Below, piece after piece: positions 1 to 64,000 of a stretch of DNA of 64,000 nucleotides; within the stretch, counting starts at the first letter, position 1, and each line of letters begins with the position of its first letter. The DNA is from Roseibacillus persicicus (lineage in GTDB: Bacteria > Verrucomicrobiota > Verrucomicrobiia > Verrucomicrobiales > Akkermansiaceae): the NCBI RefSeq assembly GCF_014651675.1, contig NZ_BMXI01000006.1, forward strand, positions 1 through 64,000, in the 5' to 3' direction. The notes under the pieces are model-generated. The model ran no database searches. It was not told where the DNA came from and saw nothing but the letters and a program-made list of their open reading frames with translations. Both the position numbers and the translations under genes were made by a program.

Positions 1-255
1 AGAGGCTCCATTCCGGGCCTTCCGCTACGCTCCAGTCCCTCCATTCCACCTCTCCAACTACGGAGCTAAACAAAAACAACCGCCCCCAGACCAGCATCAA
101 CTAAAGACGCAATTTACTGGCAACGATAACGGGACCACTTCAGATTCGGCTACTAGAATCCTGTATCGATTAGCCTTAGAGAATAACAATATTTTTGTTC
201 CCAAACGCTTTTCGATTTCGCAAATTGGCAAAATACTAACCTCACCTTTAATAGA
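1..255. other. Leader region without a recognised gene
   Basis: No coding region was recognised. The first 60 bases are GC-rich and contain tccattcc twice (about 9-16 and 39-46), which may be the edge of an older element. From about 100 onward the DNA is AT-rich, like the gene that follows, and probably carries its promoter. No clear -35/-10 pair could be assigned. Confidence 0.4.
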
Positions 256-1092
256 ATGCGAAGAGTAATCTTATTTTTCACGATGATTAACCCGATGCTC
301 TTCGGGCATGAAAGCACGAATTTTGAGGAAGAGCTTTTGGAGTTTATGTATTCTCATGGAAGTCACACGCATGCAAATGGAGAGGAGCATAGTTATGATC
401 GTGAGATTCTTATCAAAGGGATAGGAGAGGACTTAGAGAAAGTGAAAGAAATAATTTTTAGTGAAAAGAATGATTTTCCGGTTAGCCGGCTATTAAGCTT
501 TTTTGCGAATCCTGATATCGATGAGGCCAAGAGAAACGAGATACAGCGCTTTGTCTTAGCCGAAAAAAAAGCAACTGAATTTAGTTCGACTTTTAGAGAT
601 ATTCTAAGCGATCCGAACAACTTGTCGAACCAAGAAGTTGTCGAAATGCTCAGTATGGATGGTAAGTCTTTTAGTGATTTAGGGCGTAAAGAATGGAGTT
701 TTTGTCATCTAATCAGTAGCGTATCTCAATTTCTCATTGAGAATGATTTGAAGGGGGAAACGGGTTCGGAACTTAAATTGTTTTTAGATGAAATTGACCA
801 GGAAGGGCTTAGCTCAGATGTCTTAAATATTGTTAGCAATGCTAACAACAGAGCTTCAATTTTAGTAGAAAGGAAGGCTATTCACAAATCTTCGCAAGAG
901 AATCCTCGTAAAGAACGAGCAGAAGATTTGAGCTCTAAGCCGACAGAATCTAGAGCTTTTCCAAACAGTGATAATCGTTTAGAAAATAAACCCCACTCCC
1001 TGACATGGCTCTACTGGATCTCAGGTGCTTTGATTTTGGGAGGGGTTGGCGTGTTAGTTTGGAATAGTCGGAAGAACTCATCAGTGCGGTAA
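256..1092 (+). CDS. Orphan secreted protein with C-terminal membrane anchor
   Basis: The 278-residue product has a short hydrophobic N-terminus (about residues 4-16) that could be a signal peptide. A His-rich stretch follows at about residues 34-45 (HGSHTHANGEEH), then a mostly helical, charged middle. One membrane segment near residues 252-268 is followed by a short basic tail. This layout suggests a periplasmic protein anchored by its C-terminus, and the His-rich stretch could bind metal. The gene is much more AT-rich than most of the window and lies beside a decayed IS66 remnant, so it may have been acquired. No family was recognised and no function is proposed. Confidence 0.6.
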   Translation: MRRVILFFTMINPMLFGHESTNFEEELLEFMYSHGSHTHANGEEHSYDREILIKGIGEDLEKVKEIIFSEKNDFPVSRLLSFFANPDIDEAKRNEIQRFVLAEKKATEFSSTFRDILSDPNNLSNQEVVEMLSMDGKSFSDLGRKEWSFCHLISSVSQFLIENDLKGETGSELKLFLDEIDQEGLSSDVLNIVSNANNRASILVERKAIHKSSQENPRKERAEDLSSKPTESRAFPNSDNRLENKPHSLTWLYWISGALILGGVGVLVWNSRKNSSVR

Positions 1093-1145
1093 TGCTATCG
1101 CTGAAAACGCGGTACGCTCAAGTTTGTCCTCGTAAAGCCGTGCCG

Positions 1146-1325
1146 TCACGTTGGCTGCTTCTTGGGTGCGGTGTCCAACGAGTGCTCGAGAAGGTCGTGG
1201 AGTCGGCCAAGCTCCGCCGAGCTAGCCTTCCCCGAACGGAGGATACGAGCGGCGATGTCGCAGTTGCTTTGCGCAACGGCATTGTCGATAAGTAAACGAC
1301 TGAAACGCGGCCTCCTTGACGAACT
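1146..1325 (-). pseudogene. Unassigned reading frame beyond IS66 fragment
   Basis: Directly after the IS66 fragment stop, the same minus frame stays open to a TGA at 1146-1148. It reads as plausible protein (for example ARILRSGKASSAELGRLHDL, then LLEHSLDTAPKKQPT) but has no convincing start. It may be a truncated gene disturbed by the insertion, or an unrelated tail. The family is not recognised. Coding status rests only on amino-acid composition. Confidence 0.25.
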
Positions 1326-1625
1326 TCAGGCTGCGACTTTGTCCGCTTTTCTGGCGGGATGGGTCGTCAGGGCTTTTGGAGTCAGCTGTGACGCGGAGGC
1401 GGGGCCTTGTTCGATGATCGCTTTCATCGTGCTCGACAAGTATTCGCGCAGGTCGAGCCCGTAACGATTGCAGTTTTCAATGATAGTGAAGGCGACGGCG
1501 GCGAGTTCGCCTCCGCGCTCGGATTCTAAAAAGAGCCAGTTCTTTTGGCCGAGTTTTGTGGGTCGAATCGCGTTCTCGATGAGGTTGCGGCGAGAAAAGC
1601 AGATTTCTCTAAGCTGCCATCGCTA
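1326..1625 (-). pseudogene. IS66 family transposase, C-terminal fragment
   Basis: The minus strand encodes the typical C-terminal end of an IS66 transposase. It reads NLIENAIRPTKLGQKNWLF (about 1584 down to 1528), then a segment containing AAVAFTIIENCNRYGLDLRE, and ends at a TGA at 1326-1328. The sequence that normally precedes it (the E-I-D-N catalytic-core end and everything upstream) is missing: the frame opens just after a stop near 1626 and reads unrelated residues before NLIENAIRP. No start codon, tnpB or terminal inverted repeats were found, so this is a dead remnant. The family assignment is firm because of the NAIRP...KNWLF block. Confidence 0.8.
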
Positions 1626-1989
1626 CCCGATACTGAAAAGAAAGGTGAATCTTGTCCTCCTGATACGAGCGGTCCGAGCGTATAAATTCAAAGGTGTTTT
1701 CGCAGTAGTCCTGTAGGTTTCGGCTTTTACCAAAGCGGACGGGGAAGCGTTCGCGGGTTTCGCCGTTGATGCGGACAGCGACCTCGAGGTGCTCTTCCAG
1801 CCAGATTCGCAGGGGAGTGAGGCTGCCGGGGCGGTCCAGATTGCCGAGCAGGGAAAAGAAGCACTGCACGCAGGTCCCGGGATGACCGTCGTTGAGCAAA
1901 AGGTCGCGGAGGTCGAGCAGGAGATCGGCTCCTTCCGAGGTTTGAGGACGGGCTTGGCTGAGCAACTCGTTCACTTCGCTGGATTCCAT
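1609..1989 (-). CDS. Hypothetical protein ending at the IS66 junction
   Basis: The 126-residue product has no signal peptide or membrane segment. It is rich in Leu, Glu and Asp and has a CVQC pair near residues 40-43. Its final residues come from the junction with the IS66 remnant, overlapping it by about 17 bases, so the native C-terminus may have been lost. A Fur-box-like sequence lies about 20 bases upstream of the ATG, and a second small minus-strand gene with a similar box lies upstream. No family was recognised; it could be a truncated regulatory or accessory gene. Confidence 0.45.
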   Translation of the reverse strand: MESSEVNELLSQARPQTSEGADLLLDLRDLLLNDGHPGTCVQCFFSLLGNLDRPGSLTPLRIWLEEHLEVAVRINGETRERFPVRFGKSRNLQDYCENTFEFIRSDRSYQEDKIHLSFQYRVAMAA

Positions 1990-2008
1990 AGCGAGGTGAA
2001 CATGACGC

Positions 2009-2027
2009 TATTGAGACTCATTCGCAA
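2009..2027 (-). promoter_or_regulatory. Fur-box-like motif upstream of the 1989 start
   Basis: The plus-strand sequence attgagactcattcgcaa resembles the 7-1-7 Fur box variant TGAGAATnATTCTCA, with degenerate arms. It sits about 20 bases upstream of the minus-strand ATG at 1989. A better match lies at 2333-2350. The call is by eye only. Confidence 0.3.
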
Positions 2028-2035
2028 CTCTAACT

Positions 2036-2061
2036 GCTAAAAAAGTCTCAAAAAATTGAGG
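2036..2061 (-). terminator. Weak intrinsic terminator
   Basis: On the minus strand CTCAA-tttt-TTGAG is followed by ACTTTTTTAG, a short stem with a T-run. It lies about 30 bases past the stop of the 63-residue gene at 2090-2281. The stem is only 5 bp and AT-rich, so efficiency is doubtful. Confidence 0.4.
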
Positions 2062-2089
2062 CTTAAAGGGAGAAAAGGGGCTAAATCGA

Positions 2090-2281
2090 CTATTTCTCCG
2101 AAAAATCACCACACCAATCGGAGGCGCTGGTGATGGGGAAGCGGGATTCCACGCTGACTTTCTCGTTCACTTCGAAGACGATGTTCTGAGGAGCGTGGCG
2201 GCGGCATTCGCCTTTGTCAGAAGAGGCTTCCCAGTAGGCACAGGCTTGGCAGGTTTTCGCTTTTGTTTCAGTTGTAGTCAT
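2090..2281 (-). CDS. Small four-cysteine protein, putative metal binder
   Basis: The 63-residue product has the order CxxC (CQACAYW, residues 11-17), GECRRHAP and DWCGDF near the end. This fits a widespread family of small bacterial proteins of the form C-x2-C-x(n)-GECRR-aP...FP-(x)-DDWCGEF, which probably coordinate Fe or Zn through the four cysteines. There is no signal peptide or membrane segment, so it is predicted cytoplasmic. A Fur-box-like palindrome lies about 52 bases upstream of the ATG, which would suit an iron-related role. Both the metal and the role are inference; that this is a real gene is well supported by the motif. Confidence 0.75.
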   Translation of the reverse strand: MTTTETKAKTCQACAYWEASSDKGECRRHAPQNIVFEVNEKVSVESRFPITSASDWCGDFSEK

Positions 2282-2332
2282 GATCAGCTAATCATTACTC
2301 GATTTTTTGCAGTGGGGCAAAGAGAAAGGCCA

Positions 2333-2350
2333 TGAGACTAATTCTCAATA
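2333..2350 (-). promoter_or_regulatory. Fur-box-like palindrome
   Basis: The sequence tgagactaattctcaata matches the 15-bp Fur form TGAnAATnATTnTCA closely, with symmetrical GAGA/TCTC arms. It lies 52-69 bases upstream of the ATG of the small cysteine protein. A related box at 2009-2027 precedes the next minus gene. A computed Fur motif score has not been made. Confidence 0.4.
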
Positions 2351-2398
2351 CTGGGACAGGTCCTTGACCTCGCAAAACCTAACAACACAGCCAGGTCG

Positions 2399-3298
2399 CT
2401 AGCCGCCGCGACTAAAGAGAGCCAGCATCTGCCAGCCAAGCGCGAAGATGAGGAGGTGAGCTCCGGCAAGGGCTAGTTGACCGTTGAGGGCGGGAGAGGG
2501 CCCGTTTTCCTTGACCGAACTGACCACGCGGATGGCGGGGAAGGCGAGGATGAGGACGGCGAAGAACATGTCGGTGATTGGGGGCTCACCCAGTTGGACC
2601 TTTCGGGCGATGTAGAAGGAGACGATGGCGACGAGGTATTCGATGCGAATGAGATTGGAGGCCTTTTCAAAGCCCCATCGCACCGCGAGAGTGCGTTTGT
2701 TGGACGCCGTGTCTTCTTCGATATCACGCAGGTTGTTGATGGTGATGAGGACGGCGGAAAGGCAACCGACAGTCAGCCCGAGCCAAGCTGCCTGGGGAAA
2801 AAACAAACCGGTTTGCACAAAAACCGTTCCGGTCACCGCAATGATGCCGAAGAAGAGAACTACGAAGATTTCGCCCAGTCCCAGATAGGCCAGGGGAAAC
2901 GGTCCACCGGTGTAGCCGTAGGCGAGGAAGAGGCTGGGAATTCCAATCGCAAGGAGCACCCAGCCTCGCGCGGCAATGAGGGGCCAGGCGCAGAAGGCTG
3001 CCGCTACTAGAAACATCGTAGCAAGGAGGTAGACCGTCTTGCGCGAAAGCAGTCCGCTGGCAGTGACGCGGGTGGGTCCCAGTCGGGCCTCGGTATCGGC
3101 GCCCTTGGCGTCGTCGATGGCGTCATTGAAGAAGTTGGTGGCAATCTGAATACAAATCGCGCTGCCGACCGTGGCAAGAGCGAGGAGCCAGCTGAAGGAG
3201 CCGGTGGCTTTCCAAGCCAAGACACAGCCGACCCAAACGGGCACTATGGCGGCGGGCAAAGTCTTGGGACGGGCTGCGAGGAGGAGGGACTTGAGCAT
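2399..3298 (-). CDS. menA: 1,4-dihydroxy-2-naphthoate polyprenyltransferase
   Basis: This inner-membrane UbiA-superfamily enzyme prenylates 1,4-dihydroxy-2-naphthoate to demethylmenaquinone. The 299-residue product is of normal MenA length and mostly hydrophobic. It carries the first Asp-rich prenyl-diphosphate/Mg site near residues 55-63 (NFFNDAIDD), followed by KGADTEARLGPTR, and the second site NNLRDIEEDTASNKRTLAVR in the C-terminal half. It begins MLKSLLLAARPKTLPAA, typical of MenA rather than UbiA or COQ2 enzymes. It stands alone rather than in a men operon; menB lies about 1.5 kb further on, on the same strand. Together with the SDH type in this window it implies menaquinone-based respiration. 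Confidence 0.92.
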   Translation of the reverse strand: MLKSLLLAARPKTLPAAIVPVWVGCVLAWKATGSFSWLLALATVGSAICIQIATNFFNDAIDDAKGADTEARLGPTRVTASGLLSRKTVYLLATMFLVAAAFCAWPLIAARGWVLLAIGIPSLFLAYGYTGGPFPLAYLGLGEIFVVLFFGIIAVTGTVFVQTGLFFPQAAWLGLTVGCLSAVLITINNLRDIEEDTASNKRTLAVRWGFEKASNLIRIEYLVAIVSFYIARKVQLGEPPITDMFFAVLILAFPAIRVVSSVKENGPSPALNGQLALAGAHLLIFALGWQMLALFSRGG

Positions 3299-3501
3299 GA
3301 TTTCTGGTCGCGAGAGGGTGGGCTAGGGTCGCTCCTCAGGTCAACCATTGCGGTGTCAAAGCGCAGGGATGTTTTCGCAAAATCGCTGGGGAGGACCGCA
3401 TTTTGGCCGATCGCACCCGGGTCCAGGCCTTGGGGGGAGACTCAGGGGGCGCGCAGGCCGCCGGGCGATCGATCAAACTCGCTTGAGAAGATGCGCCAAT
3501 C

Positions 3502-3530
3502 TTGACATTCGATTCCGCAGCCTCATTTTG
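3502..3530 (+). promoter_or_regulatory. Possible sigma-70-like promoter
   Basis: A perfect TTGACA at 3502-3507 is followed after 16-17 bases by cattttg, a poor -10. The ATG of the cysteine-cluster protein lies about 20 bases downstream, which would give a very short leader. Confidence 0.25.
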
Positions 3531-3551
3531 CGAGCGGCTTCGTGCCTTCAC

Positions 3552-4001
3552 ATGAATAACTCGAACGAGCGGGGGAATCCCGCCTTTCCGTGGCACAATG
3601 ACGACAACAATCCTTGCACCTCGTGCGGAGCTTGTTGCGCTCATTTTCGTGTTTCCTTCTACCAAGGAGAAAGCGCCGAATCCCCTTGGGGAACGGTCCC
3701 TGCCGATTTGACGGAGTCGCTCACGCACCACCGTCTGGTGATGAAAGGGACGAACCAAAAGAGTCCCCGGTGCATCGCGCTCCAGGGCGAGATTGGCCAA
3801 TGTGTGGGCTGTACCATCCATGCGGTGCGGGCCTCAGTCTGCCGCGAATTTCCGCCTTCTTGGGAAGGGGGAGTGCATAATCCCGACTGTGACCGCGCAC
3901 GCGCCGCCCACGGACTGCCCCCTCTACCCAATCCGGAAATCGTTCCATTCCAGCCTGATGACCAACCGACCAAGCCCCATCTCCCCAAGCGGGCGGCGTA
4001 G
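3552..4001 (+). CDS. YkgJ-type cysteine cluster protein
   Basis: The 149-residue protein carries the CxxCxxCC signature (PCTSCGACCAHF, residues 21-32) and further cysteines in CVGCTIH, VCREFPP and NPDCDRAR, the layout of the YkgJ / zinc- or iron-chelating cysteine-cluster family. Eight or more cysteines suggest a bound Fe-S cluster or Zn; the reaction is unknown for the family. The frame is open further upstream, but the Cys motif and normal family length favour the ATG at 3552. No export signal was seen. It faces menA head-to-head, with the next plus-strand gene about 150 bases downstream. Confidence 0.8.
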   Translation: MNNSNERGNPAFPWHNDDNNPCTSCGACCAHFRVSFYQGESAESPWGTVPADLTESLTHHRLVMKGTNQKSPRCIALQGEIGQCVGCTIHAVRASVCREFPPSWEGGVHNPDCDRARAAHGLPPLPNPEIVPFQPDDQPTKPHLPKRAA

Positions 4002-4147
4002 ATCGAGGGTGGCCTGATTGGTTCGGGAAAGGGATAAGGAACTGGCAGTCCGCATGGCTCTCATCGGAGAGTTCAATTGTTCAGGAGTTCTCGATGTTAA
4101 AGAATCTTGAACTATCCTGTCTTTTATGGGAAATTGGGCTTCGAGGG

Positions 4148-4753
4148 ATGCTGAAAAACTATGTGTTAGTGGACTATGAGAATGTCCAACCATTGGCTGA
4201 GTCCTTAGATGAAGTCGCGGACGAACAGTTTTCTGTTTTCGTTTTCGTGGGCAATAGTCAGAACCGGCTTTCTTACGATTTTGTCTCGTCCTTTCAGCGA
4301 TTGAGGGGTGGGGGAGAGTATATCAAAATTTCTGGAAATGGTAAGAATGCCCTGGATTTTCATATCGCTTGCTATCTGGGCGTCCTGGCGATGAAGGATC
4401 CAAAGGCATACTTCCACGTCGTGAGCAAAGATACGGGCTATGATCCTCTGTTAGAACATCTTAGAGAAAAGACTATTCGGGTTAAGCGTGTGGCCGCGAT
4501 TGAAGGGATTCCAGTGGTGAAGTTCCGCAAGGAAATCTCCAAGATGAATCCTAGGCAAAAAGGAGAAAAGTTCTTGGCCCGGCTCCGCAAGGGGAATGCA
4601 TCCCGGCCCGCCTCCGAACAAGCGATGCGCTCAGCGCTCAGGGCTTTTTACCAGCGGCAGTTGTCGGATGAAGAGTTTGAGCAGGTACTGCGGTTCGTGA
4701 AGAACTCCGAGTTCGTGAGCATTGCCGACGGTAAGGTCGCTTACGCTGAATAG
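4148..4753 (+). CDS. PIN-like domain protein
   Basis: The 201-residue protein opens with NYVLVDYENVQP, continues VFVFVGNSQ, then ISGNGKNALDFHIACYLG and HVVSKDTGYDPLLEHL. These spaced acidic residues (D in VDYEN, D in NALDF, D in SKDTGYD) match the PIN/NYN-like nuclease fold, where they bind a divalent metal. A more basic C-terminal region (KFLARLRKGNASRP onward) ends in a small helical domain. The ATG at 4148 is preferred over one at 4094 because gaggg lies just upstream and the domain starts immediately. An RNase role is likely but unproven; the substrate is unknown. It converges on menB. Confidence 0.75.
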   Translation: MLKNYVLVDYENVQPLAESLDEVADEQFSVFVFVGNSQNRLSYDFVSSFQRLRGGGEYIKISGNGKNALDFHIACYLGVLAMKDPKAYFHVVSKDTGYDPLLEHLREKTIRVKRVAAIEGIPVVKFRKEISKMNPRQKGEKFLARLRKGNASRPASEQAMRSALRAFYQRQLSDEEFEQVLRFVKNSEFVSIADGKVAYAE

Positions 4754-4769
4754 CTACGGATGGAAAGAA

Positions 4770-4794
4770 CTGAGCCAGTCCGCGACTGGCTCAG
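4770..4794 (-). terminator. Perfect 11-bp inverted repeat between convergent genes
   Basis: The arms ctgagccagtc and gactggctcag are perfect, with a 3-base loop. Read on the minus strand, after menB, the stem is followed by TTCTTTCC, a reasonable intrinsic terminator. On the plus strand there is no T-run, so it would stop the PIN-like transcript less well. Confidence 0.65.
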
Positions 4795-4807
4795 CAGAGT
4801 GATTGCC

Positions 4808-5626
4808 CTATGGCACTCGAGGGAATTGGCTGAAGTCGGGGGCGCGCTTTTCGATGAAGGCGTTCTTACCCTCTTTGCCTTCTTCGGACATGTAATACAT
4901 CAGGGTGGCGTTGCCGGCCAAGTCGAGCAGACCCATTTGGCCATCGCAGTCGGCATTGAGAGCGGACTTGAGGCAACGGAGGGCGAGGGGGGAGTGGGCA
5001 AGCATCTCGCGGCACCACTTGATGGTTTCGGTTTCCAGCTCGGCGTAGGGGACCACGGTGTTGACGAGGCCCATGTCGAGTGCCTCCTGGGCGTCGTATT
5101 GGCGGCAAAGGAACCAGATTTCGCGGGCCTTCTTCTGTCCCACGATGCGGGCCAAGTAGCTGGAGCCGAGGCCTCCATCAAAGGAGCCGACCTTGGGGCC
5201 GGTTTGGCCGAAGCGGGCATTGTCGGCGGCGATGGTCAGGTCGCAGACGATGTGGAGGACATGTCCGCCCCCGATGGCGTATCCGGCCACCATCGCGACG
5301 ACAGGCTTGGGGAGGGAGCGAATCTTCTTCTGGAGGTCGAGGACGTTGAGGCGGGGAACTCCGTCTTCGCCAATGTATCCCGCATGGCCACGGACTTTCT
5401 GGTCCCCTCCGGAGCAGAAGGCCTTTTCGCCTTCGCCTGTTAGAATGATCACTCCGACCTGGGGATCCTCGTGAGCCTTATCGAAGGCGGCCAACAGCTC
5501 GCGCACGGTCTGGGGGCGAAAGGCATTGCGCACCTCGGGACGGTTGATGGTGATTTTCGCAATCGCGCCCTCGTCGGTGGTCTCGTATTTGATGTCTTCG
5601 AATTCAGCTTTGGTGGTCCAGCTCAT
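4808..5626 (-). CDS. menB: 1,4-dihydroxy-2-naphthoyl-CoA synthase
   Basis: This crotonase-fold enzyme closes the second ring of the naphthoquinone nucleus, converting o-succinylbenzoyl-CoA to 1,4-dihydroxy-2-naphthoyl-CoA in the cytoplasm. The 272-residue length is normal. The oxyanion-hole region [11 protein letters not shown], the loop [18 protein letters not shown] and the MenB-typical [16 protein letters not shown] distinguish it from general enoyl-CoA hydratases. The ATG at 5626 (MSWTTKAEF) is chosen: the frame is open upstream, but that extension is basic and unlike MenB. No other men gene is adjacent; menA lies at 2.4-3.3 kb on the same strand. Confidence 0.93.
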
Positions 5627-6044
5627 AGATGGCCAGACCTTAGCGCGTTTTTGGAGGCTGTCGAAGGGGTTTTGAGTACGCGAAGGAGGGCGGGGCGCAA
5701 CCATGTTTACTCCTTGATCGGACTTGCGTGAATCAGGGAGAAAAGCGCAAATGCTCACTCATAGAGTTTATTAAACCAATCTGCTGTTGAGGAAGTCAGA
5801 TTTCTGGACAAAGAATTCACAAAGTATGTTACTGGTCCCTTTTTGGGAATAGATGCTGGTAAGATGAGATGAGGGAGGGCAAAGGTGATGGTTTGGATTT
5901 GTCCGATTTTGTTTTCTTTTTATTACCAGTGTGTTACGTAGATTTTTGTTGCCGTGGAATGCTCGAGGGAACTCTCCAATCAGCTTTGGGACAATCAATT
6001 GGGAGAGAAATGTCCTTTTTCCCGTCCTCAGGGCAGCTTAGTTC
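5627..6044. other. Intergenic region, divergent menB / aminopeptidase
   Basis: The 418 bases hold no supported gene. The DNA is more AT-rich than its surroundings and must contain promoters for both flanking genes. A bulged inverted repeat (ctctccaat at 5972-5980, attgggagag at 5998-6007) lies about 37 bases before the aminopeptidase start and could fold in its leader. No further structure was seen. Confidence 0.4.
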
Positions 6045-7346
6045 TTGAGCGTGCGTTACGACCCAATTGATCCAACTCTCTTTGTCCGCAATCGCGAAAA
6101 ACTTCGCGGGATGCTTAAGCCCAATTCCATGGTTGTTGTTTTAGCAAATGACATCCTGCCAACCAATGCGGATGGCACTTTCTTGCTGCAGCAAAATCGT
6201 GATCTTTTCTACCTCTGCGGAATCGATCAGGAAGAGACCGTGCTGGTCTTTTTCCCTGATGCGAAGATTGAGAAAGACCGTGAGATTCTGTTCGTTCGTG
6301 AGACCAGTGAACACCTGGCTGTTTGGGAGGGCGCGAAGCTCGACAAAGACCAGGCCGCCGAAGTCTCTGGTATCGAGCGAGTGGAGTGGAGCGAATCTTT
6401 TGAGGCCACCTTTAGCTTTCTCGCTCCTCAAGCTGAGCACATTTATCTCACCACCAACGAGCACCTGCGGGCCATGCGGGTGGTGGAAACACGCAATGAC
6501 CGCTTCATCAAGCAGTGTCAGGCCCGTTTTCCCCTACACAAGTATGAGCGCCTCGCTCCACTGCTGGCCGAGCTCCGTATCATCAAGGAACAGGTTGAAA
6601 TTGATATGCTGCAGAAGGCCTGTGATATCACCGAGGCTGGTTTCCGCCGAATCCTGGGCTTCATTAAGCCCGGGGTCGGAGAATGGGAAATCGAGGCCGA
6701 GTATCTGCATGAATTCGTGCGAAGCCGTTCCCGTGGCTTCGCCTACTCGCCCATCATTGGAAGTGGGAAAAATGCCTGCGTATTGCACTATCTGGAGAAC
6801 AATCAGGTCTGTGAAGATGGGGAGATGGTCTTGATGGATGTCGCTGCCGAGTATGGCAATTGGAACGCCGACATGACCCGGACTGTTCCGGTCAATGGCA
6901 AGTTTACCCCCCGTCAGCGCGCTGTCTATGAGTCGGTGTTGAGCGTGCTTCGTCAGGCGGATGAAATTCTTCGGCCGGGAATCACCCCCAAAGACTACCA
7001 GCAACAGGTTCGTCTCTTTATGGAGAAAGAATTGATCTCGCTTGGGCTGATTGATGAGAAAGAGGCCGCCGAGCAGGATCGGGAGAAGCTCCCGCTGGTG
7101 AACAAGTATTTCATGCATGGCACGTCCCATCATTTGGGATTGGATGTCCATGATGTCATGCCCCACAACGAGCCCGTGCGCGAAGGGATGGTCTTCACCA
7201 TTGAGCCGGGAATCTACATTCCGGAAGAAAACCTCGGAGTCCGTCTCGAGAACGATGTGGTGATCGGCAAGGACAGCAACTTTGACCTCATGGGCAATAT
7301 TCCTATCGAGGTCGATGAAATCGAGGCCTTGATGGCGGCCTCTTAG
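6045..7346 (+). CDS. pepP: Xaa-Pro aminopeptidase (aminopeptidase P, M24B)
   Basis: This cytoplasmic dimetal peptidase removes N-terminal residues before proline. The 433-residue product has the N-terminal AMP_N domain (about 1-130) and the C-terminal pita-bread domain. Metal ligands are visible in order: the two Asp of LMDVAAEYGNWNADMTRT, His in HGTSHHLGLDVHD, Glu in FTIEPGIYIP and Glu in VRLENDVVI. The start is probably TTG at 6045 (a GTG two codons later is the alternative); no in-frame ATG precedes the conserved N-terminus, so a non-ATG start is needed. It ends in a clear terminator and converges on the next gene. Confidence 0.9.
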   Translation: MSVRYDPIDPTLFVRNREKLRGMLKPNSMVVVLANDILPTNADGTFLLQQNRDLFYLCGIDQEETVLVFFPDAKIEKDREILFVRETSEHLAVWEGAKLDKDQAAEVSGIERVEWSESFEATFSFLAPQAEHIYLTTNEHLRAMRVVETRNDRFIKQCQARFPLHKYERLAPLLAELRIIKEQVEIDMLQKACDITEAGFRRILGFIKPGVGEWEIEAEYLHEFVRSRSRGFAYSPIIGSGKNACVLHYLENNQVCEDGEMVLMDVAAEYGNWNADMTRTVPVNGKFTPRQRAVYESVLSVLRQADEILRPGITPKDYQQQVRLFMEKELISLGLIDEKEAAEQDREKLPLVNKYFMHGTSHHLGLDVHDVMPHNEPVREGMVFTIEPGIYIPEENLGVRLENDVVIGKDSNFDLMGNIPIEVDEIEALMAAS

Positions 7347-7373
7347 GTCGGCCAGGGGCCAACTTCTTTTTCG

Positions 7374-7412
7374 AAAACCGCTGCTCTCCGAAATGGGGAG
7401 CAGCGGTTTTTT
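7374..7412. terminator. Bidirectional intrinsic terminator
   Basis: The stem aaaaccgctgctctcc / ggggagcagcggtttt with an aaat loop is followed by ttttc on the plus strand and TTTTC on the minus strand. It serves both the aminopeptidase gene and the convergent gene at 7419-7919. Confidence 0.85.
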
Positions 7413-7418
7413 CTTTGA

Positions 7419-7919
7419 TTAGGCGAGCTTTAGACGGTCGTCTTCGGCGAGAATCTTGCTGAGGTTGTCCCAGCCATCTGGAGTCTGCAGATTGAAAACG
7501 TAGAGGTAAACGGTCACGACCTTGGAATCGAACATCTCCAGCAGGCGATTGATGGTCTCGGCCAGCTTGGTGTCATCGAGAGTCTCGGGGAGGTCTCCGA
7601 TGACTTGTCCGTTGCCGTCGTGCTCGATCTCCATACGGTCGCAGAAGGTGCGCAGGAGGTCCTGCTGGCCTTTCATGAACCAGACTTGGAGCAGATGCTC
7701 TCCGACCAAATCCTGTGTCTTCAGCTTCAGGATCTTGTGCATGAAGGCGATTTGATCGGCCACCGACTTTTTCTGCAAGAAGACCAAGCGCAAATTGCGA
7801 GCCTGACCCAGGGAAGAAAGGGTGGTTTTGTAGAGATTCCGTTCCTCCACACGCATCCATTGAAACATGTCCTGGATGACAGCGGGGTCGACTTCTTGGT
7901 AAATTTGGTGAGCTTTCAC
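7419..7919 (-). CDS. Conserved hypothetical protein, cytoplasmic
   Basis: The soluble product is about 166 residues with no signal peptide or membrane segment. It begins VKAHQIYQEVDPAV, has an Arg/Lys-rich middle (LRLVFLQKK) and a segment MEIEHDGNGQVIG followed by LPETLDD. I recall nothing of known function, although the even composition and clear codon bias support a real gene. The GTG at 7919 is chosen because the in-frame sequence upstream (to 7994) is unlike the rest. An ATG at 7994 remains possible and would give 191 residues. It lies head-to-head with the membrane protein at 8059. Confidence 0.65.
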   Translation of the reverse strand: MKAHQIYQEVDPAVIQDMFQWMRVEERNLYKTTLSSLGQARNLRLVFLQKKSVADQIAFMHKILKLKTQDLVGEHLLQVWFMKGQQDLLRTFCDRMEIEHDGNGQVIGDLPETLDDTKLAETINRLLEMFDSKVVTVYLYVFNLQTPDGWDNLSKILAEDDRLKLA

Positions 7920-8058
7920 AGATATTTGCGTGGGAGGGAGAATTGCTTGCGAGTGGTAGGGGATGCAAGCGCGAAAGCGAGAGGTGGCAGACAAGTGTAG
8001 GGAGGGAGCACACGATTTGAGACAGACCTATCGCTCCTGCTTCGTTACGGTGTCTGGA

Positions 8059-8757
8059 ATGAGTGATATCGAAGTAAGCTCCGAAAAGACTGAAACCCGT
8101 AAGCGAAGTTCGTTCGGCGCCTTTGCGGGGTTGGCTCTCTTGATCGCGGTGGCGGGGGTGGTTTGGTATTTCGTAATGGTTCGGCCAGCGGAGTCGATGG
8201 CGCATTCGACAATGGCGAAGGTGGAACAGTTCTTCGGCGGCTTGCTGGGAGGTGGTGGTACGGTGACGCGACTGGACTCCTCTTCCATCTTGAAAGTAAC
8301 CGACGTGGGGGAAATGGCGCTGATGGAATTTGATATGAAGGTGAACAAGGAGATCGAGAGCGAAGCCGTCGTGATCGGGCCCTTGACCAGCACCAAGCGA
8401 CTTCGGATGGAAGGTCGATTCAAGGTGAAGATTGGCTATGACATCACGAACGGTCTGACGGTCGGCTACAATGATGAGGGCAAAGCTGTGATTCAGGGCT
8501 TGGGAGAACCCCAGGTGCTTTCCGCCGAAATGGAGTCGGTGAAAACCGTGGAGGACAAGAGTGGGATCTGGAACAAGGTCGACGGTCAGGATCGTGATGA
8601 ATTGGTGAACCAGTTGCGACTGCAGGCAATCCGCGACGTGAAGGAGAGCGGGATGCTGGAGCAGATGGATGCCCTGATGCAGCAGAATATGAAGGCCCTG
8701 TTAGGGGTGGAGGACATCTTGATGGAGGGTGAGCTATCTCCGGTGGTGGTGCCTTAG
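8059..8757 (+). CDS. Membrane-anchored protein, DUF4230-like
   Basis: The 232-residue product has a short charged N-terminus, one membrane segment near residues 20-38 (GLALLIAVAGVVWYFV) and a large outer domain. The domain holds repeated beta-type stretches (FKVKIGYDITNGLTVGYND) and a helical C-terminus rich in Met and Gln. This layout resembles the DUF4230 family of bacterial single-pass proteins of unknown function. The ATG at 8059 is chosen because the in-frame upstream part lacks coding character. A possible 39-residue hydrophobic frame follows at once. Confidence 0.65.
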   Translation: MSDIEVSSEKTETRKRSSFGAFAGLALLIAVAGVVWYFVMVRPAESMAHSTMAKVEQFFGGLLGGGGTVTRLDSSSILKVTDVGEMALMEFDMKVNKEIESEAVVIGPLTSTKRLRMEGRFKVKIGYDITNGLTVGYNDEGKAVIQGLGEPQVLSAEMESVKTVEDKSGIWNKVDGQDRDELVNQLRLQAIRDVKESGMLEQMDALMQQNMKALLGVEDILMEGELSPVVVP

Positions 8758-8781
8758 GTTGGGGAAAGGGAGGTCGTTCAT

Positions 8782-8901
8782 TTGCCGGGCAGCCTCTTTA
8801 TGCTGATTGCTTTTTTCTTTTCGGTGGTTTTCTGTGGAGGACGCTGGGCGTTTGACCACGGGGCCGCGCTTGCGCTGCTCGTGAGACCTCCCGCACCCTG
8901 A
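8782..8901 (+). CDS. Possible small hydrophobic protein (39 residues)
   Basis: A TTG at 8782 lies 7 bases after a strong ribosome-binding sequence (agggaggt, 8767-8774) and opens a frame reading MPGSLFMLIAFFFSVVFCGG, then RWAFDHGAALALLVRPPAP to a TGA at 8899-8901. The product would be a single-span membrane peptide translated just after the DUF4230-like gene. The good ribosome-binding site is the main argument. Length and the non-ATG start are against it (an in-frame ATG at 8800 is the alternative). Confidence 0.3.
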   Translation: MPGSLFMLIAFFFSVVFCGGRWAFDHGAALALLVRPPAP

Positions 8902-8921
8902 AAATCCCTTAGAAATTAAGA

Positions 8922-9563
8922 ATGGCTCCCATCGAAATCATCGAGTTGATGGCCGTGGTGACGGCAAGCATCTATGGTATCCTGTTGGCCGCGCGTTCGG
9001 GCTTGGATATGACCGGACTCTTTGCGGTGGCCTTTGCGGCCGCCTTTGGTGGAGGGACTTTGCGGGATCTTTGCTTGGACCGGCAGCCTCTTTTCTGGGT
9101 GGGGAACTCGCATTACCCCGTAATTGTTTTTTTCCTAAGCCTCTTCTCGATCGTGGTTCCGAAGTTGGTTTTGCGAATGGAAAGGTATCTGGTGGTGCCG
9201 GATGCTTTGGGGATGGGGCTGTTTGTGATTGCGGGGGCGGCGATTGCGCATGATGCCGAAACCACTTTGTTTTTGGCTGCCCTCTTTGGTGTGATGACCG
9301 GAGCTTTTGGCGGGGTTGTGGCGGATATCATGTGCGCCCGGGTGCCGACCACTTTCAAGCCCGGCACGCCACTCAATTTGACTTGCTGTTTCGTGGGAGC
9401 GTGGGCTTTTCTGCTCTCCTATCACTGGAATTTGCCCCGGCCTTGGGCGATGACTCTGGGCGTGACGGTGGTGACTGTGATGAGAATTCTGGCAGTCCGT
9501 TTTCACTGGACGCTTGGACCGCTCAACCGCTTTTCGGGATTGATTGCAGAGGAGAAAGACTAG
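8922..9563 (+). CDS. TRIC-type cation channel (UPF0126)
   Basis: The 213-residue inner-membrane protein has about seven membrane segments. It carries the two-fold repeat of the trimeric intracellular cation channel family, with paired signatures FGGGTLRDLCLDR in the first half and FGGVVADIMCARVP in the second, each in a Gly-rich kinked helix that lines the pore. Bacterial members conduct monovalent cations such as K+. Length is normal. Its stop codon shares the palindrome CTAG with the stop of the minus-strand gene at 9560. The physiological role here is unknown. Confidence 0.85.
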   Translation: MAPIEIIELMAVVTASIYGILLAARSGLDMTGLFAVAFAAAFGGGTLRDLCLDRQPLFWVGNSHYPVIVFFLSLFSIVVPKLVLRMERYLVVPDALGMGLFVIAGAAIAHDAETTLFLAALFGVMTGAFGGVVADIMCARVPTTFKPGTPLNLTCCFVGAWAFLLSYHWNLPRPWAMTLGVTVVTVMRILAVRFHWTLGPLNRFSGLIAEEKD

Positions 9564-9868
9564 CCTCGATCCTTCGTGATGCGGATTGCGGCAAAGAGGC
9601 AGAGAGCGATGCCGAGTATGAGAGCCAGAGGGAGAATGGTCATGACGAATCCCAGCGGAGTGGCAAAGTAGCTCCACCAGCCACCGCTGAGCCAGAGATC
9701 CTTGGTTAGGGCTTGCCAGAGGTCGCCGTAGTGCTCCCGCATGAAGCGGAGGCGCAGCCCCACTTCAAGCAGGCGCAGGATTGGGAGGGAGAGAAGGAGG
9801 ATTCCTGCGAGAAGGAGGAAGGCCCTGGCCCGCACTTTTGGGTCATTGGGATTGTTGGTCCCACTCAC
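9560..9868 (-). CDS. Small membrane protein after oppC
   Basis: The 102-residue product has two hydrophobic segments (about residues 18-38 and 75-98) separated by a loop containing MREHYGDLWQALTKDLWLSG. The GTG at 9868 is chosen because it lies 7 bases after the oppC stop, as expected for translational coupling; an ATG at 9919 would overlap oppC by 44 bases and read basic coding-shadow sequence. Co-transcription with the two oligopeptide permease genes is likely. No family was recognised; it may be an accessory membrane partner, by position only. Confidence 0.6.
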   Translation of the reverse strand: MSGTNNPNDPKVRARAFLLLAGILLLSLPILRLLEVGLRLRFMREHYGDLWQALTKDLWLSGGWWSYFATPLGFVMTILPLALILGIALCLFAAIRITKDRG

Positions 9869-9875
9869 GGCAGAA

Positions 9876-10856
9876 TCAGTCTTTCGAGGACTTGGGATCG
9901 AGAGCGTCGCGGAGTCCATCCCCGAGGAAGTTGAAAGCGAAGAGGGTGATGGAGAACATGGCGGCAGGGATTGCCAGAATCACGGGATAGGTCTCGAGGA
10001 AATTGGCGCCTTCTTTAATCAGGATTCCCCATGAAGAGTTGGGGGGCTCGATGCCCAATCCAATGAAGGAAAGGGTGGCTTCGTAGAGGATGAAGCTGGG
10101 GATAGTGAGGGTGGCGTAGATGATCACAGGTCCCAGCATATTGGGCAGGATGTGTCGAAAGAGGATGCGGCGATGCGGGAGACCGAGGGAGCGGGCTGCT
10201 TCCACGAATTCCTGTCGGCGAAGAGAGGCCGCGGCCGTTCTAACAATTCGTCCCATCGTCAACCAACCAAAGGCCGCAATTGCAAAGATGAGGGGGATGA
10301 GGTTCGAGAACTTGAGGACGAAGTCCGGGTTCACGCTCCAGTTGTCCACCAACCACGCCGAGACCAGATCCATGCGTGCGGAAATGAGTTCGCGGAAGAG
10401 AATTACGATGATGAGGAAAGGCATTGCCAGCAGGCCGTCGACGATACGCATCATGATGGCCTCGGTGCGACCTCCGACGTAGCCTGCGATTCCGCCATAG
10501 ATGATTCCGATGGTGACTGTCACCAGGGTGGAAAGAATCGCAACCAAAAGGGAAATCTGCCCGCCACCCAACACGCGCATGAGCATGTCGCGGCCGAGCT
10601 GGTCGGTGCCCAGCACGCTGCCATCGCCGGGCTTGGCAAATTGATTGGAGAGGTCCTGCTCGTTGCCATCCATGCCGGTGGCGGCGAGGATGGGCTCGAC
10701 GATGAAGCAGGCTACTAGGATCGTGAGGACCACGACTCCGCCCACCATGGCGAGCTTATTCTTTTTCAGTCTAACAAAGGCGTCGGACCACAGGCTACTG
10801 CCTTTTTCGGCGGCCGGAAGAGAGCTCGGTCGAGCGGTTTCGGTAATGGGTGACAT
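9876..10856 (-). CDS. oppC: Oligopeptide/dipeptide ABC transporter permease (OppC)
   Basis: The 326-residue inner-membrane permease of a peptide-type ABC importer has about six membrane segments. The OppC/DppC signature is present: an N-terminal soluble stretch with FVRLKKNKLAMVG, then GTDQLGRDMLMRV, and the EAA loop EAARSLGLPHRRILFRHILP that contacts the ATPase. It is second of two permeases, 10 bases after oppB. Substrate-binding protein and ATPase genes are not in this cluster, so the complete transporter must use subunits encoded elsewhere. The peptide class could also cover nickel or glycoside substrates. Confidence 0.9.
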   Translation of the reverse strand: MSPITETARPSSLPAAEKGSSLWSDAFVRLKKNKLAMVGGVVVLTILVACFIVEPILAATGMDGNEQDLSNQFAKPGDGSVLGTDQLGRDMLMRVLGGGQISLLVAILSTLVTVTIGIIYGGIAGYVGGRTEAIMMRIVDGLLAMPFLIIVILFRELISARMDLVSAWLVDNWSVNPDFVLKFSNLIPLIFAIAAFGWLTMGRIVRTAAASLRRQEFVEAARSLGLPHRRILFRHILPNMLGPVIIYATLTIPSFILYEATLSFIGLGIEPPNSSWGILIKEGANFLETYPVILAIPAAMFSITLFAFNFLGDGLRDALDPKSSKD

Positions 10857-10866
10857 GGCGGGAAAA

Positions 10867-11787
10867 TCAGGCGTTGCGGAGCTTGGGGTCCATAAAGATG
10901 AGAGCGAGGTCGGACAGCAAGTTGGCGACGCCCATCAGGATTCCGTAAAAGAGGACCAGAGCCAATACGAGGTTGTAGTCCTTGGAGGTGATTCCGGTGA
11001 CGAAATGTTGCCCCATGCCGGGAACGAGGAAGATGTTTTCCACCACAAAGGAGCCGGTGATGATTGCAGCAAAGGCTGGTCCCAGAAAGGTGATGGCTGG
11101 CATTAGGGCGGGGCGCAGAGCGTGCTTGGTGATGACCTTGAGCGGAGGCACCCCCTTGGCGCGGGCGGTGCGGATGTAATCCTGTGATAAGACATCGAGC
11201 ATTCCGCCGCGAGTCAGCCGGGCAAGATAGGCGGCGACGCCGAAGGAAAGGGTGATGGCGGGGAGGATGATGTCGGAAGGACGCGACCAACCCGCGACAT
11301 TGAGCCAGCCCAAGGGTTTGGCGATGTTGATTTGGAAAATCGGCCCCAGCACAAAGGCCACCACGCAGATTCCCGCCATCGCGATAAACATGGCAAAGTA
11401 GTCCAGACTCTTGTTGTGATTGAGGGCCGCGATAATGCCGAGCGGAATCCCCAGGCAGACGCCCATCGTCAGGGAGATGAGACCCAACATGACCGATACC
11501 GGAAAGGATTCGGCGATCATGTCCGAGACCTTGCGCCCTTTCATCGAGAGGGAGTCCCCGAAGTCACCTTGGGTTAAAATATTTCCCCAATACTTCAAAT
11601 ACTGAACCCCCAGTGGCTTATCGAGACCGTAGTAGGCGTCCAGGGCGGCTTGCTCCTCGGGAGAGGTGGCCTTGTCGCTGGCGAAGGGATTGCCGGGAAT
11701 GGCGCGAACCGCGAAGAAGGTGAAGGTCACCAGCAAGAAAACCACAACCACGGTTTGAAAGAGGCGAGAGAGAATCGTTTTGAGCAT
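10867..11787 (-). CDS. oppB: Oligopeptide/dipeptide ABC transporter permease (OppB)
   Basis: The 306-residue permease opens with the OppB-typical hydrophobic N-terminus (MLKTILSRLFQTVVVVFLL), followed by RAIPGNPFA. It has the YYGLDKPLGVQYLKY segment of peptide permeases and the ATPase-contacting loop YIRTARAKGVPPLKVITKHA. About six membrane segments are visible. It pairs with oppC directly downstream. No regulator or binding protein lies next to it; the upstream neighbours on the same strand are unrelated hypothetical genes. Confidence 0.9.
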   Translation of the reverse strand: MLKTILSRLFQTVVVVFLLVTFTFFAVRAIPGNPFASDKATSPEEQAALDAYYGLDKPLGVQYLKYWGNILTQGDFGDSLSMKGRKVSDMIAESFPVSVMLGLISLTMGVCLGIPLGIIAALNHNKSLDYFAMFIAMAGICVVAFVLGPIFQINIAKPLGWLNVAGWSRPSDIILPAITLSFGVAAYLARLTRGGMLDVLSQDYIRTARAKGVPPLKVITKHALRPALMPAITFLGPAFAAIITGSFVVENIFLVPGMGQHFVTGITSKDYNLVLALVLFYGILMGVANLLSDLALIFMDPKLRNA

Positions 11788-11902
11788 GAAGTGAAAAGGT
11801 GAGTCGATTGTGGCAAGAAAATCCCAACAGTCGTGGAACTGATGAGATGTTTTCTACGCGACGATATCGAAAGTCAAGAAACCCCACCGCCATCGCCTCA
11901 AT

Positions 11903-12235
11903 CTAGAAAAGTGGCAGCATGACTCGAACCAATCCCGCGATGGCGATGGTAAAAAAGATCCCGAGAGTGAAGTTCTGATGGGTTGAGAGGTAATCGCGGT
12001 CGAAGGCTCGCAGAAGAAGGAAGATGAAAGCAGTTGGAATTGCCGCCACTTGAATGGGCCGAACGGGAATGCGGAAGATCAAATAGAGCGAGCAAAGCGC
12101 CAGAAGAACACAAACCAGCTGAAGGGTCCTGTAATTCCGGCGTTTTTTCTCCCGGTCGCGGATGTGCTCTTTGGCCAGCACTGCCGCGATTCCCTTTTCG
12201 CAGGCTTCCTCAGGGGAGAGTGGACGGTGGCTCAC
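11903..12235 (-). CDS. Small hypothetical membrane protein
   Basis: The 110-residue product has a charged N-terminus (HIRDREKKRRNYR) and three hydrophobic segments near residues 38-55, 62-77 and 90-108. It is probably an inner-membrane protein with its N-terminus in the cytoplasm. It lies 12 bases after the secreted protein gene at 12248-12895 on the same strand and may be co-transcribed. No family was recognised. Confidence 0.6.
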   Translation of the reverse strand: MSHRPLSPEEACEKGIAAVLAKEHIRDREKKRRNYRTLQLVCVLLALCSLYLIFRIPVRPIQVAAIPTAFIFLLLRAFDRDYLSTHQNFTLGIFFTIAIAGLVRVMLPLF

Positions 12236-12247
12236 TGCGAGAATCGC

Positions 12248-12895
12248 CTAGCGTTCGAATGGAAGAGGGGGAAGCGGTGGAGGGGCGTCGAACTCCATTT
12301 GATTTTGACCGGCAGCAGGTGCCGCAGCGGGTGCTTTGCGGAAAGGATTGTCGGTGGGAGCTGTGCCCTGGACATCGGAGGGCTTGTCATAGAGCTCTTC
12401 CGCATACTGACCTTTGCGCCAGACAAAGGAAAAGGCCTTGGTGACGTTACCGGCTCCATCGTAGAACCAGTACATGCGACGCACGGGGACTTCCTTCTTC
12501 GTATTGGGGTCGATCTGGGGAACGCGGGCATCAAACATGTCCTCGGCTACCAGACGACCTGTTTCGCGGTGGTAACCGTAGGCAACTTTATAAAGGAGGT
12601 TCTCTTTGCCGTCGAAAATCTTGCAGGAAAGAGGGTTCCCGCGTTTGTCCATGCGATAGATAGTGGTGGTGAGGATCGAATTCCGCCCGCCTTTGACATT
12701 GGAGAGACGCCTCTTGACGAGGGTCTTCTCATCATTGGAACGACGATACTCAGTATTCGTTCCGTCCCGGTGGCGCATGATGCGCACGTTGTGACTCACT
12801 TCTTCCCACACTTCTTTTTCTACCGCCCAACAGCAGCAGCTGGATAGAAACTGAATCAAAGCGATGAGAGCTACGAAAAGTAATGGTCTCGACAT
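12248..12895 (-). CDS. Secreted hypothetical protein with YD-like repeats
   Basis: The product is 215 residues from the ATG at 12895, which starts a clear signal peptide (MSRPLLFVALIALIQFL); SSC near its end could be a lipobox. The mature part has beta-type repeats resembling the YD/RHS style (IYRMDKRGNPLSCKIFDG, KVAYGYHRETGRLVAEDMF, YWFYDGAGNVTKAF). The C-terminus is Pro/Ala-rich and likely disordered. Such proteins are common in Verrucomicrobiota, but no function is known to me. It is divergent from folP, with only about 26 bases between the starts. Confidence 0.65.
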   Translation of the reverse strand: MSRPLLFVALIALIQFLSSCCCWAVEKEVWEEVSHNVRIMRHRDGTNTEYRRSNDEKTLVKRRLSNVKGGRNSILTTTIYRMDKRGNPLSCKIFDGKENLLYKVAYGYHRETGRLVAEDMFDARVPQIDPNTKKEVPVRRMYWFYDGAGNVTKAFSFVWRKGQYAEELYDKPSDVQGTAPTDNPFRKAPAAAPAAGQNQMEFDAPPPLPPLPFER

Positions 12896-12921
12896 AGCCG
12901 ACAAGCTAGGAAAAGCGCAGC

Positions 12922-13800
12922 GTGAGGTCAAAGCAGAAAAATATCGCTCTCTGGCAGGTGGGTGACAGGCACTATGATTTTCGAAACGGAGCTCTGGTGA
13001 TGGGCATTCTCAATGTCACCCCGGATTCCTTTTCCGATGGAGGCAAGTGGGCGCGCAGCGAAGCGGCGGTGGTCCGAGCGACTGAGATGATTGCCGAGGG
13101 CGCTGACATTATCGATGTGGGGGGAGAGTCGACTCGTCCGGGTTCCGATGCGGTGGCGCTGCAAGATGAGCTGGAGCGGGTAATCCCGGTCATCGCGGCA
13201 TTGGCCAAGGATTCTCCCGTTCCCATCTCGGTCGATACCTGCAAGGCCGAGGTGGCGCGACAGGCCTTGGAGGTCGGGGCCACAATTGTGAACGATATCT
13301 CCGGCTTACGGGATCCCGCAATGGTCAAGGTCTGCGCCGAAAGCGACTGCGGCATCGTGGTGATGCACATGCGCGGTGTTCCCAAGACCATGCAGGCCGC
13401 TCCCGAATACGATGATGTGGTGGGCGAGGTGCGCGGCTTTTTCGAGGAACGGCTGGAGACCTTGCGGCGAGCGGGCATCGCCCCCGAACGGCTGTGTTGG
13501 GATGCGGGCATTGGTTTTGGGAAAAGGTTGGAGGACAATCTGGCCTTGTTGCGGGCGACGGGCGAGTTGGCGGTAGGAGATCGTCCGGTGATGGTCGGTC
13601 TTTCACGTAAGAGCTTTTTCGCCAAGCTTCTCGATGAATCGGAGATGAGTGCGCGCGATTGGCCCACGGTCGGGCTCAGCGCTTGGACGCGCGAATTGGG
13701 GGCCCTTGTCCATCGGGTCCATGAAGTGCAGCCCAATCGGGAGGCTATCCGAATGGTGGAGGCGTTGGCCTACGGCGGAGCGGACCACAGCACGGTTTGA
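12922..13800 (+). CDS. folP: Dihydropteroate synthase
   Basis: This enzyme condenses p-aminobenzoate with 7,8-dihydropterin pyrophosphate in folate synthesis, in the cytoplasm. The 292-residue TIM barrel has every DHPS landmark: GILNVTPDSFSDGG, IDVGGESTRPG, the NDISG strand, VVMHMRG, CWDAGIGFGK and VGLSRKSFF. The start appears to be GTG at 12922 (residues MRSKQKN), with agga about 12 bases upstream; an in-frame ATG first occurs near the catalytic motif. It is a target of sulfonamides in general; no resistance change can be judged from sequence alone. It stands as a single gene before htpG. Confidence 0.93.
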   Translation: MRSKQKNIALWQVGDRHYDFRNGALVMGILNVTPDSFSDGGKWARSEAAVVRATEMIAEGADIIDVGGESTRPGSDAVALQDELERVIPVIAALAKDSPVPISVDTCKAEVARQALEVGATIVNDISGLRDPAMVKVCAESDCGIVVMHMRGVPKTMQAAPEYDDVVGEVRGFFEERLETLRRAGIAPERLCWDAGIGFGKRLEDNLALLRATGELAVGDRPVMVGLSRKSFFAKLLDESEMSARDWPTVGLSAWTRELGALVHRVHEVQPNREAIRMVEALAYGGADHSTV

Positions 13801-13850
13801 CCGCTCGAACCTTTCCCGCCAATCCCTTTCCTAAAAATGCCAGCTCCCTG

Positions 13851-13878
13851 TTGACAGACCCTCGAAGATTCCTATCTT
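13851..13878 (+). promoter_or_regulatory. Sigma-70-like promoter of htpG
   Basis: A perfect TTGACA at 13851-13856 is followed after 16 bases by TATCTT at 13873-13878, about 22 bases before the ATG of htpG. Spacing and position suit a housekeeping promoter. No CIRCE element or heat-shock sigma motif was seen. Confidence 0.7.
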
Positions 13879-13899
13879 CCGCCGCTTTACAAAAACACT

Positions 13900-15735
13900 A
13901 TGAGCGACGTTCAAAAACATGAGTTTCAGGCCGAAGTGCGGCAGCTATTGGATATTGTTATCCATTCCCTCTACACTGACCGCGAGATCTTCGTGCGCGA
14001 ACTGATTTCCAATGCTTCCGACGCCTTGGAAAAGATGCGGCTTCAGCAGTTGAAGGGGGATGCCATCTTCGACGCGGACAAGCCTCTCGAGATCTCAATT
14101 ACGACCGACGAGGAAGCCAAAACCCTCACCATCGCCGACTACGGTATCGGCATGACCCGCGAGGAGTTGGTCGCCAACATCGGCACCATTGCCAGCTCGG
14201 GCACCAAGAAGTTCCTCGAAGCTCTCAAGGAAAATGGTGGAGGAGCGGACGTCATTGGCCAGTTCGGGGTCGGCTTCTACAGCGCCTTCATGGTGGCGGA
14301 CAAGGTCGAGGTCTACACTCACTCTTGGCAGGAGGACGGCGGACATCTCCGTTGGGAAAGCGACGGTGCGACAGGCTACACCATCGAAGAAAGCTCCGAC
14401 CTCAGCCGGGGAGCGAAGGTCGTGGTGCACCTCAAGGAGGAGTTCGAAGAGTTTGCCAAGCCCGAGACCATCAAGGCCATCATCGAGCGTTATTCCAACT
14501 TCGTTGGCTTCCCTGTGAAGCTCAATGACGAGGTGGTCAACACCGTTGATGCCATCTGGCTGAAGCCGAAAAATGAGGTCAGCGAAGAGGACTACAAGGA
14601 GTTCTACAAGTTCGTGGGCAAGGACTATCAGGACCCTCGCTACACCTTCCACTTCTCCGCCGACGCGCCCCTGATGATCAACTCCATCCTGTTCGTCCCC
14701 GACGACACCATGGAGCGCATGGGCATGGGGCAGACCCCTCCGGGAGTGGGTCTTTACTGCAAGAAAGTTCTCATCGACGCCGCTCCCGAGAACCTGCTGC
14801 CCGAGTGGTTGCGCTTCCTCAAGGGGGTCATCGACTCGGAGGATCTTCCGCTCAATATCTCCCGCGAGTCCATGCAGGACAGTGCTCTCGTGAAGAAGTT
14901 GGGTGACGTGATGACCAAGCGTTTCATCAAGTTCCTGGAAAAAGAAGCCAAGTCCGACCCAGCAAAATACACTGAGTTCTATCAGCGCTTTGGCCGTTTC
15001 CTGAAAGAGGGAGTGGTGCAGAGCTACGAGCACCAGGAATCCCTCGCGGGTCTGTTGCGCTTCGAAAGCTCCATGACCGAGGCTGGCACCACCACTTCCT
15101 TGCAGGAATACGTGGACCGCATGAAGGACGGTCAAACTGAAATTTATTACCTCGTGGCCCCCAACCGGGAAGCGATCGAGACTGGTCCCTACCTTGAAGC
15201 CTTCAAGAAGCGCGGCCTCGAAGTGGCCTTCTTCAACGACGGAGTGGACGACTATGTCCTCGAGACTCTCGGGACTTGGAAGGAGAAAAAGATCGTCTCC
15301 GCCGACCGTGCGGACATCGAGCTCGAAGATGTGGCGGATGAGGAAGGCGAAGCCCTCGACGAAGCTGCTACTACGGGTCTAGTAGATTGGATGACCAAGG
15401 CTGTTGGCGAGCGCTTTGAGAAGGTGGAAGCAGGCAAGCGCCTCGTGAGCCATGCGGTGGTTGCGCTGACTCCCAAAGATGCCCCCAATGCCCAAATGCG
15501 CGCGATGATGAAGGCCATGGGCAGCGATGCGCCGGAAACCAAGGCCCGTTTGGAAGTCAATCCACGCCACAGCCTCGTTAAAAAGCTCGCCGCCTTCCAT
15601 GAATCCAAGCCCGAACTCGCGGAAAAGATCGCCAAGCAACTCGGCGACAACGCACTTCTTGCCGCAGGCTTGGTCGAGAATCCTGGTCAGGTTGTGAGCT
15701 CTATGGGCGAAGTGCTCGAAGAGCTGATGGACTAG
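13900..15735 (+). CDS. htpG: Molecular chaperone HtpG (Hsp90)
   Basis: This cytoplasmic ATP-dependent chaperone folds and protects client proteins under stress. The 611-residue length is normal. The N-terminal GHKL ATP-binding domain shows ELISNASDALEKMR (Mg-binding Asn), the IADYGIGMTREEL loop and GQFGVGFYSAFMV. The middle domain has the conserved catalytic Arg region NISRESMQDSALVKK, and the C-terminal dimerisation domain is present. The gene has its own promoter and a strong terminator, so it is monocistronic. Confidence 0.95.
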   Translation: MSDVQKHEFQAEVRQLLDIVIHSLYTDREIFVRELISNASDALEKMRLQQLKGDAIFDADKPLEISITTDEEAKTLTIADYGIGMTREELVANIGTIASSGTKKFLEALKENGGGADVIGQFGVGFYSAFMVADKVEVYTHSWQEDGGHLRWESDGATGYTIEESSDLSRGAKVVVHLKEEFEEFAKPETIKAIIERYSNFVGFPVKLNDEVVNTVDAIWLKPKNEVSEEDYKEFYKFVGKDYQDPRYTFHFSADAPLMINSILFVPDDTMERMGMGQTPPGVGLYCKKVLIDAAPENLLPEWLRFLKGVIDSEDLPLNISRESMQDSALVKKLGDVMTKRFIKFLEKEAKSDPAKYTEFYQRFGRFLKEGVVQSYEHQESLAGLLRFESSMTEAGTTTSLQEYVDRMKDGQTEIYYLVAPNREAIETGPYLEAFKKRGLEVAFFNDGVDDYVLETLGTWKEKKIVSADRADIELEDVADEEGEALDEAATTGLVDWMTKAVGERFEKVEAGKRLVSHAVVALTPKDAPNAQMRAMMKAMGSDAPETKARLEVNPRHSLVKKLAAFHESKPELAEKIAKQLGDNALLAAGLVENPGQVVSSMGEVLEELMD

Positions 15736-15773
15736 AGCGCATCCACGATTTTCACTGCGCAATCAATTCTGCG

Positions 15774-15804
15774 AAGGCCGGCGATTTCATCGTCGGCCTT
15801 TTTT
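15774..15804 (+). terminator. Intrinsic terminator of htpG
   Basis: The stem aaggccggcgat / atcgtcggcctt, with one G-T pair, is followed by six T at 15799-15804. It ends the htpG transcript; the convergent gene stops at 15803, inside the T-run. Confidence 0.85.
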
Positions 15805-16411
15805 ATGAGGGCAGAACATCCTTGGGGATTTCTGTCGCATTGAATCGTTGTTCGCGATTCTTTCGAAACCATCGGAAGGCGAGGGGAGTCATCACGACCA
15901 TGAAGACGACTTTGGTAATCGCAGCGGCCGGAATGGCCATGGCGAAGATGATGACCAAGGCGATCAAGAAGGCATAAACAGCCAACAGCATCAGTAAGTA
16001 GCCCCACCAAACCGGGGCAGTGCAGCCCGTGACCATGCGGCAGTTGGGGGAATGGTAGCCGACTTCCCGCACGAGGTGATGAATCCACTCGCGATAGCTA
16101 TTCGACTGATCGCTGAAGTCGGCGATCCCCTGATAGAGTTCGTTGGCGATCTTGATTCTCTGACCGTTCTTTTGCTTGAGAAGGCATTCGTAGCGGTTGG
16201 TTTGAATTCGGGTGGGCTGAAATCGCAAGCGGAGCTCAACAATGTTTGAGAGCGGAAAGGTCCGGTCTGCGAGTCCCTTGGAAAGAATGGTGAAGTGACC
16301 CGAACGGATCTGGTAGGTGCGCTCCGCCTCCAAGGCGCTCAGGCGGGCCAGATATGAGAACGCCTTGGGGAGTTCCGGAGGTTCAGGCACAATTGGAATA
16401 TCCAGTTCCAT
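15803..16411 (-). CDS. Hypothetical membrane protein with N-terminal PH-like region
   Basis: The 202-residue product has a soluble N-terminal part (1-125) with alternating beta-type segments (HFTILSKGLADRTFPLSNIV, LRLRFQPTRIQTNRYECLL) that resembles a bacterial PH-like or YdbS-type domain. Two hydrophobic segments near residues 136-158 and 162-180 are followed by a short charged tail. It is probably an inner-membrane protein with a cytoplasmic domain. Its stop lies inside the htpG terminator, so the genes converge without a gap. The family assignment is tentative. Confidence 0.55.
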   Translation of the reverse strand: MELDIPIVPEPPELPKAFSYLARLSALEAERTYQIRSGHFTILSKGLADRTFPLSNIVELRLRFQPTRIQTNRYECLLKQKNGQRIKIANELYQGIADFSDQSNSYREWIHHLVREVGYHSPNCRMVTGCTAPVWWGYLLMLLAVYAFLIALVIIFAMAIPAAAITKVVFMVVMTPLAFRWFRKNREQRFNATEIPKDVLPS

Positions 16412-16769
16412 CTCTCTAACATCACGCTTTCACCAGGTGATGAGAAGGAATTTCTCTCTCTTAATCTCGCTTGAATCCGCGAACTGAGGACGGGGCAAGG
16501 TCCTTGGCTGAGTAAAGAAGTCTCAACGAGCCGACCCATTATTCTAATAATCAGGCCTTTCCATCGTTACTAAAGGATGTGGAAGGAGAGGGATGAACGA
16601 CCAAGTCGGCTGGCCCTGGGCTCGGTCGTCCGAGAGCCCCTTTGCGTGACCTTTGGTTCTGCTTATTTGGAAATTATTGGAAAAAATTGCCATTCTGCCT
16701 TTTTCTTGGGACGGAATGTGCTTTGAGCGTTCGACGCGTCCGGTCTTTTGGCCATGAAACCTATTTGAA
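16412..16769. other. Intergenic region before the GH128 gene
   Basis: The 358 bases contain no supported gene. It is a divergent promoter region. An AT-rich patch at about 16660-16720 precedes the secreted GH128 gene, but no clear -35/-10 pair or operator could be picked out. Confidence 0.4.
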
Positions 16770-19700
16770 ATGAACAAGTTTTTCCAATTCCAGCCGAAAG
16801 CCGGAATCCCCCCTTTGCTTTTCGTATTATTCGCGGTGCTCATTGTGGGCAGTGGGGCGGAAGCCCAAACGGTGGTTTTCGAAGCGGACTTTGATGCCTC
16901 GACGGCCGTGTCAGGAACAGTCACCGCGAACGCTTCGGCCGCGAACTTGGATGTTGGATCACAGATAGGCAGCTGGGAGGCTGGGGATTCCGCTCCCGGG
17001 GCGGTGATTTCGGATGGAGCGGGAAATCATGCCTTCGTATTCGACAAAGCGACCTCGGGTTTGGCCTCGAACTCGGTGAGTGCGGACTTTGTTCGGAGGG
17101 TGGACCTCTATCGGGAGACGCTCAGTCTGGAGTTGGAACTCTACGCGGTTCGGCAGGCCAACAATCAGGCGGTTGTGTTTTCGTTGGACGATGCGAGCGG
17201 GAATCAGGCCTTTGAGTTCGTCTTCCAGATGAACAATAATAAGAAGTTCTTCACCACTGGTTCGGATGGAACCGCCTCGTTCGAGACCGTCAATGCGACC
17301 GGGTCTAACAATGGATTTAAGAATCCTGCAGTTGATGGGTTTTTAACTTGGGGAACGGGAAGTCTCATTGGAGTAAAACTCGATATCACCGCGCCTTCGC
17401 AGGCGGCCTTGAGTATCGATTGGAATGGTGACGGCGACTACGAAGACTCCAGCGAATGGAGCGGGTTCGATCTGTCAACCCGCGGAGATGGAGTGACAGA
17501 AATCAGTTCGCTCCGCATCTCGAACTTATCGAACCGCAATGGGGGCGCTTGGATCGACAATGTCAAGGCGACCACGGGGGGCCGAGGGAAGACTCTTTAT
17601 AATTTGGCCAAATACCAAACCACAACCGCGGATTCCTCCCTGACAAACTGGCCTCCCCAGTTTGCCTCGGACGGATTTCTGACCCAGGATAGCCGATGGG
17701 TCACTCCTTCGGGAGGACCTCACTGGCTTGAAGTGGCCTTGGCCGTCCCGATGGAGATTGGTAGTGCGCATCTTCTAACAGGTGGCACCTTCGATTCCGC
17801 GATGGCCAATGCGGTGATGCAATATCATGACGGCGGTGGCTGGGTCGACATCGCTGGCACGACTCTTTCGGGCAATACAGCCCGCCTGGTGGAACTGGCT
17901 TTCGCCACTCCGGTTGTCGCGCAGAGATTTCGTCTCTATACCACTGATGCAATCGCGAGGGTTGTGGACTTGGCGCTGTATGCTCCGACTCCGGATGGTT
18001 CGGCGGTTCCTTTTGGCACGGATGTGGATCTGAATTTGGCCAAGATGCGGCAATATGAGTATTCCTCCGTTGCTGGAACGGCGTATCCCAAGCTGGCGAT
18101 CGACGGATACGTGCACAACACCTCTTTCTGGGCCAGTGCTGATTCCGCTGGTCCGCATGACCTCGAGATTCACTTTCCATATGCAGAGAAAATTGGGAGT
18201 GTTCATCTCTATTCGGGCTACACCGGACAGAGTGGCTCCCAGATTCAGGATTTCGAAATTGCCTATGAGAGCGGAGGAAGCTGGGTGCCTATCCCCGGTG
18301 GGACGATCACTGGGAATACGGAGCTGGAAAGGGTTGTCAACTTTACCAGTCCAGTAAACGCCTCCAAGATTCGTTTGAGGTCCAACGATTTGTCTCAAGC
18401 GGTTGTTCGCGAACTGGTGGTATTGCCGGAAGTGTCGGGCGCGGCCTTTTCATTGGAAACAGATGCGCGGAATCAGCGGCCTCCTTTGGGGAGTTTTCTG
18501 GATTACGAGGACTCCTATTTTACAATCGAGAATCGGGCCGAAGGAACCCGCCTGTCGACGTCAGATACGGAGTCCCATTTGACTACGGCAGAGCCATGTT
18601 TTCAGGTGCTTCGCAATCTGGGGGATGAGAGCTACCGGATCCGAAGTAAAGAGACAGAGAAGTGCTTCGAAGTAGCGTTGGCATCCACCGAAGAGGGGGC
18701 GGCGATTGTGGAAGGAGATTACTCCAGTATGCCGCATCAGCGGTGGGAGCTTCAATCGGTGGGCGACGGCTTCTTTCGCATTGTAAACCTTTGGTCGGGG
18801 ATGGCTTTGGAATGGGATGGGAGCAATGTGGTGCAGCAGGAAGTGAGTGACAGTCCCGAGCAGCAATGGCGCATCAACTATGAGACCCATTATCCAAAGA
18901 AAGGGCAGGCTTCCCACTTTCACTTCAACCCCTTGTTCAAGCCGAGCTGGGCTTACCGATGGAATTTTTCGGAAGAGAATCAGGTTCAATACGGACAATA
19001 CATGCCGATGCAGTGGGGGGCTATGGCGGCCGCTTCTCCCGGACTTCTGAGGTATCAGCCGGAGTGGTTTCGGAGGGCAAAGCAAACGACTCTTTTGGGA
19101 TTCAATGAGCCGGATCTTCATGATCAAGCGAATATGACTGAGGAGACTGCTGCCTATCAGTGGCCCCGTCTGGAACGAACCCGCCTTCCTCTGGGGGGAC
19201 CCGTGCCGGCGGCTTATAAAGGCAGCTGGCGGCAGAATTACGAGGCAATGGCGGAGGAGCGGGGTTATCGATGCGAGTATATGACGATGCATTGGTATTC
19301 CACCTCCGGCGCATCTACAGGAAGCCCCAGCACGCTGATCAACAACATGAAGGCTCTCTATGATATCTATGGAAAGCCGATTTGGTTGACTGAGTTTTCG
19401 ACTCGCGATTTCGTTGGTGATAAGACGACTTGGAGCCGTAATCACAACTTCAACTTTTTGGCAGAGTTTATGTGGCGGGCGGAAAGCCTTTCCTGGTTGA
19501 AGAAGTATTCAGTTTTCGAGTGGTCTCTTTTCGGAGGCAATCCCGACACGACGGATGCGAGTAGTGCGGGAGCGGCCGATATGAACTCTCCCCGTCTGGC
19601 ACTGCACTATGCCAATGATTCCTCCGATCCCGGCTGGGAAGATCTTTCCGAGTGTGGATTACTCCTTGCCGGATGGGATGGGGTTGACCAACTGGTGGAC

Positions 19701-21992
19701 GACACTTCCTACATCATCCACAACAAGGCGCGCTTCTTGCGTTTGCTCGATCATCCGGATTCCAGCACCGTCACGACAGCCGACGTCTTGAATCGGACCG
19801 CCACCGAGCAATTTATGCTGCAAAGCGGGCCGAATGGCAGCAAGTATATCGTGGGGCTGAGCGATGGCCGACGACTTTCTTACGATGGCTCCGATGTGGG
19901 CTTGTCTCCGGCGGGGACCACCGGTTCGTTGGTGGAGTGGAGTCTGACCGAATACGAGCATGGCTGGTTCTACATCGACCATCTTTCTTCGAACCGGCGT
20001 CTGCGGATCAGCAACGCCAACCTCGTCGATACCGTCGCGGCATCGACCACGAACGACAATGTGAGGTTCCGCTTTATCACGCACTACAATCCCATCTCGC
20101 TGGCAGAAGTGCAGAGCTTGCCCTACGCGGAGAGCTTTGAGGACGGGGTTGGGGCCTGGCGCCAATTCTATGATGATGGCTATGATTGGGAAGTGGGGAG
20201 TGGTGGGACTCCCAGTGGTGCTGCGGGACCAAGTGGGGCATCCGATGGGGACTCCTACCTTTTTGCGGAGGGCCACGATTCTTCCTCTCCAGGGGACATG
20301 GCTCAGGTCGAGTGCGTGTTCGATTTCAGTTCCGCAGATGATGTGAAGCTGAGTTTCGACTATCACATGTATGGCAACTACATCGACTACCTCGCAGTCG
20401 ATATCTTTGATGGAACCAGTTGGGCCACTGACGTTTGGCTCAAGGATAATCAGCAGCACACCAGCAGCACCGAACGCTGGTCACGGGCGGTGGTCGATCT
20501 TTCGGCTTTTGCCGGACTTTCCGAGGTCACAATTCGTTTTCGCACCGCGAGGACCCAATACAATTCCGCTGACCCGGCGATTGACAATGTGAGAGTGGGA
20601 GAGCCGGTGTCTATCCCTTACGCGGAAAGCTTTGAGGACGGGATCGGTGACTGGGTTCAATCTGTGGATGACGACTATAACTGGACCTTGAATCGGGGAG
20701 GCACGCCGAGTGCGGCTGCTGGACCGAATTCGGCCTCTGATGGCGAATTCTACCTCTATGCCGAAGGTCATGACTCCGCGGAGGAGAATGATGTTTCGCA
20801 GGTCGAATGCACCTTCGACTTCAGCGGAGCCGACAGTGTGGTGTTGAGTTTCGACTATCACATGTTTGGTCCTTACATCGCCTATTTGACCTTGGATGTC
20901 TTCGATGGGACGAGTTGGAACAACGGTTACTGGCTCAAGATTGGACCACAACACGATAGCAGCGAGCAGGAATGGAGTGAGGCCAAGGTCGACCTCTCTT
21001 CCTTTGCTGGAAATGAAGAAGTCACTCTTCGCTTCCGGACCTCGCGTCTTGTTTGGAATTCAGCGGACCCCGCGATCGATAATATTGTGATTAAGGAAAG
21101 ACCGAGAGCTCTTCCATATATCGAAACCTTTGAGGCGGGGCTGGGTTCCTGGCGTCAGGTGCAGAGTGACGATATTGATTGGACCCGTCAGAGTGGTCCC
21201 ACTGAAAGCGCGGCGGCAGGACCCGCAGCGGCTTCCGAGGGGAATTGGTATGTCTATTTCGAAGGGCATGATTCCGGCGAGCAATTCAAGAGCGCGTCGT
21301 TGGAATGTTCCTTTGACCTCAGCACCGTGAATTCAGCGAGAATGACATTCGACTATCACATGTTCGGAGCATTCATCGATTATCTGACCGTAGATATCTA
21401 TGATGGGAGCGAATGGACCTTGGACGTTTGGAGGAAAGACGGGCAGCAGCATGAAAGTAGCGAGGCCCCTTGGTCCACCGCGAGTGTTGACCTCTCGAGT
21501 TTTGTTGGAAACGAGGAGGTGACAATTCGTTTCACCCATCAACAGGCACAGTGGCATTCAGCGGACCCTGCGCTCGACTTGATTCGGGTAGAGGAACTCA
21601 GTGACTACGAGCTGTGGGCGGTGACCGCATTGAGTGGAGCGGCGGCCGGAGCGGATATCACGGAAGGCGGAAACCCTGATGGTGATGCCTATTCCAATGT
21701 CGAGGAATGGGCTTTGGTTCTGGATCCATTGGTTCCTGATTCTCCCGACCTCACTCTACAAAAGGATGGTTCCGAGCTAGTCGTGAATTTCCTCCGGAGA
21801 TCGACCGCCGGGCACCATGTTCGGGCGGCGTGGTCCACTACTCTGATGCCTGATAGCTGGCGCTATGCGGGTGACGGGCTGATCGAGAACTTACTCGAAA
21901 CGCTTGATGATGTGGAGGTGATGGAGGCGCGCATTCCAATGAATTCTTCTGAAAAGTTCTTTCGGTTGGAAATTTGGGAAATCGAACATTAG
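16770..21992 (+). CDS. Secreted multidomain GH128-type glycoside hydrolase
   Basis: The 1740-residue exported protein starts with a signal peptide (about 1-33, cleavage near AEA). Modules follow in order: a LamG-like sandwich (about 35-270), two F5/8 type C (discoidin) domains (about 278-405 and 421-557), a ricin-like beta-trefoil (about 580-705), a catalytic GH128/Asl1-like core (about 710-940), a second beta-trefoil (about 970-1105), three tandem MAM-like domains (about 1117-1607) and a C-terminal domain. The core has E780 in LLGFNEPD and E875 in PIWLTEFS, the expected acid/base and nucleophile. GH128 enzymes cleave beta-1,3-glucans, so laminarin- or curdlan-like substrate is likely. The many carbohydrate-binding modules suggest attachment to complex glycans. 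A DUF6288-like gene follows 48 bases later. Confidence 0.85.
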   Translation: MNKFFQFQPKAGIPPLLFVLFAVLIVGSGAEAQTVVFEADFDASTAVSGTVTANASAANLDVGSQIGSWEAGDSAPGAVISDGAGNHAFVFDKATSGLASNSVSADFVRRVDLYRETLSLELELYAVRQANNQAVVFSLDDASGNQAFEFVFQMNNNKKFFTTGSDGTASFETVNATGSNNGFKNPAVDGFLTWGTGSLIGVKLDITAPSQAALSIDWNGDGDYEDSSEWSGFDLSTRGDGVTEISSLRISNLSNRNGGAWIDNVKATTGGRGKTLYNLAKYQTTTADSSLTNWPPQFASDGFLTQDSRWVTPSGGPHWLEVALAVPMEIGSAHLLTGGTFDSAMANAVMQYHDGGGWVDIAGTTLSGNTARLVELAFATPVVAQRFRLYTTDAIARVVDLALYAPTPDGSAVPFGTDVDLNLAKMRQYEYSSVAGTAYPKLAIDGYVHNTSFWASADSAGPHDLEIHFPYAEKIGSVHLYSGYTGQSGSQIQDFEIAYESGGSWVPIPGGTITGNTELERVVNFTSPVNASKIRLRSNDLSQAVVRELVVLPEVSGAAFSLETDARNQRPPLGSFLDYEDSYFTIENRAEGTRLSTSDTESHLTTAEPCFQVLRNLGDESYRIRSKETEKCFEVALASTEEGAAIVEGDYSSMPHQRWELQSVGDGFFRIVNLWSGMALEWDGSNVVQQEVSDSPEQQWRINYETHYPKKGQASHFHFNPLFKPSWAYRWNFSEENQVQYGQYMPMQWGAMAAASPGLLRYQPEWFRRAKQTTLLGFNEPDLHDQANMTEETAAYQWPRLERTRLPLGGPVPAAYKGSWRQNYEAMAEERGYRCEYMTMHWYSTSGASTGSPSTLINNMKALYDIYGKPIWLTEFSTRDFVGDKTTWSRNHNFNFLAEFMWRAESLSWLKKYSVFEWSLFGGNPDTTDASSAGAADMNSPRLALHYANDSSDPGWEDLSECGLLLAGWDGVDQLVDDTSYIIHNKARFLRLLDHPDSSTVTTADVLNRTATEQFMLQSGPNGSKYIVGLSDGRRLSYDGSDVGLSPAGTTGSLVEWSLTEYEHGWFYIDHLSSNRRLRISNANLVDTVAASTTNDNVRFRFITHYNPISLAEVQSLPYAESFEDGVGAWRQFYDDGYDWEVGSGGTPSGAAGPSGASDGDSYLFAEGHDSSSPGDMAQVECVFDFSSADDVKLSFDYHMYGNYIDYLAVDIFDGTSWATDVWLKDNQQHTSSTERWSRAVVDLSAFAGLSEVTIRFRTARTQYNSADPAIDNVRVGEPVSIPYAESFEDGIGDWVQSVDDDYNWTLNRGGTPSAAAGPNSASDGEFYLYAEGHDSAEENDVSQVECTFDFSGADSVVLSFDYHMFGPYIAYLTLDVFDGTSWNNGYWLKIGPQHDSSEQEWSEAKVDLSSFAGNEEVTLRFRTSRLVWNSADPAIDNIVIKERPRALPYIETFEAGLGSWRQVQSDDIDWTRQSGPTESAAAGPAAASEGNWYVYFEGHDSGEQFKSASLECSFDLSTVNSARMTFDYHMFGAFIDYLTVDIYDGSEWTLDVWRKDGQQHESSEAPWSTASVDLSSFVGNEEVTIRFTHQQAQWHSADPALDLIRVEELSDYELWAVTALSGAAAGADITEGGNPDGDAYSNVEEWALVLDPLVPDSPDLTLQKDGSELVVNFLRRSTAGHHVRAAWSTTLMPDSWRYAGDGLIENLLETLDDVEVMEARIPMNSSEKFFRLEIWEIEH
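20118..21590 (+). repeat. Three tandem MAM-like domain repeats
   Basis: Three units of about 160 codons start near 20118, 20612 and 21112. Each begins LPY/IPY-x-E-(S/T)-FE-(D/A)-G, has DxDW or DYxW, a G-x-TPSxAAGP block, then FxFSxxxxxxLSFDYHMxG and ends SADPAIDN. They are also alike at DNA level (tacgcgga-agctttgaggacggg in units one and two), which points to recent duplication. The third has diverged most. Confidence 0.85.
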
Positions 21993-22025
21993 GGGTGAAG
22001 ATTTGGGTCGCTTGTCGTGTTTGAA

Positions 22026-22036
22026 AGAGGAGGAGG
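22026..22036 (+). promoter_or_regulatory. Strong ribosome-binding site deciding the start
   Basis: The sequence gaggaggaggt lies 4 bases before the ATG at 22041. It marks that ATG, rather than the in-frame GTG at 22017, as the start. Confidence 0.8.
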
Positions 22037-22040
22037 TATT

Positions 22041-23816
22041 ATGAGTTTTTTACGAAGAGGAGTCTTGGCGAGTTGGGTTGTTTGCGTTGGATTTTCCGGT
22101 AGTGCATTTGCTTTAAAGGATCCGGATAACCAGGGACGTTGGAACAAGCCATGCACGACCGGCCCTGATGCGGTGGTGCCGGGGTTTTTGGTCAATATGG
22201 GACCAACAGGAGCGCGCGGGACTCTTACTGAGCGGTCTTTTGTGGTGAAGTATATCTTTGAAAAATCTCCTGCCGCTGGAGTTTTGGAGATCGATGACGA
22301 GGTCTATGGCGCCAATGGAAAGAGGTTTTCAGAGCATACATTCGGAGGAGGCGCTCACGGAATTGAAGGCCCGATCCAAGATATGGGTCTGGCGATTGAA
22401 GATAGCGAAGGGGAAGATGGAGTCTTGAGCCTGATGGTCGAGCGGGCTGGTCGGAAGATAGAGGTCGATGTGCAATTGGAAAAATTGGGACGTTTCGCCG
22501 ATACCTTTCCAGTGGATTGCGAGAAAACGAAGATCCTCAAGGCAAGGGCCTATGAATATCTCATGGAGCATCCCGGCGGAATCGATTCGCAAGCTCGGTG
22601 CGTGGCCACTCTGGCGATGCTTAGCTCCGATGATCGAAAGGTCTTCAAGGCGGGTCAAGAGATGGCCCTCGCTTGGAACAAGCCTTACAACAAGACCACT
22701 TGGTCGTGGCATCTCGGATTTCAAGGTATCGTGTTGGGGGAATATCATCTTTTGACCGGAGACCGGAAAGTTCTGGACACGATGGAGTCGACTTTTGAGC
22801 TGATGGAGGGGGCCCAGTGGAAGACTCCCATCAATCACTATCAGGCGGAGAAGATGAAGAATCCCGTTTCACAGAGCGTGTTGGACAAGCATCAGGCGCT
22901 CTACGAAGGGGGATTCGGTCATGCCCCCTATCAGTTCATCGTCGGTCGAGGGGGCGGAGGATATGGCCCCATGCAGTGGCCGACTTGCCTGGCCCTAATG
23001 GCGTGGAGTCTGGGGAGCGAGTGTGGGGTGGAATTCGATCCCGAGGGGCCGGAGAGAAGTTACCGCTTCCTCGACTACGGCACCACGGACGGGGGAAAGG
23101 TCGCTTACGGTGGAGAGTTCACCCTCAACAATGGTCCAATCGATCCTGCCAAGTGGAAGACGAGTCAAAGCCACAAATTCTCCCACAAGTCGGGACTGGC
23201 GTATCTGGTGCATATGTTGGCGGGGGAACGCTCGGGATCGGAGAGGGCCATGAAGTTGCACCTCACGAACATCGAGGCTGCCTACAAGGATATGCCCGAT
23301 GGTCACGCCTGTGCCATGATGGGGATGACCTGGGGACTGGCGGGCGTCTATGCCTCTGATGATCAGAAGCTCAAGAAAAAGATCACGAATTACTATAAGG
23401 CCTGGCTCAACATGGCCCGCTGTCATGGGAGTGATTCCTATGTGATTCTCCCTGGTCGCGACTACGCGGATTCCTCTTATTATCGCAAGAATATCCGCAA
23501 TCACACCACCGCAGCGGTCGCCTTTATCTATAGTTTTTCGACCCCAAAGTGCCGGATTCAGGGCGTCAAGGACTCCGCGGCAATGTTGGCGGAAGAAAGC
23601 CTGGCCACTGAGCCTGAAGCAGACGCGGGCGAGCTCCGCAAATTCTACAATGCGGACCGGACGAAGTCATTCGAAGGCCGGTTACTAATTTTCGAGCCTC
23701 ACTCCGGCATTGTCCGGGTTCGCCTGAAGAATGGAAAGACCAGTGATTTGGACTTTCTTGCGCTTAGCAAAGAGGATCAGGAATACCTGAAGGAGCAGGC
23801 GCAGAAGACCCAGTGA
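22041..23816 (+). CDS. Secreted DUF6288-like protein with PDZ and SHD1-like parts
   Basis: The product is 591 residues from the ATG chosen by the strong ribosome-binding site. A signal peptide (about 1-26) is followed by a PDZ-like region (about 30-140, including FEKSPAAGVLEIDDEVYGANG). A large alpha-alpha toroid-like body rich in Gly, Trp and Tyr (about 150-510) reads GFGHAPYQFIVGRGGGGYGP in its centre, as in the DUF6288 family of Planctomycetes and Verrucomicrobiota. The C-terminal 60 residues (FYNADRTKSFEGRLLIFE, ending LDFLALSKEDQEYLKEQ) match the SHD1-like beta domain of those phyla. The body may be a polysaccharide-processing or binding fold, which is inference. It follows the GH128 gene by 48 bases and probably shares its transcript. 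Confidence 0.7.
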   Translation: MSFLRRGVLASWVVCVGFSGSAFALKDPDNQGRWNKPCTTGPDAVVPGFLVNMGPTGARGTLTERSFVVKYIFEKSPAAGVLEIDDEVYGANGKRFSEHTFGGGAHGIEGPIQDMGLAIEDSEGEDGVLSLMVERAGRKIEVDVQLEKLGRFADTFPVDCEKTKILKARAYEYLMEHPGGIDSQARCVATLAMLSSDDRKVFKAGQEMALAWNKPYNKTTWSWHLGFQGIVLGEYHLLTGDRKVLDTMESTFELMEGAQWKTPINHYQAEKMKNPVSQSVLDKHQALYEGGFGHAPYQFIVGRGGGGYGPMQWPTCLALMAWSLGSECGVEFDPEGPERSYRFLDYGTTDGGKVAYGGEFTLNNGPIDPAKWKTSQSHKFSHKSGLAYLVHMLAGERSGSERAMKLHLTNIEAAYKDMPDGHACAMMGMTWGLAGVYASDDQKLKKKITNYYKAWLNMARCHGSDSYVILPGRDYADSSYYRKNIRNHTTAAVAFIYSFSTPKCRIQGVKDSAAMLAEESLATEPEADAGELRKFYNADRTKSFEGRLLIFEPHSGIVRVRLKNGKTSDLDFLALSKEDQEYLKEQAQKTQ

Positions 23817-23867
23817 GAAAAAGGATGAACCCGTGCTTGGCGATATCCTCGAAAGAGAAAGCGCTGG

Positions 23868-24677
23868 CTATTCGTCCAGATTCATGAGGGGAAAGGTTCC
23901 CTTCGGGTTCACCTTGTCCGGGACAGTCAGTTGGATGTTGGCTTCTTTGCTGAGAGGGAAGGGCTTGTCGAGCAGAGGAATAGTGGTGATCCTGCTGACT
24001 GGCTCGTCGGCCGTTCCGGAACGGGCAATGTGAATAATGATGAGGCCGTGTCGCACTCGGTCGAGCTCGAAGAGGTTGTCGGTCGTAATCTCTGTATCGG
24101 GCGGAATCTCGACGCCCGGAGCGGTGGGCAAAATGATTTCGAGCTCAACGGGAAAGGGCAGAAGCTCTGGGTTGGTCGAGTTTTCCTGCTCAGCAGGAAC
24201 CGCGAGAGCTTGGGCGAGAACCGCGAAGCCGTGTTGGACGAAGTCATCCTTGGTCAATTGCCGCAGGGAAAGAATGCGCCAGGTGCCCCGAACGTAATTC
24301 AGATTCATGGGCTTCTTGAAATTGGTCAGGTAGTTCCGCTTCAACTGGACGTTGAGGGTTTGCAAGGTGGTCGGGTCGAGAAGTTTGGGATGCTGCCCGG
24401 GAGGGACCTCGCTATTGCGCTGATAGATCAGCCCATAGAGTTGCTGTGGGGGAAGGGTAGTCGCCTTGGGTAATTCCTCTCCTTTGAAGAAAGTGATTTC
24501 AGGGAGGCGGCCAAGCCTTTCGAGCACAGAGTAGTTCCATGGCCGTTCGGGGAAGTTGAACAAGAAGTAACAGCCGGTCCAAGAAAGGACAGCAAAGGCC
24601 AGCGCCAGCAAATTGATGAGCGTCCACCAAAAAAAATTGGGGCGTCTCTTGGCAGGGCTGTCTGATTGATGCGGCAC
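23868..24677 (-). CDS. Hypothetical single-pass membrane protein
   Basis: The 269-residue product has a basic N-terminus (PAKRRPNFFWW), one membrane segment near residues 16-38 (LLALAFAVLSWTGCYFLFNF) and a large periplasmic domain without cysteines. The mature part shows a proline-rich, beta-type pattern (VELEIILPTAPGVEIPPDTE, RHGLIIIHIARSG). It stands alone, divergent from the giant TPR gene and convergent with the DUF6288-like gene. No family was recognised; the even codon use supports a real gene. Confidence 0.65.
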   Translation of the reverse strand: MPHQSDSPAKRRPNFFWWTLINLLALAFAVLSWTGCYFLFNFPERPWNYSVLERLGRLPEITFFKGEELPKATTLPPQQLYGLIYQRNSEVPPGQHPKLLDPTTLQTLNVQLKRNYLTNFKKPMNLNYVRGTWRILSLRQLTKDDFVQHGFAVLAQALAVPAEQENSTNPELLPFPVELEIILPTAPGVEIPPDTEITTDNLFELDRVRHGLIIIHIARSGTADEPVSRITTIPLLDKPFPLSKEANIQLTVPDKVNPKGTFPLMNLDE

Positions 24678-24867
24678 GGGGGAAAAGTAGTCGTCTCCTT
24701 GGGCGGGGGAAATGGGGGAGTTTGTCAGGGATGGGAAAGAAAACAGAGAGGCCGGAATAGACTTTCAATGTGCGCAACTCATTGAGAAAGGCATTTCATT
24801 CGGTCAATTCTATCTTTTCGTTCGCTTTGGACTTTACGGCGGAGAGGAAACAACCGTTTGTAAAGAT

Positions 24868-27800
24868 ATGAAAATGAGTAGGGGGTTGGCTATTTTCTTG
24901 GGGTTTGCAATGGGGAGTTGGGCGGTAGAGCCTAACGAAAAGGCGGGACGCTATCATCAGCTTTTGCTCAAAAGGCCTGAAAGCACCACTCTGTTCGAAC
25001 GCTTTGTCGACTCCTGGTTGGATTCAGATTCCAAAGAAGATTTGGAAACGTTCTTAAAGGACAGTGCGGCAGGAGGCGGGGCGGCCGAATGGCGGTTGTT
25101 GGCTGCTTATCAGGAATGGATGGGGCGGGAGGAGGATGCCATGGAGGCCCTTGATAAGGCTCTTGCCTTGGATGGGGAGAATGGCGAGTTGCTGATGGCG
25201 CGGGCCAAGCTGAAATCGTTGATGTTGGACTTCGAAGGTGCATTGGGCGACCTCGAAAAAGCTGGTGCGGGCGCGGGGGAGGACGCCGCAGCCCTGAAGG
25301 GCACTTGGCTGGCGCGCGCAGGCAGACCGGAAGAAGCGGTTGCCGCTTGGAAGGAGCTCCTGAAGGCGAATCCTGATGATGAGGAATTGCGCGAGGACTT
25401 GATTGAGTTGGAGGTGGGGGAAGGACTATATGATGAGGCTATCGCGACGGGACGGGAGTTGGCCGGGAATACCAAAGACCCCTACCAAAGAGCCCTCCGG
25501 TTGATGCGGGTGGGTGCTATCGAAGTGATGGCTGGCCAGCGCGACGAAGGGGTGGCGACTTACCGGACCGTCCTGAAGATGACGGGCGAGGACTCTTGGC
25601 TGGAACGTGAAGCGCTGGCCCAGATAGAGAAAGTTTATCGCCGGGATCAGGATATCGCCGGGCTGAGAAAGCTTTATCAGGATTTGCGCGAGGACTTTCC
25701 TCAAAGAGTCAGTCTGCGAAAAGGGCTGGCTGCACAAATGGCGGCCAATGGTGAGATTGATGAAGCTGTCGCGCTCTTTCGTGAGATTCTGAAAATAACG
25801 CCCGGTGATTTGAAGAATCGAGAGGAGTTCATTGCGCTCCTGGAGTCTGAGGGCAAATACAAAGATGCCGTCGAGGAATTGCAGGTGATGATCCGGGGTA
25901 ACGAGGATCAAGCCGAGCCGTGGGAGCGCATGGCGCGTTTGCGGGACTTGATGCGCGATGAGGACGGGCTCTTGCAAGCCTTGGAAAGAGTTCGTGAACT
26001 CCGGAGCGGGGATGCCCAAGGGGTGGTGCAAGTGGCTGCCCTGTATCAGCACTACGAGCGAGCAGATCTGGCGGAAGAGTTGCTGCGGGAGGGGATGGCG
26101 CGTTTTGCCGAGGTCGTGGAGTTGAAGGAAGCCTTGGCCTCGCATCTGGTTGGGAGCTTGGACGATGAGGCGAAGCAAGAGGAAGCGACCTCGCTGTGGT
26201 TGGAAATGGCTGACGGAGCTGATGCCGAAGGCGTGCTCCGAGTAGCCCGTAGCCTGATGGCCAATAAGCGAGGAACGGTGGCCTATGCTTTACTGGCGGA
26301 GAGAATCGGGGACTTTCCTGACAATGCTCTGCTCTTAAATCAGCTTTGCCAGGCTGCGCTCGCAGCGGAGAAGGAAGAGGAGGCCTTTCCCCATGCCATG
26401 GCGTTGGCTCGTCTGGCCAAGGCTCCCACTGAATTGGATGCTGCTTTGAAGGTTGTTGGAACTTTGGGCCGTCGTCTGGACTTGCAAGATGTCATCGATG
26501 GTTGTCGGGCCGTGGAGGAAAAGGGACTCGTCGACTGGTGTGTGATTTCGGAGCTGGAAAGCCTGCGGGGTGATCTGATTGCCAGTGATGAGGCCCTCGC
26601 GAAGGCCCAAAAACTGGATGATGGGCTCATGGTTGCCAGTCAGCGGGTGAGGAACTTGGAGCGTCGTGGTGAAGTCACAAAAGCGATCGGGGCCATGCGG
26701 GAATTGCTCGAACGACCCGGTGGACGCAAGCCGGTCCATTTGCGCAAGCTGGTTGACCTTCTGGAAAGGGACGACAAGAAAGAGGAGGCTCTCGTGGAAG
26801 TGGACGCTTGGAAGCAGTTGGCGCCGGGAGACAAGACTGCCTGGCTGCGGCGGGGGGAGCTGCTGGAAGCGCTCGGTCGACCGGATGAAAAGGTGACTGA
26901 GTATCGGCGCGCGCTGGCCAAGTTCGGCGACGAGGAAGAGCTTCGTGCTGCCCTGGCAAAGGCATTGGTGCACGCGGGTGAGTACGCCGAGGGTGAGCGC
27001 ATCTATCGCAAGCTATACGAGCAGGCCGAAGATTTTACCGCCCAGAACCGTTGGATTCAGGAGCTATCGCAATTGGCCAAACAGGAAGGGCGCACTGATG
27101 AACTGATTGCGGAGTTCGAGCGGCGCAAGAGAACGAACTCGCGGGAGGCCGCTCCGCTGATGGCCTTGGCGAAGATTCACGAACAACTCAATAATTTCGC
27201 GGCCCAGAGCGAGGCCTTGGATGAAGCGGTGCGCCGGAAACCGCAGGATGTGACCCTGCGTGAAGAGCTGGCCCGGGTGCAGGAGAAAGCGGGCGATCTC
27301 AATGGCGCTCTAGCCACTTTGCAGGAAGCGGTTCGCCAGAATCCTGGTCCGCGCTCGAAGGAAAAGCTGGCTGCGTTTTGCTTTCGCATTGGAGAGACAG
27401 ACTTGGGCTTGGAAGTCTTGAGTGGTCTGCAGCAAGGCGACCCGAGAGCAATCGAGGGAACTGCGCTGAACTTGGGGATGAGCGGCGAGTGGGGAACGGT
27501 GATCAGCTATTTGGATCGAGACTCGTATAACGATTGGAGGTTTGACCTACTACGGGGAGTTGCCTTTTTCCATGAACAAGAAAAGGAGAAGGCGCGCGAA
27601 ATTTGGCGCTCGGTTGCGACGGTCAACAATGAGATCGAAGGCCTCAAGCCGGCCGTCGATGAGAAAACTTTGAAGAAATGGGTTCGCTATGCGAGTAGGA
27701 GCGCGAGCCCTGAAACCGAGAATGAGGCGGCCCGTCACAACTTTCTTTTTGCCCAAGCCAGCACTTTGCTTCGGAAGCAGGACCAGAATTATGGTAGCCG

Positions 27801-30800
27801 CAACCGGGGTAGTTCGATCACACTGCCGGGGACTGCGGAAGAAGCTCGCGGCATGGCCCTCGCTTTGCTCTTGAATGATGCGAAGAAGGAAGAGGGAGAA
27901 GATCAGCAAGCGCTCATCGATGCGATTCCGTTTCCCAACACTCCTTTTTACGAACAGCTTCGCAATTTCGACAAGCTGCACGATTGGCTTCTCGCTGAAC
28001 TGGAAGCCGGGCGGATGGATCTGAAGGATGCGGTGAGAAGGGGCGGCTATGATGATGAATTTCCCGTCGAGCTCCTCAAGGAGGCGGCCAACACTCTGGT
28101 CGAAGTTGAACCTGAAGTAGCGGCCATGGCCTGCGAGATTCTCCTCCGTCGCTTGCCGAATGAGGGTGGCATGTGGGTGGAGAAGTGGATCGAGATTTTG
28201 CTGAAGGAGCCGGCTGAGGAACGTGCGCAGAAGCTGGGGCAGATTGCCTTGTTGTGTCTGGGCGATTCCAGCGGCATGTATCGAAGTCATTTTTACGGCT
28301 ACGGGCGTTCCACGAGAATTGTGGTGACCCGGTCGACGAAAGAAAAGGTGCGCAAGGTATTAACGGACGCTGTGGAGACTGGGCAAACAGCTGGGAACGA
28401 GAAGGAGCGAATCAGTCAGGCCAGCCAGAAATTGGGATGGTTGGAGGTTCTCTTGCAGGATGCGTGGCAGCGGGGCGATGCTGCGGAGACTGTTCGGATT
28501 TTCAATCATTTGTTAGAAACCAACGAGGTTGCATTCCGCGGCCAGAAGCCCGGGAGGGTCTTTTATCAGGGGCACTTTTATCCCTCCTCGTCATTTGGAG
28601 GAGGGAGTAGTCGGGGTCTCTTGAGCCCGCCACCCTATCCGAATGATCGGGGTAGTCTGCCGTCGGTTTGGGGGCGCCTGATGTTGGTATCAAGCAACAC
28701 CGACCGAAGGGGAAATGCCGGAAGCCAGGCTATGGAAGGGGCTGCCTTTTATAAAAAGTGGGAGGAGGCCAAGCGCAAGAAGGCTGCAGCGGACCCCAAC
28801 GCCATCGAGAAGCTTCCGGGGATGAACCCCGACGACTTCAGAAAAGTGATCTCCGAGCTGAGCAGTCTGGAGGCTCAAGCCATGGCCTGGCAGTGGTGTA
28901 AGGATGAGGCCAAGGTTCAGGAGGCTATGGGGAAAATGGAGGAGAGCAACGAAGGGGAGGTTTTGCTCGCAGTGGCTGGCTATGCGGCGCAGCAGAAAGA
29001 CTTTGAGAAATCCTACGAGATGCTGGAGCGTGCGCGTTCCATTTCTTTGGACCGCAACCGCCGTAAGGAAGTCGACCGCTACTTGATCTTTGTAGGTGCA
29101 GCTTTGGCAGGAGAAGAATCGGAACGGGACTTGGAGCAAGCGAAGCGAGCTTGTCTCCGCCTGCAAAAGGACTTCCGTAGTGAGCAGCAGATCAATGAGC
29201 TGGCAGAGTCTATGCGAAATCTGAAAATGGATGAGGAGGCGCGCCGTCTCGTTCGCAAGCTCAATCGACCCAGCGGCCGCTCTGTCGTTCGTCAGGGAGG
29301 AAGGCGGCAATCCGAGAGCTTCAGCAAGTTGCTGGTAGAAGGAAACGAGGACGGAGCGGTTCGAGAAGCATTGCGGCTTCTCAGAGTCTTTTCGCGAAGT
29401 CAGAGCAACGACTGGGAGCAACGCCAGTTCTTGGAGGTGGTTCAGAAGTCGGGTTTGGCTGAGAAAGTTATCGAGCTTGCCGATCCGGGACCAGACTCTG
29501 CTGTTTCGCGTCGGATAGAGTTCGTAAAGTTGTGCGAGACTCTGAGTTTGGGTGATAAAGGGGTACCCTATTTGCAGGCTTTGGTTGAGAGTGAGCCCGA
29601 CAATTCCCGGGTGCAGGCATTGGCTATGGTCATCTTGCCAAAAGAAGAAGGTGAACTGAACCTGGAGGGCTTGATTGCGAAGGGCGATGTCGATGCGGTC
29701 GGGGAGGTGGTGCTCGGTTTGGTTGGCAAGAGTGGACGGGATGGCGATGAAACGAGCGTGAAGGCTGCGGTCGATCTGGCGGTGAAGTTCTTAGAAGAAT
29801 TGGAACCTTCAGCAGAAAAGTCCGCGAATTTTTATGAGCAGCAAAGAAATCTAACTTGGGTCAACGCGATCTTCTTTTCTCTTGATGGAGATTACTCGAG
29901 AGCTTCGGAGGAAGAGCCGGATCAGGAAAATAAGCTGAGAGAAATCAGATTGGAGAGCTTGAAGTCGTTGGCGACGGTTGCTCTGAGACATGGGCAAACA
30001 GCCAATCAGGGTTTTGCCATTTTGGAAGGTTGTCAGGAGTTGCTGGCAATAGGTGAAGAGGAGATGAGGGAAGCCGCGGTTCAATGCTTGTCTCATCAAA
30101 ACGCGCTGAACATCGATGAATACTGGTACGTCCGGGTAGGAAGAAGTTCGTCTGGATACGGCAGGCCGAAGATTGCAGGGCGTGCATCTGATGATTGGTT
30201 GATGACCTACTTCGCCGGCGTCGGTGATGAGAATTTGCGGAATGAACTTTGGAAGAAGCTGACCGAAGCGACTCCTGCCAGAGAACGGCTCTATAGCTTG
30301 AGTGCTCTTCTTGCGGGATGGGGCGAAGGTGAGGTCCAACAGGCGATGGATGAGTGGAAGGCTTCTTTGCCCCAGAGTCAGAATGAGAAAGCCGCAGAGT
30401 ATGCCGAGTTGCTTAAAATGTCCTATCTAGCCGGGATAAGCGAAGAGGCAGCGGGAGCTCTGGAGCAGGAGTGTTTCTCCTTGCTGGCACAGGGACAGAA
30501 TTTCAACAACAGCAAGATCCTGCCGTTGTGCAAGCAAAAGCTAGTCGCTCATGGAGAGGAGGCTAGTGTGAGAATGTTAGACCGATATTTGACCGAGATC
30601 GTGGGACCGAATGAGCTTTGGGAAGAGTGGGCGGCGCTCAAGCGCGATGATGCTCTTCCGCAACCACTCTCGAGTTTGGGCTATCATGTTCAAGACCTCA
30701 TCTCCTCGTTTCAACGAGGCAGCAATGATCTCGAACTCTATCTCCGACTTCATAACCATCCGTTGCATACGCAAAACACTTCCAGCCACTACTTGTCCCG

Positions 30801-33705
30801 ATGCTTGGCGAATCTGATCAGCAGGACCAGCGTGGAAGAGGCCGAGAAGGATCTGAGCGAACTCGGTCTCTGGACGCGTTCCTGGTCTGAGCTAGGAGCG
30901 GACTTAGGTGGCACGACTCTCTGGGAGCAATTCGCGAGTGCCTGTAACTTGAATGTGAAGGGAGGGCGAAGTGAGTTGGCAGATCGAATCAAGAAGCAGG
31001 GTGGGGGGCGACAGTTGCTTTTTGTTAAGAGACTCGAAAAAGAGAAAGTCGATCTTGGTAAGGAGCTCGGAGACTACACGGATGATTTTGTGACTGAAAA
31101 CGCCAGCGAGCGGGCCGGTCTCGCCTCGATTCTGAAACCTCACTTTGCCGAACTAAAAGAGGTGAAGGGGCAAGAGCAACTCTCCCTCCTGTTAGAACAA
31201 CTCGAACAGGAACGAAACCTCGGTCGGATGGCCAGAATCGACGCGCTTTTGAATGGCGGGTTGGATGGGATTAATCGGGACAACCACGAGGAATGCTCTG
31301 AAGTTATAGGCTTGGCCGCTGAAGCGATGGCCGTGGACAAAGGAAAAGCGGCGGACCTCATTACCGGCCTATTGGAATTTCAGGTCCAGCCCAGCTGGGG
31401 CTATAACTCTCAGCAAGCTGAGAACTTTTTAGTCCAGCGGAGTCGTTCGCAGTTCGAGGAAGTGATGAGAAAGGGTCATTCCGCGAAGGTGCCGATGTTG
31501 GACTGGATTGGCTTTTTGGAGGAGCTCTTCAAGCACGAGAATGCTCGCAAGATTGGGTTGCCCGACTCGAGCGAATACTACTTCCAGGAACGGATGCTCG
31601 AGTTCTGGAGAAAGCAGAAGAAGCCGGAGAGTTTTGCCGATGAGCGGGAGAAAAAACTCTTCAAAAATTCCCATTGGAAGGACTTTCCCGCCTTCTTTGC
31701 CGATGCCACCCCTGAGCTCAAGCAGGCCGCGGTGTGGTATCTCTACCTTCGCGAGGCGCGCAACTGGAACGCCAAGGGAATGAGCGGTTCATACTGGGAT
31801 TGGATGGTTGAAGAGCGATTCCTCGAGGCTGAGCCTGACCTGGCGGGGGCGCTCACGGCGATGTTGGCCACCCGGGATTGGGATGCTTTGCCGGAAGAGG
31901 GGAGAGCCTATGCCCGGGAGGCGTTGAGCAGCCTGTTCCTGAACGAAGACTTATCTGTTGTTCTCAGAATGGAGGTGGCTTGCGCGGCCGCAGTGAGAGA
32001 AGACCTCTTGCGAGACGAGGCTCTTCTCAACGCTCTCGCGCAACTGGCCGGGACTTTTTTCTCAGGTGATTGGCATCCGGGAGGAGCGCGTGTGGGGGGG
32101 CTTTTCAAACAACTCGCGCAAGTCGAGCTTTCTACCTCCAAGCAAGCCTGGGTTCAGGTAGTCGGGGAAAGTAAAAACCTTCTTTCGAGAGCCAGTCTGG
32201 AAGACAACTTTTCCTACTATTATGGCTCGTTGCTCAAAGGTTCGATTTTCTTGGCTTGCAAACTCAATGAAGAAGAGGTGCTCGAAGAGCTTTGTCGAGC
32301 GGGCGGACCGGATTTGGTTGGCGACTTGGAGATGATTCAGGCATTCGCCGGACAAGGGTATTCCAAGCTCGTAAACACTCTGGTCCAGGCACCCGGTCTC
32401 TCTTACAAGTCGGAAGGAGGTAAATGGAATACGATGCGCAAGGAAGCTGTCGACAAACTGTTGCCTATGATTCGCAATGAGGCCGAACGATACCGCATAG
32501 AAGTGATACTCTCTTCCTTGGATGATGAGAAAGACTTTGATGGTGAGAGTCGGGAGCAGCGCTTGATTCGCTTGAGTGAGGAGTTTGCGCAACGGGCGAG
32601 CAAGGTTCCCCAATCCCAGTTGCAAATCCTAGCCGCGCTTTTGCAAGAGTCTCAGGTGGAGCAAAACCTGAAGGATGCGATTCGGGCCGTCTGTGGGCGT
32701 TGGACAATCTTACAAGCCAGTGGTAACCAATCTGTTCCCGGAGTCGAGGTTAGAGGGTTGGCTCGCGTGCTTGGGCAGGCGATGCAGAGCGAAGTTCGCT
32801 CCGGGGAGATGGAGATAACGGCAAAGAACATGAGCTTGCTCGCTCAGCAGTTTCTACTGAGTCAAAACCACTACGAATCCTCGCAGAGCATTCGGTCCCT
32901 GGTGCCCGCTCTCCTGGAAGGCTTGATAAAGCGGGACTTGGAAAAACCGACGGAGTCTCTTCCCGACGAGTTTGAGGAGATGACCCGGGAGTGGTTGGAG
33001 CAAGTCTTGTCGACGGGGCGGAATTACAATGAGAATTACAACTCACTGACGTGCCTTGCTCTTCAGGTGGCCCTGATGCAGGGGCGCACTCGAGAGTTCT
33101 TTGAATGGGGTGAGGCCTTGGATGGAAAAGCAGGCGATTCCTGGGATGACTATTGGAAGAAAAAATCACTGACACCGATTAAGCCCTTTGCGGAGATCCC
33201 AGGTTGGCTGAATAAAGATATGGCTCCCTATCGGCGCAATTGGGTGTCGAGCTTGCTTGGCGACCCGCATGTCTATGAGAACCTGCTGGTCGACTACTGG
33301 TCTCTCATCAAGCTCGTGGATTGGCGCTTGGCGGATAGCAAAGGTCTGACTCTCGCGCTTGAGAAGTTGCCGGAAGACTTACCCTATCTGGACAAACTGC
33401 GCATCGAGCTTGCTGCCTTTCCGGCCTTGCGCGGAAAAGAAGCAAAGAAAGGGCTGCAGAATCTACGGGCCATCCGCGACGAGGGGAGAAGCGAGGGCGA
33501 TGGCTTCAAGGAAACTTATGCTCTTCTGGTCATGTTGGACTATTATGCGCAGAAGAAGCCCAAAGGTTGGAAGGAGAAAGCGGTGGCCTTGGGCGAGCAG
33601 CTGGACTGGGAGCACTTGGACGAGGGGCGACGAAAGCACTATCAAGACGAAGTCGCGAAGTGGGAGAAGCAGGCTGCCGAGCAAGCGGCCAAAGAAGAGG
33701 AGTGA
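24868..33705 (+). CDS. Giant exported TPR protein (2945 residues)
   Basis: The ATG at 24868 starts a signal peptide (MKMSRGLAIFLGFAMGSWAVE); in-frame sequence upstream is not protein-like. Tetratricopeptide repeats fill roughly residues 60-1000, for example EAVAAWKELLKANPDDEELR and EAVALFREILKITPGD. The rest is continuous alpha-helical repeat sequence, less regular, with small Gly/Ser/Tyr/Arg-rich inserts near residues 975, 1140, 1240 and 1760. No catalytic motif, membrane anchor, sorting signal or PEP-CTERM was seen, so the protein is probably a periplasmic or surface scaffold. The C-terminus is acidic and lysine-rich. The function is unknown. It stands alone, with the photolyase gene converging 47 bases downstream. 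Confidence 0.85.
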   Translation: MKMSRGLAIFLGFAMGSWAVEPNEKAGRYHQLLLKRPESTTLFERFVDSWLDSDSKEDLETFLKDSAAGGGAAEWRLLAAYQEWMGREEDAMEALDKALALDGENGELLMARAKLKSLMLDFEGALGDLEKAGAGAGEDAAALKGTWLARAGRPEEAVAAWKELLKANPDDEELREDLIELEVGEGLYDEAIATGRELAGNTKDPYQRALRLMRVGAIEVMAGQRDEGVATYRTVLKMTGEDSWLEREALAQIEKVYRRDQDIAGLRKLYQDLREDFPQRVSLRKGLAAQMAANGEIDEAVALFREILKITPGDLKNREEFIALLESEGKYKDAVEELQVMIRGNEDQAEPWERMARLRDLMRDEDGLLQALERVRELRSGDAQGVVQVAALYQHYERADLAEELLREGMARFAEVVELKEALASHLVGSLDDEAKQEEATSLWLEMADGADAEGVLRVARSLMANKRGTVAYALLAERIGDFPDNALLLNQLCQAALAAEKEEEAFPHAMALARLAKAPTELDAALKVVGTLGRRLDLQDVIDGCRAVEEKGLVDWCVISELESLRGDLIASDEALAKAQKLDDGLMVASQRVRNLERRGEVTKAIGAMRELLERPGGRKPVHLRKLVDLLERDDKKEEALVEVDAWKQLAPGDKTAWLRRGELLEALGRPDEKVTEYRRALAKFGDEEELRAALAKALVHAGEYAEGERIYRKLYEQAEDFTAQNRWIQELSQLAKQEGRTDELIAEFERRKRTNSREAAPLMALAKIHEQLNNFAAQSEALDEAVRRKPQDVTLREELARVQEKAGDLNGALATLQEAVRQNPGPRSKEKLAAFCFRIGETDLGLEVLSGLQQGDPRAIEGTALNLGMSGEWGTVISYLDRDSYNDWRFDLLRGVAFFHEQEKEKAREIWRSVATVNNEIEGLKPAVDEKTLKKWVRYASRSASPETENEAARHNFLFAQASTLLRKQDQNYGSRNRGSSITLPGTAEEARGMALALLLNDAKKEEGEDQQALIDAIPFPNTPFYEQLRNFDKLHDWLLAELEAGRMDLKDAVRRGGYDDEFPVELLKEAANTLVEVEPEVAAMACEILLRRLPNEGGMWVEKWIEILLKEPAEERAQKLGQIALLCLGDSSGMYRSHFYGYGRSTRIVVTRSTKEKVRKVLTDAVETGQTAGNEKERISQASQKLGWLEVLLQDAWQRGDAAETVRIFNHLLETNEVAFRGQKPGRVFYQGHFYPSSSFGGGSSRGLLSPPPYPNDRGSLPSVWGRLMLVSSNTDRRGNAGSQAMEGAAFYKKWEEAKRKKAAADPNAIEKLPGMNPDDFRKVISELSSLEAQAMAWQWCKDEAKVQEAMGKMEESNEGEVLLAVAGYAAQQKDFEKSYEMLERARSISLDRNRRKEVDRYLIFVGAALAGEESERDLEQAKRACLRLQKDFRSEQQINELAESMRNLKMDEEARRLVRKLNRPSGRSVVRQGGRRQSESFSKLLVEGNEDGAVREALRLLRVFSRSQSNDWEQRQFLEVVQKSGLAEKVIELADPGPDSAVSRRIEFVKLCETLSLGDKGVPYLQALVESEPDNSRVQALAMVILPKEEGELNLEGLIAKGDVDAVGEVVLGLVGKSGRDGDETSVKAAVDLAVKFLEELEPSAEKSANFYEQQRNLTWVNAIFFSLDGDYSRASEEEPDQENKLREIRLESLKSLATVALRHGQTANQGFAILEGCQELLAIGEEEMREAAVQCLSHQNALNIDEYWYVRVGRSSSGYGRPKIAGRASDDWLMTYFAGVGDENLRNELWKKLTEATPARERLYSLSALLAGWGEGEVQQAMDEWKASLPQSQNEKAAEYAELLKMSYLAGISEEAAGALEQECFSLLAQGQNFNNSKILPLCKQKLVAHGEEASVRMLDRYLTEIVGPNELWEEWAALKRDDALPQPLSSLGYHVQDLISSFQRGSNDLELYLRLHNHPLHTQNTSSHYLSRCLANLISRTSVEEAEKDLSELGLWTRSWSELGADLGGTTLWEQFASACNLNVKGGRSELADRIKKQGGGRQLLFVKRLEKEKVDLGKELGDYTDDFVTENASERAGLASILKPHFAELKEVKGQEQLSLLLEQLEQERNLGRMARIDALLNGGLDGINRDNHEECSEVIGLAAEAMAVDKGKAADLITGLLEFQVQPSWGYNSQQAENFLVQRSRSQFEEVMRKGHSAKVPMLDWIGFLEELFKHENARKIGLPDSSEYYFQERMLEFWRKQKKPESFADEREKKLFKNSHWKDFPAFFADATPELKQAAVWYLYLREARNWNAKGMSGSYWDWMVEERFLEAEPDLAGALTAMLATRDWDALPEEGRAYAREALSSLFLNEDLSVVLRMEVACAAAVREDLLRDEALLNALAQLAGTFFSGDWHPGGARVGGLFKQLAQVELSTSKQAWVQVVGESKNLLSRASLEDNFSYYYGSLLKGSIFLACKLNEEEVLEELCRAGGPDLVGDLEMIQAFAGQGYSKLVNTLVQAPGLSYKSEGGKWNTMRKEAVDKLLPMIRNEAERYRIEVILSSLDDEKDFDGESREQRLIRLSEEFAQRASKVPQSQLQILAALLQESQVEQNLKDAIRAVCGRWTILQASGNQSVPGVEVRGLARVLGQAMQSEVRSGEMEITAKNMSLLAQQFLLSQNHYESSQSIRSLVPALLEGLIKRDLEKPTESLPDEFEEMTREWLEQVLSTGRNYNENYNSLTCLALQVALMQGRTREFFEWGEALDGKAGDSWDDYWKKKSLTPIKPFAEIPGWLNKDMAPYRRNWVSSLLGDPHVYENLLVDYWSLIKLVDWRLADSKGLTLALEKLPEDLPYLDKLRIELAAFPALRGKEAKKGLQNLRAIRDEGRSEGDGFKETYALLVMLDYYAQKKPKGWKEKAVALGEQLDWEHLDEGRRKHYQDEVAKWEKQAAEQAAKEEE

Positions 33706-33752
33706 TTCCGGCCCGCTTCGAGGATCCCTTCTTTGGGCAAACCTACTTTTTC

Positions 33753-35186
33753 CTAAGCTTTACCTCTTACGGTATCGAGATGCTTCTTGAATATTGAAAG
33801 CGTTTTATCGCGCTCTTGGGCGTGATTGACGATGGGCTGCGGGTAGCTTTTCCCATGGCCACTCACCAAATCGGGCGCTTCGTGGAGGGCCTTGGCCGGG
33901 ACGGCATCCAGTTCGGGAACCCACTTTTTGATATATTCGCCCTTGGCGTCGAAGCGCTTGGACTGGGTCCATGGGTTTTGGATGCGGAAGTAGGGGGCGG
34001 CATCGGCGCCCGTGCCCGCCGACCATTGCCAGCCTCCGTTGTTGGAGGCGATTTCGCCGTCCAAGAGATGTTGAGCAAAGTGCTGTTCGCCCAAGCGCCA
34101 GTCGAGATGAAGGTCTTTGGTCAAGAACATGGCCACGATCATCCGCACCCGGTTGTGCATGAAGCCGGTGGTCCTCAGCTCCCGCATACCCGCATCGACG
34201 ATGGGAAACCCGGTATGCCCTTCTTTCCAAGCTTCAAACTTTTCGTCTGGTTCGGCCCACGGCAATCCGCGGTAGTCCGCATTAAACTCATGTTGCAACA
34301 CCTCGGGATAGGCTTCTAACAAGTGGAGATAGAAATCACGCCAAGCGAGTTCTTTGATGAATGTGTGATAGCTGGCGCGAACATCGGGATCGCGGGCCTC
34401 TTCGTGGGCCTTGTGCGCTTCGGCGTAAGCCTTCCGAATTGAGATGGTTCCCCAGCGAAGATCTTGCGAAAGCCGGGAGGTTGCGGGAACGCTGGGGTGA
34501 TCGCGGTTCTGCGCATAGCTGGGCAGGCGCTTGGCAATTGCGTCTTTGAGACGAGAGCGGGCCGCCGCTTCACTCCCGGAGAGCAAGTCGAGATGGGAGG
34601 GGAGATTGAGCTGCCAATTCTCCAGGGTGGGCAGGGGATCGGAGGCGATTTGATCGGGGGTCGCCAGCTGCTTGGGGGTCGAGGCCGGTTTGCGCTTTTC
34701 CAACTTCAGCCAGCGCTTGCTGTAGGGAGTGTAGACCCGGTAGGCGGTGCCATCATCCTTGGTCGTTTGGTCGAAGGTGTGCAGTGCGACGTCATCGTGG
34801 CCCACACAGGCGACACCGCGGGCTTCGCAGATCTCGGCAAGGCGCAGCTCGTCCTTTCTTCCGTGCGGATCGGGATCGCGATTGTAGTGGACTTCGGAGA
34901 CCGAGCCCTCGTCGAGCAGTCGGACGATGGCTTCCACCGGGTCGCCCGAGCGAATAATGAGCCGACCCCCCAGTTTGGCGAGATTGCCCGCGAGCGACTC
35001 CAGGCATTCACAGAGAAATTGCTGGCGCCCCGGTCCGGTCCAAGCGTGAGCTTTTTTCCAGTCGCTCGCGACGTAGAGGGGAACCACCTTTTCTCCCTTA
35101 TGACTGGCAGCCAGAAGGGAAGAATTGTCCGACACCCGCAAATCGCGGCGAAACCAGTGGATGATAAAGGAGGGGGATTCGGGCAT
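33753..35186 (-). CDS. phrB: Deoxyribodipyrimidine photolyase
   Basis: This flavoenzyme uses blue light to split cyclobutane pyrimidine dimers. The 477-residue product has the N-terminal alpha/beta antenna domain (HWFRRDLRVSDN at the start) and the helical FAD-binding domain. The FAD domain shows FIKELAWRDFYLHLL, GHTGFPIVDAGMREL and TTGFMHNRVRMIVAMF, followed by the Trp electron-transfer region (GGWQWSAGTGADAAPYFRI) and the C-terminal NPWTQSKRFD. These are the marks of class I CPD photolyase. The ATG at 35186 is preferred to the TTG three codons upstream. A small AP2-like gene lies 9 bases upstream on the same strand and may be co-transcribed. Confidence 0.92.
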   Translation of the reverse strand: MPESPSFIIHWFRRDLRVSDNSSLLAASHKGEKVVPLYVASDWKKAHAWTGPGRQQFLCECLESLAGNLAKLGGRLIIRSGDPVEAIVRLLDEGSVSEVHYNRDPDPHGRKDELRLAEICEARGVACVGHDDVALHTFDQTTKDDGTAYRVYTPYSKRWLKLEKRKPASTPKQLATPDQIASDPLPTLENWQLNLPSHLDLLSGSEAAARSRLKDAIAKRLPSYAQNRDHPSVPATSRLSQDLRWGTISIRKAYAEAHKAHEEARDPDVRASYHTFIKELAWRDFYLHLLEAYPEVLQHEFNADYRGLPWAEPDEKFEAWKEGHTGFPIVDAGMRELRTTGFMHNRVRMIVAMFLTKDLHLDWRLGEQHFAQHLLDGEIASNNGGWQWSAGTGADAAPYFRIQNPWTQSKRFDAKGEYIKKWVPELDAVPAKALHEAPDLVSGHGKSYPQPIVNHAQERDKTLSIFKKHLDTVRGKA

Positions 35187-35195
35187 AGGCCCCAA

Positions 35196-35456
35196 TCAAC
35201 TCTCTTTCAGAAGTTTTTCAGCCTTTTTTATCGTGGTCTGAGTCAGTTTGCCATTCACCTTGCGGGAATTATCAAGAAGCTCTCGTAACTCGGAGAGCTT
35301 GGTTTCCGCCTGCTTGAGGGCTTTTTTAGGGCCGTCGTAGCGTTTATCAGAAAAGTATTTGGTGAAGGTTTTGCCACCTCGGCTGATGCAGAGGCGCCAC
35401 CCTTCAAAGGCGGCAGTTTCGTAGGTGAATCGAGTAAGGTTGGGTTTTGATTTCAT
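35196..35456 (-). CDS. Small AP2-like DNA-binding-type protein
   Basis: The 86-residue basic protein has a central segment FEGWRLCISRGGKTFTKYFS with DKRYDGPKKALKQAETK after it. This resembles the three-strand plus helix AP2-like fold found in bacterial integrases and homing nucleases (W-x-V-x-I-xR-xG-K-x-Y-x-KYF-SD). It is followed by a Lys-rich coiled segment. DNA binding is plausible but unproven. It sits immediately upstream of phrB with 9 bases between the reading frames. Confidence 0.6.
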   Translation of the reverse strand: MKSKPNLTRFTYETAAFEGWRLCISRGGKTFTKYFSDKRYDGPKKALKQAETKLSELRELLDNSRKVNGKLTQTTIKKAEKLLKES

Positions 35457-35673
35457 GACAAAAGAGACCGAAAGATCAATGAATGCAGTAACAGATTACT
35501 GCTTTTTGCAAGATGTGGGAAGCATGAACGTGATTTCAGGTGTAAAAAAATGTTGCAAATAGTGTGCCTGTGCTGTTGCTTCCCGCCCGCGAGTCAATCA
35601 ACGCCGTAGGTCCTTCGCTGCTTGTTAGTGCAAGTGGAACTCGCCGAAGGGGAACCCGGCAACCACAAATAAT
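35457..35673 (+). other. Leader and promoter region of rpoA
   Basis: The 217 bases between the divergent AP2-like gene and rpoA hold no gene. The rpoA start is preceded by gaaggggaa at about 35645-35653, a ribosome-binding-type sequence rather far from the ATG. No clear -35/-10 pair or ribosomal-protein binding structure was identified. Confidence 0.35.
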
Positions 35674-36795
35674 ATGTCTGAAGAAGTCCTAGAGGACCAG
35701 AAAGAAGAGAAGGACGGACCTATCCGTCTGGATCGGTTCGAAGTGCCGAACCGCCTGATTAAAGACGAAGATACTGCTACTGAATTCTATGGTCAGTTCG
35801 TAGCCGAGCCTTTCGAGCGTGGCTTCGGTCACACCGTGGGCAACTCTCTCCGTCGTGTTTTGCTTTCCTCCCTGGAAGGTGCCGCCATCACATCCGTCCG
35901 GATTTCCGGCGTGCAGCATGAATTCTCGACCCTCGCCGGAGTGGTGGAAGATGTCACTGACATCATCCTCAATCTGAAGAAGGTCCGCTTCAAGCACCAC
36001 GGTAAGGAATCCCGGGTCCTTTCCATCAATGTGACCAAAGAAGGTGCGGTTACCGCAGGAGACATTGAGGACGACAACATGTATTCCGTCATCAACAAGG
36101 ACCACGTGATTTGCACCCTTGACCGCAAGGTGAAGTTCGAGTGCGAATTCGAAGTTTCTGTTGGACGTGGATTCCGCATCGCGGATGACAACAAGCGCCC
36201 CGACGCTCCGATCGGCGTCATCGCCATCGACTCCATTTTCAGCCCCGTGACCCGAGTCAAGTATTCGGTTGAGAACACCCGGGTTGGTCAAATTACTGAC
36301 TATGACAAGCTGATTCTCGACATCCACACTGATGGCCGGGTTGAGCCCCATGATGCGCTTTTGCAGGCTTCTGGCATTCTTCGCCACCACCTCGACGTCT
36401 TCGTCAACTACGACGATGATGCGGTTGAGTTCGAAGAGGCACCAGCAGTTCAGAGCGAAGAGAATGCTGCTCTGAAGAAGCTTCTCAACATGAGCGTCAA
36501 CGAGATCGAGCTTTCGGTCCGTGCCGCCAACTGCTTGAACAACGCCAACATTACTTCCGTGGGTCAGCTCGCGATGAAGAGTGAGGCCGAGATGCTCAAG
36601 TATCGTAACTTTGGTAAGAAGTCCTTGAACGAGATTAAGGACAAGCTCACTGAACTCGGATTAGGGTTGGGAATGAGCATCGATCCTTCGTTGCTATCCG
36701 GACCTGTAACCCAACTCCAAGCCCCACGATTGGGTGCTGACGAAGAGGCACCTGTTGGCTTGGCCGACCTGATTGCCCAGAACATTGATGATTGA
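35674..36795 (+). CDS. rpoA: RNA polymerase subunit alpha
   Basis: This subunit assembles RNA polymerase and contacts upstream promoter DNA and activators. At 373 residues it is longer than the usual roughly 330. The N-terminal dimerisation domain (about 15-265) shows FGHTVGNSLRRVLLSSLEGAA-type sequence. The C-terminal domain (about 275-345) has ELSVRAANCLNNANI, then QLAMKSEAEMLKYRNFGKKS. Extra length lies in the charged first 20 residues and in a C-terminal tail after the alphaCTD. Unlike most bacteria, no rpsM-rpsK-rpsD genes precede it; only rplQ follows, 14 bases away. Confidence 0.97.
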   Translation: MSEEVLEDQKEEKDGPIRLDRFEVPNRLIKDEDTATEFYGQFVAEPFERGFGHTVGNSLRRVLLSSLEGAAITSVRISGVQHEFSTLAGVVEDVTDIILNLKKVRFKHHGKESRVLSINVTKEGAVTAGDIEDDNMYSVINKDHVICTLDRKVKFECEFEVSVGRGFRIADDNKRPDAPIGVIAIDSIFSPVTRVKYSVENTRVGQITDYDKLILDIHTDGRVEPHDALLQASGILRHHLDVFVNYDDDAVEFEEAPAVQSEENAALKKLLNMSVNEIELSVRAANCLNNANITSVGQLAMKSEAEMLKYRNFGKKSLNEIKDKLTELGLGLGMSIDPSLLSGPVTQLQAPRLGADEEAPVGLADLIAQNIDD

Positions 36796-36809
36796 TTTAG
36801 AACGAGTTC

Positions 36810-37205
36810 ATGAAACACCGTAGAAAAACTCCCAAACTGAAGCGCAACGCGGCCCAACGTAAGGCCCTGTTGACGAACCTCGCCGCCTCCCTGATTGAAC
36901 ACGGACGCATCCGTACCACTCTTGCCAAAGCCAAAGCTCTTCGCCCCGTGGCGGAAAAGCTGGTGACTCTCGGCAAGCGGGGTGACTTGCACTCCCGTCG
37001 TCAGGCTATTGCCTACCTTCGTCAGAAGGATGTGGTCAGCAAACTCTTTGGTGAAGTCGCCGAAGCTTGTGCCGACCGTCAGGGCGGCTACTGCCGAATC
37101 ACCAAGCTGGGGCCACGCGTGAGCGATGCCGCTCCGATGGCTTACATCGAATTCGTCGACCTCGAAGTCACCGTTGGTGGCGGAGATGACGACGACGACG
37201 AGTAG
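36810..37205 (+). CDS. rplQ: Large ribosomal subunit protein bL17
   Basis: The 131-residue protein binds 23S rRNA in the large subunit. It starts [20 protein letters not shown] and contains [19 protein letters not shown] and [20 protein letters not shown], all bL17 landmarks. The C-terminus ends in a short acidic run (GGGDDDDDE), unusual for this basic protein. It follows rpoA by 14 bases, so the two form an operon that ends in a strong terminator. Confidence 0.97.
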
Positions 37206-37230
37206 GCCCTCCGAGGCTGAACCTTTTACA

Positions 37231-37264
37231 AAGCTGATCCAGTCTTCTGGATCAGCTTTTTTTT
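37231..37264 (+). terminator. Intrinsic terminator of rpoA-rplQ
   Basis: The perfect 12-bp stem aagctgatccag / ctggatcagctt with loop tctt is followed by eight T. Confidence 0.92.
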
Positions 37265-37310
37265 GTGAGAAGAAAAGCCCCTCCGAGTGGGTAATAATGC
37301 GGAGAACGGG

Positions 37311-37973
37311 ATGTCCAGCAAGCTAGAGAAATGGGGTTACGAGACTCATCGCGCGATCTTCGATACGGGGACAATCGAGCATTTTCGTCGGGAGGCTGAC
37401 CGAGTCGCTCAAGCTGCGGGTTCGGCCTGTGTCCGGCACTTGCGCTCGCGTTCGGAGGTTTTTGACGAACTGGCTCTTAGTGGGAGTTTTCTTCGCCTCT
37501 TGCCGCCGGGAGTCAGTCCAGTTAGAAGCATCCTTTTCGACAAAACCCCGGCCGAAAATTGGCCTGTTCCTTGGCATCAGGACCTGACGATTGCCGTGGT
37601 AGAGGAGAGAAGTGTGTCCGGTTACGGCCCTTGGTCGTTTAAGGACGGGTCGCCCCATGTCCAGCCACCGCTTTCACTTTTGGAGAATATGGCCACGATT
37701 CGTCTCCATCTGGACGAGACTCCGGCGGGAAATGGGGCCTTGCGCGTGAGTCCCGGAAGTCACCGGCGGGGTAAGCTGCCATCAGATTTGCTTAGAGAGT
37801 CTTTTATTGAGGAAAGCCAAACGTGCGAATGCCAGGCGGGGGATGTGCTCATGATGTCACCGCTGATTGTTCATTCCTCACGACGTTCGACAGCGCCCAA
37901 TCGACGAAGGGTTCTTCACTTTGAATATGCCCGTCGTGAGGATTTGGATCCGGAGCTTCATTGGTTTGAATGA
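37311..37973 (+). CDS. Phytanoyl-CoA dioxygenase (PhyH) family protein
   Basis: The product is 220 residues from the ATG at 37311, which has ggag about 10 bases upstream. The Fe(II)/2-oxoglutarate-type facial triad is visible: H and D in PWHQDLTIAVV, and the distal His in MSPLIVHSSRRST, with the Arg expected to bind 2-oxoglutarate in the segment RRRVLHFEYA. The core also has RLHLDETPAGNGALRVSPGS and HRRG after it. Members hydroxylate varied small molecules; the substrate cannot be assigned. No export signal was seen. It stands alone between rplQ and the ZIP gene. Confidence 0.85.
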   Translation: MSSKLEKWGYETHRAIFDTGTIEHFRREADRVAQAAGSACVRHLRSRSEVFDELALSGSFLRLLPPGVSPVRSILFDKTPAENWPVPWHQDLTIAVVEERSVSGYGPWSFKDGSPHVQPPLSLLENMATIRLHLDETPAGNGALRVSPGSHRRGKLPSDLLRESFIEESQTCECQAGDVLMMSPLIVHSSRRSTAPNRRRVLHFEYARREDLDPELHWFE

Positions 37974-38055
37974 GTTCGGGATTTATCCATCCGAAGGTCA
38001 TTGGGTTTTTCCTTTTTGTGAACTGTCGTTGCGAACCTCCTGCGAGCAATAAGTT

Positions 38056-38082
38056 TTGACAGTCGCAAAGGACGGGTAAGCT
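38056..38082 (+). promoter_or_regulatory. Possible promoter of the ZIP transporter
   Basis: A perfect TTGACA at 38056-38061 is followed after 15 bases by TAAGCT (38077-38082). The -35 is good, the spacer short and the -10 weak. It would give a short leader before the ATG at 38103. Confidence 0.35.
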
Positions 38083-38102
38083 TAGTCGCGATGGGAGAAA
38101 TC

Positions 38103-38825
38103 ATGGAGAGTTTGCCGGAATGGGTCGTCATCGTGATTCTGAGCCTGATGGCCGGGCTTCCGATGCCATTGGGGGCGATTCTTGCTCGCATCGAGCGCAT
38201 CCGCCCCTACTGGCTGGAAGATGAATTTCGCCATGCGGTGATCGCCTTTGGGGGAGGGGCTTTGGTTTCAGCCGTGGCCCTGGTTCTGGTGCCAGAGGGT
38301 GCGGCGAGCAATTCGATAGCGGTCGCGGCCCTGTGCTTCGGAGCAGGGGGGATTTTCTTTGCGCTGCTCGATATGTATCTGGCGCGCAATGAGAGCAAGG
38401 CCGGTCAATTGGTGGCGATGTTGTCTGATTTTGTCCCCGAGGCCTTGGCTCTGGGGACGGTCTTTGTGGCGACGCCAGAGGTTGCTATCTTGCTTGCTTC
38501 CCTCATTGCCTTGCAGAATCTGCCCGAGGGCTTCAATGCCTTTCGCGAGCTGCAGGAGGATGATTCATCCAAGCCCTGGCATCTCATTGGAGTGTTCTTC
38601 CTAATGGCGCTCTTGGGTCCGCTCTGTGCGCTCTCTGGACACTTCTTTTTACGAGAACAGGAGGCCTTGGTCGGTGGGATTCAGCTTTTTGCGGCAGGAG
38701 GAATTCTTTATCTAGTGATTCAGGATATCGCGCCACAAGCCCAGCTCAAGAATCACCACTTGCCCGGTTTGGGTGCTGTTGCGGGATTTTTGCTGGGTCT
38801 GGTGGGATATATGCTCACAAAATGA
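38103..38825 (+). CDS. ZIP family metal transporter
   Basis: The 240-residue inner-membrane protein has about eight membrane segments. The two metal-site helices of the ZIP family are present as SDFVPEALALG and ALQNLPEGFNAF, with a Pro-Glu pair in each, so it probably transports Zn2+ or another divalent metal into the cytoplasm. The ATG at 38103 is preferred because gggag lies 5 bases upstream; an ATG at 38091 is possible. Its stop codon is built into an intrinsic terminator. No metal regulator lies beside it. Confidence 0.85.
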   Translation: MESLPEWVVIVILSLMAGLPMPLGAILARIERIRPYWLEDEFRHAVIAFGGGALVSAVALVLVPEGAASNSIAVAALCFGAGGIFFALLDMYLARNESKAGQLVAMLSDFVPEALALGTVFVATPEVAILLASLIALQNLPEGFNAFRELQEDDSSKPWHLIGVFFLMALLGPLCALSGHFFLREQEALVGGIQLFAAGGILYLVIQDIAPQAQLKNHHLPGLGAVAGFLLGLVGYMLTK

Positions 38826-38834
38826 GCTTTTTTT
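38813..38834 (+). terminator. Terminator containing the ZIP stop codon
   Basis: The stem gctca / tgagc with loop caaaa is followed by seven T at 38828-38834. The TGA stop (38823-38825) is the first half of the right arm. Confidence 0.75.
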
Positions 38835-38881
38835 GCGGGATTGAACCGTTCTGGCGCATTGGGCGTGTCTTCTTTCACTAG

Positions 38882-38906
38882 ATTTCGCAATCGCGTGTTG
38901 CGAAAT
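38882..38906. promoter_or_regulatory. Perfect 9-bp inverted repeat upstream of cimA
   Basis: The arms atttcgcaa and ttgcgaaat are separated by tcgcgtg; no T-run follows. The position, 48 bases before the cimA ATG and after the ZIP terminator, suits an operator or leader structure. The binding protein is unknown. Confidence 0.45.
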
Positions 38907-38953
38907 GGAGGGGCTCCCGATAGCTTCCGCCTCTTTTCCACTCTTATTCACTG

Positions 38954-40519
38954 ATGAACAAAGCCGTCAACATCTACGACACGACTCTGCGCGATGGTAC
39001 GCAGGGAGAAGGATTCTCCTTATCGGGTTTGGACAAGATTCGATTGGCCGAGCGATTGGACGCCTTTGGGGTGGATTATATCGAAGGCGGTTGGCCAGGC
39101 TCGAATCCAAAGGATGTCGAGTTCTTTGAGGAGGCTAAGAAGTTGAAATTGAAGCACGCCAAGGTGGCTGCCTTCGGTTCGACCCGGCGAGCCGATTTGG
39201 CGGTGGAGGAAGATCCACAGATCAAGCTTTTGCTCGATGCCGAGACGCCCGTGGTCACTATTTTTGGCAAGACCTGGGCCCTCCATGTTCTGGAAGTCAT
39301 TCGCACGACTCTGGAGGAGAATTGCGCCATGATTCGCGATTCGGTCAAATACCTCAAGGGGGCTGGCCGTGAGGTGGTTTACGATGCGGAGCACTTCTTC
39401 GATGGCTACAAGGACGATCCCGAATATGCTCTTCAGACGCTGGAGGCGGCGGCTGAAGGAGGGGCCGATATCCTTGTGCTTTGTGATACCAATGGAGGCA
39501 CTTTGCCTGAGGAGGTAAAGGACATTTGCGGGGCGGTTGCCCGGCGAATCCCTGCGGTGCCTTTCGGAATCCACACCCACAATGACTGCGAGTTGGCGGT
39601 TGCCAACGCAATTGCCGCAGTTGAGGCCGGGGCAGTGCAAGTCCAGGGCACCATCAACGGCTATGGTGAGCGAACTGGCAATTGCAACCTGACGTCCGTG
39701 ATTCCTATTCTGCAGCTCAAAAAGGGGCTGGAGGTGGTGCCTGACCTAACCCAGATGAAGAACCTGTCCTTCTTTGTCGACGATCTCTCCAACAACCCGC
39801 ATTTTTCCCGCGCAGCCTTCATTGGGCGAACCGCGTTTTCCCACAAAGGGGGAATGCATGTGAATGCGGTGCAAAAGGTGGCTCACTCCTACGAACACAT
39901 TCGCCCGGAACTGGTTGGTAACGAGCAGATTATATTGGTCAGTGAACTCAGCGGGCAATCCAACATTTTGATTAAGGCTGAAGAGCTCGGCCTACCTCTG
40001 GAAAAGGGGAGCGAAGAGGCCAAGGAGGTGCTCAGCCGCGTCAAGGAGCTGGAAAAAGATGGCTATTCCTACGAGTCCGCCGGCGGTTCCCTGGAGTTGC
40101 TCATTCGGCGTGCTCTGGGATCGTACGAGAAAAAGTGGAGCCTTTCGGAGTATCACTGCTCGTTCCGCCAGTATCGTGACGGTCATAGCCCGGTCTGCGA
40201 TGGGGTTGTGAAGCTGGAGGTTGAAGGGGAACCTGCCTTCTGTGTTGCCGAGGGACATGGTGTGGTCAACGCCCTCGACAAGGCACTCCGCAAGGCACTT
40301 TTGCCATTCTATCCTGCCATCGAGGGCATTCGTCTCATCGACTATAAGGTGCGTATCATTGATGGCGAGGAAGCGACGGCGGCCAAGACCCGGGTGCTCA
40401 TCGTGCAATCCGATGGCGAGCGTTCGTGGGGGACGGTGGGTGTTTCCGATTCCATTATTGAGGCGAGCTGGATCGCGCTGACGGACGGAATCGATCTGTT
40501 TTTGCAGCGGCAGGGCTGA
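38954..40519 (+). CDS. cimA: Citramalate synthase
   Basis: This cytoplasmic enzyme condenses pyruvate with acetyl-CoA to (R)-citramalate, opening the threonine-independent route to isoleucine. The 521-residue product starts NKAVNIYDTTLRDGTQGEGF (DRDG-type metal-binding loop), has IEGGWPGSNPKD, the HTHNDCELAVANAI metal histidines, and a GYGERTGNCNL loop. The last 150 residues form the regulatory LeuA dimer domain. The GGWPGSNPKD region is the mark of CimA-type rather than LeuA-type enzymes. Its own operator-like repeat lies upstream. The gene stands alone. Confidence 0.92.
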   Translation: MNKAVNIYDTTLRDGTQGEGFSLSGLDKIRLAERLDAFGVDYIEGGWPGSNPKDVEFFEEAKKLKLKHAKVAAFGSTRRADLAVEEDPQIKLLLDAETPVVTIFGKTWALHVLEVIRTTLEENCAMIRDSVKYLKGAGREVVYDAEHFFDGYKDDPEYALQTLEAAAEGGADILVLCDTNGGTLPEEVKDICGAVARRIPAVPFGIHTHNDCELAVANAIAAVEAGAVQVQGTINGYGERTGNCNLTSVIPILQLKKGLEVVPDLTQMKNLSFFVDDLSNNPHFSRAAFIGRTAFSHKGGMHVNAVQKVAHSYEHIRPELVGNEQIILVSELSGQSNILIKAEELGLPLEKGSEEAKEVLSRVKELEKDGYSYESAGGSLELLIRRALGSYEKKWSLSEYHCSFRQYRDGHSPVCDGVVKLEVEGEPAFCVAEGHGVVNALDKALRKALLPFYPAIEGIRLIDYKVRIIDGEEATAAKTRVLIVQSDGERSWGTVGVSDSIIEASWIALTDGIDLFLQRQG

Positions 40520-40844
40520 GCTCTCGAGGTATTCAGAGGGAGCTGATACGTCGAAAAGACGTGATTCATTGGAATTCAGGAGGTTGTTAGAATCTTCTGA
40601 CGTGGAACAATTTTTTACATGTTCTACTCATTTGTCTGGTTGATATTTAAGAAGCCTTTAGTTGTCTTGGTAATATTTTACCGAATCCGTGCAATTGTTT
40701 GCAACGATCGGGAATTTTTTTCTAAGGCGACCGTCCAACAGGTGAAAACGACCAGAAAGCCGTGGGGCTGATTTTAAAATTATGACTTGGAAAAAGCTTT
40801 TATTTCGGCATTCTTAAAAAGTTCCCATTGTTATCTATCCAAGT
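40520..40844. other. AT-rich intergenic region
   Basis: The 325 bases hold no supported gene. The region is markedly AT-rich and probably carries the promoter of the lipoprotein gene; taatat at 40671-40676 could be a -10 element but has no matching -35. A weak agctc/gagct repeat follows cimA without a T-run. Confidence 0.4.
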
Positions 40845-41423
40845 ATGAAGAATATTAAATTGTTAGGAATTGTAGGAGTTGCCCTCGTCGCTTGCAGCTG
40901 TAGTTCATCGAATGTAGCCGTCAAGCAGACTGAGACCGAGAGTTCCTCCCTGCGTGCTTCCAACAGCGAAGAGCGATTGGCTCTGGAAATTCACAATGAA
41001 GTGAATCGTTACCGGACAGGCAAGGGCTTGAGCTCTTTGAAGTTCCATGCAGGACTTGGCCGGATGTCGAAGAAGCATTCGGACTACATGCGGGACAACG
41101 CCGGTTCCTTCTCGGTGGATGGCCGACTGATTTCTCACTATGGTTTCGATGGTCGCCGCACTTTGGCGGATCGGAAATACCGCATCGAGTCTCTCAGTGA
41201 GAACGTCATCGCAAGTTTCGATATGGGACAGGGGACTGACCTGGCGGCCAAAATGGTGCGTGGTTGGTTGAATTCTCCCAACCATAAGGCGAACCTTGAT
41301 TCGAAGTGGGAGCAGACTGGCATCGGAGTATCTTTCGACAAAGAAGGACGGGCATTCGTGACTCAGACCTTTGGTTCCGATCCATCCCAAGTGTTGACTG
41401 TTGGTGGTCCCTCCCAGTGGTAG
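40845..41423 (+). CDS. CAP-domain lipoprotein
   Basis: The 192-residue exported protein has a canonical lipobox (LVAC, Cys at residue 17) after MKNIKLLGIVGVALVAC. After a short Ser-rich linker the CAP/SCP domain (about 45-185) has IHNEVNRYRTGKGLSSLKF, then KKHSDYMRD, SENVIASF and WLNSPNHKANLDSKW, the usual motifs. In this family the conserved His and Glu residues bind Zn, and several members act as proteases or cell-wall-binding proteins. Lipidation would anchor it to a membrane. It converges on the TolC-like gene with 9 bases between stops. Confidence 0.85.
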   Translation: MKNIKLLGIVGVALVACSCSSSNVAVKQTETESSSLRASNSEERLALEIHNEVNRYRTGKGLSSLKFHAGLGRMSKKHSDYMRDNAGSFSVDGRLISHYGFDGRRTLADRKYRIESLSENVIASFDMGQGTDLAAKMVRGWLNSPNHKANLDSKWEQTGIGVSFDKEGRAFVTQTFGSDPSQVLTVGGPSQW

Positions 41424-41432
41424 GAATTCTCT

Positions 41433-42854
41433 TTAATATGAGCCACCGAGCGCCAGAAGGAGGTCGAGATGATTCTGGAGGCGCTGATTTTTTAAGGAAA
41501 TAAGGCTGGCGCGGGCATTGAGAGCACGCCGCTGGGCTTCCAGGACCTCCAGAATGCTGGGGCGATTTCCTTCGTCGAGTCCTTCCACAAAGTTGCTTTC
41601 AGCCCACTTTTCTGCAAGAGCAGTATTTTCCACTTCGGTGAGAAGATGCTGCTCTTGTTGCTTGAGGGAGGTGTCGGTTGCGAGGGCTGATTCCACTTCG
41701 CGAAGGGCGGTGAGTGCGTCGCGCTCGTAGAGGCGAATCTGATTTTCATTTTCAGCCAAAGACTGGCGGCTTCGGGCGGTCAGCTCTCCCCCCGAATAGA
41801 GATTTTGAGAAACGCTGGCAGCCAGTGAGGCGGCGAAGTTGCCAGGGTCGAGGATGTTGAGAAGGTCCGAAGACGAGCTGCCGCCGCTGCTGGTCAGGCG
41901 AAAGTTTGGTAGTAAGTTTTTGCGGGAGGCGTCCGCGCGCTTGGCGGATGCGAAAATCCGGAGGCGACGGGCGGAAAGGTCAGGTCGCCGCTCCAAGAGG
42001 TCAGAGGGGAGGCCTGCGCGGATATTGGGAATCGCGGGGAGATCTCCGCTTGCAACCACGTCGGCATCGGGGTAGCGGCCAAGAAGAAGTTGCAGTGATC
42101 GGGCCGCTTCGTCGCGGGCCAGTTGGCGGGATTTCAGCGAGCGTTCGGCCGACGCGATATTACTGCGGCCAAAGGCATCATCGAGGGGACGGAGCGTGCC
42201 CAGCTTGTAGCCGCGCTGAATGATTTGGTAATTTTGCTGGAATGACTTGAGGGTTTCGCGAGCGAGAACCAACTGTTTCTCGGCAGTGACGAGGTTGCAC
42301 CAGCTCTGGGCGGTGTTGATGGCCAGAGAAAGCCGGGCGGAGCGAAAGTCGGCAACGGCAGCTTCGTAGTCGGCAACAGTCGCCACCTCCAGGTCCCGCA
42401 GACGTCCCCAGACGTCGGGTTCCCAGGAGGCATTCAGGGATAGCCCGTAGGAATCGGAGACGTCGTCCTCGCTGAGTGAAACCGAGCTGTTTCCCGAGGC
42501 ACTGACACTCGGCAGGCGGTTGGCTCTACCGATAATCGTTCCTTCGCGGGCGGATTTGAGCCGGGCCGCGGTGGCCTGCAGATCGGGGTTTTTAGCGAGA
42601 GCTTCGGTAACGATCTGTCTCAATTGACGGTCTTTCAGGCTGGAAAGCCATCCGGTCGAAACGCGACTGTTCTGTCCACTCTGGGCCGCCGCGAATGCCG
42701 AGCGAATATTCAAAGAAATTCCTTCATTAGGGCGTTCCTGAGAGACTGGGTTGCAGGAGTTTACGGCTATAGAGAAAGCCAGAATGCCAACAAGTTTGTA
42801 GTGACTAAAATGTTGGAAGTTTTGTCTTCTGAGTTGCATTCTGTAATAAAACAT
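41433..42854 (-). CDS. TolC/NodT-type outer-membrane efflux lipoprotein
   Basis: The 473-residue product starts with an unusually long basic N-terminus, then a hydrophobic segment and a likely lipobox (AVNSC, near residue 34). The mature part shows the duplicated helical barrel of outer-membrane efflux channels: NPDLQATAARLKSAREG, then SWEPDVWGRLRDLE, and LYSGGELTARSRQSLAENEN. It probably forms a trimeric channel for an RND or ABC exporter encoded elsewhere, since no pump or adaptor gene lies beside it. The gene is divergent from the retropepsin gene, with only 18 bases between the start codons; the ATG five codons in (42839) is an alternative. Confidence 0.85.
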   Translation of the reverse strand: MFYYRMQLRRQNFQHFSHYKLVGILAFSIAVNSCNPVSQERPNEGISLNIRSAFAAAQSGQNSRVSTGWLSSLKDRQLRQIVTEALAKNPDLQATAARLKSAREGTIIGRANRLPSVSASGNSSVSLSEDDVSDSYGLSLNASWEPDVWGRLRDLEVATVADYEAAVADFRSARLSLAINTAQSWCNLVTAEKQLVLARETLKSFQQNYQIIQRGYKLGTLRPLDDAFGRSNIASAERSLKSRQLARDEAARSLQLLLGRYPDADVVASGDLPAIPNIRAGLPSDLLERRPDLSARRLRIFASAKRADASRKNLLPNFRLTSSGGSSSSDLLNILDPGNFAASLAASVSQNLYSGGELTARSRQSLAENENQIRLYERDALTALREVESALATDTSLKQQEQHLLTEVENTALAEKWAESNFVEGLDEGNRPSILEVLEAQRRALNARASLISLKNQRLQNHLDLLLALGGSY

Positions 42855-42872
42855 TCAGATACAGGGCACACG

Positions 42873-43610
42873 ATGAAATGGTTTCAACAAACGGCCGGAA
42901 TTCCTCTTATTTTTTTAATTCTAGCGGGAGGCAGCCTTTGTGGTGCTGAATCTGAAAAAGCATTGGATGAGATTGTCGAGGCAAAGGTTGCCCCGAAAGA
43001 AGAGGCGAAGTCATCCTCCGAGTCCGTCACAAAAACGGAAGAGGTGCCTCTGGAGTCTGGCAAGGACTCTGGGTCTGTTCCCAAAGAGGAACCCATCGAA
43101 AGTGCGCCCGTCGATGAAAAGACGGCCGAGGCGGCTGAAGAAGCCGAGGATAAGAAGCACGAGGAAGATCCGATGGAGGCGCGCCAGATCCTCGGATGGA
43201 AAGAGTGGGTCAAGGTGGGGACTAAGGCCGAGCAAATGAGAGCGAAGCTCGACAGTGGAGCCCGCACTTCGTCCTTGCACGCGGAGGATGTGGAAGAGTT
43301 TGAGAGAGACGGCCGGAGCTGGGTGCGATTCTCGATGCGCGATCCCGAAGAAGAAGACTCCAAGGCTATTTTAATCAAGGCCCCCGTTCAGCGCATTGCA
43401 AAGGTTAAGAATACCGATGGGACGATGGAGCGACGTTTCGTGGTGGAATTGGGTTTCGAGATGGGTGGCCGTCACCTGCGGGAGGAATTCACCCTCAATG
43501 ATCGGACTGGAATGACTTGTCCGATTTTGATCGGCCGCAACGCGTTGCGCCACCTTGGCTACGTTGACTGCAGCCGCGTCGATCTCGCTCCGAAGAAGAT
43601 TTTCAAGTGA
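42873..43610 (+). CDS. Retropepsin-like protease, RimK-operon type
   Basis: The product is 245 residues from the ATG at 42873, with a signal peptide (MKWFQQTAGIPLIFLI) and an acidic, Glu/Lys/Ser-rich linker to about residue 105. The C-terminal domain (about 105-240) belongs to the family once called ATP-dependent zinc proteases and now seen as retropepsin-like aspartic peptidases. It reads LGWKEWVKVG, then D127 in AKLDSGARTSSLHA and the ILIGRNAL strand. It lies 10 bases before the 7TM gene and then the ATP-grasp ligase gene, the usual order. A peptidase partner that reverses a peptide modification made by the ligase is the accepted inference. Confidence 0.85.
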   Translation: MKWFQQTAGIPLIFLILAGGSLCGAESEKALDEIVEAKVAPKEEAKSSSESVTKTEEVPLESGKDSGSVPKEEPIESAPVDEKTAEAAEEAEDKKHEEDPMEARQILGWKEWVKVGTKAEQMRAKLDSGARTSSLHAEDVEEFERDGRSWVRFSMRDPEEEDSKAILIKAPVQRIAKVKNTDGTMERRFVVELGFEMGGRHLREEFTLNDRTGMTCPILIGRNALRHLGYVDCSRVDLAPKKIFK

Positions 43611-43620
43611 GATTACCTTA

Positions 43621-45147
43621 ATGAAACGAAAAAGCGCGCTCCTCTGGGGTCTTGTGATTCTGCTGTGTGGCACAGCGGTTGGTTTGGCTGTTTATAAGAG
43701 CACGTCTTTGGGAGTGCCTTTTCTACCAGGCCAAAGGCAAAATGCGTGGACGGTTGAAGCGACGGTGCGCTTCGATGCCAATGGCCGTGAAGTCGAAGTT
43801 GAATTGGGGCTGCCGCCATTGAAGGAGAACTCGGAGGTCCGCCAGGAGGTGGCATCTCTGGGTTACGGATATCAGGAAAGGAATCTGGTTGGTCAAGGAC
43901 GACGGGGAATCTGGAGTGCTCGTTCGCGCTCTGGGGTTCAGCGGCTTTACTACCAAATCAGTCTCGCCGAAGAAGATTTGCGGTCGCTGGGAGAGATCAA
44001 GAGTTCCGCTCCCGAGGTGGAGCCCAGTCGCATTGGAGGAAGTGAGTCCGAGATGTTGGCGCGTGAAACCTTGCGAAAAGAATGCCGCGAGAAATCAGCC
44101 AACCCGGAAACCTTCGTTACCCAATTGTGGAGTCGCCTCTTCGGGGAAAGTTTGAGCCAAGAGGCAGGCTTTCTCCGTCGGAGCTACGAGGCCCGCATTG
44201 GGGAAGGGTGGGAGATGAGTCTCTTGCAGGACTTTTTGCAAATGGAGGGCATCGCCTATCGCAAGGCTTGGGGTGTCATTCTGAACGAGACCCTGGGATC
44301 TCAGAAACCCGTTCCGATGATTGAGTTCTATGATGGGCGGGACTGGGAAGCGGTCGAAGCTGTGGCCGCACGGGAGGCCGGTGAGCTGGTGGTATGGTCG
44401 CGGGGAGATTCGTTGTTGGACGTGCGGGGAGGTAATAATTCACAGGTCTTCTTTACCACCATTCGCAACATGGCACCCTTGGAGGCGACGGATGCGCTGC
44501 GCAATGCGCCGGCGTGGATCGGCTCGATTGCGGCATTGCCGGTTAACGAGCGACGGGTCTTTCGCTACATCGCCTTGATCCCGGTCGGGGCTTTCATGAT
44601 CGTGGTGCTGCGAAATCTGGTTGGCTTCAATATGTTGGGGACGTTCATGCCTGTCTTATTGGCGTTGTCTTTTCTCGAGATTCCCTTGGCTCCTGCTTTG
44701 CTTATGTTTTCCGCGCTGCTGGCGGCTGGACTATTCTTTCGTTTCTTTTTAAGTCGATTGAATTTGTTAGTCGTGCCGCGGGTTGCCGCGTGTGTGGTGG
44801 TGGTGAGCCTGCTGATGATTGTCTTCGGGCTGTTTAGTTGGCGGATGGGGCTCACGGTGGGGTTGGAAGTAACGGTCTTTCCCATGGTGGTGCTAGCGTG
44901 GACCATCGAACGGATGTCCATTCTCTGGGATGAGGAAGGCGCGGGTGCAGCCATGGTGCAGGCGGGAGGAAGCTTGGCCGCTGCGGTCTTGGCCTATCTC
45001 GTGATGCGCATTCGCACGGTCGATTACTGGGCCCAGTATTTTCCTGAACTTCTCTTGATTCTGCTCGCAGGGATTTTGCTCATCGGTCGCTATACGGGCT
45101 ATCGGATGTCTGAGCTGATTCGCTTCAAAAGCTTCGTGAAGTCATGA
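43621..45147 (+). CDS. Inactive transglutaminase-like protein with 7TM domain
   Basis: The 508-residue protein has an N-terminal membrane segment (about 6-27), a large extracytoplasmic part (about 35-325) and a C-terminal seven-helix membrane domain (about 330-495). The outer part is the inactive transglutaminase-like domain of the UUP1/InactTransglut family, whose members lack the catalytic Cys-His-Asp triad; none was found here. The gene overlaps the ATP-grasp gene by 4 bases (ATGA), so translation is coupled. It probably senses or presents the peptide handled by the other two operon members; the exact role is not known. Confidence 0.85.
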   Translation: MKRKSALLWGLVILLCGTAVGLAVYKSTSLGVPFLPGQRQNAWTVEATVRFDANGREVEVELGLPPLKENSEVRQEVASLGYGYQERNLVGQGRRGIWSARSRSGVQRLYYQISLAEEDLRSLGEIKSSAPEVEPSRIGGSESEMLARETLRKECREKSANPETFVTQLWSRLFGESLSQEAGFLRRSYEARIGEGWEMSLLQDFLQMEGIAYRKAWGVILNETLGSQKPVPMIEFYDGRDWEAVEAVAAREAGELVVWSRGDSLLDVRGGNNSQVFFTTIRNMAPLEATDALRNAPAWIGSIAALPVNERRVFRYIALIPVGAFMIVVLRNLVGFNMLGTFMPVLLALSFLEIPLAPALLMFSALLAAGLFFRFFLSRLNLLVVPRVAACVVVVSLLMIVFGLFSWRMGLTVGLEVTVFPMVVLAWTIERMSILWDEEGAGAAMVQAGGSLAAAVLAYLVMRIRTVDYWAQYFPELLLILLAGILLIGRYTGYRMSELIRFKSFVKS

Positions 45148-46160
45148 AAAGCAAGTGGTGGCATCGCTGGTTCCTCACCCCCGGAGAGTTGAATCGTCTG
45201 GGCGTGGTTGGGATCAATGCTCGCAATGGGCGATACCTGTTGCCGAATAATCCGCGAAAATTCTATCGCTCGGTGGACGACAAGGTCATGTCCAAGCGTC
45301 TGGCGATCGAGATGGATATTCCTGTGCCCGAACTCTACGGCACAATCGAGAGTCCCGGAGACTTGGGCAAAATCGCCAAGCTGGTGAAGGGGAAAGAAGC
45401 TTTTGTCATCAAGCCGGCCCGCGGAAGTGGTGGAAAGGGTGTCTTGGTGATCCAAGGACGCTCGGGTGATGCTTTTTTAAAAGGGAGCGGAACGTCGCTC
45501 ACGATGGAGGAGGTCCGCTTCCATGCTGCCAACATACTGGGTGGGCTTTTCAGTCTCGGTGGTCAGCGCGATGTCGCGATGGTGGAGCAGTATATTTCCT
45601 GCGCCGACGAAGTCATGGCGATGAGCTACCGTGGTGCGCCCGATGTTCGGGTGGTGATGCTGCACGGCTATCCGGTGATGGCGATGTTGCGGGTGGCGAC
45701 CAAGGAGTCGGATGGTCGCGCGAATCTGCACCAAGGGGCGATTGGAATCGGGATCGATTTGACGACAGGCATCACCCATCATGCGGTGTGCCATGGTCAT
45801 CCCATTGAGATTCATCCCGACCTGAATTCCGAGCTCTTGGGGCAGCAGATTCCCGATTGGGACACCGTGCTGAAGTTGGCGGGGCTTTGCTATGAGATGA
45901 CCGGCTTGGGCTATCTCGGAGCTGACATCATGATCGGCAAGGAAGTGGGGCCGATGATCATCGAGGTCAATGCGCGACCAGGCTTGGCCATTCAGTTGGC
46001 CAATGGGGAAGGATTGCGAACGCGCTTTCAAATCGTCCACGACGAGGCCCTCCGGATGCAGCGCACTGCATCATTGGAGGAGCGAATCGATTTCTCGCGG
46101 GGACCGCTGGTGCAGAAGGCGCTTCAGACCAAAGCTTCTTTGGCGGAAGCCGCGAGGTAG
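45144..46160 (+). CDS. Alpha-L-glutamate ligase-like protein (RimK family)
   Basis: The 338-residue ATP-grasp ligase is probably cytoplasmic. It has [17 protein letters not shown] (Gly-rich ATP loop), [32 protein letters not shown] and the metal-binding end [17 protein letters not shown]. It opens [20 protein letters not shown], like other members of the three-gene operon. RimK-type enzymes add glutamate to protein or peptide carboxyl groups; the acceptor here is unknown. The 3' end overlaps the 3' end of sdhB on the other strand by 37 bases. Confidence 0.88.
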
Positions 46161-46876
46161 TCGCGGTTGAGCTTGGCGATGTTGTCGGCTGAAATCTCTT
46201 TCGGACAAGCCGCTTCGCACTCGTACTGGTTGGTGCAGTTGCCGAAGCCCTCATCGTCCATCGCCCGGACCATCGCGAGGGTGCGTTTGTCTTTTTCGGG
46301 CTTTCCTTGGGGCAGCTGATTGAGGTGACCGGCTTTCGCTGCGACGAAGAGCATGGCGGAAGCATTTTTACAGGCTGCCACACAGGCGCCACAACCGATA
46401 CATGCCGCTGCTTCAAAGGCTTCGTCGGCGATGTTTTTGCCGATGGGCACGCTGTTGGCATCAGGAGCGGAACCCGTGCGGACGTCGATGTAGCCACCAG
46501 CGGCGATGATGCGGTCGAAGGACGAGCGATCAACTACGAGGTCTTTCAACACAGGGAAAGCGTTTGCCCGGAATGGTTCGATCCAGATGGTCTCGCCATC
46601 CTTGAAGTGACGCATGTGTACTTGGCACGTGGTGACCGCCTTTTCCTTGGAGTGGGGGACGCCGTTGATGTTGAGCGAACACATTCCGCAAATTCCCTCG
46701 CGGCAATCGTGGTCAAAGTGAATGGGCTCTTCTCCCTTGGCGATGAGTCCTTCGTTGACGATATCAAGCATCTCCAGGAAGGAGGCGCTCGCTGGAATGT
46801 CGTTCGCAGGATAGGTTTCGATATGGCCCTGGGCATCAGGACCCGCTTGGCGCCAGACTTTGAGTGTGAGATTCAT
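46124..46876 (-). CDS. sdhB: Succinate dehydrogenase iron-sulfur subunit
   Basis: The 250-residue electron-transfer subunit of complex II passes electrons from FAD to menaquinone. The 2Fe-2S site is [17 protein letters not shown] with a further Cys in AVTTC. The C-terminal domain has [14 protein letters not shown] for the 4Fe-4S and 3Fe-4S clusters, and [12 protein letters not shown] for the remaining ligands. It is last in sdhC-sdhA-sdhB, 33 bases after sdhA. The 3' end lies under the convergent ATP-grasp gene. Confidence 0.95.
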
Positions 46877-46909
46877 TTTAGAGCTGATGAGGTTGAAAAA
46901 GGCTGAAAA

Positions 46910-48883
46910 TTAGACGTAGCTGCGGACGCTGGGCTTGAGTTCTTCGAAGACGAGTTCTTCTTTGTGCAAAGTCGGCTGTTCTCCGACACCTGTGAATTCC
47001 CAAGCGGCCACGTAGGCATATTGGTCGTCATGGCGCTTCGCTTCGCCGGCTCCGAGGAGTCCGGATTGCACTTCGGGGTCGGCCTCCGTGAACTGGTGTT
47101 CGCTGCGGAAGTGACCGCCGCAGGATTCTTCCCGCTGAAGTGCGTCGTAGCAAAGAGTGTAGGCGAACTCGAAGAAGTCCGCCACGCGTCCCGCTTTCTC
47201 GAGCTCGGAGTTCATTCCTTCGGCGCTGCCGGGAATGCGGACATTCTTCCAGAAGTCCTCACGGATGCGGTTGATTTCGACCAAAGCAGTTTCGAGGCCT
47301 TCCTTGGTGCGGGCCATGCCGCATTTGTCCCAGACGAGGAGGCCGAGCTCGCGGTGATAGCTGTCAACCGAGCGCTCGCCCTTGACTGCCATCAAGCTGT
47401 CGATGCGGTCCTTGACTGCCTTTTCCGCTTCCTTGAAAGCGCTGTCTTCGGTGGTCACCGTGCCAGGCTTTTGGGTCGCGAGGTAGTTGGGAAGAGTTGA
47501 CGGAATCACGAAGTAGCCGTCGGCCAAGCCCTGCATGAGTGCGGAGGCGCCCAAGCGGTTGGCTCCGTGGTCGGAGAAGTTGGCTTCGCCGAGCACGTGC
47601 AGACCCTTGAGGTTGGACATCAGATTGTAATCCACCCAGAGGCCGCCCATGGTGTAGTGGACCGCAGGATAGATCATCATCGGCGTCTGATAGGGGTTGT
47701 CGCCGGTGATCTTCTCATACATCTGGAAAAGGTTTCCGTAGCGGGCGCGGATGGTGTCCTCGCCGAGACGCTCGATGGCGTCGGAGAAGTCGAGAAAAAC
47801 CCCCAGCCCCGAAGCGGCCACGCCACGACCATCGTCGCAGGCTTCCTTGGCAGCGCGGGAAGAAATATCGCGGGGAGCGAGGTTACCGAAGGAAGGGTAT
47901 TTGCGCTCGAGATAGTAGTCGCGTTCCTCTTTGGGGATATCGGCTGCCTTTTTCTCGCCCTTGCGGATGGCCTCGGCGTCTTCCTTGGACTTGGGAACCC
48001 AGATTCGACCATCGTTCCGAAGGGACTCGGACATCAGGGTCAGCTTGGACTGGTAGTCGCCGCTGACGGGGATGCAGGTGGGGTGAATTTGGGTGTAGCA
48101 AGGGTTGGCAAAGTAGGCTCCGCGCTTGTGCGCCTTCCAGGCCGCCATCACGTTGCAGCCCATGGCGTTGGTGGAGAGATAGAAAACGTTGCCGTATCCG
48201 CCACTGGCCAGAATCACGGTATCCGCCGCATGGGAGGAGATTTCGCCCGTCACCATGTCGCGAACGACCACTCCTTTGGCGTGCCCGTCGACGACAACGA
48301 GGTCGAGCATCTCGTGGCGATTATACATCTCCACGCCGCCCTTCTGGACTTCCTTTTCCAAAGCTTGATAACAACCGATGAGGAGCTGCTGACCAGTCTG
48401 GCCGCGAGCGTAAAAGGTTCGGGAGACCTGAGCCCCACCGAAAGAACGGTTGTCTAACAGGCCACCGTATTCACGGGCAAAAGGAACTCCCTGCGCGGTG
48501 CACTGGTCGATGATGTTGGTCGAAACCTCGGCGAGACGATAGACATTGGACTCGCGGGAGCGGAAGTCACCGCCTTTAAGAGTATCATAGAAGAGACGGT
48601 AAACAGAGTCGCCGTCATTCTGGTAGTTCTTGGCGGCATTGATTCCACCCTGTGCGGCGATGGAGTGCGCGCGGCGGGGGGAGTCCTGGTAGCAAAAGCA
48701 TTTCACCTTGTAACCCAGCTCGGAAAGGGTGGCGGCGGCCGAGCCTCCAGCGAGTCCGCTTCCCACCACAATCACGGAATACTTCCGCTTGTTGGCAGGG
48801 TTGATGAGTTTCGAGTTCTGCTTGTGACGGGACCACTTTTCGGAAAGAGGACCGTCTGGAACGTTGCTATTGAGAGTGCTCAT
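46910..48883 (-). CDS. sdhA: Succinate dehydrogenase flavoprotein subunit
   Basis: The 657-residue catalytic subunit oxidises succinate to fumarate. The FAD site has [19 protein letters not shown], the covalent flavin His is in [15 protein letters not shown], and substrate residues lie in [15 protein letters not shown]. The C-terminal block reads [17 protein letters not shown], then [19 protein letters not shown]. This longer form, with a separate cytochrome b but no sdhD gene, matches menaquinone-linked type B complexes of Bacteroidota, Chlorobi and Verrucomicrobiota. It sits between sdhC (24 bases) and sdhB. Confidence 0.95.
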
Positions 48884-48907
48884 GAAGTTGGGAAAAGGAG
48901 TGAAAAA

Positions 48908-49588
48908 TTAGCTGCCGTAACCGAAAATCCGGATGGAGATGGGAATGGAAAGGAACCCGACGAGAATCAGGAGGGAATAGGCCTTGCCGAGCTTATCGAG
49001 AAGGCTGCGGGTCTTGGAGGAGCTGAAGCCGAGAGTCTGGAAGGCAGAGGAAAAACCGTGACTGAGGTGCGAGCAAAGCAGGGTCATCGAGATGGCGTAG
49101 AAGATGACCACGAGCCAATTCTGGAAACCGACAATCACCATTTGATAGGGGCTTTCGGCTGCGATCTTGGCCAGTTGGGCGTCGGTGCGGACGGTGAAGT
49201 GGAGAATGTGGAAAATGATGAAGGCGAGAACCGTGAGGCCGGACCAAATCATAATCTTGGAAGACTTGCTGGCCCGGAGGGTGTCCTCGTGGGCGTAGGC
49301 GATGCGCGCGGCGCGGTTCTGACGAGTCAGGGACACCGTGGCGACTACGTGAAGCACCAAAGAACCGAGGAGAACGAGACGGGCGACCCAAACCGCAGCG
49401 CCGTGACCGAGTCCATGCAACCACTCTGCATAGTGGTTGAAGGCTTCTTCGCCGACAAAGACGAGCAAGTTACCAATGAGGTGGGCGACGAGAAATCCGA
49501 TAAAAACTAGGCCAGTGACGGCAACTACCGTCTTTTTGCCAATCGAAGAATCCCAGAGTGAGCGGACAGATTGCGTGAGTGCGGTCAT
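48908..49588 (-). CDS. sdhC: Succinate dehydrogenase cytochrome b subunit
   Basis: The 226-residue inner-membrane protein has five membrane segments and anchors SdhAB and carries heme. Conserved histidines occur in HLIGNLLVF, HYAEWLHGLGHG, HVVATVSL, HILHF and HLSHGFSSAF, enough for two b hemes as in the Bacillus/Wolinella-type diheme cytochrome. It is the first gene of the operon; its leader (49589-49761) separates it from a divergent outer-membrane-type gene. Absence of sdhD supports the type B assignment. Confidence 0.9.
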   Translation of the reverse strand: MTALTQSVRSLWDSSIGKKTVVAVTGLVFIGFLVAHLIGNLLVFVGEEAFNHYAEWLHGLGHGAAVWVARLVLLGSLVLHVVATVSLTRQNRAARIAYAHEDTLRASKSSKIMIWSGLTVLAFIIFHILHFTVRTDAQLAKIAAESPYQMVIVGFQNWLVVIFYAISMTLLCSHLSHGFSSAFQTLGFSSSKTRSLLDKLGKAYSLLILVGFLSIPISIRIFGYGS

Positions 49589-49761
49589 GGAGTGCTAGGC
49601 GGGGGAAGGTGCGCCGACTTGCTTGATTTCGCAAGGGATAATGTGGCACAATTCGACTTCCTTTTGTCAGTTGGCTATTGCGACTCAGTCTCGTTTGAAG
49701 AGGAGGGCTTATAAAAAAGTGATTGTGGATTTGGTGATAGTTAGTTATTCTTAACAATGTC

Positions 49762-50379
49762 ATGAGAACAACTGCTCTACTTACCCTAGTTGCCTCTGCG
49801 AGCCTCGGCTTCGCGGGCGAATCTCCCAAGGCCGCTTTGATTCCTGCTGCTGTCATCCCACAGACATCTTCGGGCTGCGCAGAGTGTCTCAAGCATTCGG
49901 GACTATTTCTCGGGGCAGGGGTTGATTACTTCTTCGATGCGGAAGAAGAGTATTACAACGGCCGCGCCGGATATGAGTGGGCTGGCAAGTCTGGTAACTA
50001 CACCCAGTCTCTCTTCTTGGAAGTCGGCTGGATGGACAGTGACAGTGATTTCGGTTCCTTGGAGGCAGTTCCTGTCACCTTGAATTACGAATACAAGCGT
50101 GCTTTGTTCAAGTGCCTGAATTTCTACGTTGGCGCTGGTGCGGGGGTGGCTTTCGTTGATTCCGAATTCCAAGAATATAAGGATGGAAAGCCGACCGGAG
50201 TATTCAATAGCGACGACGACAGTGTCTTCGTCATTCAAGCCTTCGCTGGTTTGACTTATTGCATTACTGAAAGTGTAGAGCTCTACGGAGGAGTTCGCTA
50301 TCTCTGGTCCGATGACATCGGCCAAGGCGACGGCTTCGACGACTGGTCGATTGGCGGCGGACTGCGCGTGAAGTTCTAG
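49762..50379 (+). CDS. Outer-membrane beta-barrel protein
   Basis: The 205-residue exported protein has a signal peptide (MRTTALLTLVASASLGFAG). The mature part has alternating amphipathic strands (YNGRAGYEWAGKSGNYTQSL, ACFKCLNFYVGAGAGVAF-like segments, EYKRALFKCLNFYVGAG) and ends in SIGGGLRVKF, a terminal aromatic strand typical of proteins inserted by BamA. It resembles small OmpA-like or porin-like eight-strand barrels. It has two cysteines (CAECLKH) near residue 40. No ligand can be assigned. It ends in a bidirectional terminator. Confidence 0.75.
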   Translation: MRTTALLTLVASASLGFAGESPKAALIPAAVIPQTSSGCAECLKHSGLFLGAGVDYFFDAEEEYYNGRAGYEWAGKSGNYTQSLFLEVGWMDSDSDFGSLEAVPVTLNYEYKRALFKCLNFYVGAGAGVAFVDSEFQEYKDGKPTGVFNSDDDSVFVIQAFAGLTYCITESVELYGGVRYLWSDDIGQGDGFDDWSIGGGLRVKF

Positions 50380-50408
50380 GTTCCTTACGCTAACAATTTT
50401 TTCGAAAG

Positions 50409-50441
50409 AGACCGCTTCCACTGAGGGAGCGGTCTTTTTTT
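50409..50441. terminator. Bidirectional intrinsic terminator
   Basis: The stem agaccgct / agcggtct with loop tccactgaggg is followed by seven T on the plus strand and CTTTC on the minus strand. It separates the barrel gene from the convergent hydrolase gene whose stop is at 50440. Confidence 0.8.
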
Positions 50442-51036
50442 ATGCCAAGGGAAAGCGGGCTTTCTCCGCCGCTGGAGTGGTGTGAGGGCCGTGTCCCGGA
50501 TAGAGTCGGGTCTCGTCTGGTAAAGTGAGAAGCTTGGTGCGAATCCCGTCGAATAAGGTCGGACCGTCACCGCCTGGCAGGTCCGTTCGGCCAGACCCGT
50601 GATTAAAAATGGTGTCGCCTGAGAGAGCCAAGCCGTGAGCGGGCAGCGAGTAGACCACGGAGTCGGGGGAGTGCCCGGGCACGTGGAGGAGATCGAATTT
50701 GAACTGACCGAGGGTTAGCTCTCTCTTTCCCTCCAACACCCCGGTGACTTCAAATTCTCCAACGCTGACTGGAAGTCCCCAGGCCCGGGCTTGCTCGTCG
50801 AGGGTGAGCTCTCTGGAAAATGGCGCGAAGGCGTGGATGGGACAGTTGAAGCGGGAGGCATCCTCGACATGGTCGAAGTGTTGATGGGTGAGCAAGAGAT
50901 GATCCGGATAGAGGTCTTTTTGCTCGAGCCATTCAAAGATTCCTTCGGGGGCATCAATGAGCAGCGTCGTTCCTCCATCCTCCAGCAGGTATCCGTTGGT
51001 GGCGACGGTGCCTCCGGTATATTGTTCCAAGTTCAT
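50440..51036 (-). CDS. Metallo-beta-lactamase fold hydrolase
   Basis: The 198-residue cytoplasmic protein is of glyoxalase II-like size. Metal ligands are in order: HQHFDH (H-x-H-x-D-H), His in HVPGHSPDSV, Asp in LSGDTIFNHGSGRTD and His in YPGHGPHT. The SGRTD segment and lack of an extra C-terminal domain place it with the short YcbL-like hydroxyacylglutathione-hydrolase relatives. Two metals, probably Zn or Fe, are expected. The substrate is unknown. It is not in an operon; the divergent gene starts about 105 bases away. Confidence 0.85.
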   Translation of the reverse strand: MNLEQYTGGTVATNGYLLEDGGTTLLIDAPEGIFEWLEQKDLYPDHLLLTHQHFDHVEDASRFNCPIHAFAPFSRELTLDEQARAWGLPVSVGEFEVTGVLEGKRELTLGQFKFDLLHVPGHSPDSVVYSLPAHGLALSGDTIFNHGSGRTDLPGGDGPTLFDGIRTKLLTLPDETRLYPGHGPHTTPAAEKARFPLA

Positions 51037-51141
51037 GGCGGGAATAAAGCGGTGGGAGACCCTCTTGTCGATGATGAGGAAAAATTGATTTTCGGTTAAA
51101 GTTCTTCTCTTTTTGTCTTTTCCGATTGAAGGTGTGTTCCG

Positions 51142-51858
51142 ATGAATCGATTAATTCTGAGCCTTTCGCTTTTGCTTACGTTCTCTCTCTCGGCCGCTGA
51201 GGAGAAGGAGCCCTCCCTTGTCTATCAGGAGCAGCAACTCCGTGGCTGGACCGTTCGGGTGAATGAACGTCTGTTGCCCGAGGGCGATCTCTACGAAGGC
51301 TTGGGTGTCAAGGCGCACGCGTTGCTGGAAGCGAGTCTCATCCGCATTGCTCTTCTCGTTCCTGAAAGGCAACTGCTTGATTTGCAGAAGGTGACCATTG
51401 TGCTGGACGAACATCCCAAACTACGCGCAGCCCAATATCATCCCTCAGTGGGCTGGTTGGAGGAGAATGGATATGACCCGCAGTTGGGCAAATGCGTGCA
51501 CATTTCCAAAGCGTCTTTTTTCATTGAGGAGAGGCATGTCTTTCAGCAGCCTTCGGTTGTTCTTCACGAGCTTGCCCACGCTTATCACGATCAAGTTCTA
51601 GGCTGGGACTTTCCCCCAATCGTTGAGGCTTTCGCCAAAGCGCAGGAGAAAGGAGACTACGAAGAGGTTCTTCATATCAGCGGAAAGAAGGTGCGACATT
51701 ACGCCCTGACCGATCACAAGGAATACTTTGCGGAAGCGACCGAGGCGTGGTTCGGCATGAATGATTTCTTTCCCTTCGTGAGACCGGAGTTGAAAGCGCA
51801 TGATGGGACCTTGTATGAAGTTGTTGGCAAAATCTGGGAGGCGAAGGCAGGCAACTGA
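51142..51858 (+). CDS. Secreted HExxH metallopeptidase-like protein
   Basis: The 238-residue product has a signal peptide (about 1-19). The zinc site HELAH is at residues 142-146, with a likely third ligand E198 in EYFAEATEAWFG, the gluzincin-type arrangement also seen in anthrax lethal-factor-like proteins. The N-terminal part is beta-type (LRGWTVRVNERLL). The family is recognised only loosely. It is convergent with the symporter operon at 51898 and alone on its strand. A protease acting outside the cytoplasm is likely but the target is unknown. Confidence 0.7.
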   Translation: MNRLILSLSLLLTFSLSAAEEKEPSLVYQEQQLRGWTVRVNERLLPEGDLYEGLGVKAHALLEASLIRIALLVPERQLLDLQKVTIVLDEHPKLRAAQYHPSVGWLEENGYDPQLGKCVHISKASFFIEERHVFQQPSVVLHELAHAYHDQVLGWDFPPIVEAFAKAQEKGDYEEVLHISGKKVRHYALTDHKEYFAEATEAWFGMNDFFPFVRPELKAHDGTLYEVVGKIWEAKAGN

Positions 51859-51897
51859 AGCGAGCGCCTCAGATGAGTTTCTGCTATTGAAAGGCTC

Positions 51898-53490
51898 TTA
51901 AGAGCTCTGCTGGCGGGCAGACCATTTGGTAACAACGATGAAGACCAAGACGTTTACGACCAGGCCGCAGAAGCCCACATCGAGGTGAGACTTGAGCTCG
52001 GTGGTCAGTTCCACGATGCTCGCGTCCTCTCCGAAGAGCAGGGGGCTGAGTCCGGGGAAAAGGAACACGGTCATGATTCCGGCTGCTAGCCCGGAAACCG
52101 CCCCCGTGAGGGTTCCTTTTTTGAGAAAAAGCATATCGATGGTGATGGGAAGCAACTGCGCGGAAAATGCCATCGCTAGAAAAAAGAACTGGGCGATAGT
52201 CGATAGGAAGGGAGAGTCGGCCAGGCTATGGGCAATGTAAGCCGAGGCGATCGTAGCGACCACGATAACAATGCGCCCGACCCAAGTGCGTTCTGATTCC
52301 GTTGAGCGCGGGCGAAGCGGCTTGTAGACATCGCGAGTGACGATTCCGGAGAGCGCATGCAGTGCGGAGTCGGCGGTAGACATGGAGGCCGCCATGACCG
52401 CGACAAGAATCAGGGTGACAATAAAGACTCCAAACGAGCCGAGCATGGCGGGCAGGGTCTCGGTGATGACTGCGATAACGATCTGGTCGGGGCGGGCGAG
52501 ATGGGTTGCCGCTTCTTCGGAGCCGGTGGGATAGAGGACTTGTCCCCCGAGTCCGACTAGAAAGACACCCATCAAGAAGCAGACGGGCAAAATGGTGGAG
52601 AAGATGATGGAAGTCTTTCGGAGCGTGTCCCGATCTCGGGCCGAATAAAAGCGCATCCATTGCGACGGCTGAATCACCGAGGCGAGGGAGGCGAAGAGAC
52701 AGAAGGTGAGAGCGGCGGTGGCATTGAATGGCGCGCCAGGTTCCGGCATGGTGAGAAATTTTCCGTCGAGTTGGGACACTTTTTGAAAGTAGTTGGCGGG
52801 GCCATCGAGCGCGTGAAAGATGGCAATTCCGGATACCAGCATGGCGGTGAGCAGAAGGAGACCCTGCACCACGTCGGTCCACGCAACGGAGCGCATGCCA
52901 CCGATGAGAACATAGACCATCGTGATCAGAGCGAGAGCGAAGACCCCGGTATCGTAAATCGTAATCTCGGTGCCGAGGAGGACGAAAGGGGGAGTGTCTT
53001 TGAAAAGGCCCTCCGCCAGTTCGCCTCCTGCCTTGACCTGCATAATGATGTAGGGAATGGCGTAGAGCGCGCCGGTGAGAACCACCAGGAAACGGAGCAT
53101 CCGGGACTCGCCATAATGATGGACGATCATGTCGGCCGGGGTGATGAAGCCGTGCTTGTGACCAGCTGCCCGGATGCGATCTCCGATGAGGTAGATGGCC
53201 GCCGCTGCAACGGGTAGATTGAGGGCATAGAGCATTGGAGAGACTCCATTGCTATAGACCCATCCCGGAAAGGTGAGAATGGCGAAGCCTGAGAAATAGG
53301 TGGCCATGATGGTGAGGGACGTGACCAGGATTCCCTGCCCACGTCCGGCCAGGTAGTAGTCCGCTTCTGCGTCCTTGGCGGCACGGCTTTTGAGTAGGGA
53401 GAAGACCCCCAGGGCAAGGAGCAGGATGAGGTAACCGCCCAGAACGAAGTAGGGAGTGTTGCCGAGGTTGCTTGAGGAGGAAAGAATCAT
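51898..53490 (-). CDS. Sodium:solute symporter (SSS family)
   Basis: The 530-residue inner-membrane transporter of the PutP/PanF/SGLT class has about 13 membrane segments. It shows AEADYYLAGRGQG-type loop 1, then TYFSGFAILTFPGWVYSNG, with SMRSV-like and AAMMSTADSALHA-type segments (here MAASMSTADSALHALSG) that mark the sodium site. The substrate cannot be read from sequence; family members carry sugars, inositols, amino acids or organic acids. It is the last gene of the Moc-like operon and 9 bases from a small partner membrane protein. A cyclitol or sugar is therefore the best guess. Confidence 0.85.
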   Translation of the reverse strand: MILSSSSNLGNTPYFVLGGYLILLLALGVFSLLKSRAAKDAEADYYLAGRGQGILVTSLTIMATYFSGFAILTFPGWVYSNGVSPMLYALNLPVAAAAIYLIGDRIRAAGHKHGFITPADMIVHHYGESRMLRFLVVLTGALYAIPYIIMQVKAGGELAEGLFKDTPPFVLLGTEITIYDTGVFALALITMVYVLIGGMRSVAWTDVVQGLLLLTAMLVSGIAIFHALDGPANYFQKVSQLDGKFLTMPEPGAPFNATAALTFCLFASLASVIQPSQWMRFYSARDRDTLRKTSIIFSTILPVCFLMGVFLVGLGGQVLYPTGSEEAATHLARPDQIVIAVITETLPAMLGSFGVFIVTLILVAVMAASMSTADSALHALSGIVTRDVYKPLRPRSTESERTWVGRIVIVVATIASAYIAHSLADSPFLSTIAQFFFLAMAFSAQLLPITIDMLFLKKGTLTGAVSGLAAGIMTVFLFPGLSPLLFGEDASIVELTTELKSHLDVGFCGLVVNVLVFIVVTKWSARQQSS

Positions 53491-53499
53491 GGGCGGGTG

Positions 53500-53709
53500 T
53501 TATTCGGCATCGTTTTTCCAGATTGTCTGGGCGGCTGTGACCACGCAGCCCGCCATCACGGCGAACCAAAGGAGGGTCCAGAGATAGAGGGCCGGGATGC
53601 CAAACCAGATGGCAGGATTCTCGGCGGTGCCGTCAATGAGCATGGCTCCAGGTCCGGGGCCCATTAATAGGGCGAACAAAAAGAGCGCGGCAAGAGCTTT
53701 GAACTTCAT
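53500..53709 (-). CDS. Small membrane protein paired with symporter (DUF3311-like)
   Basis: The 69-residue product has two hydrophobic segments with GIPALYLWTLLWFAVMAG, the P-x-(L/I)Y-LW signature of DUF3311/YhdT proteins that usually sit next to SSS symporters and probably help them. It overlaps the TIM-barrel gene by 4 bases (ATGA) and lies 9 bases before the symporter, so it belongs to the operon. The biochemical role is unknown. Confidence 0.75.
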   Translation of the reverse strand: MKFKALAALFLFALLMGPGPGAMLIDGTAENPAIWFGIPALYLWTLLWFAVMAGCVVTAAQTIWKNDAE

Positions 53710-54608
53710 GGTATTTGGGGGGCTTTGATTTGTTCGAGAATGCGCTCCATCCGTTTGCCGTATTCGATGAAGCTATCGAAGCGTGCCTGGTCTGAGGCGG
53801 ACAGGCTCTCATCGTGAAAGACCACCGAGAGGTGGGGCTCGATGCTCAAAAAACCTTCGTAGCCGGTCTGGTGCAGATCGCCTACAATTTTGACGACCTC
53901 ACCATCTCCTTCGCCCGGCCAGACATAGTCGGCATCTTCAAAGACGGACTCGGGGTTGTCACGGAGGAAGCGGCCGTCCTTGATGTGGACGTGGGCAATG
54001 TGCTGGCGAACCTGTTGATAGAATTCCCAAGAAGATTGTGGTGGATGTGGAGCGGGTTTCGTGCGGTCGAGAGTGGTGGCGGGATTCGCGGTGTCGAAGA
54101 TGAGCTTCAGTCCTGGAACCTTTTCAAGAAGTTCCATCGTGAAAGGCCATCCCATGCCTCCGTAGTTGGCACAGTTCTCATGGAGGGCTTCGAGCCCTTC
54201 TTCGGCGAACCGATCCACGACCCGTCGCAGACGGTCCACACGTTCTTCAACCATCTGGTCCCGGGCATCGCGGTCGCGCAGGACGGCGTAGCTCATGATG
54301 CGGATGTGTTTGGTGCCGAGGGCTTTCATACGGGGAATGGCCCGCTCAATCTCCTCCCAGTCGCGGTCCATCGGTTCGAGTATGGACTTTCCCCAATTGC
54401 AAATGGTGGAACCCAAGGCGTTGACCTTGATTTGATGGGTTTCGAGTTGTTCGGCGACATTCTCAAAGTCAGCCTCCGGGATGTCGGTGATGTTCTGACC
54501 ATTGATAGCGCGGAGTTCCAGGTGGGACCAGCCGAGGGTCTTGATGGCGCGGATCTGGCCTTCGATTTCATTGGCGGCTTCGTCTGCGAATCCTGTGAGT
54601 TTAATCAT
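53706..54608 (-). CDS. Sugar phosphate isomerase/epimerase (IolE/MocC-like)
   Basis: The 300-residue AP-endonuclease-family-2 TIM barrel acts in the cytoplasm on sugars or inositol derivatives. It starts KLTGFADEAANEIEGQIRAI, has the metal residues E in LEALHENCANYG, D in LIFDTANPATT, H in AHVHIKDGRFL and E in LSIEPHLSVVF. In the moc and iol pathways such a protein (MocC or IolE) dehydrates 2-keto-inositol. It overlaps the genes on both sides by 4 bases, so its product acts in the same pathway as the dehydrogenase upstream. A related but Tat-exported protein lies at 62222-63121. Confidence 0.85.
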   Translation of the reverse strand: MIKLTGFADEAANEIEGQIRAIKTLGWSHLELRAINGQNITDIPEADFENVAEQLETHQIKVNALGSTICNWGKSILEPMDRDWEEIERAIPRMKALGTKHIRIMSYAVLRDRDARDQMVEERVDRLRRVVDRFAEEGLEALHENCANYGGMGWPFTMELLEKVPGLKLIFDTANPATTLDRTKPAPHPPQSSWEFYQQVRQHIAHVHIKDGRFLRDNPESVFEDADYVWPGEGDGEVVKIVGDLHQTGYEGFLSIEPHLSVVFHDESLSASDQARFDSFIEYGKRMERILEQIKAPQIP

Positions 54609-55633
54609 GAGAGTGGAATGAGGGTTTCTTGCTGTTGGGACTTCTTGATGCCGTCAAAGATGGAGCTCAGTCGAATGGCCTCATCCCGCGTGACGGAGTA
54701 AGGATGGTCATCGAGTAGGTCGGCGGCAACGTCGCGGTAGATTTCGACCGGGTCGCCGTAGAGATCGTCGCCAACAGTTTCGCTGCGGGTTTCTGCTCCT
54801 TCGCCCTCCATGTCCTTGAACTTGGTAGGGTCGGCTGGCCGGGTGGGGATGCCGGTCGTGATCTCCAGCTTGGTGTCGTTGCCAATGATGCAGCCGCCGG
54901 TGCCTTGCACGAACCAATGGGGAAGGGCTTGGGGGGAGAAGGACCACTGGGAGTGAACTCGAACGCCATTCTCCATCGTGATGAGGGAGTAGAACGTGTC
55001 CTCCGCATCTCCGGGATTGAGGACTTGGGCGCAAGAGCCAAAGAGGTGCTTCGGCTTGCTGTTGGCCAGAAGCATGGGCGGTTCGATGAGGTGGGCTCCC
55101 CAGTTCAGGATGATTCCACCACCAAATTTGCTTTCGGTTTGCCAGTCGTCGCGGGTTGCGAAGCCGTAGACGGAGCGATGAATGGCAAAGACCCGGCCGA
55201 TTTCTCCGGACTCGATGATTTCGCGAATTCGTCGATAGTCCGTGCCCCAACGTGCGGGTAAAAAGGGGAAGACCTTTTTGCCAGCCTGCTCGGCGGTGCC
55301 GTAGATCCGAGCGACCTCTTCGCGGGTGATTCCCAACGGTTTGGTGATCAGGGTGTGGCAACCGGCAGCGAGAACGTGGCAGGCCATCTCACAATGCTGA
55401 TCGTTGCGTGTGACTATGACGACGAGGTCAATTTCGCACTCGCGTAGCATTCGGTGGTAGTCGGTAAAGGTGGGGCAATCGAAGTCAGCGCGGGCTTGCG
55501 CTAGGCTGGGCTCGGATCGGCTTGTAACGGCGACCACTTGGAAGGCCTGCGGGTTTCCTAGCAAGCCGGTGGCATGCAAAAATCGGGCGCTGCGGCCGTA
55601 GCCGATGATGGCGGTGTGGATGGGATTGTTCAT
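54605..55633 (-). CDS. Gfo/Idh/MocA family oxidoreductase
   Basis: The 342-residue NAD(P)-dependent dehydrogenase has an N-terminal Rossmann domain (HTAIIGYGRSARFLHATG, then ITKPLGITREEV with the Lys-Pro pair) and a C-terminal substrate domain. Members oxidise inositols, amino-cyclitols or sugars; MocA itself oxidises rhizopine-derived inositol. It overlaps the deacetylase and TIM-barrel genes by 4 bases each. Placement next to an IolE/MocC-like protein makes inositol or keto-sugar chemistry likely. No export signal was seen, so the substrate must first be imported. Confidence 0.88.
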   Translation of the reverse strand: MNNPIHTAIIGYGRSARFLHATGLLGNPQAFQVVAVTSRSEPSLAQARADFDCPTFTDYHRMLRECEIDLVVIVTRNDQHCEMACHVLAAGCHTLITKPLGITREEVARIYGTAEQAGKKVFPFLPARWGTDYRRIREIIESGEIGRVFAIHRSVYGFATRDDWQTESKFGGGIILNWGAHLIEPPMLLANSKPKHLFGSCAQVLNPGDAEDTFYSLITMENGVRVHSQWSFSPQALPHWFVQGTGGCIIGNDTKLEITTGIPTRPADPTKFKDMEGEGAETRSETVGDDLYGDPVEIYRDVAADLLDDHPYSVTRDEAIRLSSIFDGIKKSQQQETLIPLS

Positions 55634-56319
55634 GGCGTAAGGGATGCAGTGATCTGGTCGAGCGGGGCGTAGAAGAGAGAACTGGACTCGGCGATGTAGT
55701 CGAGCGCGTTCAAAAGGCCTTCCTGACGCAGTGGGCCCCAGCCTTCGTCATCGAGACCGTGGAGCATATAGAGAAAGAGGGGGGCGTCCGAGTTCTCGGC
55801 CATTTTCAAATGATCCAACAGGTGGGTGTCGCAGAAGTCCGGGCCGTGCCAGGCGGAGGTGAATGTGCGGCGCTGAAGATCGGTCACGTGATTGAGGCCG
55901 CTCGTCGGGAGTCCCTTCTTGCCGCAGGTTCGGATTGCGCTAACTCTTTCTAACAAGTAATCCTCAATCTCGGGAGTGGATCGATTGTAGGTTAAAGGGT
56001 AGGTCGTCAGGCTTGGGTCGAAATTCTCAAGATGGTCCTCGAAGTATTGGAGGCACTGATCGATCTTGCGCGTCGCTTCAGGGAAGCTGAGGGCAGAGAG
56101 ATCGCTGTGGTCGTAGCCGTGTGGATTGATGTGGTGGCCACGTGCCTGCAGCTCGTTCCAGAACTTGAAATTACCCTTGGGATACTCGTCCAGGAATCCC
56201 ACGGGGTTGGCGAGGACGGCAAAGGTGGCTTGAAGATTCCGAGCTTCGAATATTTCGGCGATTCGGCGGCAGCTTTTTGCAAAGCCGTCGTCGAAGATGA
56301 AGCTGACTTGGGTGCGCAT
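55630..56319 (-). CDS. Polysaccharide deacetylase-like protein
   Basis: The 229-residue CE4-type fold starts with RTQVSFIFDDGFAKSC, which holds the metal Asp pair (FDDG), then shows HGYDHSDLS with two metal His, and a third part near residue 110-200 (TYPLTYNRSTPE, FLYMLHGLDDEGWG). No signal peptide was seen, so it is cytoplasmic, unlike cell-wall deacetylases. It would remove an N- or O-acetyl or related group from a small substrate. It overlaps the Gfo/Idh gene by 4 bases and follows the aldo/keto reductase by 6, inside the operon. Confidence 0.85.
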   Translation of the reverse strand: MRTQVSFIFDDGFAKSCRRIAEIFEARNLQATFAVLANPVGFLDEYPKGNFKFWNELQARGHHINPHGYDHSDLSALSFPEATRKIDQCLQYFEDHLENFDPSLTTYPLTYNRSTPEIEDYLLERVSAIRTCGKKGLPTSGLNHVTDLQRRTFTSAWHGPDFCDTHLLDHLKMAENSDAPLFLYMLHGLDDEGWGPLRQEGLLNALDYIAESSSLFYAPLDQITASLTP

Positions 56320-56325
56320 GAAGAG

Positions 56326-57306
56326 TTATCGGCCGGGGTTGCCATCGACGGTGGCTTTGCTGAAGTAGTAGAAGTTTTTCACCCAGACATGGTCCCGGCA
56401 GATCCTTTGGAAGAGCTCGTCGGGGAGCGGACCTTTCTCGGCTGCAGCAATTGCGCGATCGACCCGTTTGGCTGAGCTTAGCGAAAGGGCGAGGACGGAG
56501 GTTCCTGGCTGGCTCAAGGCAAAGCGGATGGAAAGTTCGTTGAGGTCCATGGAGGAATCGCAGCAGTCTTCTTGGAGTCGGTGAATTCGATTCAGGTATT
56601 CCGTTACAAGCTTGGGGGAGGCGTTGGAAAGCTTCACATCATTGGCAAGGGTCTCGCGGCTTCCTCCGGTAGCAAGTGAGCCCGAGTGATCAAAGATGCA
56701 GCGGGCGATGAGTCCGACCTGTCTTTCCTCGCAGAGTGGAATGCAACTCACAAAGGGCCGGGACTCAAACGCATTAATGATGATTTGCACCGAGTCGACC
56801 AGCTGATCGTCAACCAACTTTAACACCGCGTCGTGCTCATGGTCCTGCGCGCTGACACCGAGATGGCGGACTTTTCCCTCCTCGCGCAATTGATGGAGGG
56901 TCTCCAGCCATTCAGAGCGGTGCGACCAGAGATAATACCATTGGTGCAGCTGAATGAGGTCCAGGCAGTCGACCTCGAGCGTTCTCAGGCTGGTTTCCAC
57001 CGACTCGCGGATGCTGGCGGGCGTGAATTGTTCCTCGATAGGGACATAGGAGCGCCAGTTGGTGATGTCCTTGGGTTTGACCTTGGTGGCGATATAGGGC
57101 CGTTTACCTTTCCATTCTTTGAGGGTCTTTGCCACCACTTCTTCGCTGGAGCCGTAGTTGCGCGCGGTATCGATGAAGTTGACCCCACGTTCGAGAGCAT
57201 GAAGGAGAGTTTCCGAGATTCCCCGGGAGTCAGGCTGAATCCGCATGGCTCCAAAAGCGATGGGGTGGACAGGGATGCCGGTGGAGCCGAAGGTTCTGAG
57301 GTGCAT
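56326..57306 (-). CDS. Aldo/keto reductase
   Basis: The 326-residue NADPH-dependent TIM-barrel enzyme interconverts carbonyls and alcohols. The catalytic tetrad is visible: D and Y in FIDTARNYGSSEEVV, K in PYIATKVKP and H in DLIQLHQWYYLW. The ATG at 57306 is used; the open frame further upstream reads through the end of the oxygenase gene and is not native. It lies 22 bases after the fusion gene and 6 before the deacetylase gene, so it is part of the operon. It may reduce an aldehyde or ketone formed by the oxygenase. Confidence 0.88.
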   Translation of the reverse strand: MHLRTFGSTGIPVHPIAFGAMRIQPDSRGISETLLHALERGVNFIDTARNYGSSEEVVAKTLKEWKGKRPYIATKVKPKDITNWRSYVPIEEQFTPASIRESVETSLRTLEVDCLDLIQLHQWYYLWSHRSEWLETLHQLREEGKVRHLGVSAQDHEHDAVLKLVDDQLVDSVQIIINAFESRPFVSCIPLCEERQVGLIARCIFDHSGSLATGGSRETLANDVKLSNASPKLVTEYLNRIHRLQEDCCDSSMDLNELSIRFALSQPGTSVLALSLSSAKRVDRAIAAAEKGPLPDELFQRICRDHVWVKNFYYFSKATVDGNPGR

Positions 57307-57328
57307 TTTGGTATAAAGGTTTGTTAGA

Positions 57329-59623
57329 TTAGAATTCGTCGTAGGCGATCTGTTCCTCGGCAATCGAGAACTCTTCGGAAAGCATGCGCTGGGCTGCCTG
57401 CAACATGACTGGAGGACCGCACAGGTAGAATTCGACTTCCCGAAGGGATGGGTGGGACTCCAGGTAGTCGTTGCGCAGATGTTCGTGAATGAAACCCGTG
57501 GGCCCGTCCCAATGGTCTTCCGGTTGGGGTTCGGAGAGGGCGAGATGGAAGGTAAAGTTGGGAAAGCGGGCCTCGAGTTTTCGAAACTCCTCAAGGTAGA
57601 AAACCTCCTGGCGCGAGCGGGCGCCATACCAGAAGCTGACCTTGCGGTTGGTCTGCAGGGTCTCGAACAAATGGAGGAGGTGGGAGCGCAGAGGCGCCAT
57701 GCCGGCACCCCCACCCAAGTAGATCATTTCGCGGTCGCTTTCCTTGAGGAGGAAGTCCCCGAAGGGACCAATGGCAGTAACCGTGTCTCCTGGTTTGAGA
57801 CGATGGATGTAGGTGGAGCCCACCCCCGCACTGCAGAGCTGACCGCGGGGAGGAGTGGCGATTCGGATGTTGAATTTGAGGTGGTCGGGTTCGTGTTGCG
57901 GCGCGGTGGCGAGGGAGTAGTTGCGTCTCGTCTCGAGGGTGTTGCGGGCTTTGCAGTCGTAGACATGGTGGTCGTTCCAAGTCTCATGGAAGAGGGGAGA
58001 GACCGCGATTTCTTCGAAAGAAATCTCGTCGTAAGCGGGGATGTCTAACTGCATGTACTGGCCTGGTTGGTAGGCTGGGAGGTCGTCAGGAGTCTCGGGC
58101 TCGAGGACAAGCTCCTTGATGTAAGTGGCGACATTGCTGTTGCTGACGACAGTGAAGCGATGGGTCCTTTCCTGCTTGGCTTGCTGTGATGGGGTGGGGT
58201 GCAAACAGAGGAAAATGTGTCCATCTCGAATCTCGACTGGGTAGGTCTTGAGTGCAACGCAGGCGGGAGGGCGGACAGGTGCTCCATCAGAGAGATTGAA
58301 TCGTCCGTTGTGTTTGGGGCACTCGACGATTTGACCTTTTACCAAGCCATCCGCGAGGTGGGTGTTCCCGTGGGTGCAGATGCCGTCGGTGGCATGAAAG
58401 GTGTTCTCGTCGCTTTGGTAAATTGCATAGGTGTGTCCCTTGTGGTCATATCGAATGACGTCGTTGGGCTCGAGGAGGCTGGCATCACAAACCTTGACCC
58501 AGCTATTGGCTTCTTCAGGTTGTTCGGCGGTGATGGGGTCATTGTTGGGGATGGTGCCAATGGGCCGGGCCGTGGCGGGGAGGGCTTTCTTCACATAGTA
58601 GCCAGGGTCCTTGATCTGCCTGAGAACAGTGGGGATGATTTCCCGATAGGCGGCGATGAGGCTGGGGTAGGGCTGGGGGCAGTCGTCCTTGATCAACTGG
58701 TGAAGTTTGGGAAGTTGGTGGTAGGGAACGAGCGGGAACATGTGATGCTCGAGGTGGTAGTTCATGTTCCAGTAGAGAAAACGGTTGATGAAGTTCATCT
58801 TGATCGTCCGGCAATTGAGCCGGTGATCGAGAACGTTCTCGGCAAGGCCCGCATGCTGGGTCCATCCGTAGACCGCCATGAGCCAAGCCCCGTAGAGGTT
58901 GGGCCCGAGGACGAAGACGAACGGGAGCCATGTCTGATAGAGGATGGCGAGGGCGAAGAGAGTCAGATAGATGGCGGCATAGATTCGGGCGCGGAGAAAG
59001 ACTTTGGGATGTTCGGACTCGGGGATGAAAGTCGCTTCCTCGGGGGTGACCTGGCCCTTGCAGTGGAGAGTGATGTTCTTGAGGTAGCGCCGGAATGCCT
59101 GGAAGTTGAAGCACTTCAGGAACATGTTTTTCAGATTGGGTGGGCGGGGGACCGCGATCTCGGGGTCGCGGCCGACGATGATGGTGTCGCTATGGTGGCG
59201 GGTGTGGCTCCAACGCCAAGGAATGGATTCGCGGAGGACCATGAAGGATGCGATTTCATACAGCGCATTGTTTAGCCAATCTGTTTTGAAGGCCGTGCCG
59301 TGGCCAGCCTCATGCCAGCGGGCATCGGAAGCAGAGGCCCACAGGATTCCGTAACACATCATGGGCAGCAAAGCCCACCAACTGCCCCAGAGGCTGAAAG
59401 TGAGATAGCCGAAGATTGCAATGAGGCCGAAGTAGATCGCGCAGTCCCGCAGGGTAGGCCAGTCCTTGCGGGTAAGCACGGTTTTGAGATCCTGGCGTGA
59501 AATCGGGGAAGTATACCAGTCCGCTTCGGCGAGTCCTTCATCAATGGCTCGCTGCGTCTGGGCGCCGACGAGGCTATAGTCTTGCAGAAGAGATTCTGCT
59601 GGAGGAGAGGACGCCCTGTTCAT
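57329..59623 (-). CDS. Desaturase-Rieske-NqrF fusion oxygenase (MocDEF-like)
   Basis: This 764-residue three-part protein is self-contained for electron delivery. Residues 1-350 are a membrane fatty-acid-desaturase-type di-iron oxygenase with the three histidine boxes HEAGH (104-108), HTRHH (140-144) and HLEHH (290-294). Residues 375-475 form a Rieske 2Fe-2S ferredoxin: C416 and H418 in CTHGN, and C435 and H438 in CPKHN. Residues 485-764 are an NqrF-like reductase with FAD motif RNYS (567-570), NAD motif GGGAGMAP (637-644), CGPP (735-738) and a terminal YDEF. In rhizobia the separate MocD, MocE and MocF proteins demethylate 3-O-methyl-scyllo-inosamine; here all three are joined. A role in oxidative O-demethylation of a methylated cyclitol or sugar is inferred. 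The alternative is lipid or hydrocarbon hydroxylation. Confidence 0.9.
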   Translation of the reverse strand: MNRASSPPAESLLQDYSLVGAQTQRAIDEGLAEADWYTSPISRQDLKTVLTRKDWPTLRDCAIYFGLIAIFGYLTFSLWGSWWALLPMMCYGILWASASDARWHEAGHGTAFKTDWLNNALYEIASFMVLRESIPWRWSHTRHHSDTIIVGRDPEIAVPRPPNLKNMFLKCFNFQAFRRYLKNITLHCKGQVTPEEATFIPESEHPKVFLRARIYAAIYLTLFALAILYQTWLPFVFVLGPNLYGAWLMAVYGWTQHAGLAENVLDHRLNCRTIKMNFINRFLYWNMNYHLEHHMFPLVPYHQLPKLHQLIKDDCPQPYPSLIAAYREIIPTVLRQIKDPGYYVKKALPATARPIGTIPNNDPITAEQPEEANSWVKVCDASLLEPNDVIRYDHKGHTYAIYQSDENTFHATDGICTHGNTHLADGLVKGQIVECPKHNGRFNLSDGAPVRPPACVALKTYPVEIRDGHIFLCLHPTPSQQAKQERTHRFTVVSNSNVATYIKELVLEPETPDDLPAYQPGQYMQLDIPAYDEISFEEIAVSPLFHETWNDHHVYDCKARNTLETRRNYSLATAPQHEPDHLKFNIRIATPPRGQLCSAGVGSTYIHRLKPGDTVTAIGPFGDFLLKESDREMIYLGGGAGMAPLRSHLLHLFETLQTNRKVSFWYGARSRQEVFYLEEFRKLEARFPNFTFHLALSEPQPEDHWDGPTGFIHEHLRNDYLESHPSLREVEFYLCGPPVMLQAAQRMLSEEFSIAEEQIAYDEF

Positions 59624-59700
59624 TGAAAAAAGCTGTCACGACCAACATCGCGTAACAATGCTCTTGAAGTCGCAGGGAAATTCAGCTGACTTCTAATGCT
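59624..59700. promoter_or_regulatory. Divergent promoter region, araC / oxygenase operon
   Basis: The 77 bases between the two ATG codons must hold both promoters and the AraC operator. AGCTGTC at 59631-59637 and AGCTGAC at 59684-59690 form a weak direct repeat that could be part of an AraC-type site. No good -35/-10 pair was recognised. Confidence 0.45.
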
Positions 59701-60609
59701 ATGCTGAGTGAGCCTTCGAGAAACCTCTATTTGCCGCGTCGGGACCGGTCATTCTGGCAAGCAGGAGAGGGGAAGGATTGGTCCTTGCGGTATCTCGCTT
59801 GGGGAAGGCGAGAGTTCTCCGAGGAGAATCTGCCTCCCTGCCGACACGAAGGATGGGTCAGTCTTTTGATTCAAGAGGGTCATCCCGAGATTATCGTGCG
59901 GGGTGAGAAGATTGAGTTGCCGCGAGGAGTGCTCATGCTGATTGGCCCGGAGTGCCCCTTTGGATGGACCCGTAGGCAGGGGAGCCAATGCAAGTTCGTG
60001 TTGTGGATGTGGGATGAACTGAGGCTGGGAGAGCAGGCTGGTTGTGAAGAAAATGGCTTTCAAAAATTCAATCTGACCAAGACGCGGCAAGAGCCATTCG
60101 TCCGAAACCATGAGCTGTGCCGGCGGGAGGCTGTGGCGACAGATGGATTGAGCGAGAAGTATTTTGAGAGCTGTCGAATGGGGTTCGAAGTTCTGATGCA
60201 AAGGCTGTTAGAGGGAGATCCCGAGGCTCCTTCCCAGGATCGACTCGAGCAGGCCCAAGATTGGATACTGGCTCATCTGGATAGTAAGAAGCCCGTCGCG
60301 CGTTTGTGTGATTATCTCAATGTGTCGCAGTCTTCTTTGCACCGCTTATTCAAAGAGCGAGTGGGAATGAGTCCCGCCGCCTTCATCCAGAAACTAAAAT
60401 TGCAGTGGGCACACGATCGACTTGTGGAAGGCGACTTGTTGGTGAAAGAGGTCGCGCTGCAATTGGGGTATTCCCAATTCAATGATTTTAGTCGGGCATT
60501 TAAGTCTTTCTTCGGCCTTTCTCCCAGTGAGGTGAGCCGGGGGGAAGAGCCGGTCTCCCTAGACACAAGAAATCCCGCCGAAGCCAGGCCTCGAGCGGGA
60601 AATTCTTGA
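59701..60609 (+). CDS. AraC family transcriptional regulator
   Basis: The 302-residue regulator has an N-terminal cupin-like sensor domain (about 1-150) and the C-terminal double helix-turn-helix (about 190-285): VARLCDYLNVSQSSLHRLFK, then MSPAAFIQKLKLQWAHDRL and VALQLGYSQFNDFSRAFKSF. It is divergent from the fusion oxygenase operon, 77 bases between starts, and is the natural candidate activator of that operon in response to a sugar or cyclitol. The ATG at 59701 follows an untypical leader. The gene converges with the sulfatase gene. Confidence 0.88.
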   Translation: MLSEPSRNLYLPRRDRSFWQAGEGKDWSLRYLAWGRREFSEENLPPCRHEGWVSLLIQEGHPEIIVRGEKIELPRGVLMLIGPECPFGWTRRQGSQCKFVLWMWDELRLGEQAGCEENGFQKFNLTKTRQEPFVRNHELCRREAVATDGLSEKYFESCRMGFEVLMQRLLEGDPEAPSQDRLEQAQDWILAHLDSKKPVARLCDYLNVSQSSLHRLFKERVGMSPAAFIQKLKLQWAHDRLVEGDLLVKEVALQLGYSQFNDFSRAFKSFFGLSPSEVSRGEEPVSLDTRNPAEARPRAGNS

Positions 60610-60666
60610 TTGGAAAGGGGGGAGGTCTGGACTGCCGGTGGGGGCTGTCGACCTCGTCCCGGCAGA

Positions 60667-62193
60667 TTAACGTCCGTCGCCGGTGTAGATGATTTTGCCG
60701 TCCTTGGGGGCTTGGGGCCATGGGGTTGTTCCCGGAGCCCATTCTTTGGGCTGGGTGTCGCGCACTTTTTGCACGTGGTCCTTCACCCACTGCGGCGCAT
60801 TGGCATTTTCCTCCTGACCGTAGACCCAGGGGAGAGCCGGGCTCATGAGCCGGTCCATGCCTTCCAGGGGCGGGCGCTCTTCGCCAGCGGATTCGAGGCG
60901 GGCCTTCAGCTCCTTCACGATTTCCGGATGCTGGGCTGCGATGTCGGTCTTCTCGCTAGGGTCGGCCTCCAGATCGTAGAGCTCTTCTCCGATGAGCTTG
61001 TATTTCCCGCGCAGCATGGCGGGGAAGCGCACGGAGCCAGAGACCTCGAAGATGATTTCCTCGCGGGGGCTCTCGGCTTTGTCGAAGAGGGTGGGCACCA
61101 TGTTCATGCCGTCGAGGGGGCGCTCTTGCTTCAGGCTGCCGCCTCCGAGGGTAACGAAGGTGTTGTAGAGATCGACAATGTGGAAGAGAGCTTCGCTTTC
61201 TCCGCCAGCTGGCAGTTTGTCGGGCCAACGCATCACGCAAGGAACGCGCACGCCGCCTTCGTAGTTCGTGTTCTTAGTGCCACGGTAGGGAGCGTTCATC
61301 TCTTCGCGCAGGCCGCCGTTGTCATTGGCAAAGATGACGAGGGTGTTGTCGCCGAATCCCGCCTGGTCCACTGCGCCCACGATTCGTCCCACCGCATCAT
61401 CGAGACACTTGAGGGCCGCATAGCGCTTGTCGAGCTTGTCGGTGTAACGGGGGATTTCTTCCAAGGGACCGTGTACCGCGTTGAAGGGCACGTAGAAGAA
61501 GAAGGGTTGGTCTTTGCTTTGCTCGCCAATGAGGCGGACGGTCTCATTCGCGATTAGGTCGGTGGTGTAACCTTGTTCGTAGACGGGCTTCTGGTCGCGA
61601 TGCCAGTCATAGACCGCGTAGCGGGCGGGGGCGTTGTGGGGGATGGTGTAGTTGTTGTAGTCGATGCCCCAAGCATAGTGACCGTATTGGTGGTCGAAGC
61701 CCTGACCCATGGGAAGGTGCTCGGGAAGCCACTCGCCGCAATGCCACTTGCCGATCAAGGCGGTGGTGTAGCCCGTTTCCTTGAGGGCCTCGGACACGGT
61801 GCGTTCCTCGGTGGGGACGGCATGAATGCGGCGGGTTTCCTCGCCTGCTTCATTCTTGGCCAACTCCATGTCGAGCATTGCGAGATAGCTGGGCTTGCCA
61901 AAGTCCTCCGAGCGCCAGTCGCTCCAGGTCCGGAAAGCATAGCGACCGGTTAGAAAGGCCGCGCGGGTGGGGGCACAAACGGCGTGGACATAAAAGCGGG
62001 TGTAGCTGGTGCCTTCTTTGCGCAGCTTGTCGATATGAGGGGTGTGAAAGGCGTCACCGCCATTGAAGCCCGGTTCGTTCCACCCCATGTCATCGGAGAG
62101 CATGAACACGATGTTGGGACGGCTGCCGGCAACTTCGGCTTGGACTGACGAAAGAGGGGCCAGGAGGGCGAGGGTTGTGAGGAGTTTTATCAT
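60667..62193 (-). CDS. Exported sulfatase (formylglycine type)
   Basis: The 508-residue type I sulfatase is exported (signal peptide MIKLLTTLALLAPLSSVQA, start ATG 62193). The Cys-type signature CAPTRAAFLTGR (C73, to be converted to formylglycine) and the metal aspartates D34 and D35 in MLSDDMGWNEPG are present, as is DNGGLREEMNAPYRG with an Asn/Asp metal pair. It would remove sulfate esters from polysaccharides such as carrageenans, fucoidans or ulvans. It lies 28 bases after the Tat-exported TIM-barrel gene on the same strand and is probably co-transcribed. A maturation enzyme is not encoded in this window. Confidence 0.92.
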   Translation of the reverse strand: MIKLLTTLALLAPLSSVQAEVAGSRPNIVFMLSDDMGWNEPGFNGGDAFHTPHIDKLRKEGTSYTRFYVHAVCAPTRAAFLTGRYAFRTWSDWRSEDFGKPSYLAMLDMELAKNEAGEETRRIHAVPTEERTVSEALKETGYTTALIGKWHCGEWLPEHLPMGQGFDHQYGHYAWGIDYNNYTIPHNAPARYAVYDWHRDQKPVYEQGYTTDLIANETVRLIGEQSKDQPFFFYVPFNAVHGPLEEIPRYTDKLDKRYAALKCLDDAVGRIVGAVDQAGFGDNTLVIFANDNGGLREEMNAPYRGTKNTNYEGGVRVPCVMRWPDKLPAGGESEALFHIVDLYNTFVTLGGGSLKQERPLDGMNMVPTLFDKAESPREEIIFEVSGSVRFPAMLRGKYKLIGEELYDLEADPSEKTDIAAQHPEIVKELKARLESAGEERPPLEGMDRLMSPALPWVYGQEENANAPQWVKDHVQKVRDTQPKEWAPGTTPWPQAPKDGKIIYTGDGR

Positions 62194-62221
62194 GATGAGA
62201 TTTTCTGTGAGAGTCATGTCT

Positions 62222-63121
62222 TCAAACGTCGCAAATGGACACGGCATTTTGTAATCCTTCCAAGGCATCGCCAGTGGGGATCCACTCGTGGCCTACGTAG
62301 CCGGTGTAGCCACTTTTCAAGATGGCTTTCATGAGCCCGCGATAGTTGATTTCCTGCTCGTCGCCGATTTCGCCTCGACCGGGATTGCCGGCGACTTGGA
62401 CGTGGGCGATGAGGTCCTTGTGCTGCTCGAAGCGCTTAATGAGGTCGCCATCCATGACTTGGATGTGATAGGCGTCGAAGAGGAGCCGCAGCCCGGGGGA
62501 ATTCACCGCCTTGATGATTTCCACGCATTCGTCGATGTGGTCGCCCTGATAGCCGGGGTGTCCTTTCATCGCTTCGTCGTTGCGGGTATTGAGAGGTTCC
62601 AGCACGAGGGTGACGCCGGCCTTCTCCGCGATGGGGGCGATTTTGCGATAGCCGGCCACACAGTTTTCGAACCCTTCCTCGCGAGTGACCACGCTGCCGT
62701 TGGGTTCCTGGGAGGTATCCAGAAGTCCGGTGAAAGTCATGACGTTGGGAAAGCCCGCTTCGGAAGTCGCTTTGATGGTCTTTTCCAGAATCTCGAAGCA
62801 TTCCGCGTGGTGTCCCTTGTTGTTCATTCCGCGGACAAAGGTGTGGGACTTGGTGGCTCCGCAGACCAGACCGGTGCCTTTGAGGAGTGGGAGATCCTCG
62901 GCGGGAAAGAGCTCGATTCCTGCGACCCCGAGATCTTGCGCATGTTTGATGAGCTGTTGGTAGGTCCAGCCGGCGGCTTTATTGAAAGGCCAGGCGGCAA
63001 TCACTTGCTTAATGTTGCCCTTGAGCTTGGGAGCGGCTTCTTTTTCCTGTCCCGCGAGTAGAGCGGGGGTCGCGGCAGCGCAAGTGGCGAGAAACCGGCG
63101 GCGGTTGGTAGAGAGTCTCAT
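62222..63121 (-). CDS. Tat-exported hydroxypyruvate isomerase-like protein
   Basis: The 299-residue product starts at the ATG at 63121 with a twin-arginine signal (NRRRFLATCAAATPALLAG). The mature part is a TIM-barrel related to hydroxypyruvate isomerase and sugar phosphate isomerase/epimerase, with TLVLEPLNTRND, LRLLFDAYHIQVMDGD, LIAHVQVAGNPGRGEIGD and YVGHEWIPTGDALEG, holding the metal residues E, D, H and E. Export of such a fold by the Tat route is common in Verrucomicrobiota and Planctomycetes but its substrate is unknown. It is upstream of and probably co-transcribed with the sulfatase. Confidence 0.85.
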   Translation of the reverse strand: MRLSTNRRRFLATCAAATPALLAGQEKEAAPKLKGNIKQVIAAWPFNKAAGWTYQQLIKHAQDLGVAGIELFPAEDLPLLKGTGLVCGATKSHTFVRGMNNKGHHAECFEILEKTIKATSEAGFPNVMTFTGLLDTSQEPNGSVVTREEGFENCVAGYRKIAPIAEKAGVTLVLEPLNTRNDEAMKGHPGYQGDHIDECVEIIKAVNSPGLRLLFDAYHIQVMDGDLIKRFEQHKDLIAHVQVAGNPGRGEIGDEQEINYRGLMKAILKSGYTGYVGHEWIPTGDALEGLQNAVSICDV

Positions 63122-63289
63122 TGGTTGAAGAGTATGTCGGGAATTGGGGCGATTGTGCAGCAGCATTATGAGTGATTGATAGGCAATTGAAGAGTTGGTG
63201 AGAGTCTACTGCCGAGGGGCGCGGTTTTCGGACTTCAGTTGGCGAAACTTGCCCTTGTCGGTCTGGTGGCGATTGCACAGGCTGGAGGC

Positions 63290-63787
63290 ATGGCAGCAGA
63301 TGTTCAGGTGGGAGTCGTCATGGGAAGTGACTCGGATTGGCCCACAATGGTAAAGGCCGTGGAGGTCTTGGAAGAATTTGGGGTCTCCTACGAGGCCAAG
63401 GTGGTCAGCGCCCACCGCACTCCGGATTTGTTGATGGAATACGCGGGCAGCGCGATGGAGCGTGGGCTAAAGTGCATCATCGCGGGAGCAGGTGGGGCCG
63501 CGCATTTGCCCGGCATGATCGCCGCATCCACCATTGTGCCTGTGCTCGGGGTTCCGGTGCGCTCGAAGGCTCTCAGCGGGATGGACTCGCTGCTTTCCAT
63601 CGTGCAAATGCCCAAGGGAATTCCGGTGGCGACTTTTGCGATCGGTGAGGCCGGGGCGGCCAATGCGGGGCTCTCGGCAGTGTCGATTCTCGCCAACGGG
63701 GACGAGGGGTTGCGCGACAAGTTGCTGAAATTCCGGGACGATCAGCGCGATACCGTGCTTGCCAAAACGCTGCCGCCAGAGGACTGA
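63290..63787 (+). CDS. purE: N5-carboxyaminoimidazole ribonucleotide mutase
   Basis: The 165-residue class I PurE moves the carboxylate of N5-CAIR to form CAIR in purine synthesis. [27 protein letters not shown] and [15 protein letters not shown] are present. The ATG at 63290 is chosen because the frame upstream, open from a TTG at 63239, is hydrophobic and not PurE-like, although the ggagg just before 63290 is too close to be an ideal ribosome-binding site. It is followed 22 bases later by purK, the usual bacterial pair. Confidence 0.93.
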
Positions 63788-63809
63788 TTCTTTTTTTTTC
63801 GAAGTGAGC

Positions 63810-64000
63810 ATGATTTTACCGGGAGGAACGCTGGGGATTTTGGGCGGTGGACAGTTGGGCCGCATGTTGTGTCTGGAGGCCCGTCGTCTGGGCTATCGCA
63901 CGGTGGTGTGGAGCGGCAGCGAGGTCGCGGAACCGACGCAAGGGGTGGCGGATGAGGTGATTCTGAAGCCGTTTTCCGATGCCGAGGCGCAAGCCTACTT
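63810..64000 (+). CDS. purK: N5-carboxyaminoimidazole ribonucleotide synthase, 5' part
   Basis: The first 63 codons are in the window and run past its end. MILPGGTLGILGGGQLGRML, then EARRLGYRTVVW, is the N-terminal nucleotide-binding part of the ATP-grasp enzyme PurK, which carboxylates AIR. It follows purE by 22 bases. The remaining ATP-grasp and C-terminal domains lie outside. Confidence 0.93.
   Translation, partial: MILPGGTLGILGGGQLGRMLCLEARRLGYRTVVWSGSEVAEPTQGVADEVILKPFSDAEAQAY

Follow-up and report, generated by a model that had tools for sequence, protein, structure and literature searches.

An Rlo-type gene set of retropepsin, membrane-fused transglutaminase and ATP-grasp ligase in Roseibacillus persicicus is inherited as one unit

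Introduction

Iyer et al., in their 2009 work on amidoligase systems, are said to be the source of the prediction that gene sets like the one described here make and remove peptide tags. The closest described system, rloABC, was reported from Pseudomonas in 2025; in P. aeruginosa PA14 it comprises PA14_41690, 41710 and 41730, and the rlo genes affect low-salt growth, cell shape, antibiotic sensitivity and biofilms (PMC12239564). In vitro, P. aeruginosa RloA cuts chains of at least 8 Glu and fails at 6 or fewer, cleavage is weakened or abolished when an Arg adjoins or interrupts the Glu run, and R114/R137 are the Arg pair whose loss hurts cleavage most (PMC12239564). A triple rloA mutant does not grow at low salt and is rescued by deletion of rloB or rloC (PMC12239564). 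In Shewanella, insertion in an RloB homologue leads to more vesicle release (PMC12096838). RimB-RimK of ribosomal protein S6 consists of a homologous protease and ligase with the same polyglutamate chemistry, but is cytoplasmic and has no membrane partner (PMC11957791). In the literature searched, we found no second paper that names RloA, RloB and RloC together.

The poly-gamma-glutamate synthesis system PgsBCA/CapBCA also combines a cytoplasmic ligase, a membrane subunit and hydrolases outside the cell. It parallels Rlo in its working only, and its ligase belongs to a different family from RloC. Here we analysed a window of 64,000 nucleotides of Roseibacillus persicicus (contig NZ_BMXI01000006.1, positions 1 to 64,000), on which an earlier note had drawn attention to three adjacent genes. 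What is new relative to the Pseudomonas work is that rloABC is inherited as one unit.

Results

Three co-directional genes at positions 42873-46160 of the window encode a retropepsin, a membrane-fused transglutaminase and a RimK-like ATP-grasp ligase. The RloA-type exported retropepsin (245 aa; 42873..43610, + strand) is separated by 10 nt from the RloB-type membrane protein (508 aa; 43621..45147, + strand), whose end is overlapped by an ATGA at the start of the RloC-type ligase (338 aa; 45144..46160, + strand). The tight packing and the three identities proposed in the earlier note are borne out by the open reading frames and by Pfam and NCBIfam matches. As in P. aeruginosa, an exported retropepsin, a membrane-fused inactive transglutaminase and a cytoplasmic ATP-grasp ligase follow each other in the same order, and the catalytic Asp and the two most important Arg are kept; in contrast to it, the set belongs to another phylum and has RloA and RloB below the NCBI cut-offs. 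Judged by these comparisons, the genes are the Verrucomicrobiota version of the rloABC set. Since the NCBIfam cut-offs for RloA and RloB were missed, we call the proteins "Rlo-type" and do not assign them to RloA or RloB in NCBI naming; their function may likewise have drifted, as the named models were not reached. The same genome also carries separate candidates for RimB, a signal-less PF05618 protein beside recN (G000:C21), and for RimK, a TIGR00768 ligase above its cut-off (G000:C3).

The retropepsin matches PF05618 over residues 106-241 (E 2.7e-37; 128.2 bits against a cut-off of 27). Its best NCBIfam model is RloA3 (121.5 bits, cut-off 210), with lower scores for RloA (79.4 of 280) and RloA2 (75.5 of 250), all under their cut-offs; the RimB equivalog cut-off is also not reached (76.8 of 200), and the apparent N-terminal export signal sets the protein apart from the cytoplasmic RimB. 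The codon of the catalytic Asp127 lies at 43251..43253 (+ strand), in the LDSGA motif where it had been placed before, as aligned with 9g59, 9g58 and 2pma. K125, D127, R188 and R211 are retained, and R188/R211 are the counterparts of R114/R137 of P. aeruginosa as mapped through 9g59 and through residue spacing (both pairs are 23 apart) rather than through PA14 RloA itself. Residues 1-105 (42873..43187, + strand) form an apparent signal peptide, followed by a long Glu/Lys/Ala-rich tether. The export that had been claimed for this protein fits its hydrophobic N-terminus, which we judged by eye.

By our scan rule this N-terminal part holds no lipobox, whereas 52 of 63 operon RloAs outside Verrucomicrobiota have one, compared with 1 of 18 on the window's side. 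The window-side proteins still have the long tether despite the scarcity of the lipobox, although in the lipobox and composition scan a few tether lengths are too short owing to a spurious early domain match. Before the domain the sequence is 20% Glu and 10% Lys, with the signal peptide counted in, and this composition varies in relatives. We considered the linker as a built-in polyglutamate tag and rejected it: the longest Glu run is 3 in the entire window RloA and 4 in any of 81 operon RloAs, and the tether is not a cleavable tag because these runs fall short of the 8 Glu that P. aeruginosa RloA needs and because Arg beside or within a run hinders cleavage. The long Glu/Lys linker described earlier is thus present, but to see in it a conserved tag would over-read a variable tether.

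RloB matches PF14400 (E 6.4e-32) and PF14402 (E 5.9e-82), both above cut-off, and does not reach the NCBIfam RloB model (276.6 of 900 bits). In its AlphaFold model (mean pLDDT 88.1), residues 40-286 (43738..44478, + strand) match the putative cysteine protease 3isr (Z 13.0), a transglutaminase-like fold without its catalytic triad. Among 60 aligned RloBs no conserved Cys or His lies inside this domain, the only columns above 30% being at residues 27 and 469, and the proposed inactivity of the transglutaminase therefore stands. The membrane domain (residues 308-507; 44542..45141, + strand) carries R331, R374, R387 and E430, which are invariant in two alignments (60 of 60 and 24 of 24 RloBs). 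Our alignments A5 and A6 hold 60 of 81 RloBs and 48 of 80 RloCs, respectively, with near-duplicates and short sequences omitted by hand. According to the model, invariant Arg in the membrane-domain helices would suit a polyanion. Membrane helices had been predicted correctly, but their number, seven, is Pfam wording; the model has a single helix at the N-terminus and a cluster, starting at residue 308, of helices both full-length and short.

RloC matches PF14397 (E 4.8e-78) and PF08443 (E 2.4e-9) in Pfam and exceeds the NCBIfam cut-off for TIGR02291 (366.4 against 314.2 bits). Its model (pLDDT 92.8) has an ATP-grasp fold whose top Foldseek match is RimK (E 1.3e-11), which together with TIGR02291 agrees with the RimK-type assignment of the earlier note. 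VIA-align does not single out RimK, which is nearest in one of the two fold comparisons: the Z scores are 18.0 for ArgX, 16.8 for RimK and LysX, 16.7 for cyanophycin synthetase, 16.4 for D-cycloserine synthetase and 16.1 for D-Ala-D-Ala ligase.

Conservation of the set, which had also been proposed, is evident in the best 80 of 572 relatives: all 80 of these loci, from several phyla, have a protease upstream of RloB and 79 have a ligase downstream, and in the remaining locus a contig end falls within RloB. No further conserved operon gene was found; the largest cluster among 508 flanking open reading frames covers 20 of the same 80 loci, and Vibrionaceae or Shewanella account for 19 of these 20. 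RloB occurs in 33 of 288 Verrucomicrobiota genomes and RloC above cut-off in 32 of the 288, every one of them an RloB genome; in the 33rd, the RloC reading frame meets a run of N. For 31 of these 33 genomes, the contig with RloB also carries PF05618 upstream. The two exceptions are G118, with its PF05618 match on another contig and not adjacent to RloB, and G185 (86% complete), in which no PF05618 was found though RloB is present. Loss of single genes in close relatives had been named as evidence against the set; apart from these two exceptions, we find the genes lost together. In G251, of the same family, neither RloB nor RloC gives a match and a single weaker PF05618 match is left, and RloC above cut-off is absent from the 20 genus-g2 genomes of this family listed without RloB. 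PF14401, used as a first probe, gave no match, nor did it in control genomes, so that its silence carries no information. In a tree of 51 rows drawn from 101 collected RloBs plus that of the window, the 13 window-side rows form one branch with 100/100 support, and recent acquisition of RloB by transfer is not supported for the window's lineage.

By eye, RloB resembles PgsC (GTFMPVLLAL and FPMVVLAWTIERMS in the former, GLVVPGYLAL and VIPGLIAVWMDRQG in the latter). hhalign gave a probability of 0.1% for RloB against PgsC (A1 vs A3), 0.4% (P 0.14) with a larger RloB profile, and 0.1% against the two true PgsCs alone, where the aligned register was the by-eye one. Searches with hmmsearch in both directions among 2221 open reading frames returned no significant match, three RloBs ranking 13th to 15th with the PgsC profile (E 3.8 to 5.5). 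In a profile Smith-Waterman comparison with window-shuffled controls, 48 of 60 and 45 of 60 shuffles equalled the two true PgsCs. With matches listed up to E 10, none of five RloBs shows PF14102 (PgsC/CapC). The positive controls were detected at 90% (hhalign), 100% and 99.8%, and a distant relative of PgsC is picked up by the same tests; at the sequence level we reject kinship of RloB with PgsC. Sequence searches returned no solved structure for either protein.

The RloB model also aligns with chain D of Na+-NQR (Z 8.0, rmsd 3.3 over 121 residues), which the tool flags as possibly only a common arrangement. Sequence tests against NqrD/RnfA (PF02508) were negative (hhalign 0.1%); the resemblance, as far as the model goes, is structural at most. 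Among 16 near relatives no Rnf-Nqr genes turned up; the comparison sequences came from other genomes, where they were found in 5 of 6. That these comparisons show no kinship of the RloB membrane domain to a known polymer exporter weighs against an export mechanism.

Discussion

The earlier note correctly recognised the three genes as a conserved set; its view that their role in writing and removing tags is only predicted is outdated, given the in vitro polyglutamate cleavage and the suppressor genetics of rlo (PMC12239564). We give about even odds to the reading of the locus as a complete bacterial-envelope system of the Rlo type: glutamate chains would be synthesised by RloC, moved across the membrane by RloB and trimmed by RloA. 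In the cytoplasm, RloC would add glutamate, alpha-linked as by RimK, either onto an acceptor or so as to build a chain. The inner-membrane protein RloB, its inactive transglutaminase domain facing the periplasm, would bind the product and carry or present it across, and the exported RloA on its long tether would cut the chains down so that they do not build up. Glu as the residue added by RloC, RloB as the passage, and the same scheme in Verrucomicrobiota are what we infer from these comparisons. The window's genome (97.5% complete) encodes no exact run of eight Glu, which favours a substrate made after translation.

A more far-reaching version can be offered only tentatively, and we think it less probable than not by a clear margin of doubt: the membrane domain of RloB could be a polyanion conduit with the invariant Arg331, Arg374 and Arg387 along its path, for a Gram-negative poly-alpha-glutamate that is made inside, exported and trimmed in the periplasm. 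Such a system would be convergent with poly-gamma-glutamate capsule synthesis and long established in Verrucomicrobiota and Proteobacteria.

Somewhat less probable still, at perhaps a one-in-four level of belief, is that RloB is a sensor or scaffold whose periplasmic domain reads glutamate chains or the state of the wall and switches RloC, the substrate being exported otherwise. An enzyme domain that has lost its activity could plausibly serve for binding, no exporter kinship of RloB was found, and rloB and rloC deletions give similar outcomes in P. aeruginosa, as expected for an obligate activator (PMC12239564). However, the membrane domain is large, with Arg and Glu among its numerous invariant residues, which seems excessive for a simple anchor or sensor, and no further conserved gene, whether for a partner or a transporter, adjoins the operon.

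It is unlikely, in our estimate, that RloC instead attaches a single Glu or a small number of them, or a different amino acid, to a component from which the envelope is built, for instance a precursor of the wall or a lipid-linked intermediate, and that RloA clears this addition after flipping, with polyglutamate cleavage in vitro as a relic of RimB ancestry. The P. aeruginosa phenotypes (shape, wall antibiotics, low-salt growth) do point to the wall, the Shewanella vesicle phenotype is in keeping with this (PMC12096838), and the nearest folds of RloC include small-molecule ligases, with D-Ala-D-Ala ligases at a near-equal Z. The length requirement of RloA in vitro speaks against it, as does retention of the polyglutamate-binding Arg pair in the window RloA. 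That three functionally unrelated genes are neighbours by chance is hardly credible and is refuted by their co-inheritance, given the same order in 79 of the best 80 of 572 loci across several phyla and the confinement of RloC above cut-off to RloB genomes.

The three-gene set is present in 33 of 288 Verrucomicrobiota genomes, compared with 96% of RloB matches that come from Proteobacteria (PMC12239564). This distribution, together with the missing lipid anchor on the window's side, suggests that all three genes are essential to the system and that the lipid anchor is dispensable. The conserved residues of the RloB membrane domain provide named targets for mutation.

The operon and its Pseudomonas counterpart

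Three tightly spaced + strand genes occupy 42873-46160 of the window, encoding an exported retropepsin of 245 residues, RloA (42873-43610; PF05618, Asp127 within LDSGA), a membrane protein of 508 residues, RloB (43621-45147; PF14400 and PF14402), and an ATP-grasp ligase of 338 residues, RloC (45144-46160), which is above the TIGR02291 cut-off and shares an ATGA overlap with RloB. All family matches are far above chance level, so the trio proposed in the earlier note is borne out, and it is the gene set called rloABC in P. aeruginosa. A second genome of the same genus (G237) carries an RloB of 63% identity. Divergent from the retropepsin gene lies a NodT-type outer-membrane efflux gene (41433-42854, -); since the earliest possible starts of these two genes are 18 bp apart, one real start is probably more internal. 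A small CAP/SCP-domain lipoprotein (40845-41423, +) resembles the model of the divisome-associated lipoprotein DalA weakly, scoring far under its cut-off.

The name rloABC dates from 2025. As reported in that paper (PMC12239564), three exported RloA proteases are jointly required for low-salt growth of P. aeruginosa, RloA cleaves 8 or 10 Glu in a run and not 6 or fewer, and two active-site-proximal Arg are the most important. Deletion of rloB or rloC fully rescues low-salt growth of the protease mutant and rescues its other defects in part; the authors did not find the substrate, and they place 96% of RloB hits in Proteobacteria (PMC12239564). A word search of the main text found neither "Verrucomicrob" nor "lipoprotein", and no further paper on RloA, RloB and RloC under these names turned up in the literature searched. 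Insertion in the RloB homologue of Shewanella vesiculosa is described as causing hypervesiculation (PMC12096838), and work on exopolysaccharide in flagellar mutants of P. aeruginosa lists PA1766-PA1768 insertions among its suppressors (PMC7314104).

Conservation of the gene set

Among the best 80 of 572 relatives, the protease lies directly 5′ of RloB in 80/80 loci and the ligase 3′ in 79/80, the one other contig (L051) stopping inside RloB; the claim that the set is conserved thus holds, with order kept in 79 loci. No neighbouring gene is kept beyond lineages among the 508 flanking ORFs of these loci, where the biggest cluster covers 20/80. RloB is present in 33 of 288 genomes of the phylum, and all 32 genomes with an above-cut-off RloC are among them; in the 33rd (G172) RloC enters a run of N. 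Counting TIGR02291 matches below the cut-off raises the number of genomes to 46, with other ATP-grasps among these matches. PF05618 was found in 48/288 genomes. Of the 33 with RloB, 31 have it upstream of RloB on the RloB contig and G118 has it on a different contig; none was found in G185, which is 86% complete. RloB and RloC are both absent from one genome of the same family (G251), which retains a single weaker PF05618 match. When 51 RloBs were placed in a tree, the 13 window-side rows (Akkermansiaceae, plus a single row each from Rubritaleaceae and Verrucomicrobiaceae) came out as one branch with 100/100 support, which argues for a gene of long standing there and not a recent acquisition.

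The protease and its anchor

Aligned with 9g59 and 9g58, judged from their names to be the crystal structures from the P. aeruginosa Rlo paper, window RloA retains K125, D127, R188 and R211, the last two being 23 residues apart, like R114/R137 of P. aeruginosa RloA. A long tether comes after its signal peptide. Among the best 80 of 572 relatives, a lipobox precedes a tether of ~80 residues in 52/63 operon RloAs outside the phylum, so RloA is usually a lipoprotein; on the window side (17 named Verrucomicrobiota loci plus the window) it occurs in 1/18. The same strict rule finds it in 12/22 loci from the phylum's other families, several of the negatives there being near-misses by eye or ORFs truncated at the locus end. 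From these contrasting counts, it seems that RloA on the window side has dispensed with the lipid anchor while retaining the tether. Pre-domain Glu content is 4 to 21% in the 18 window-side RloAs, and none of the 81 operon RloAs (the same 80 relatives and the window) has more than 4 Glu in a row anywhere in its sequence; judged by this composition, the Glu-rich stretch is unlikely to be a substrate. No run of eight Glu codons occurs in the window's genome.

Some operon proteases are built differently. At L078:3730-4917, and likewise in L087, L095, L097, L107 (Endozoicomonas) and L116, one ORF holds two retropepsin domains, each with a DTGA motif, a single-chain, pepsin-like layout for what elsewhere is a homodimer. 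At and just before locus L002 (G235:C121, from about 52473), two protease-like ORFs precede RloB in succession, a PF05618 match and then a 211-aa lipobox protein scoring weakly as a retropepsin.

The membrane protein and the ligase

In the AlphaFold model of RloB (pLDDT 88.1, 60 sequences), an N-terminal helix precedes a domain at 40-286 and a membrane domain at 308-507. By model comparison, residues 40-286 share their fold with 3isr, a putative cysteine protease (Z 13.0), and less closely with the TgpA periplasmic domain (Z 6.7). The aligned RloBs share no conserved catalytic Cys or His in this domain, in keeping with the inactive transglutaminase described earlier. For the membrane domain, the nearest solved fold is Na+-NQR chain D (Z 8.0, rmsd 3.3, 121 residues), followed by RND pumps (6.8), scores that by the comparison tool's notes may reflect just a common arrangement. 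R331, R374, R387 and E430, which the model places in membrane-domain helices, are invariant in 60/60 and 24/24 aligned proteins and would fit a negatively charged cargo.

Kinship of RloB to PgsC of poly-gamma-glutamate synthesis, which if true would have made the case for passage through RloB strong, was rejected at sequence level, with positive controls that worked. L032 and L033 of the window's phylum, and L140, whose genome shares its phylum with a Desulfobacterales locus, encode large proteins with two tandem CapC (PF14102) units and a long C-terminal part, differing from the single-unit PgsC of L031 and L139.

The RloC model (pLDDT 92.8, 48 sequences) has RimK as its top Foldseek match (E 1.3e-11). 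VIA-align does not set RimK apart from other ligases, giving 18.0 for ArgX, 16.8 for RimK and LysX, 16.7 for cyanophycin synthetase, 16.4 for D-cycloserine synthetase and 16.1 for a D-Ala-D-Ala ligase. K90, E148, D261, E274 and N276, presumably the residues for ATP and Mg, are the same in 48/48 aligned RloCs. Given these folds and residues, RloC looks like an active ligase that joins amino acids, and the amino acid added is likely Glu.

The window's genome also encodes a signal-less RimB-like PF05618 retropepsin (L142:6146-6694, G000:C21), adjoining a recN-like gene and without a RimK gene alongside, and an above-cut-off RimK-family ligase on a separate contig (G000:C3). Since the corresponding PF05618 and TIGR00768 matches are adjacent in G178, G248 and G265, a RimB and a RimK of the cytoplasm are probably encoded apart from the window's operon, which would then be the envelope version.

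A possible pathway

RloC, RloB and RloA may act in that order, the action of RloC and RloB being harmful unless RloA acts; the P. aeruginosa genetics agree with such a pathway. The simplest anatomy would be synthesis inside, passage via RloB and trimming outside. This would answer how ligase and protease meet, the question left by the earlier note, although the passage step is one that we infer. A less probable alternative is that RloB acts as a sensor or scaffold. Whichever role RloB has, the system is real and well conserved, and it is known already from another phylum; what is new is a further rloABC-type set in this phylum, with altered anchoring of its protease.
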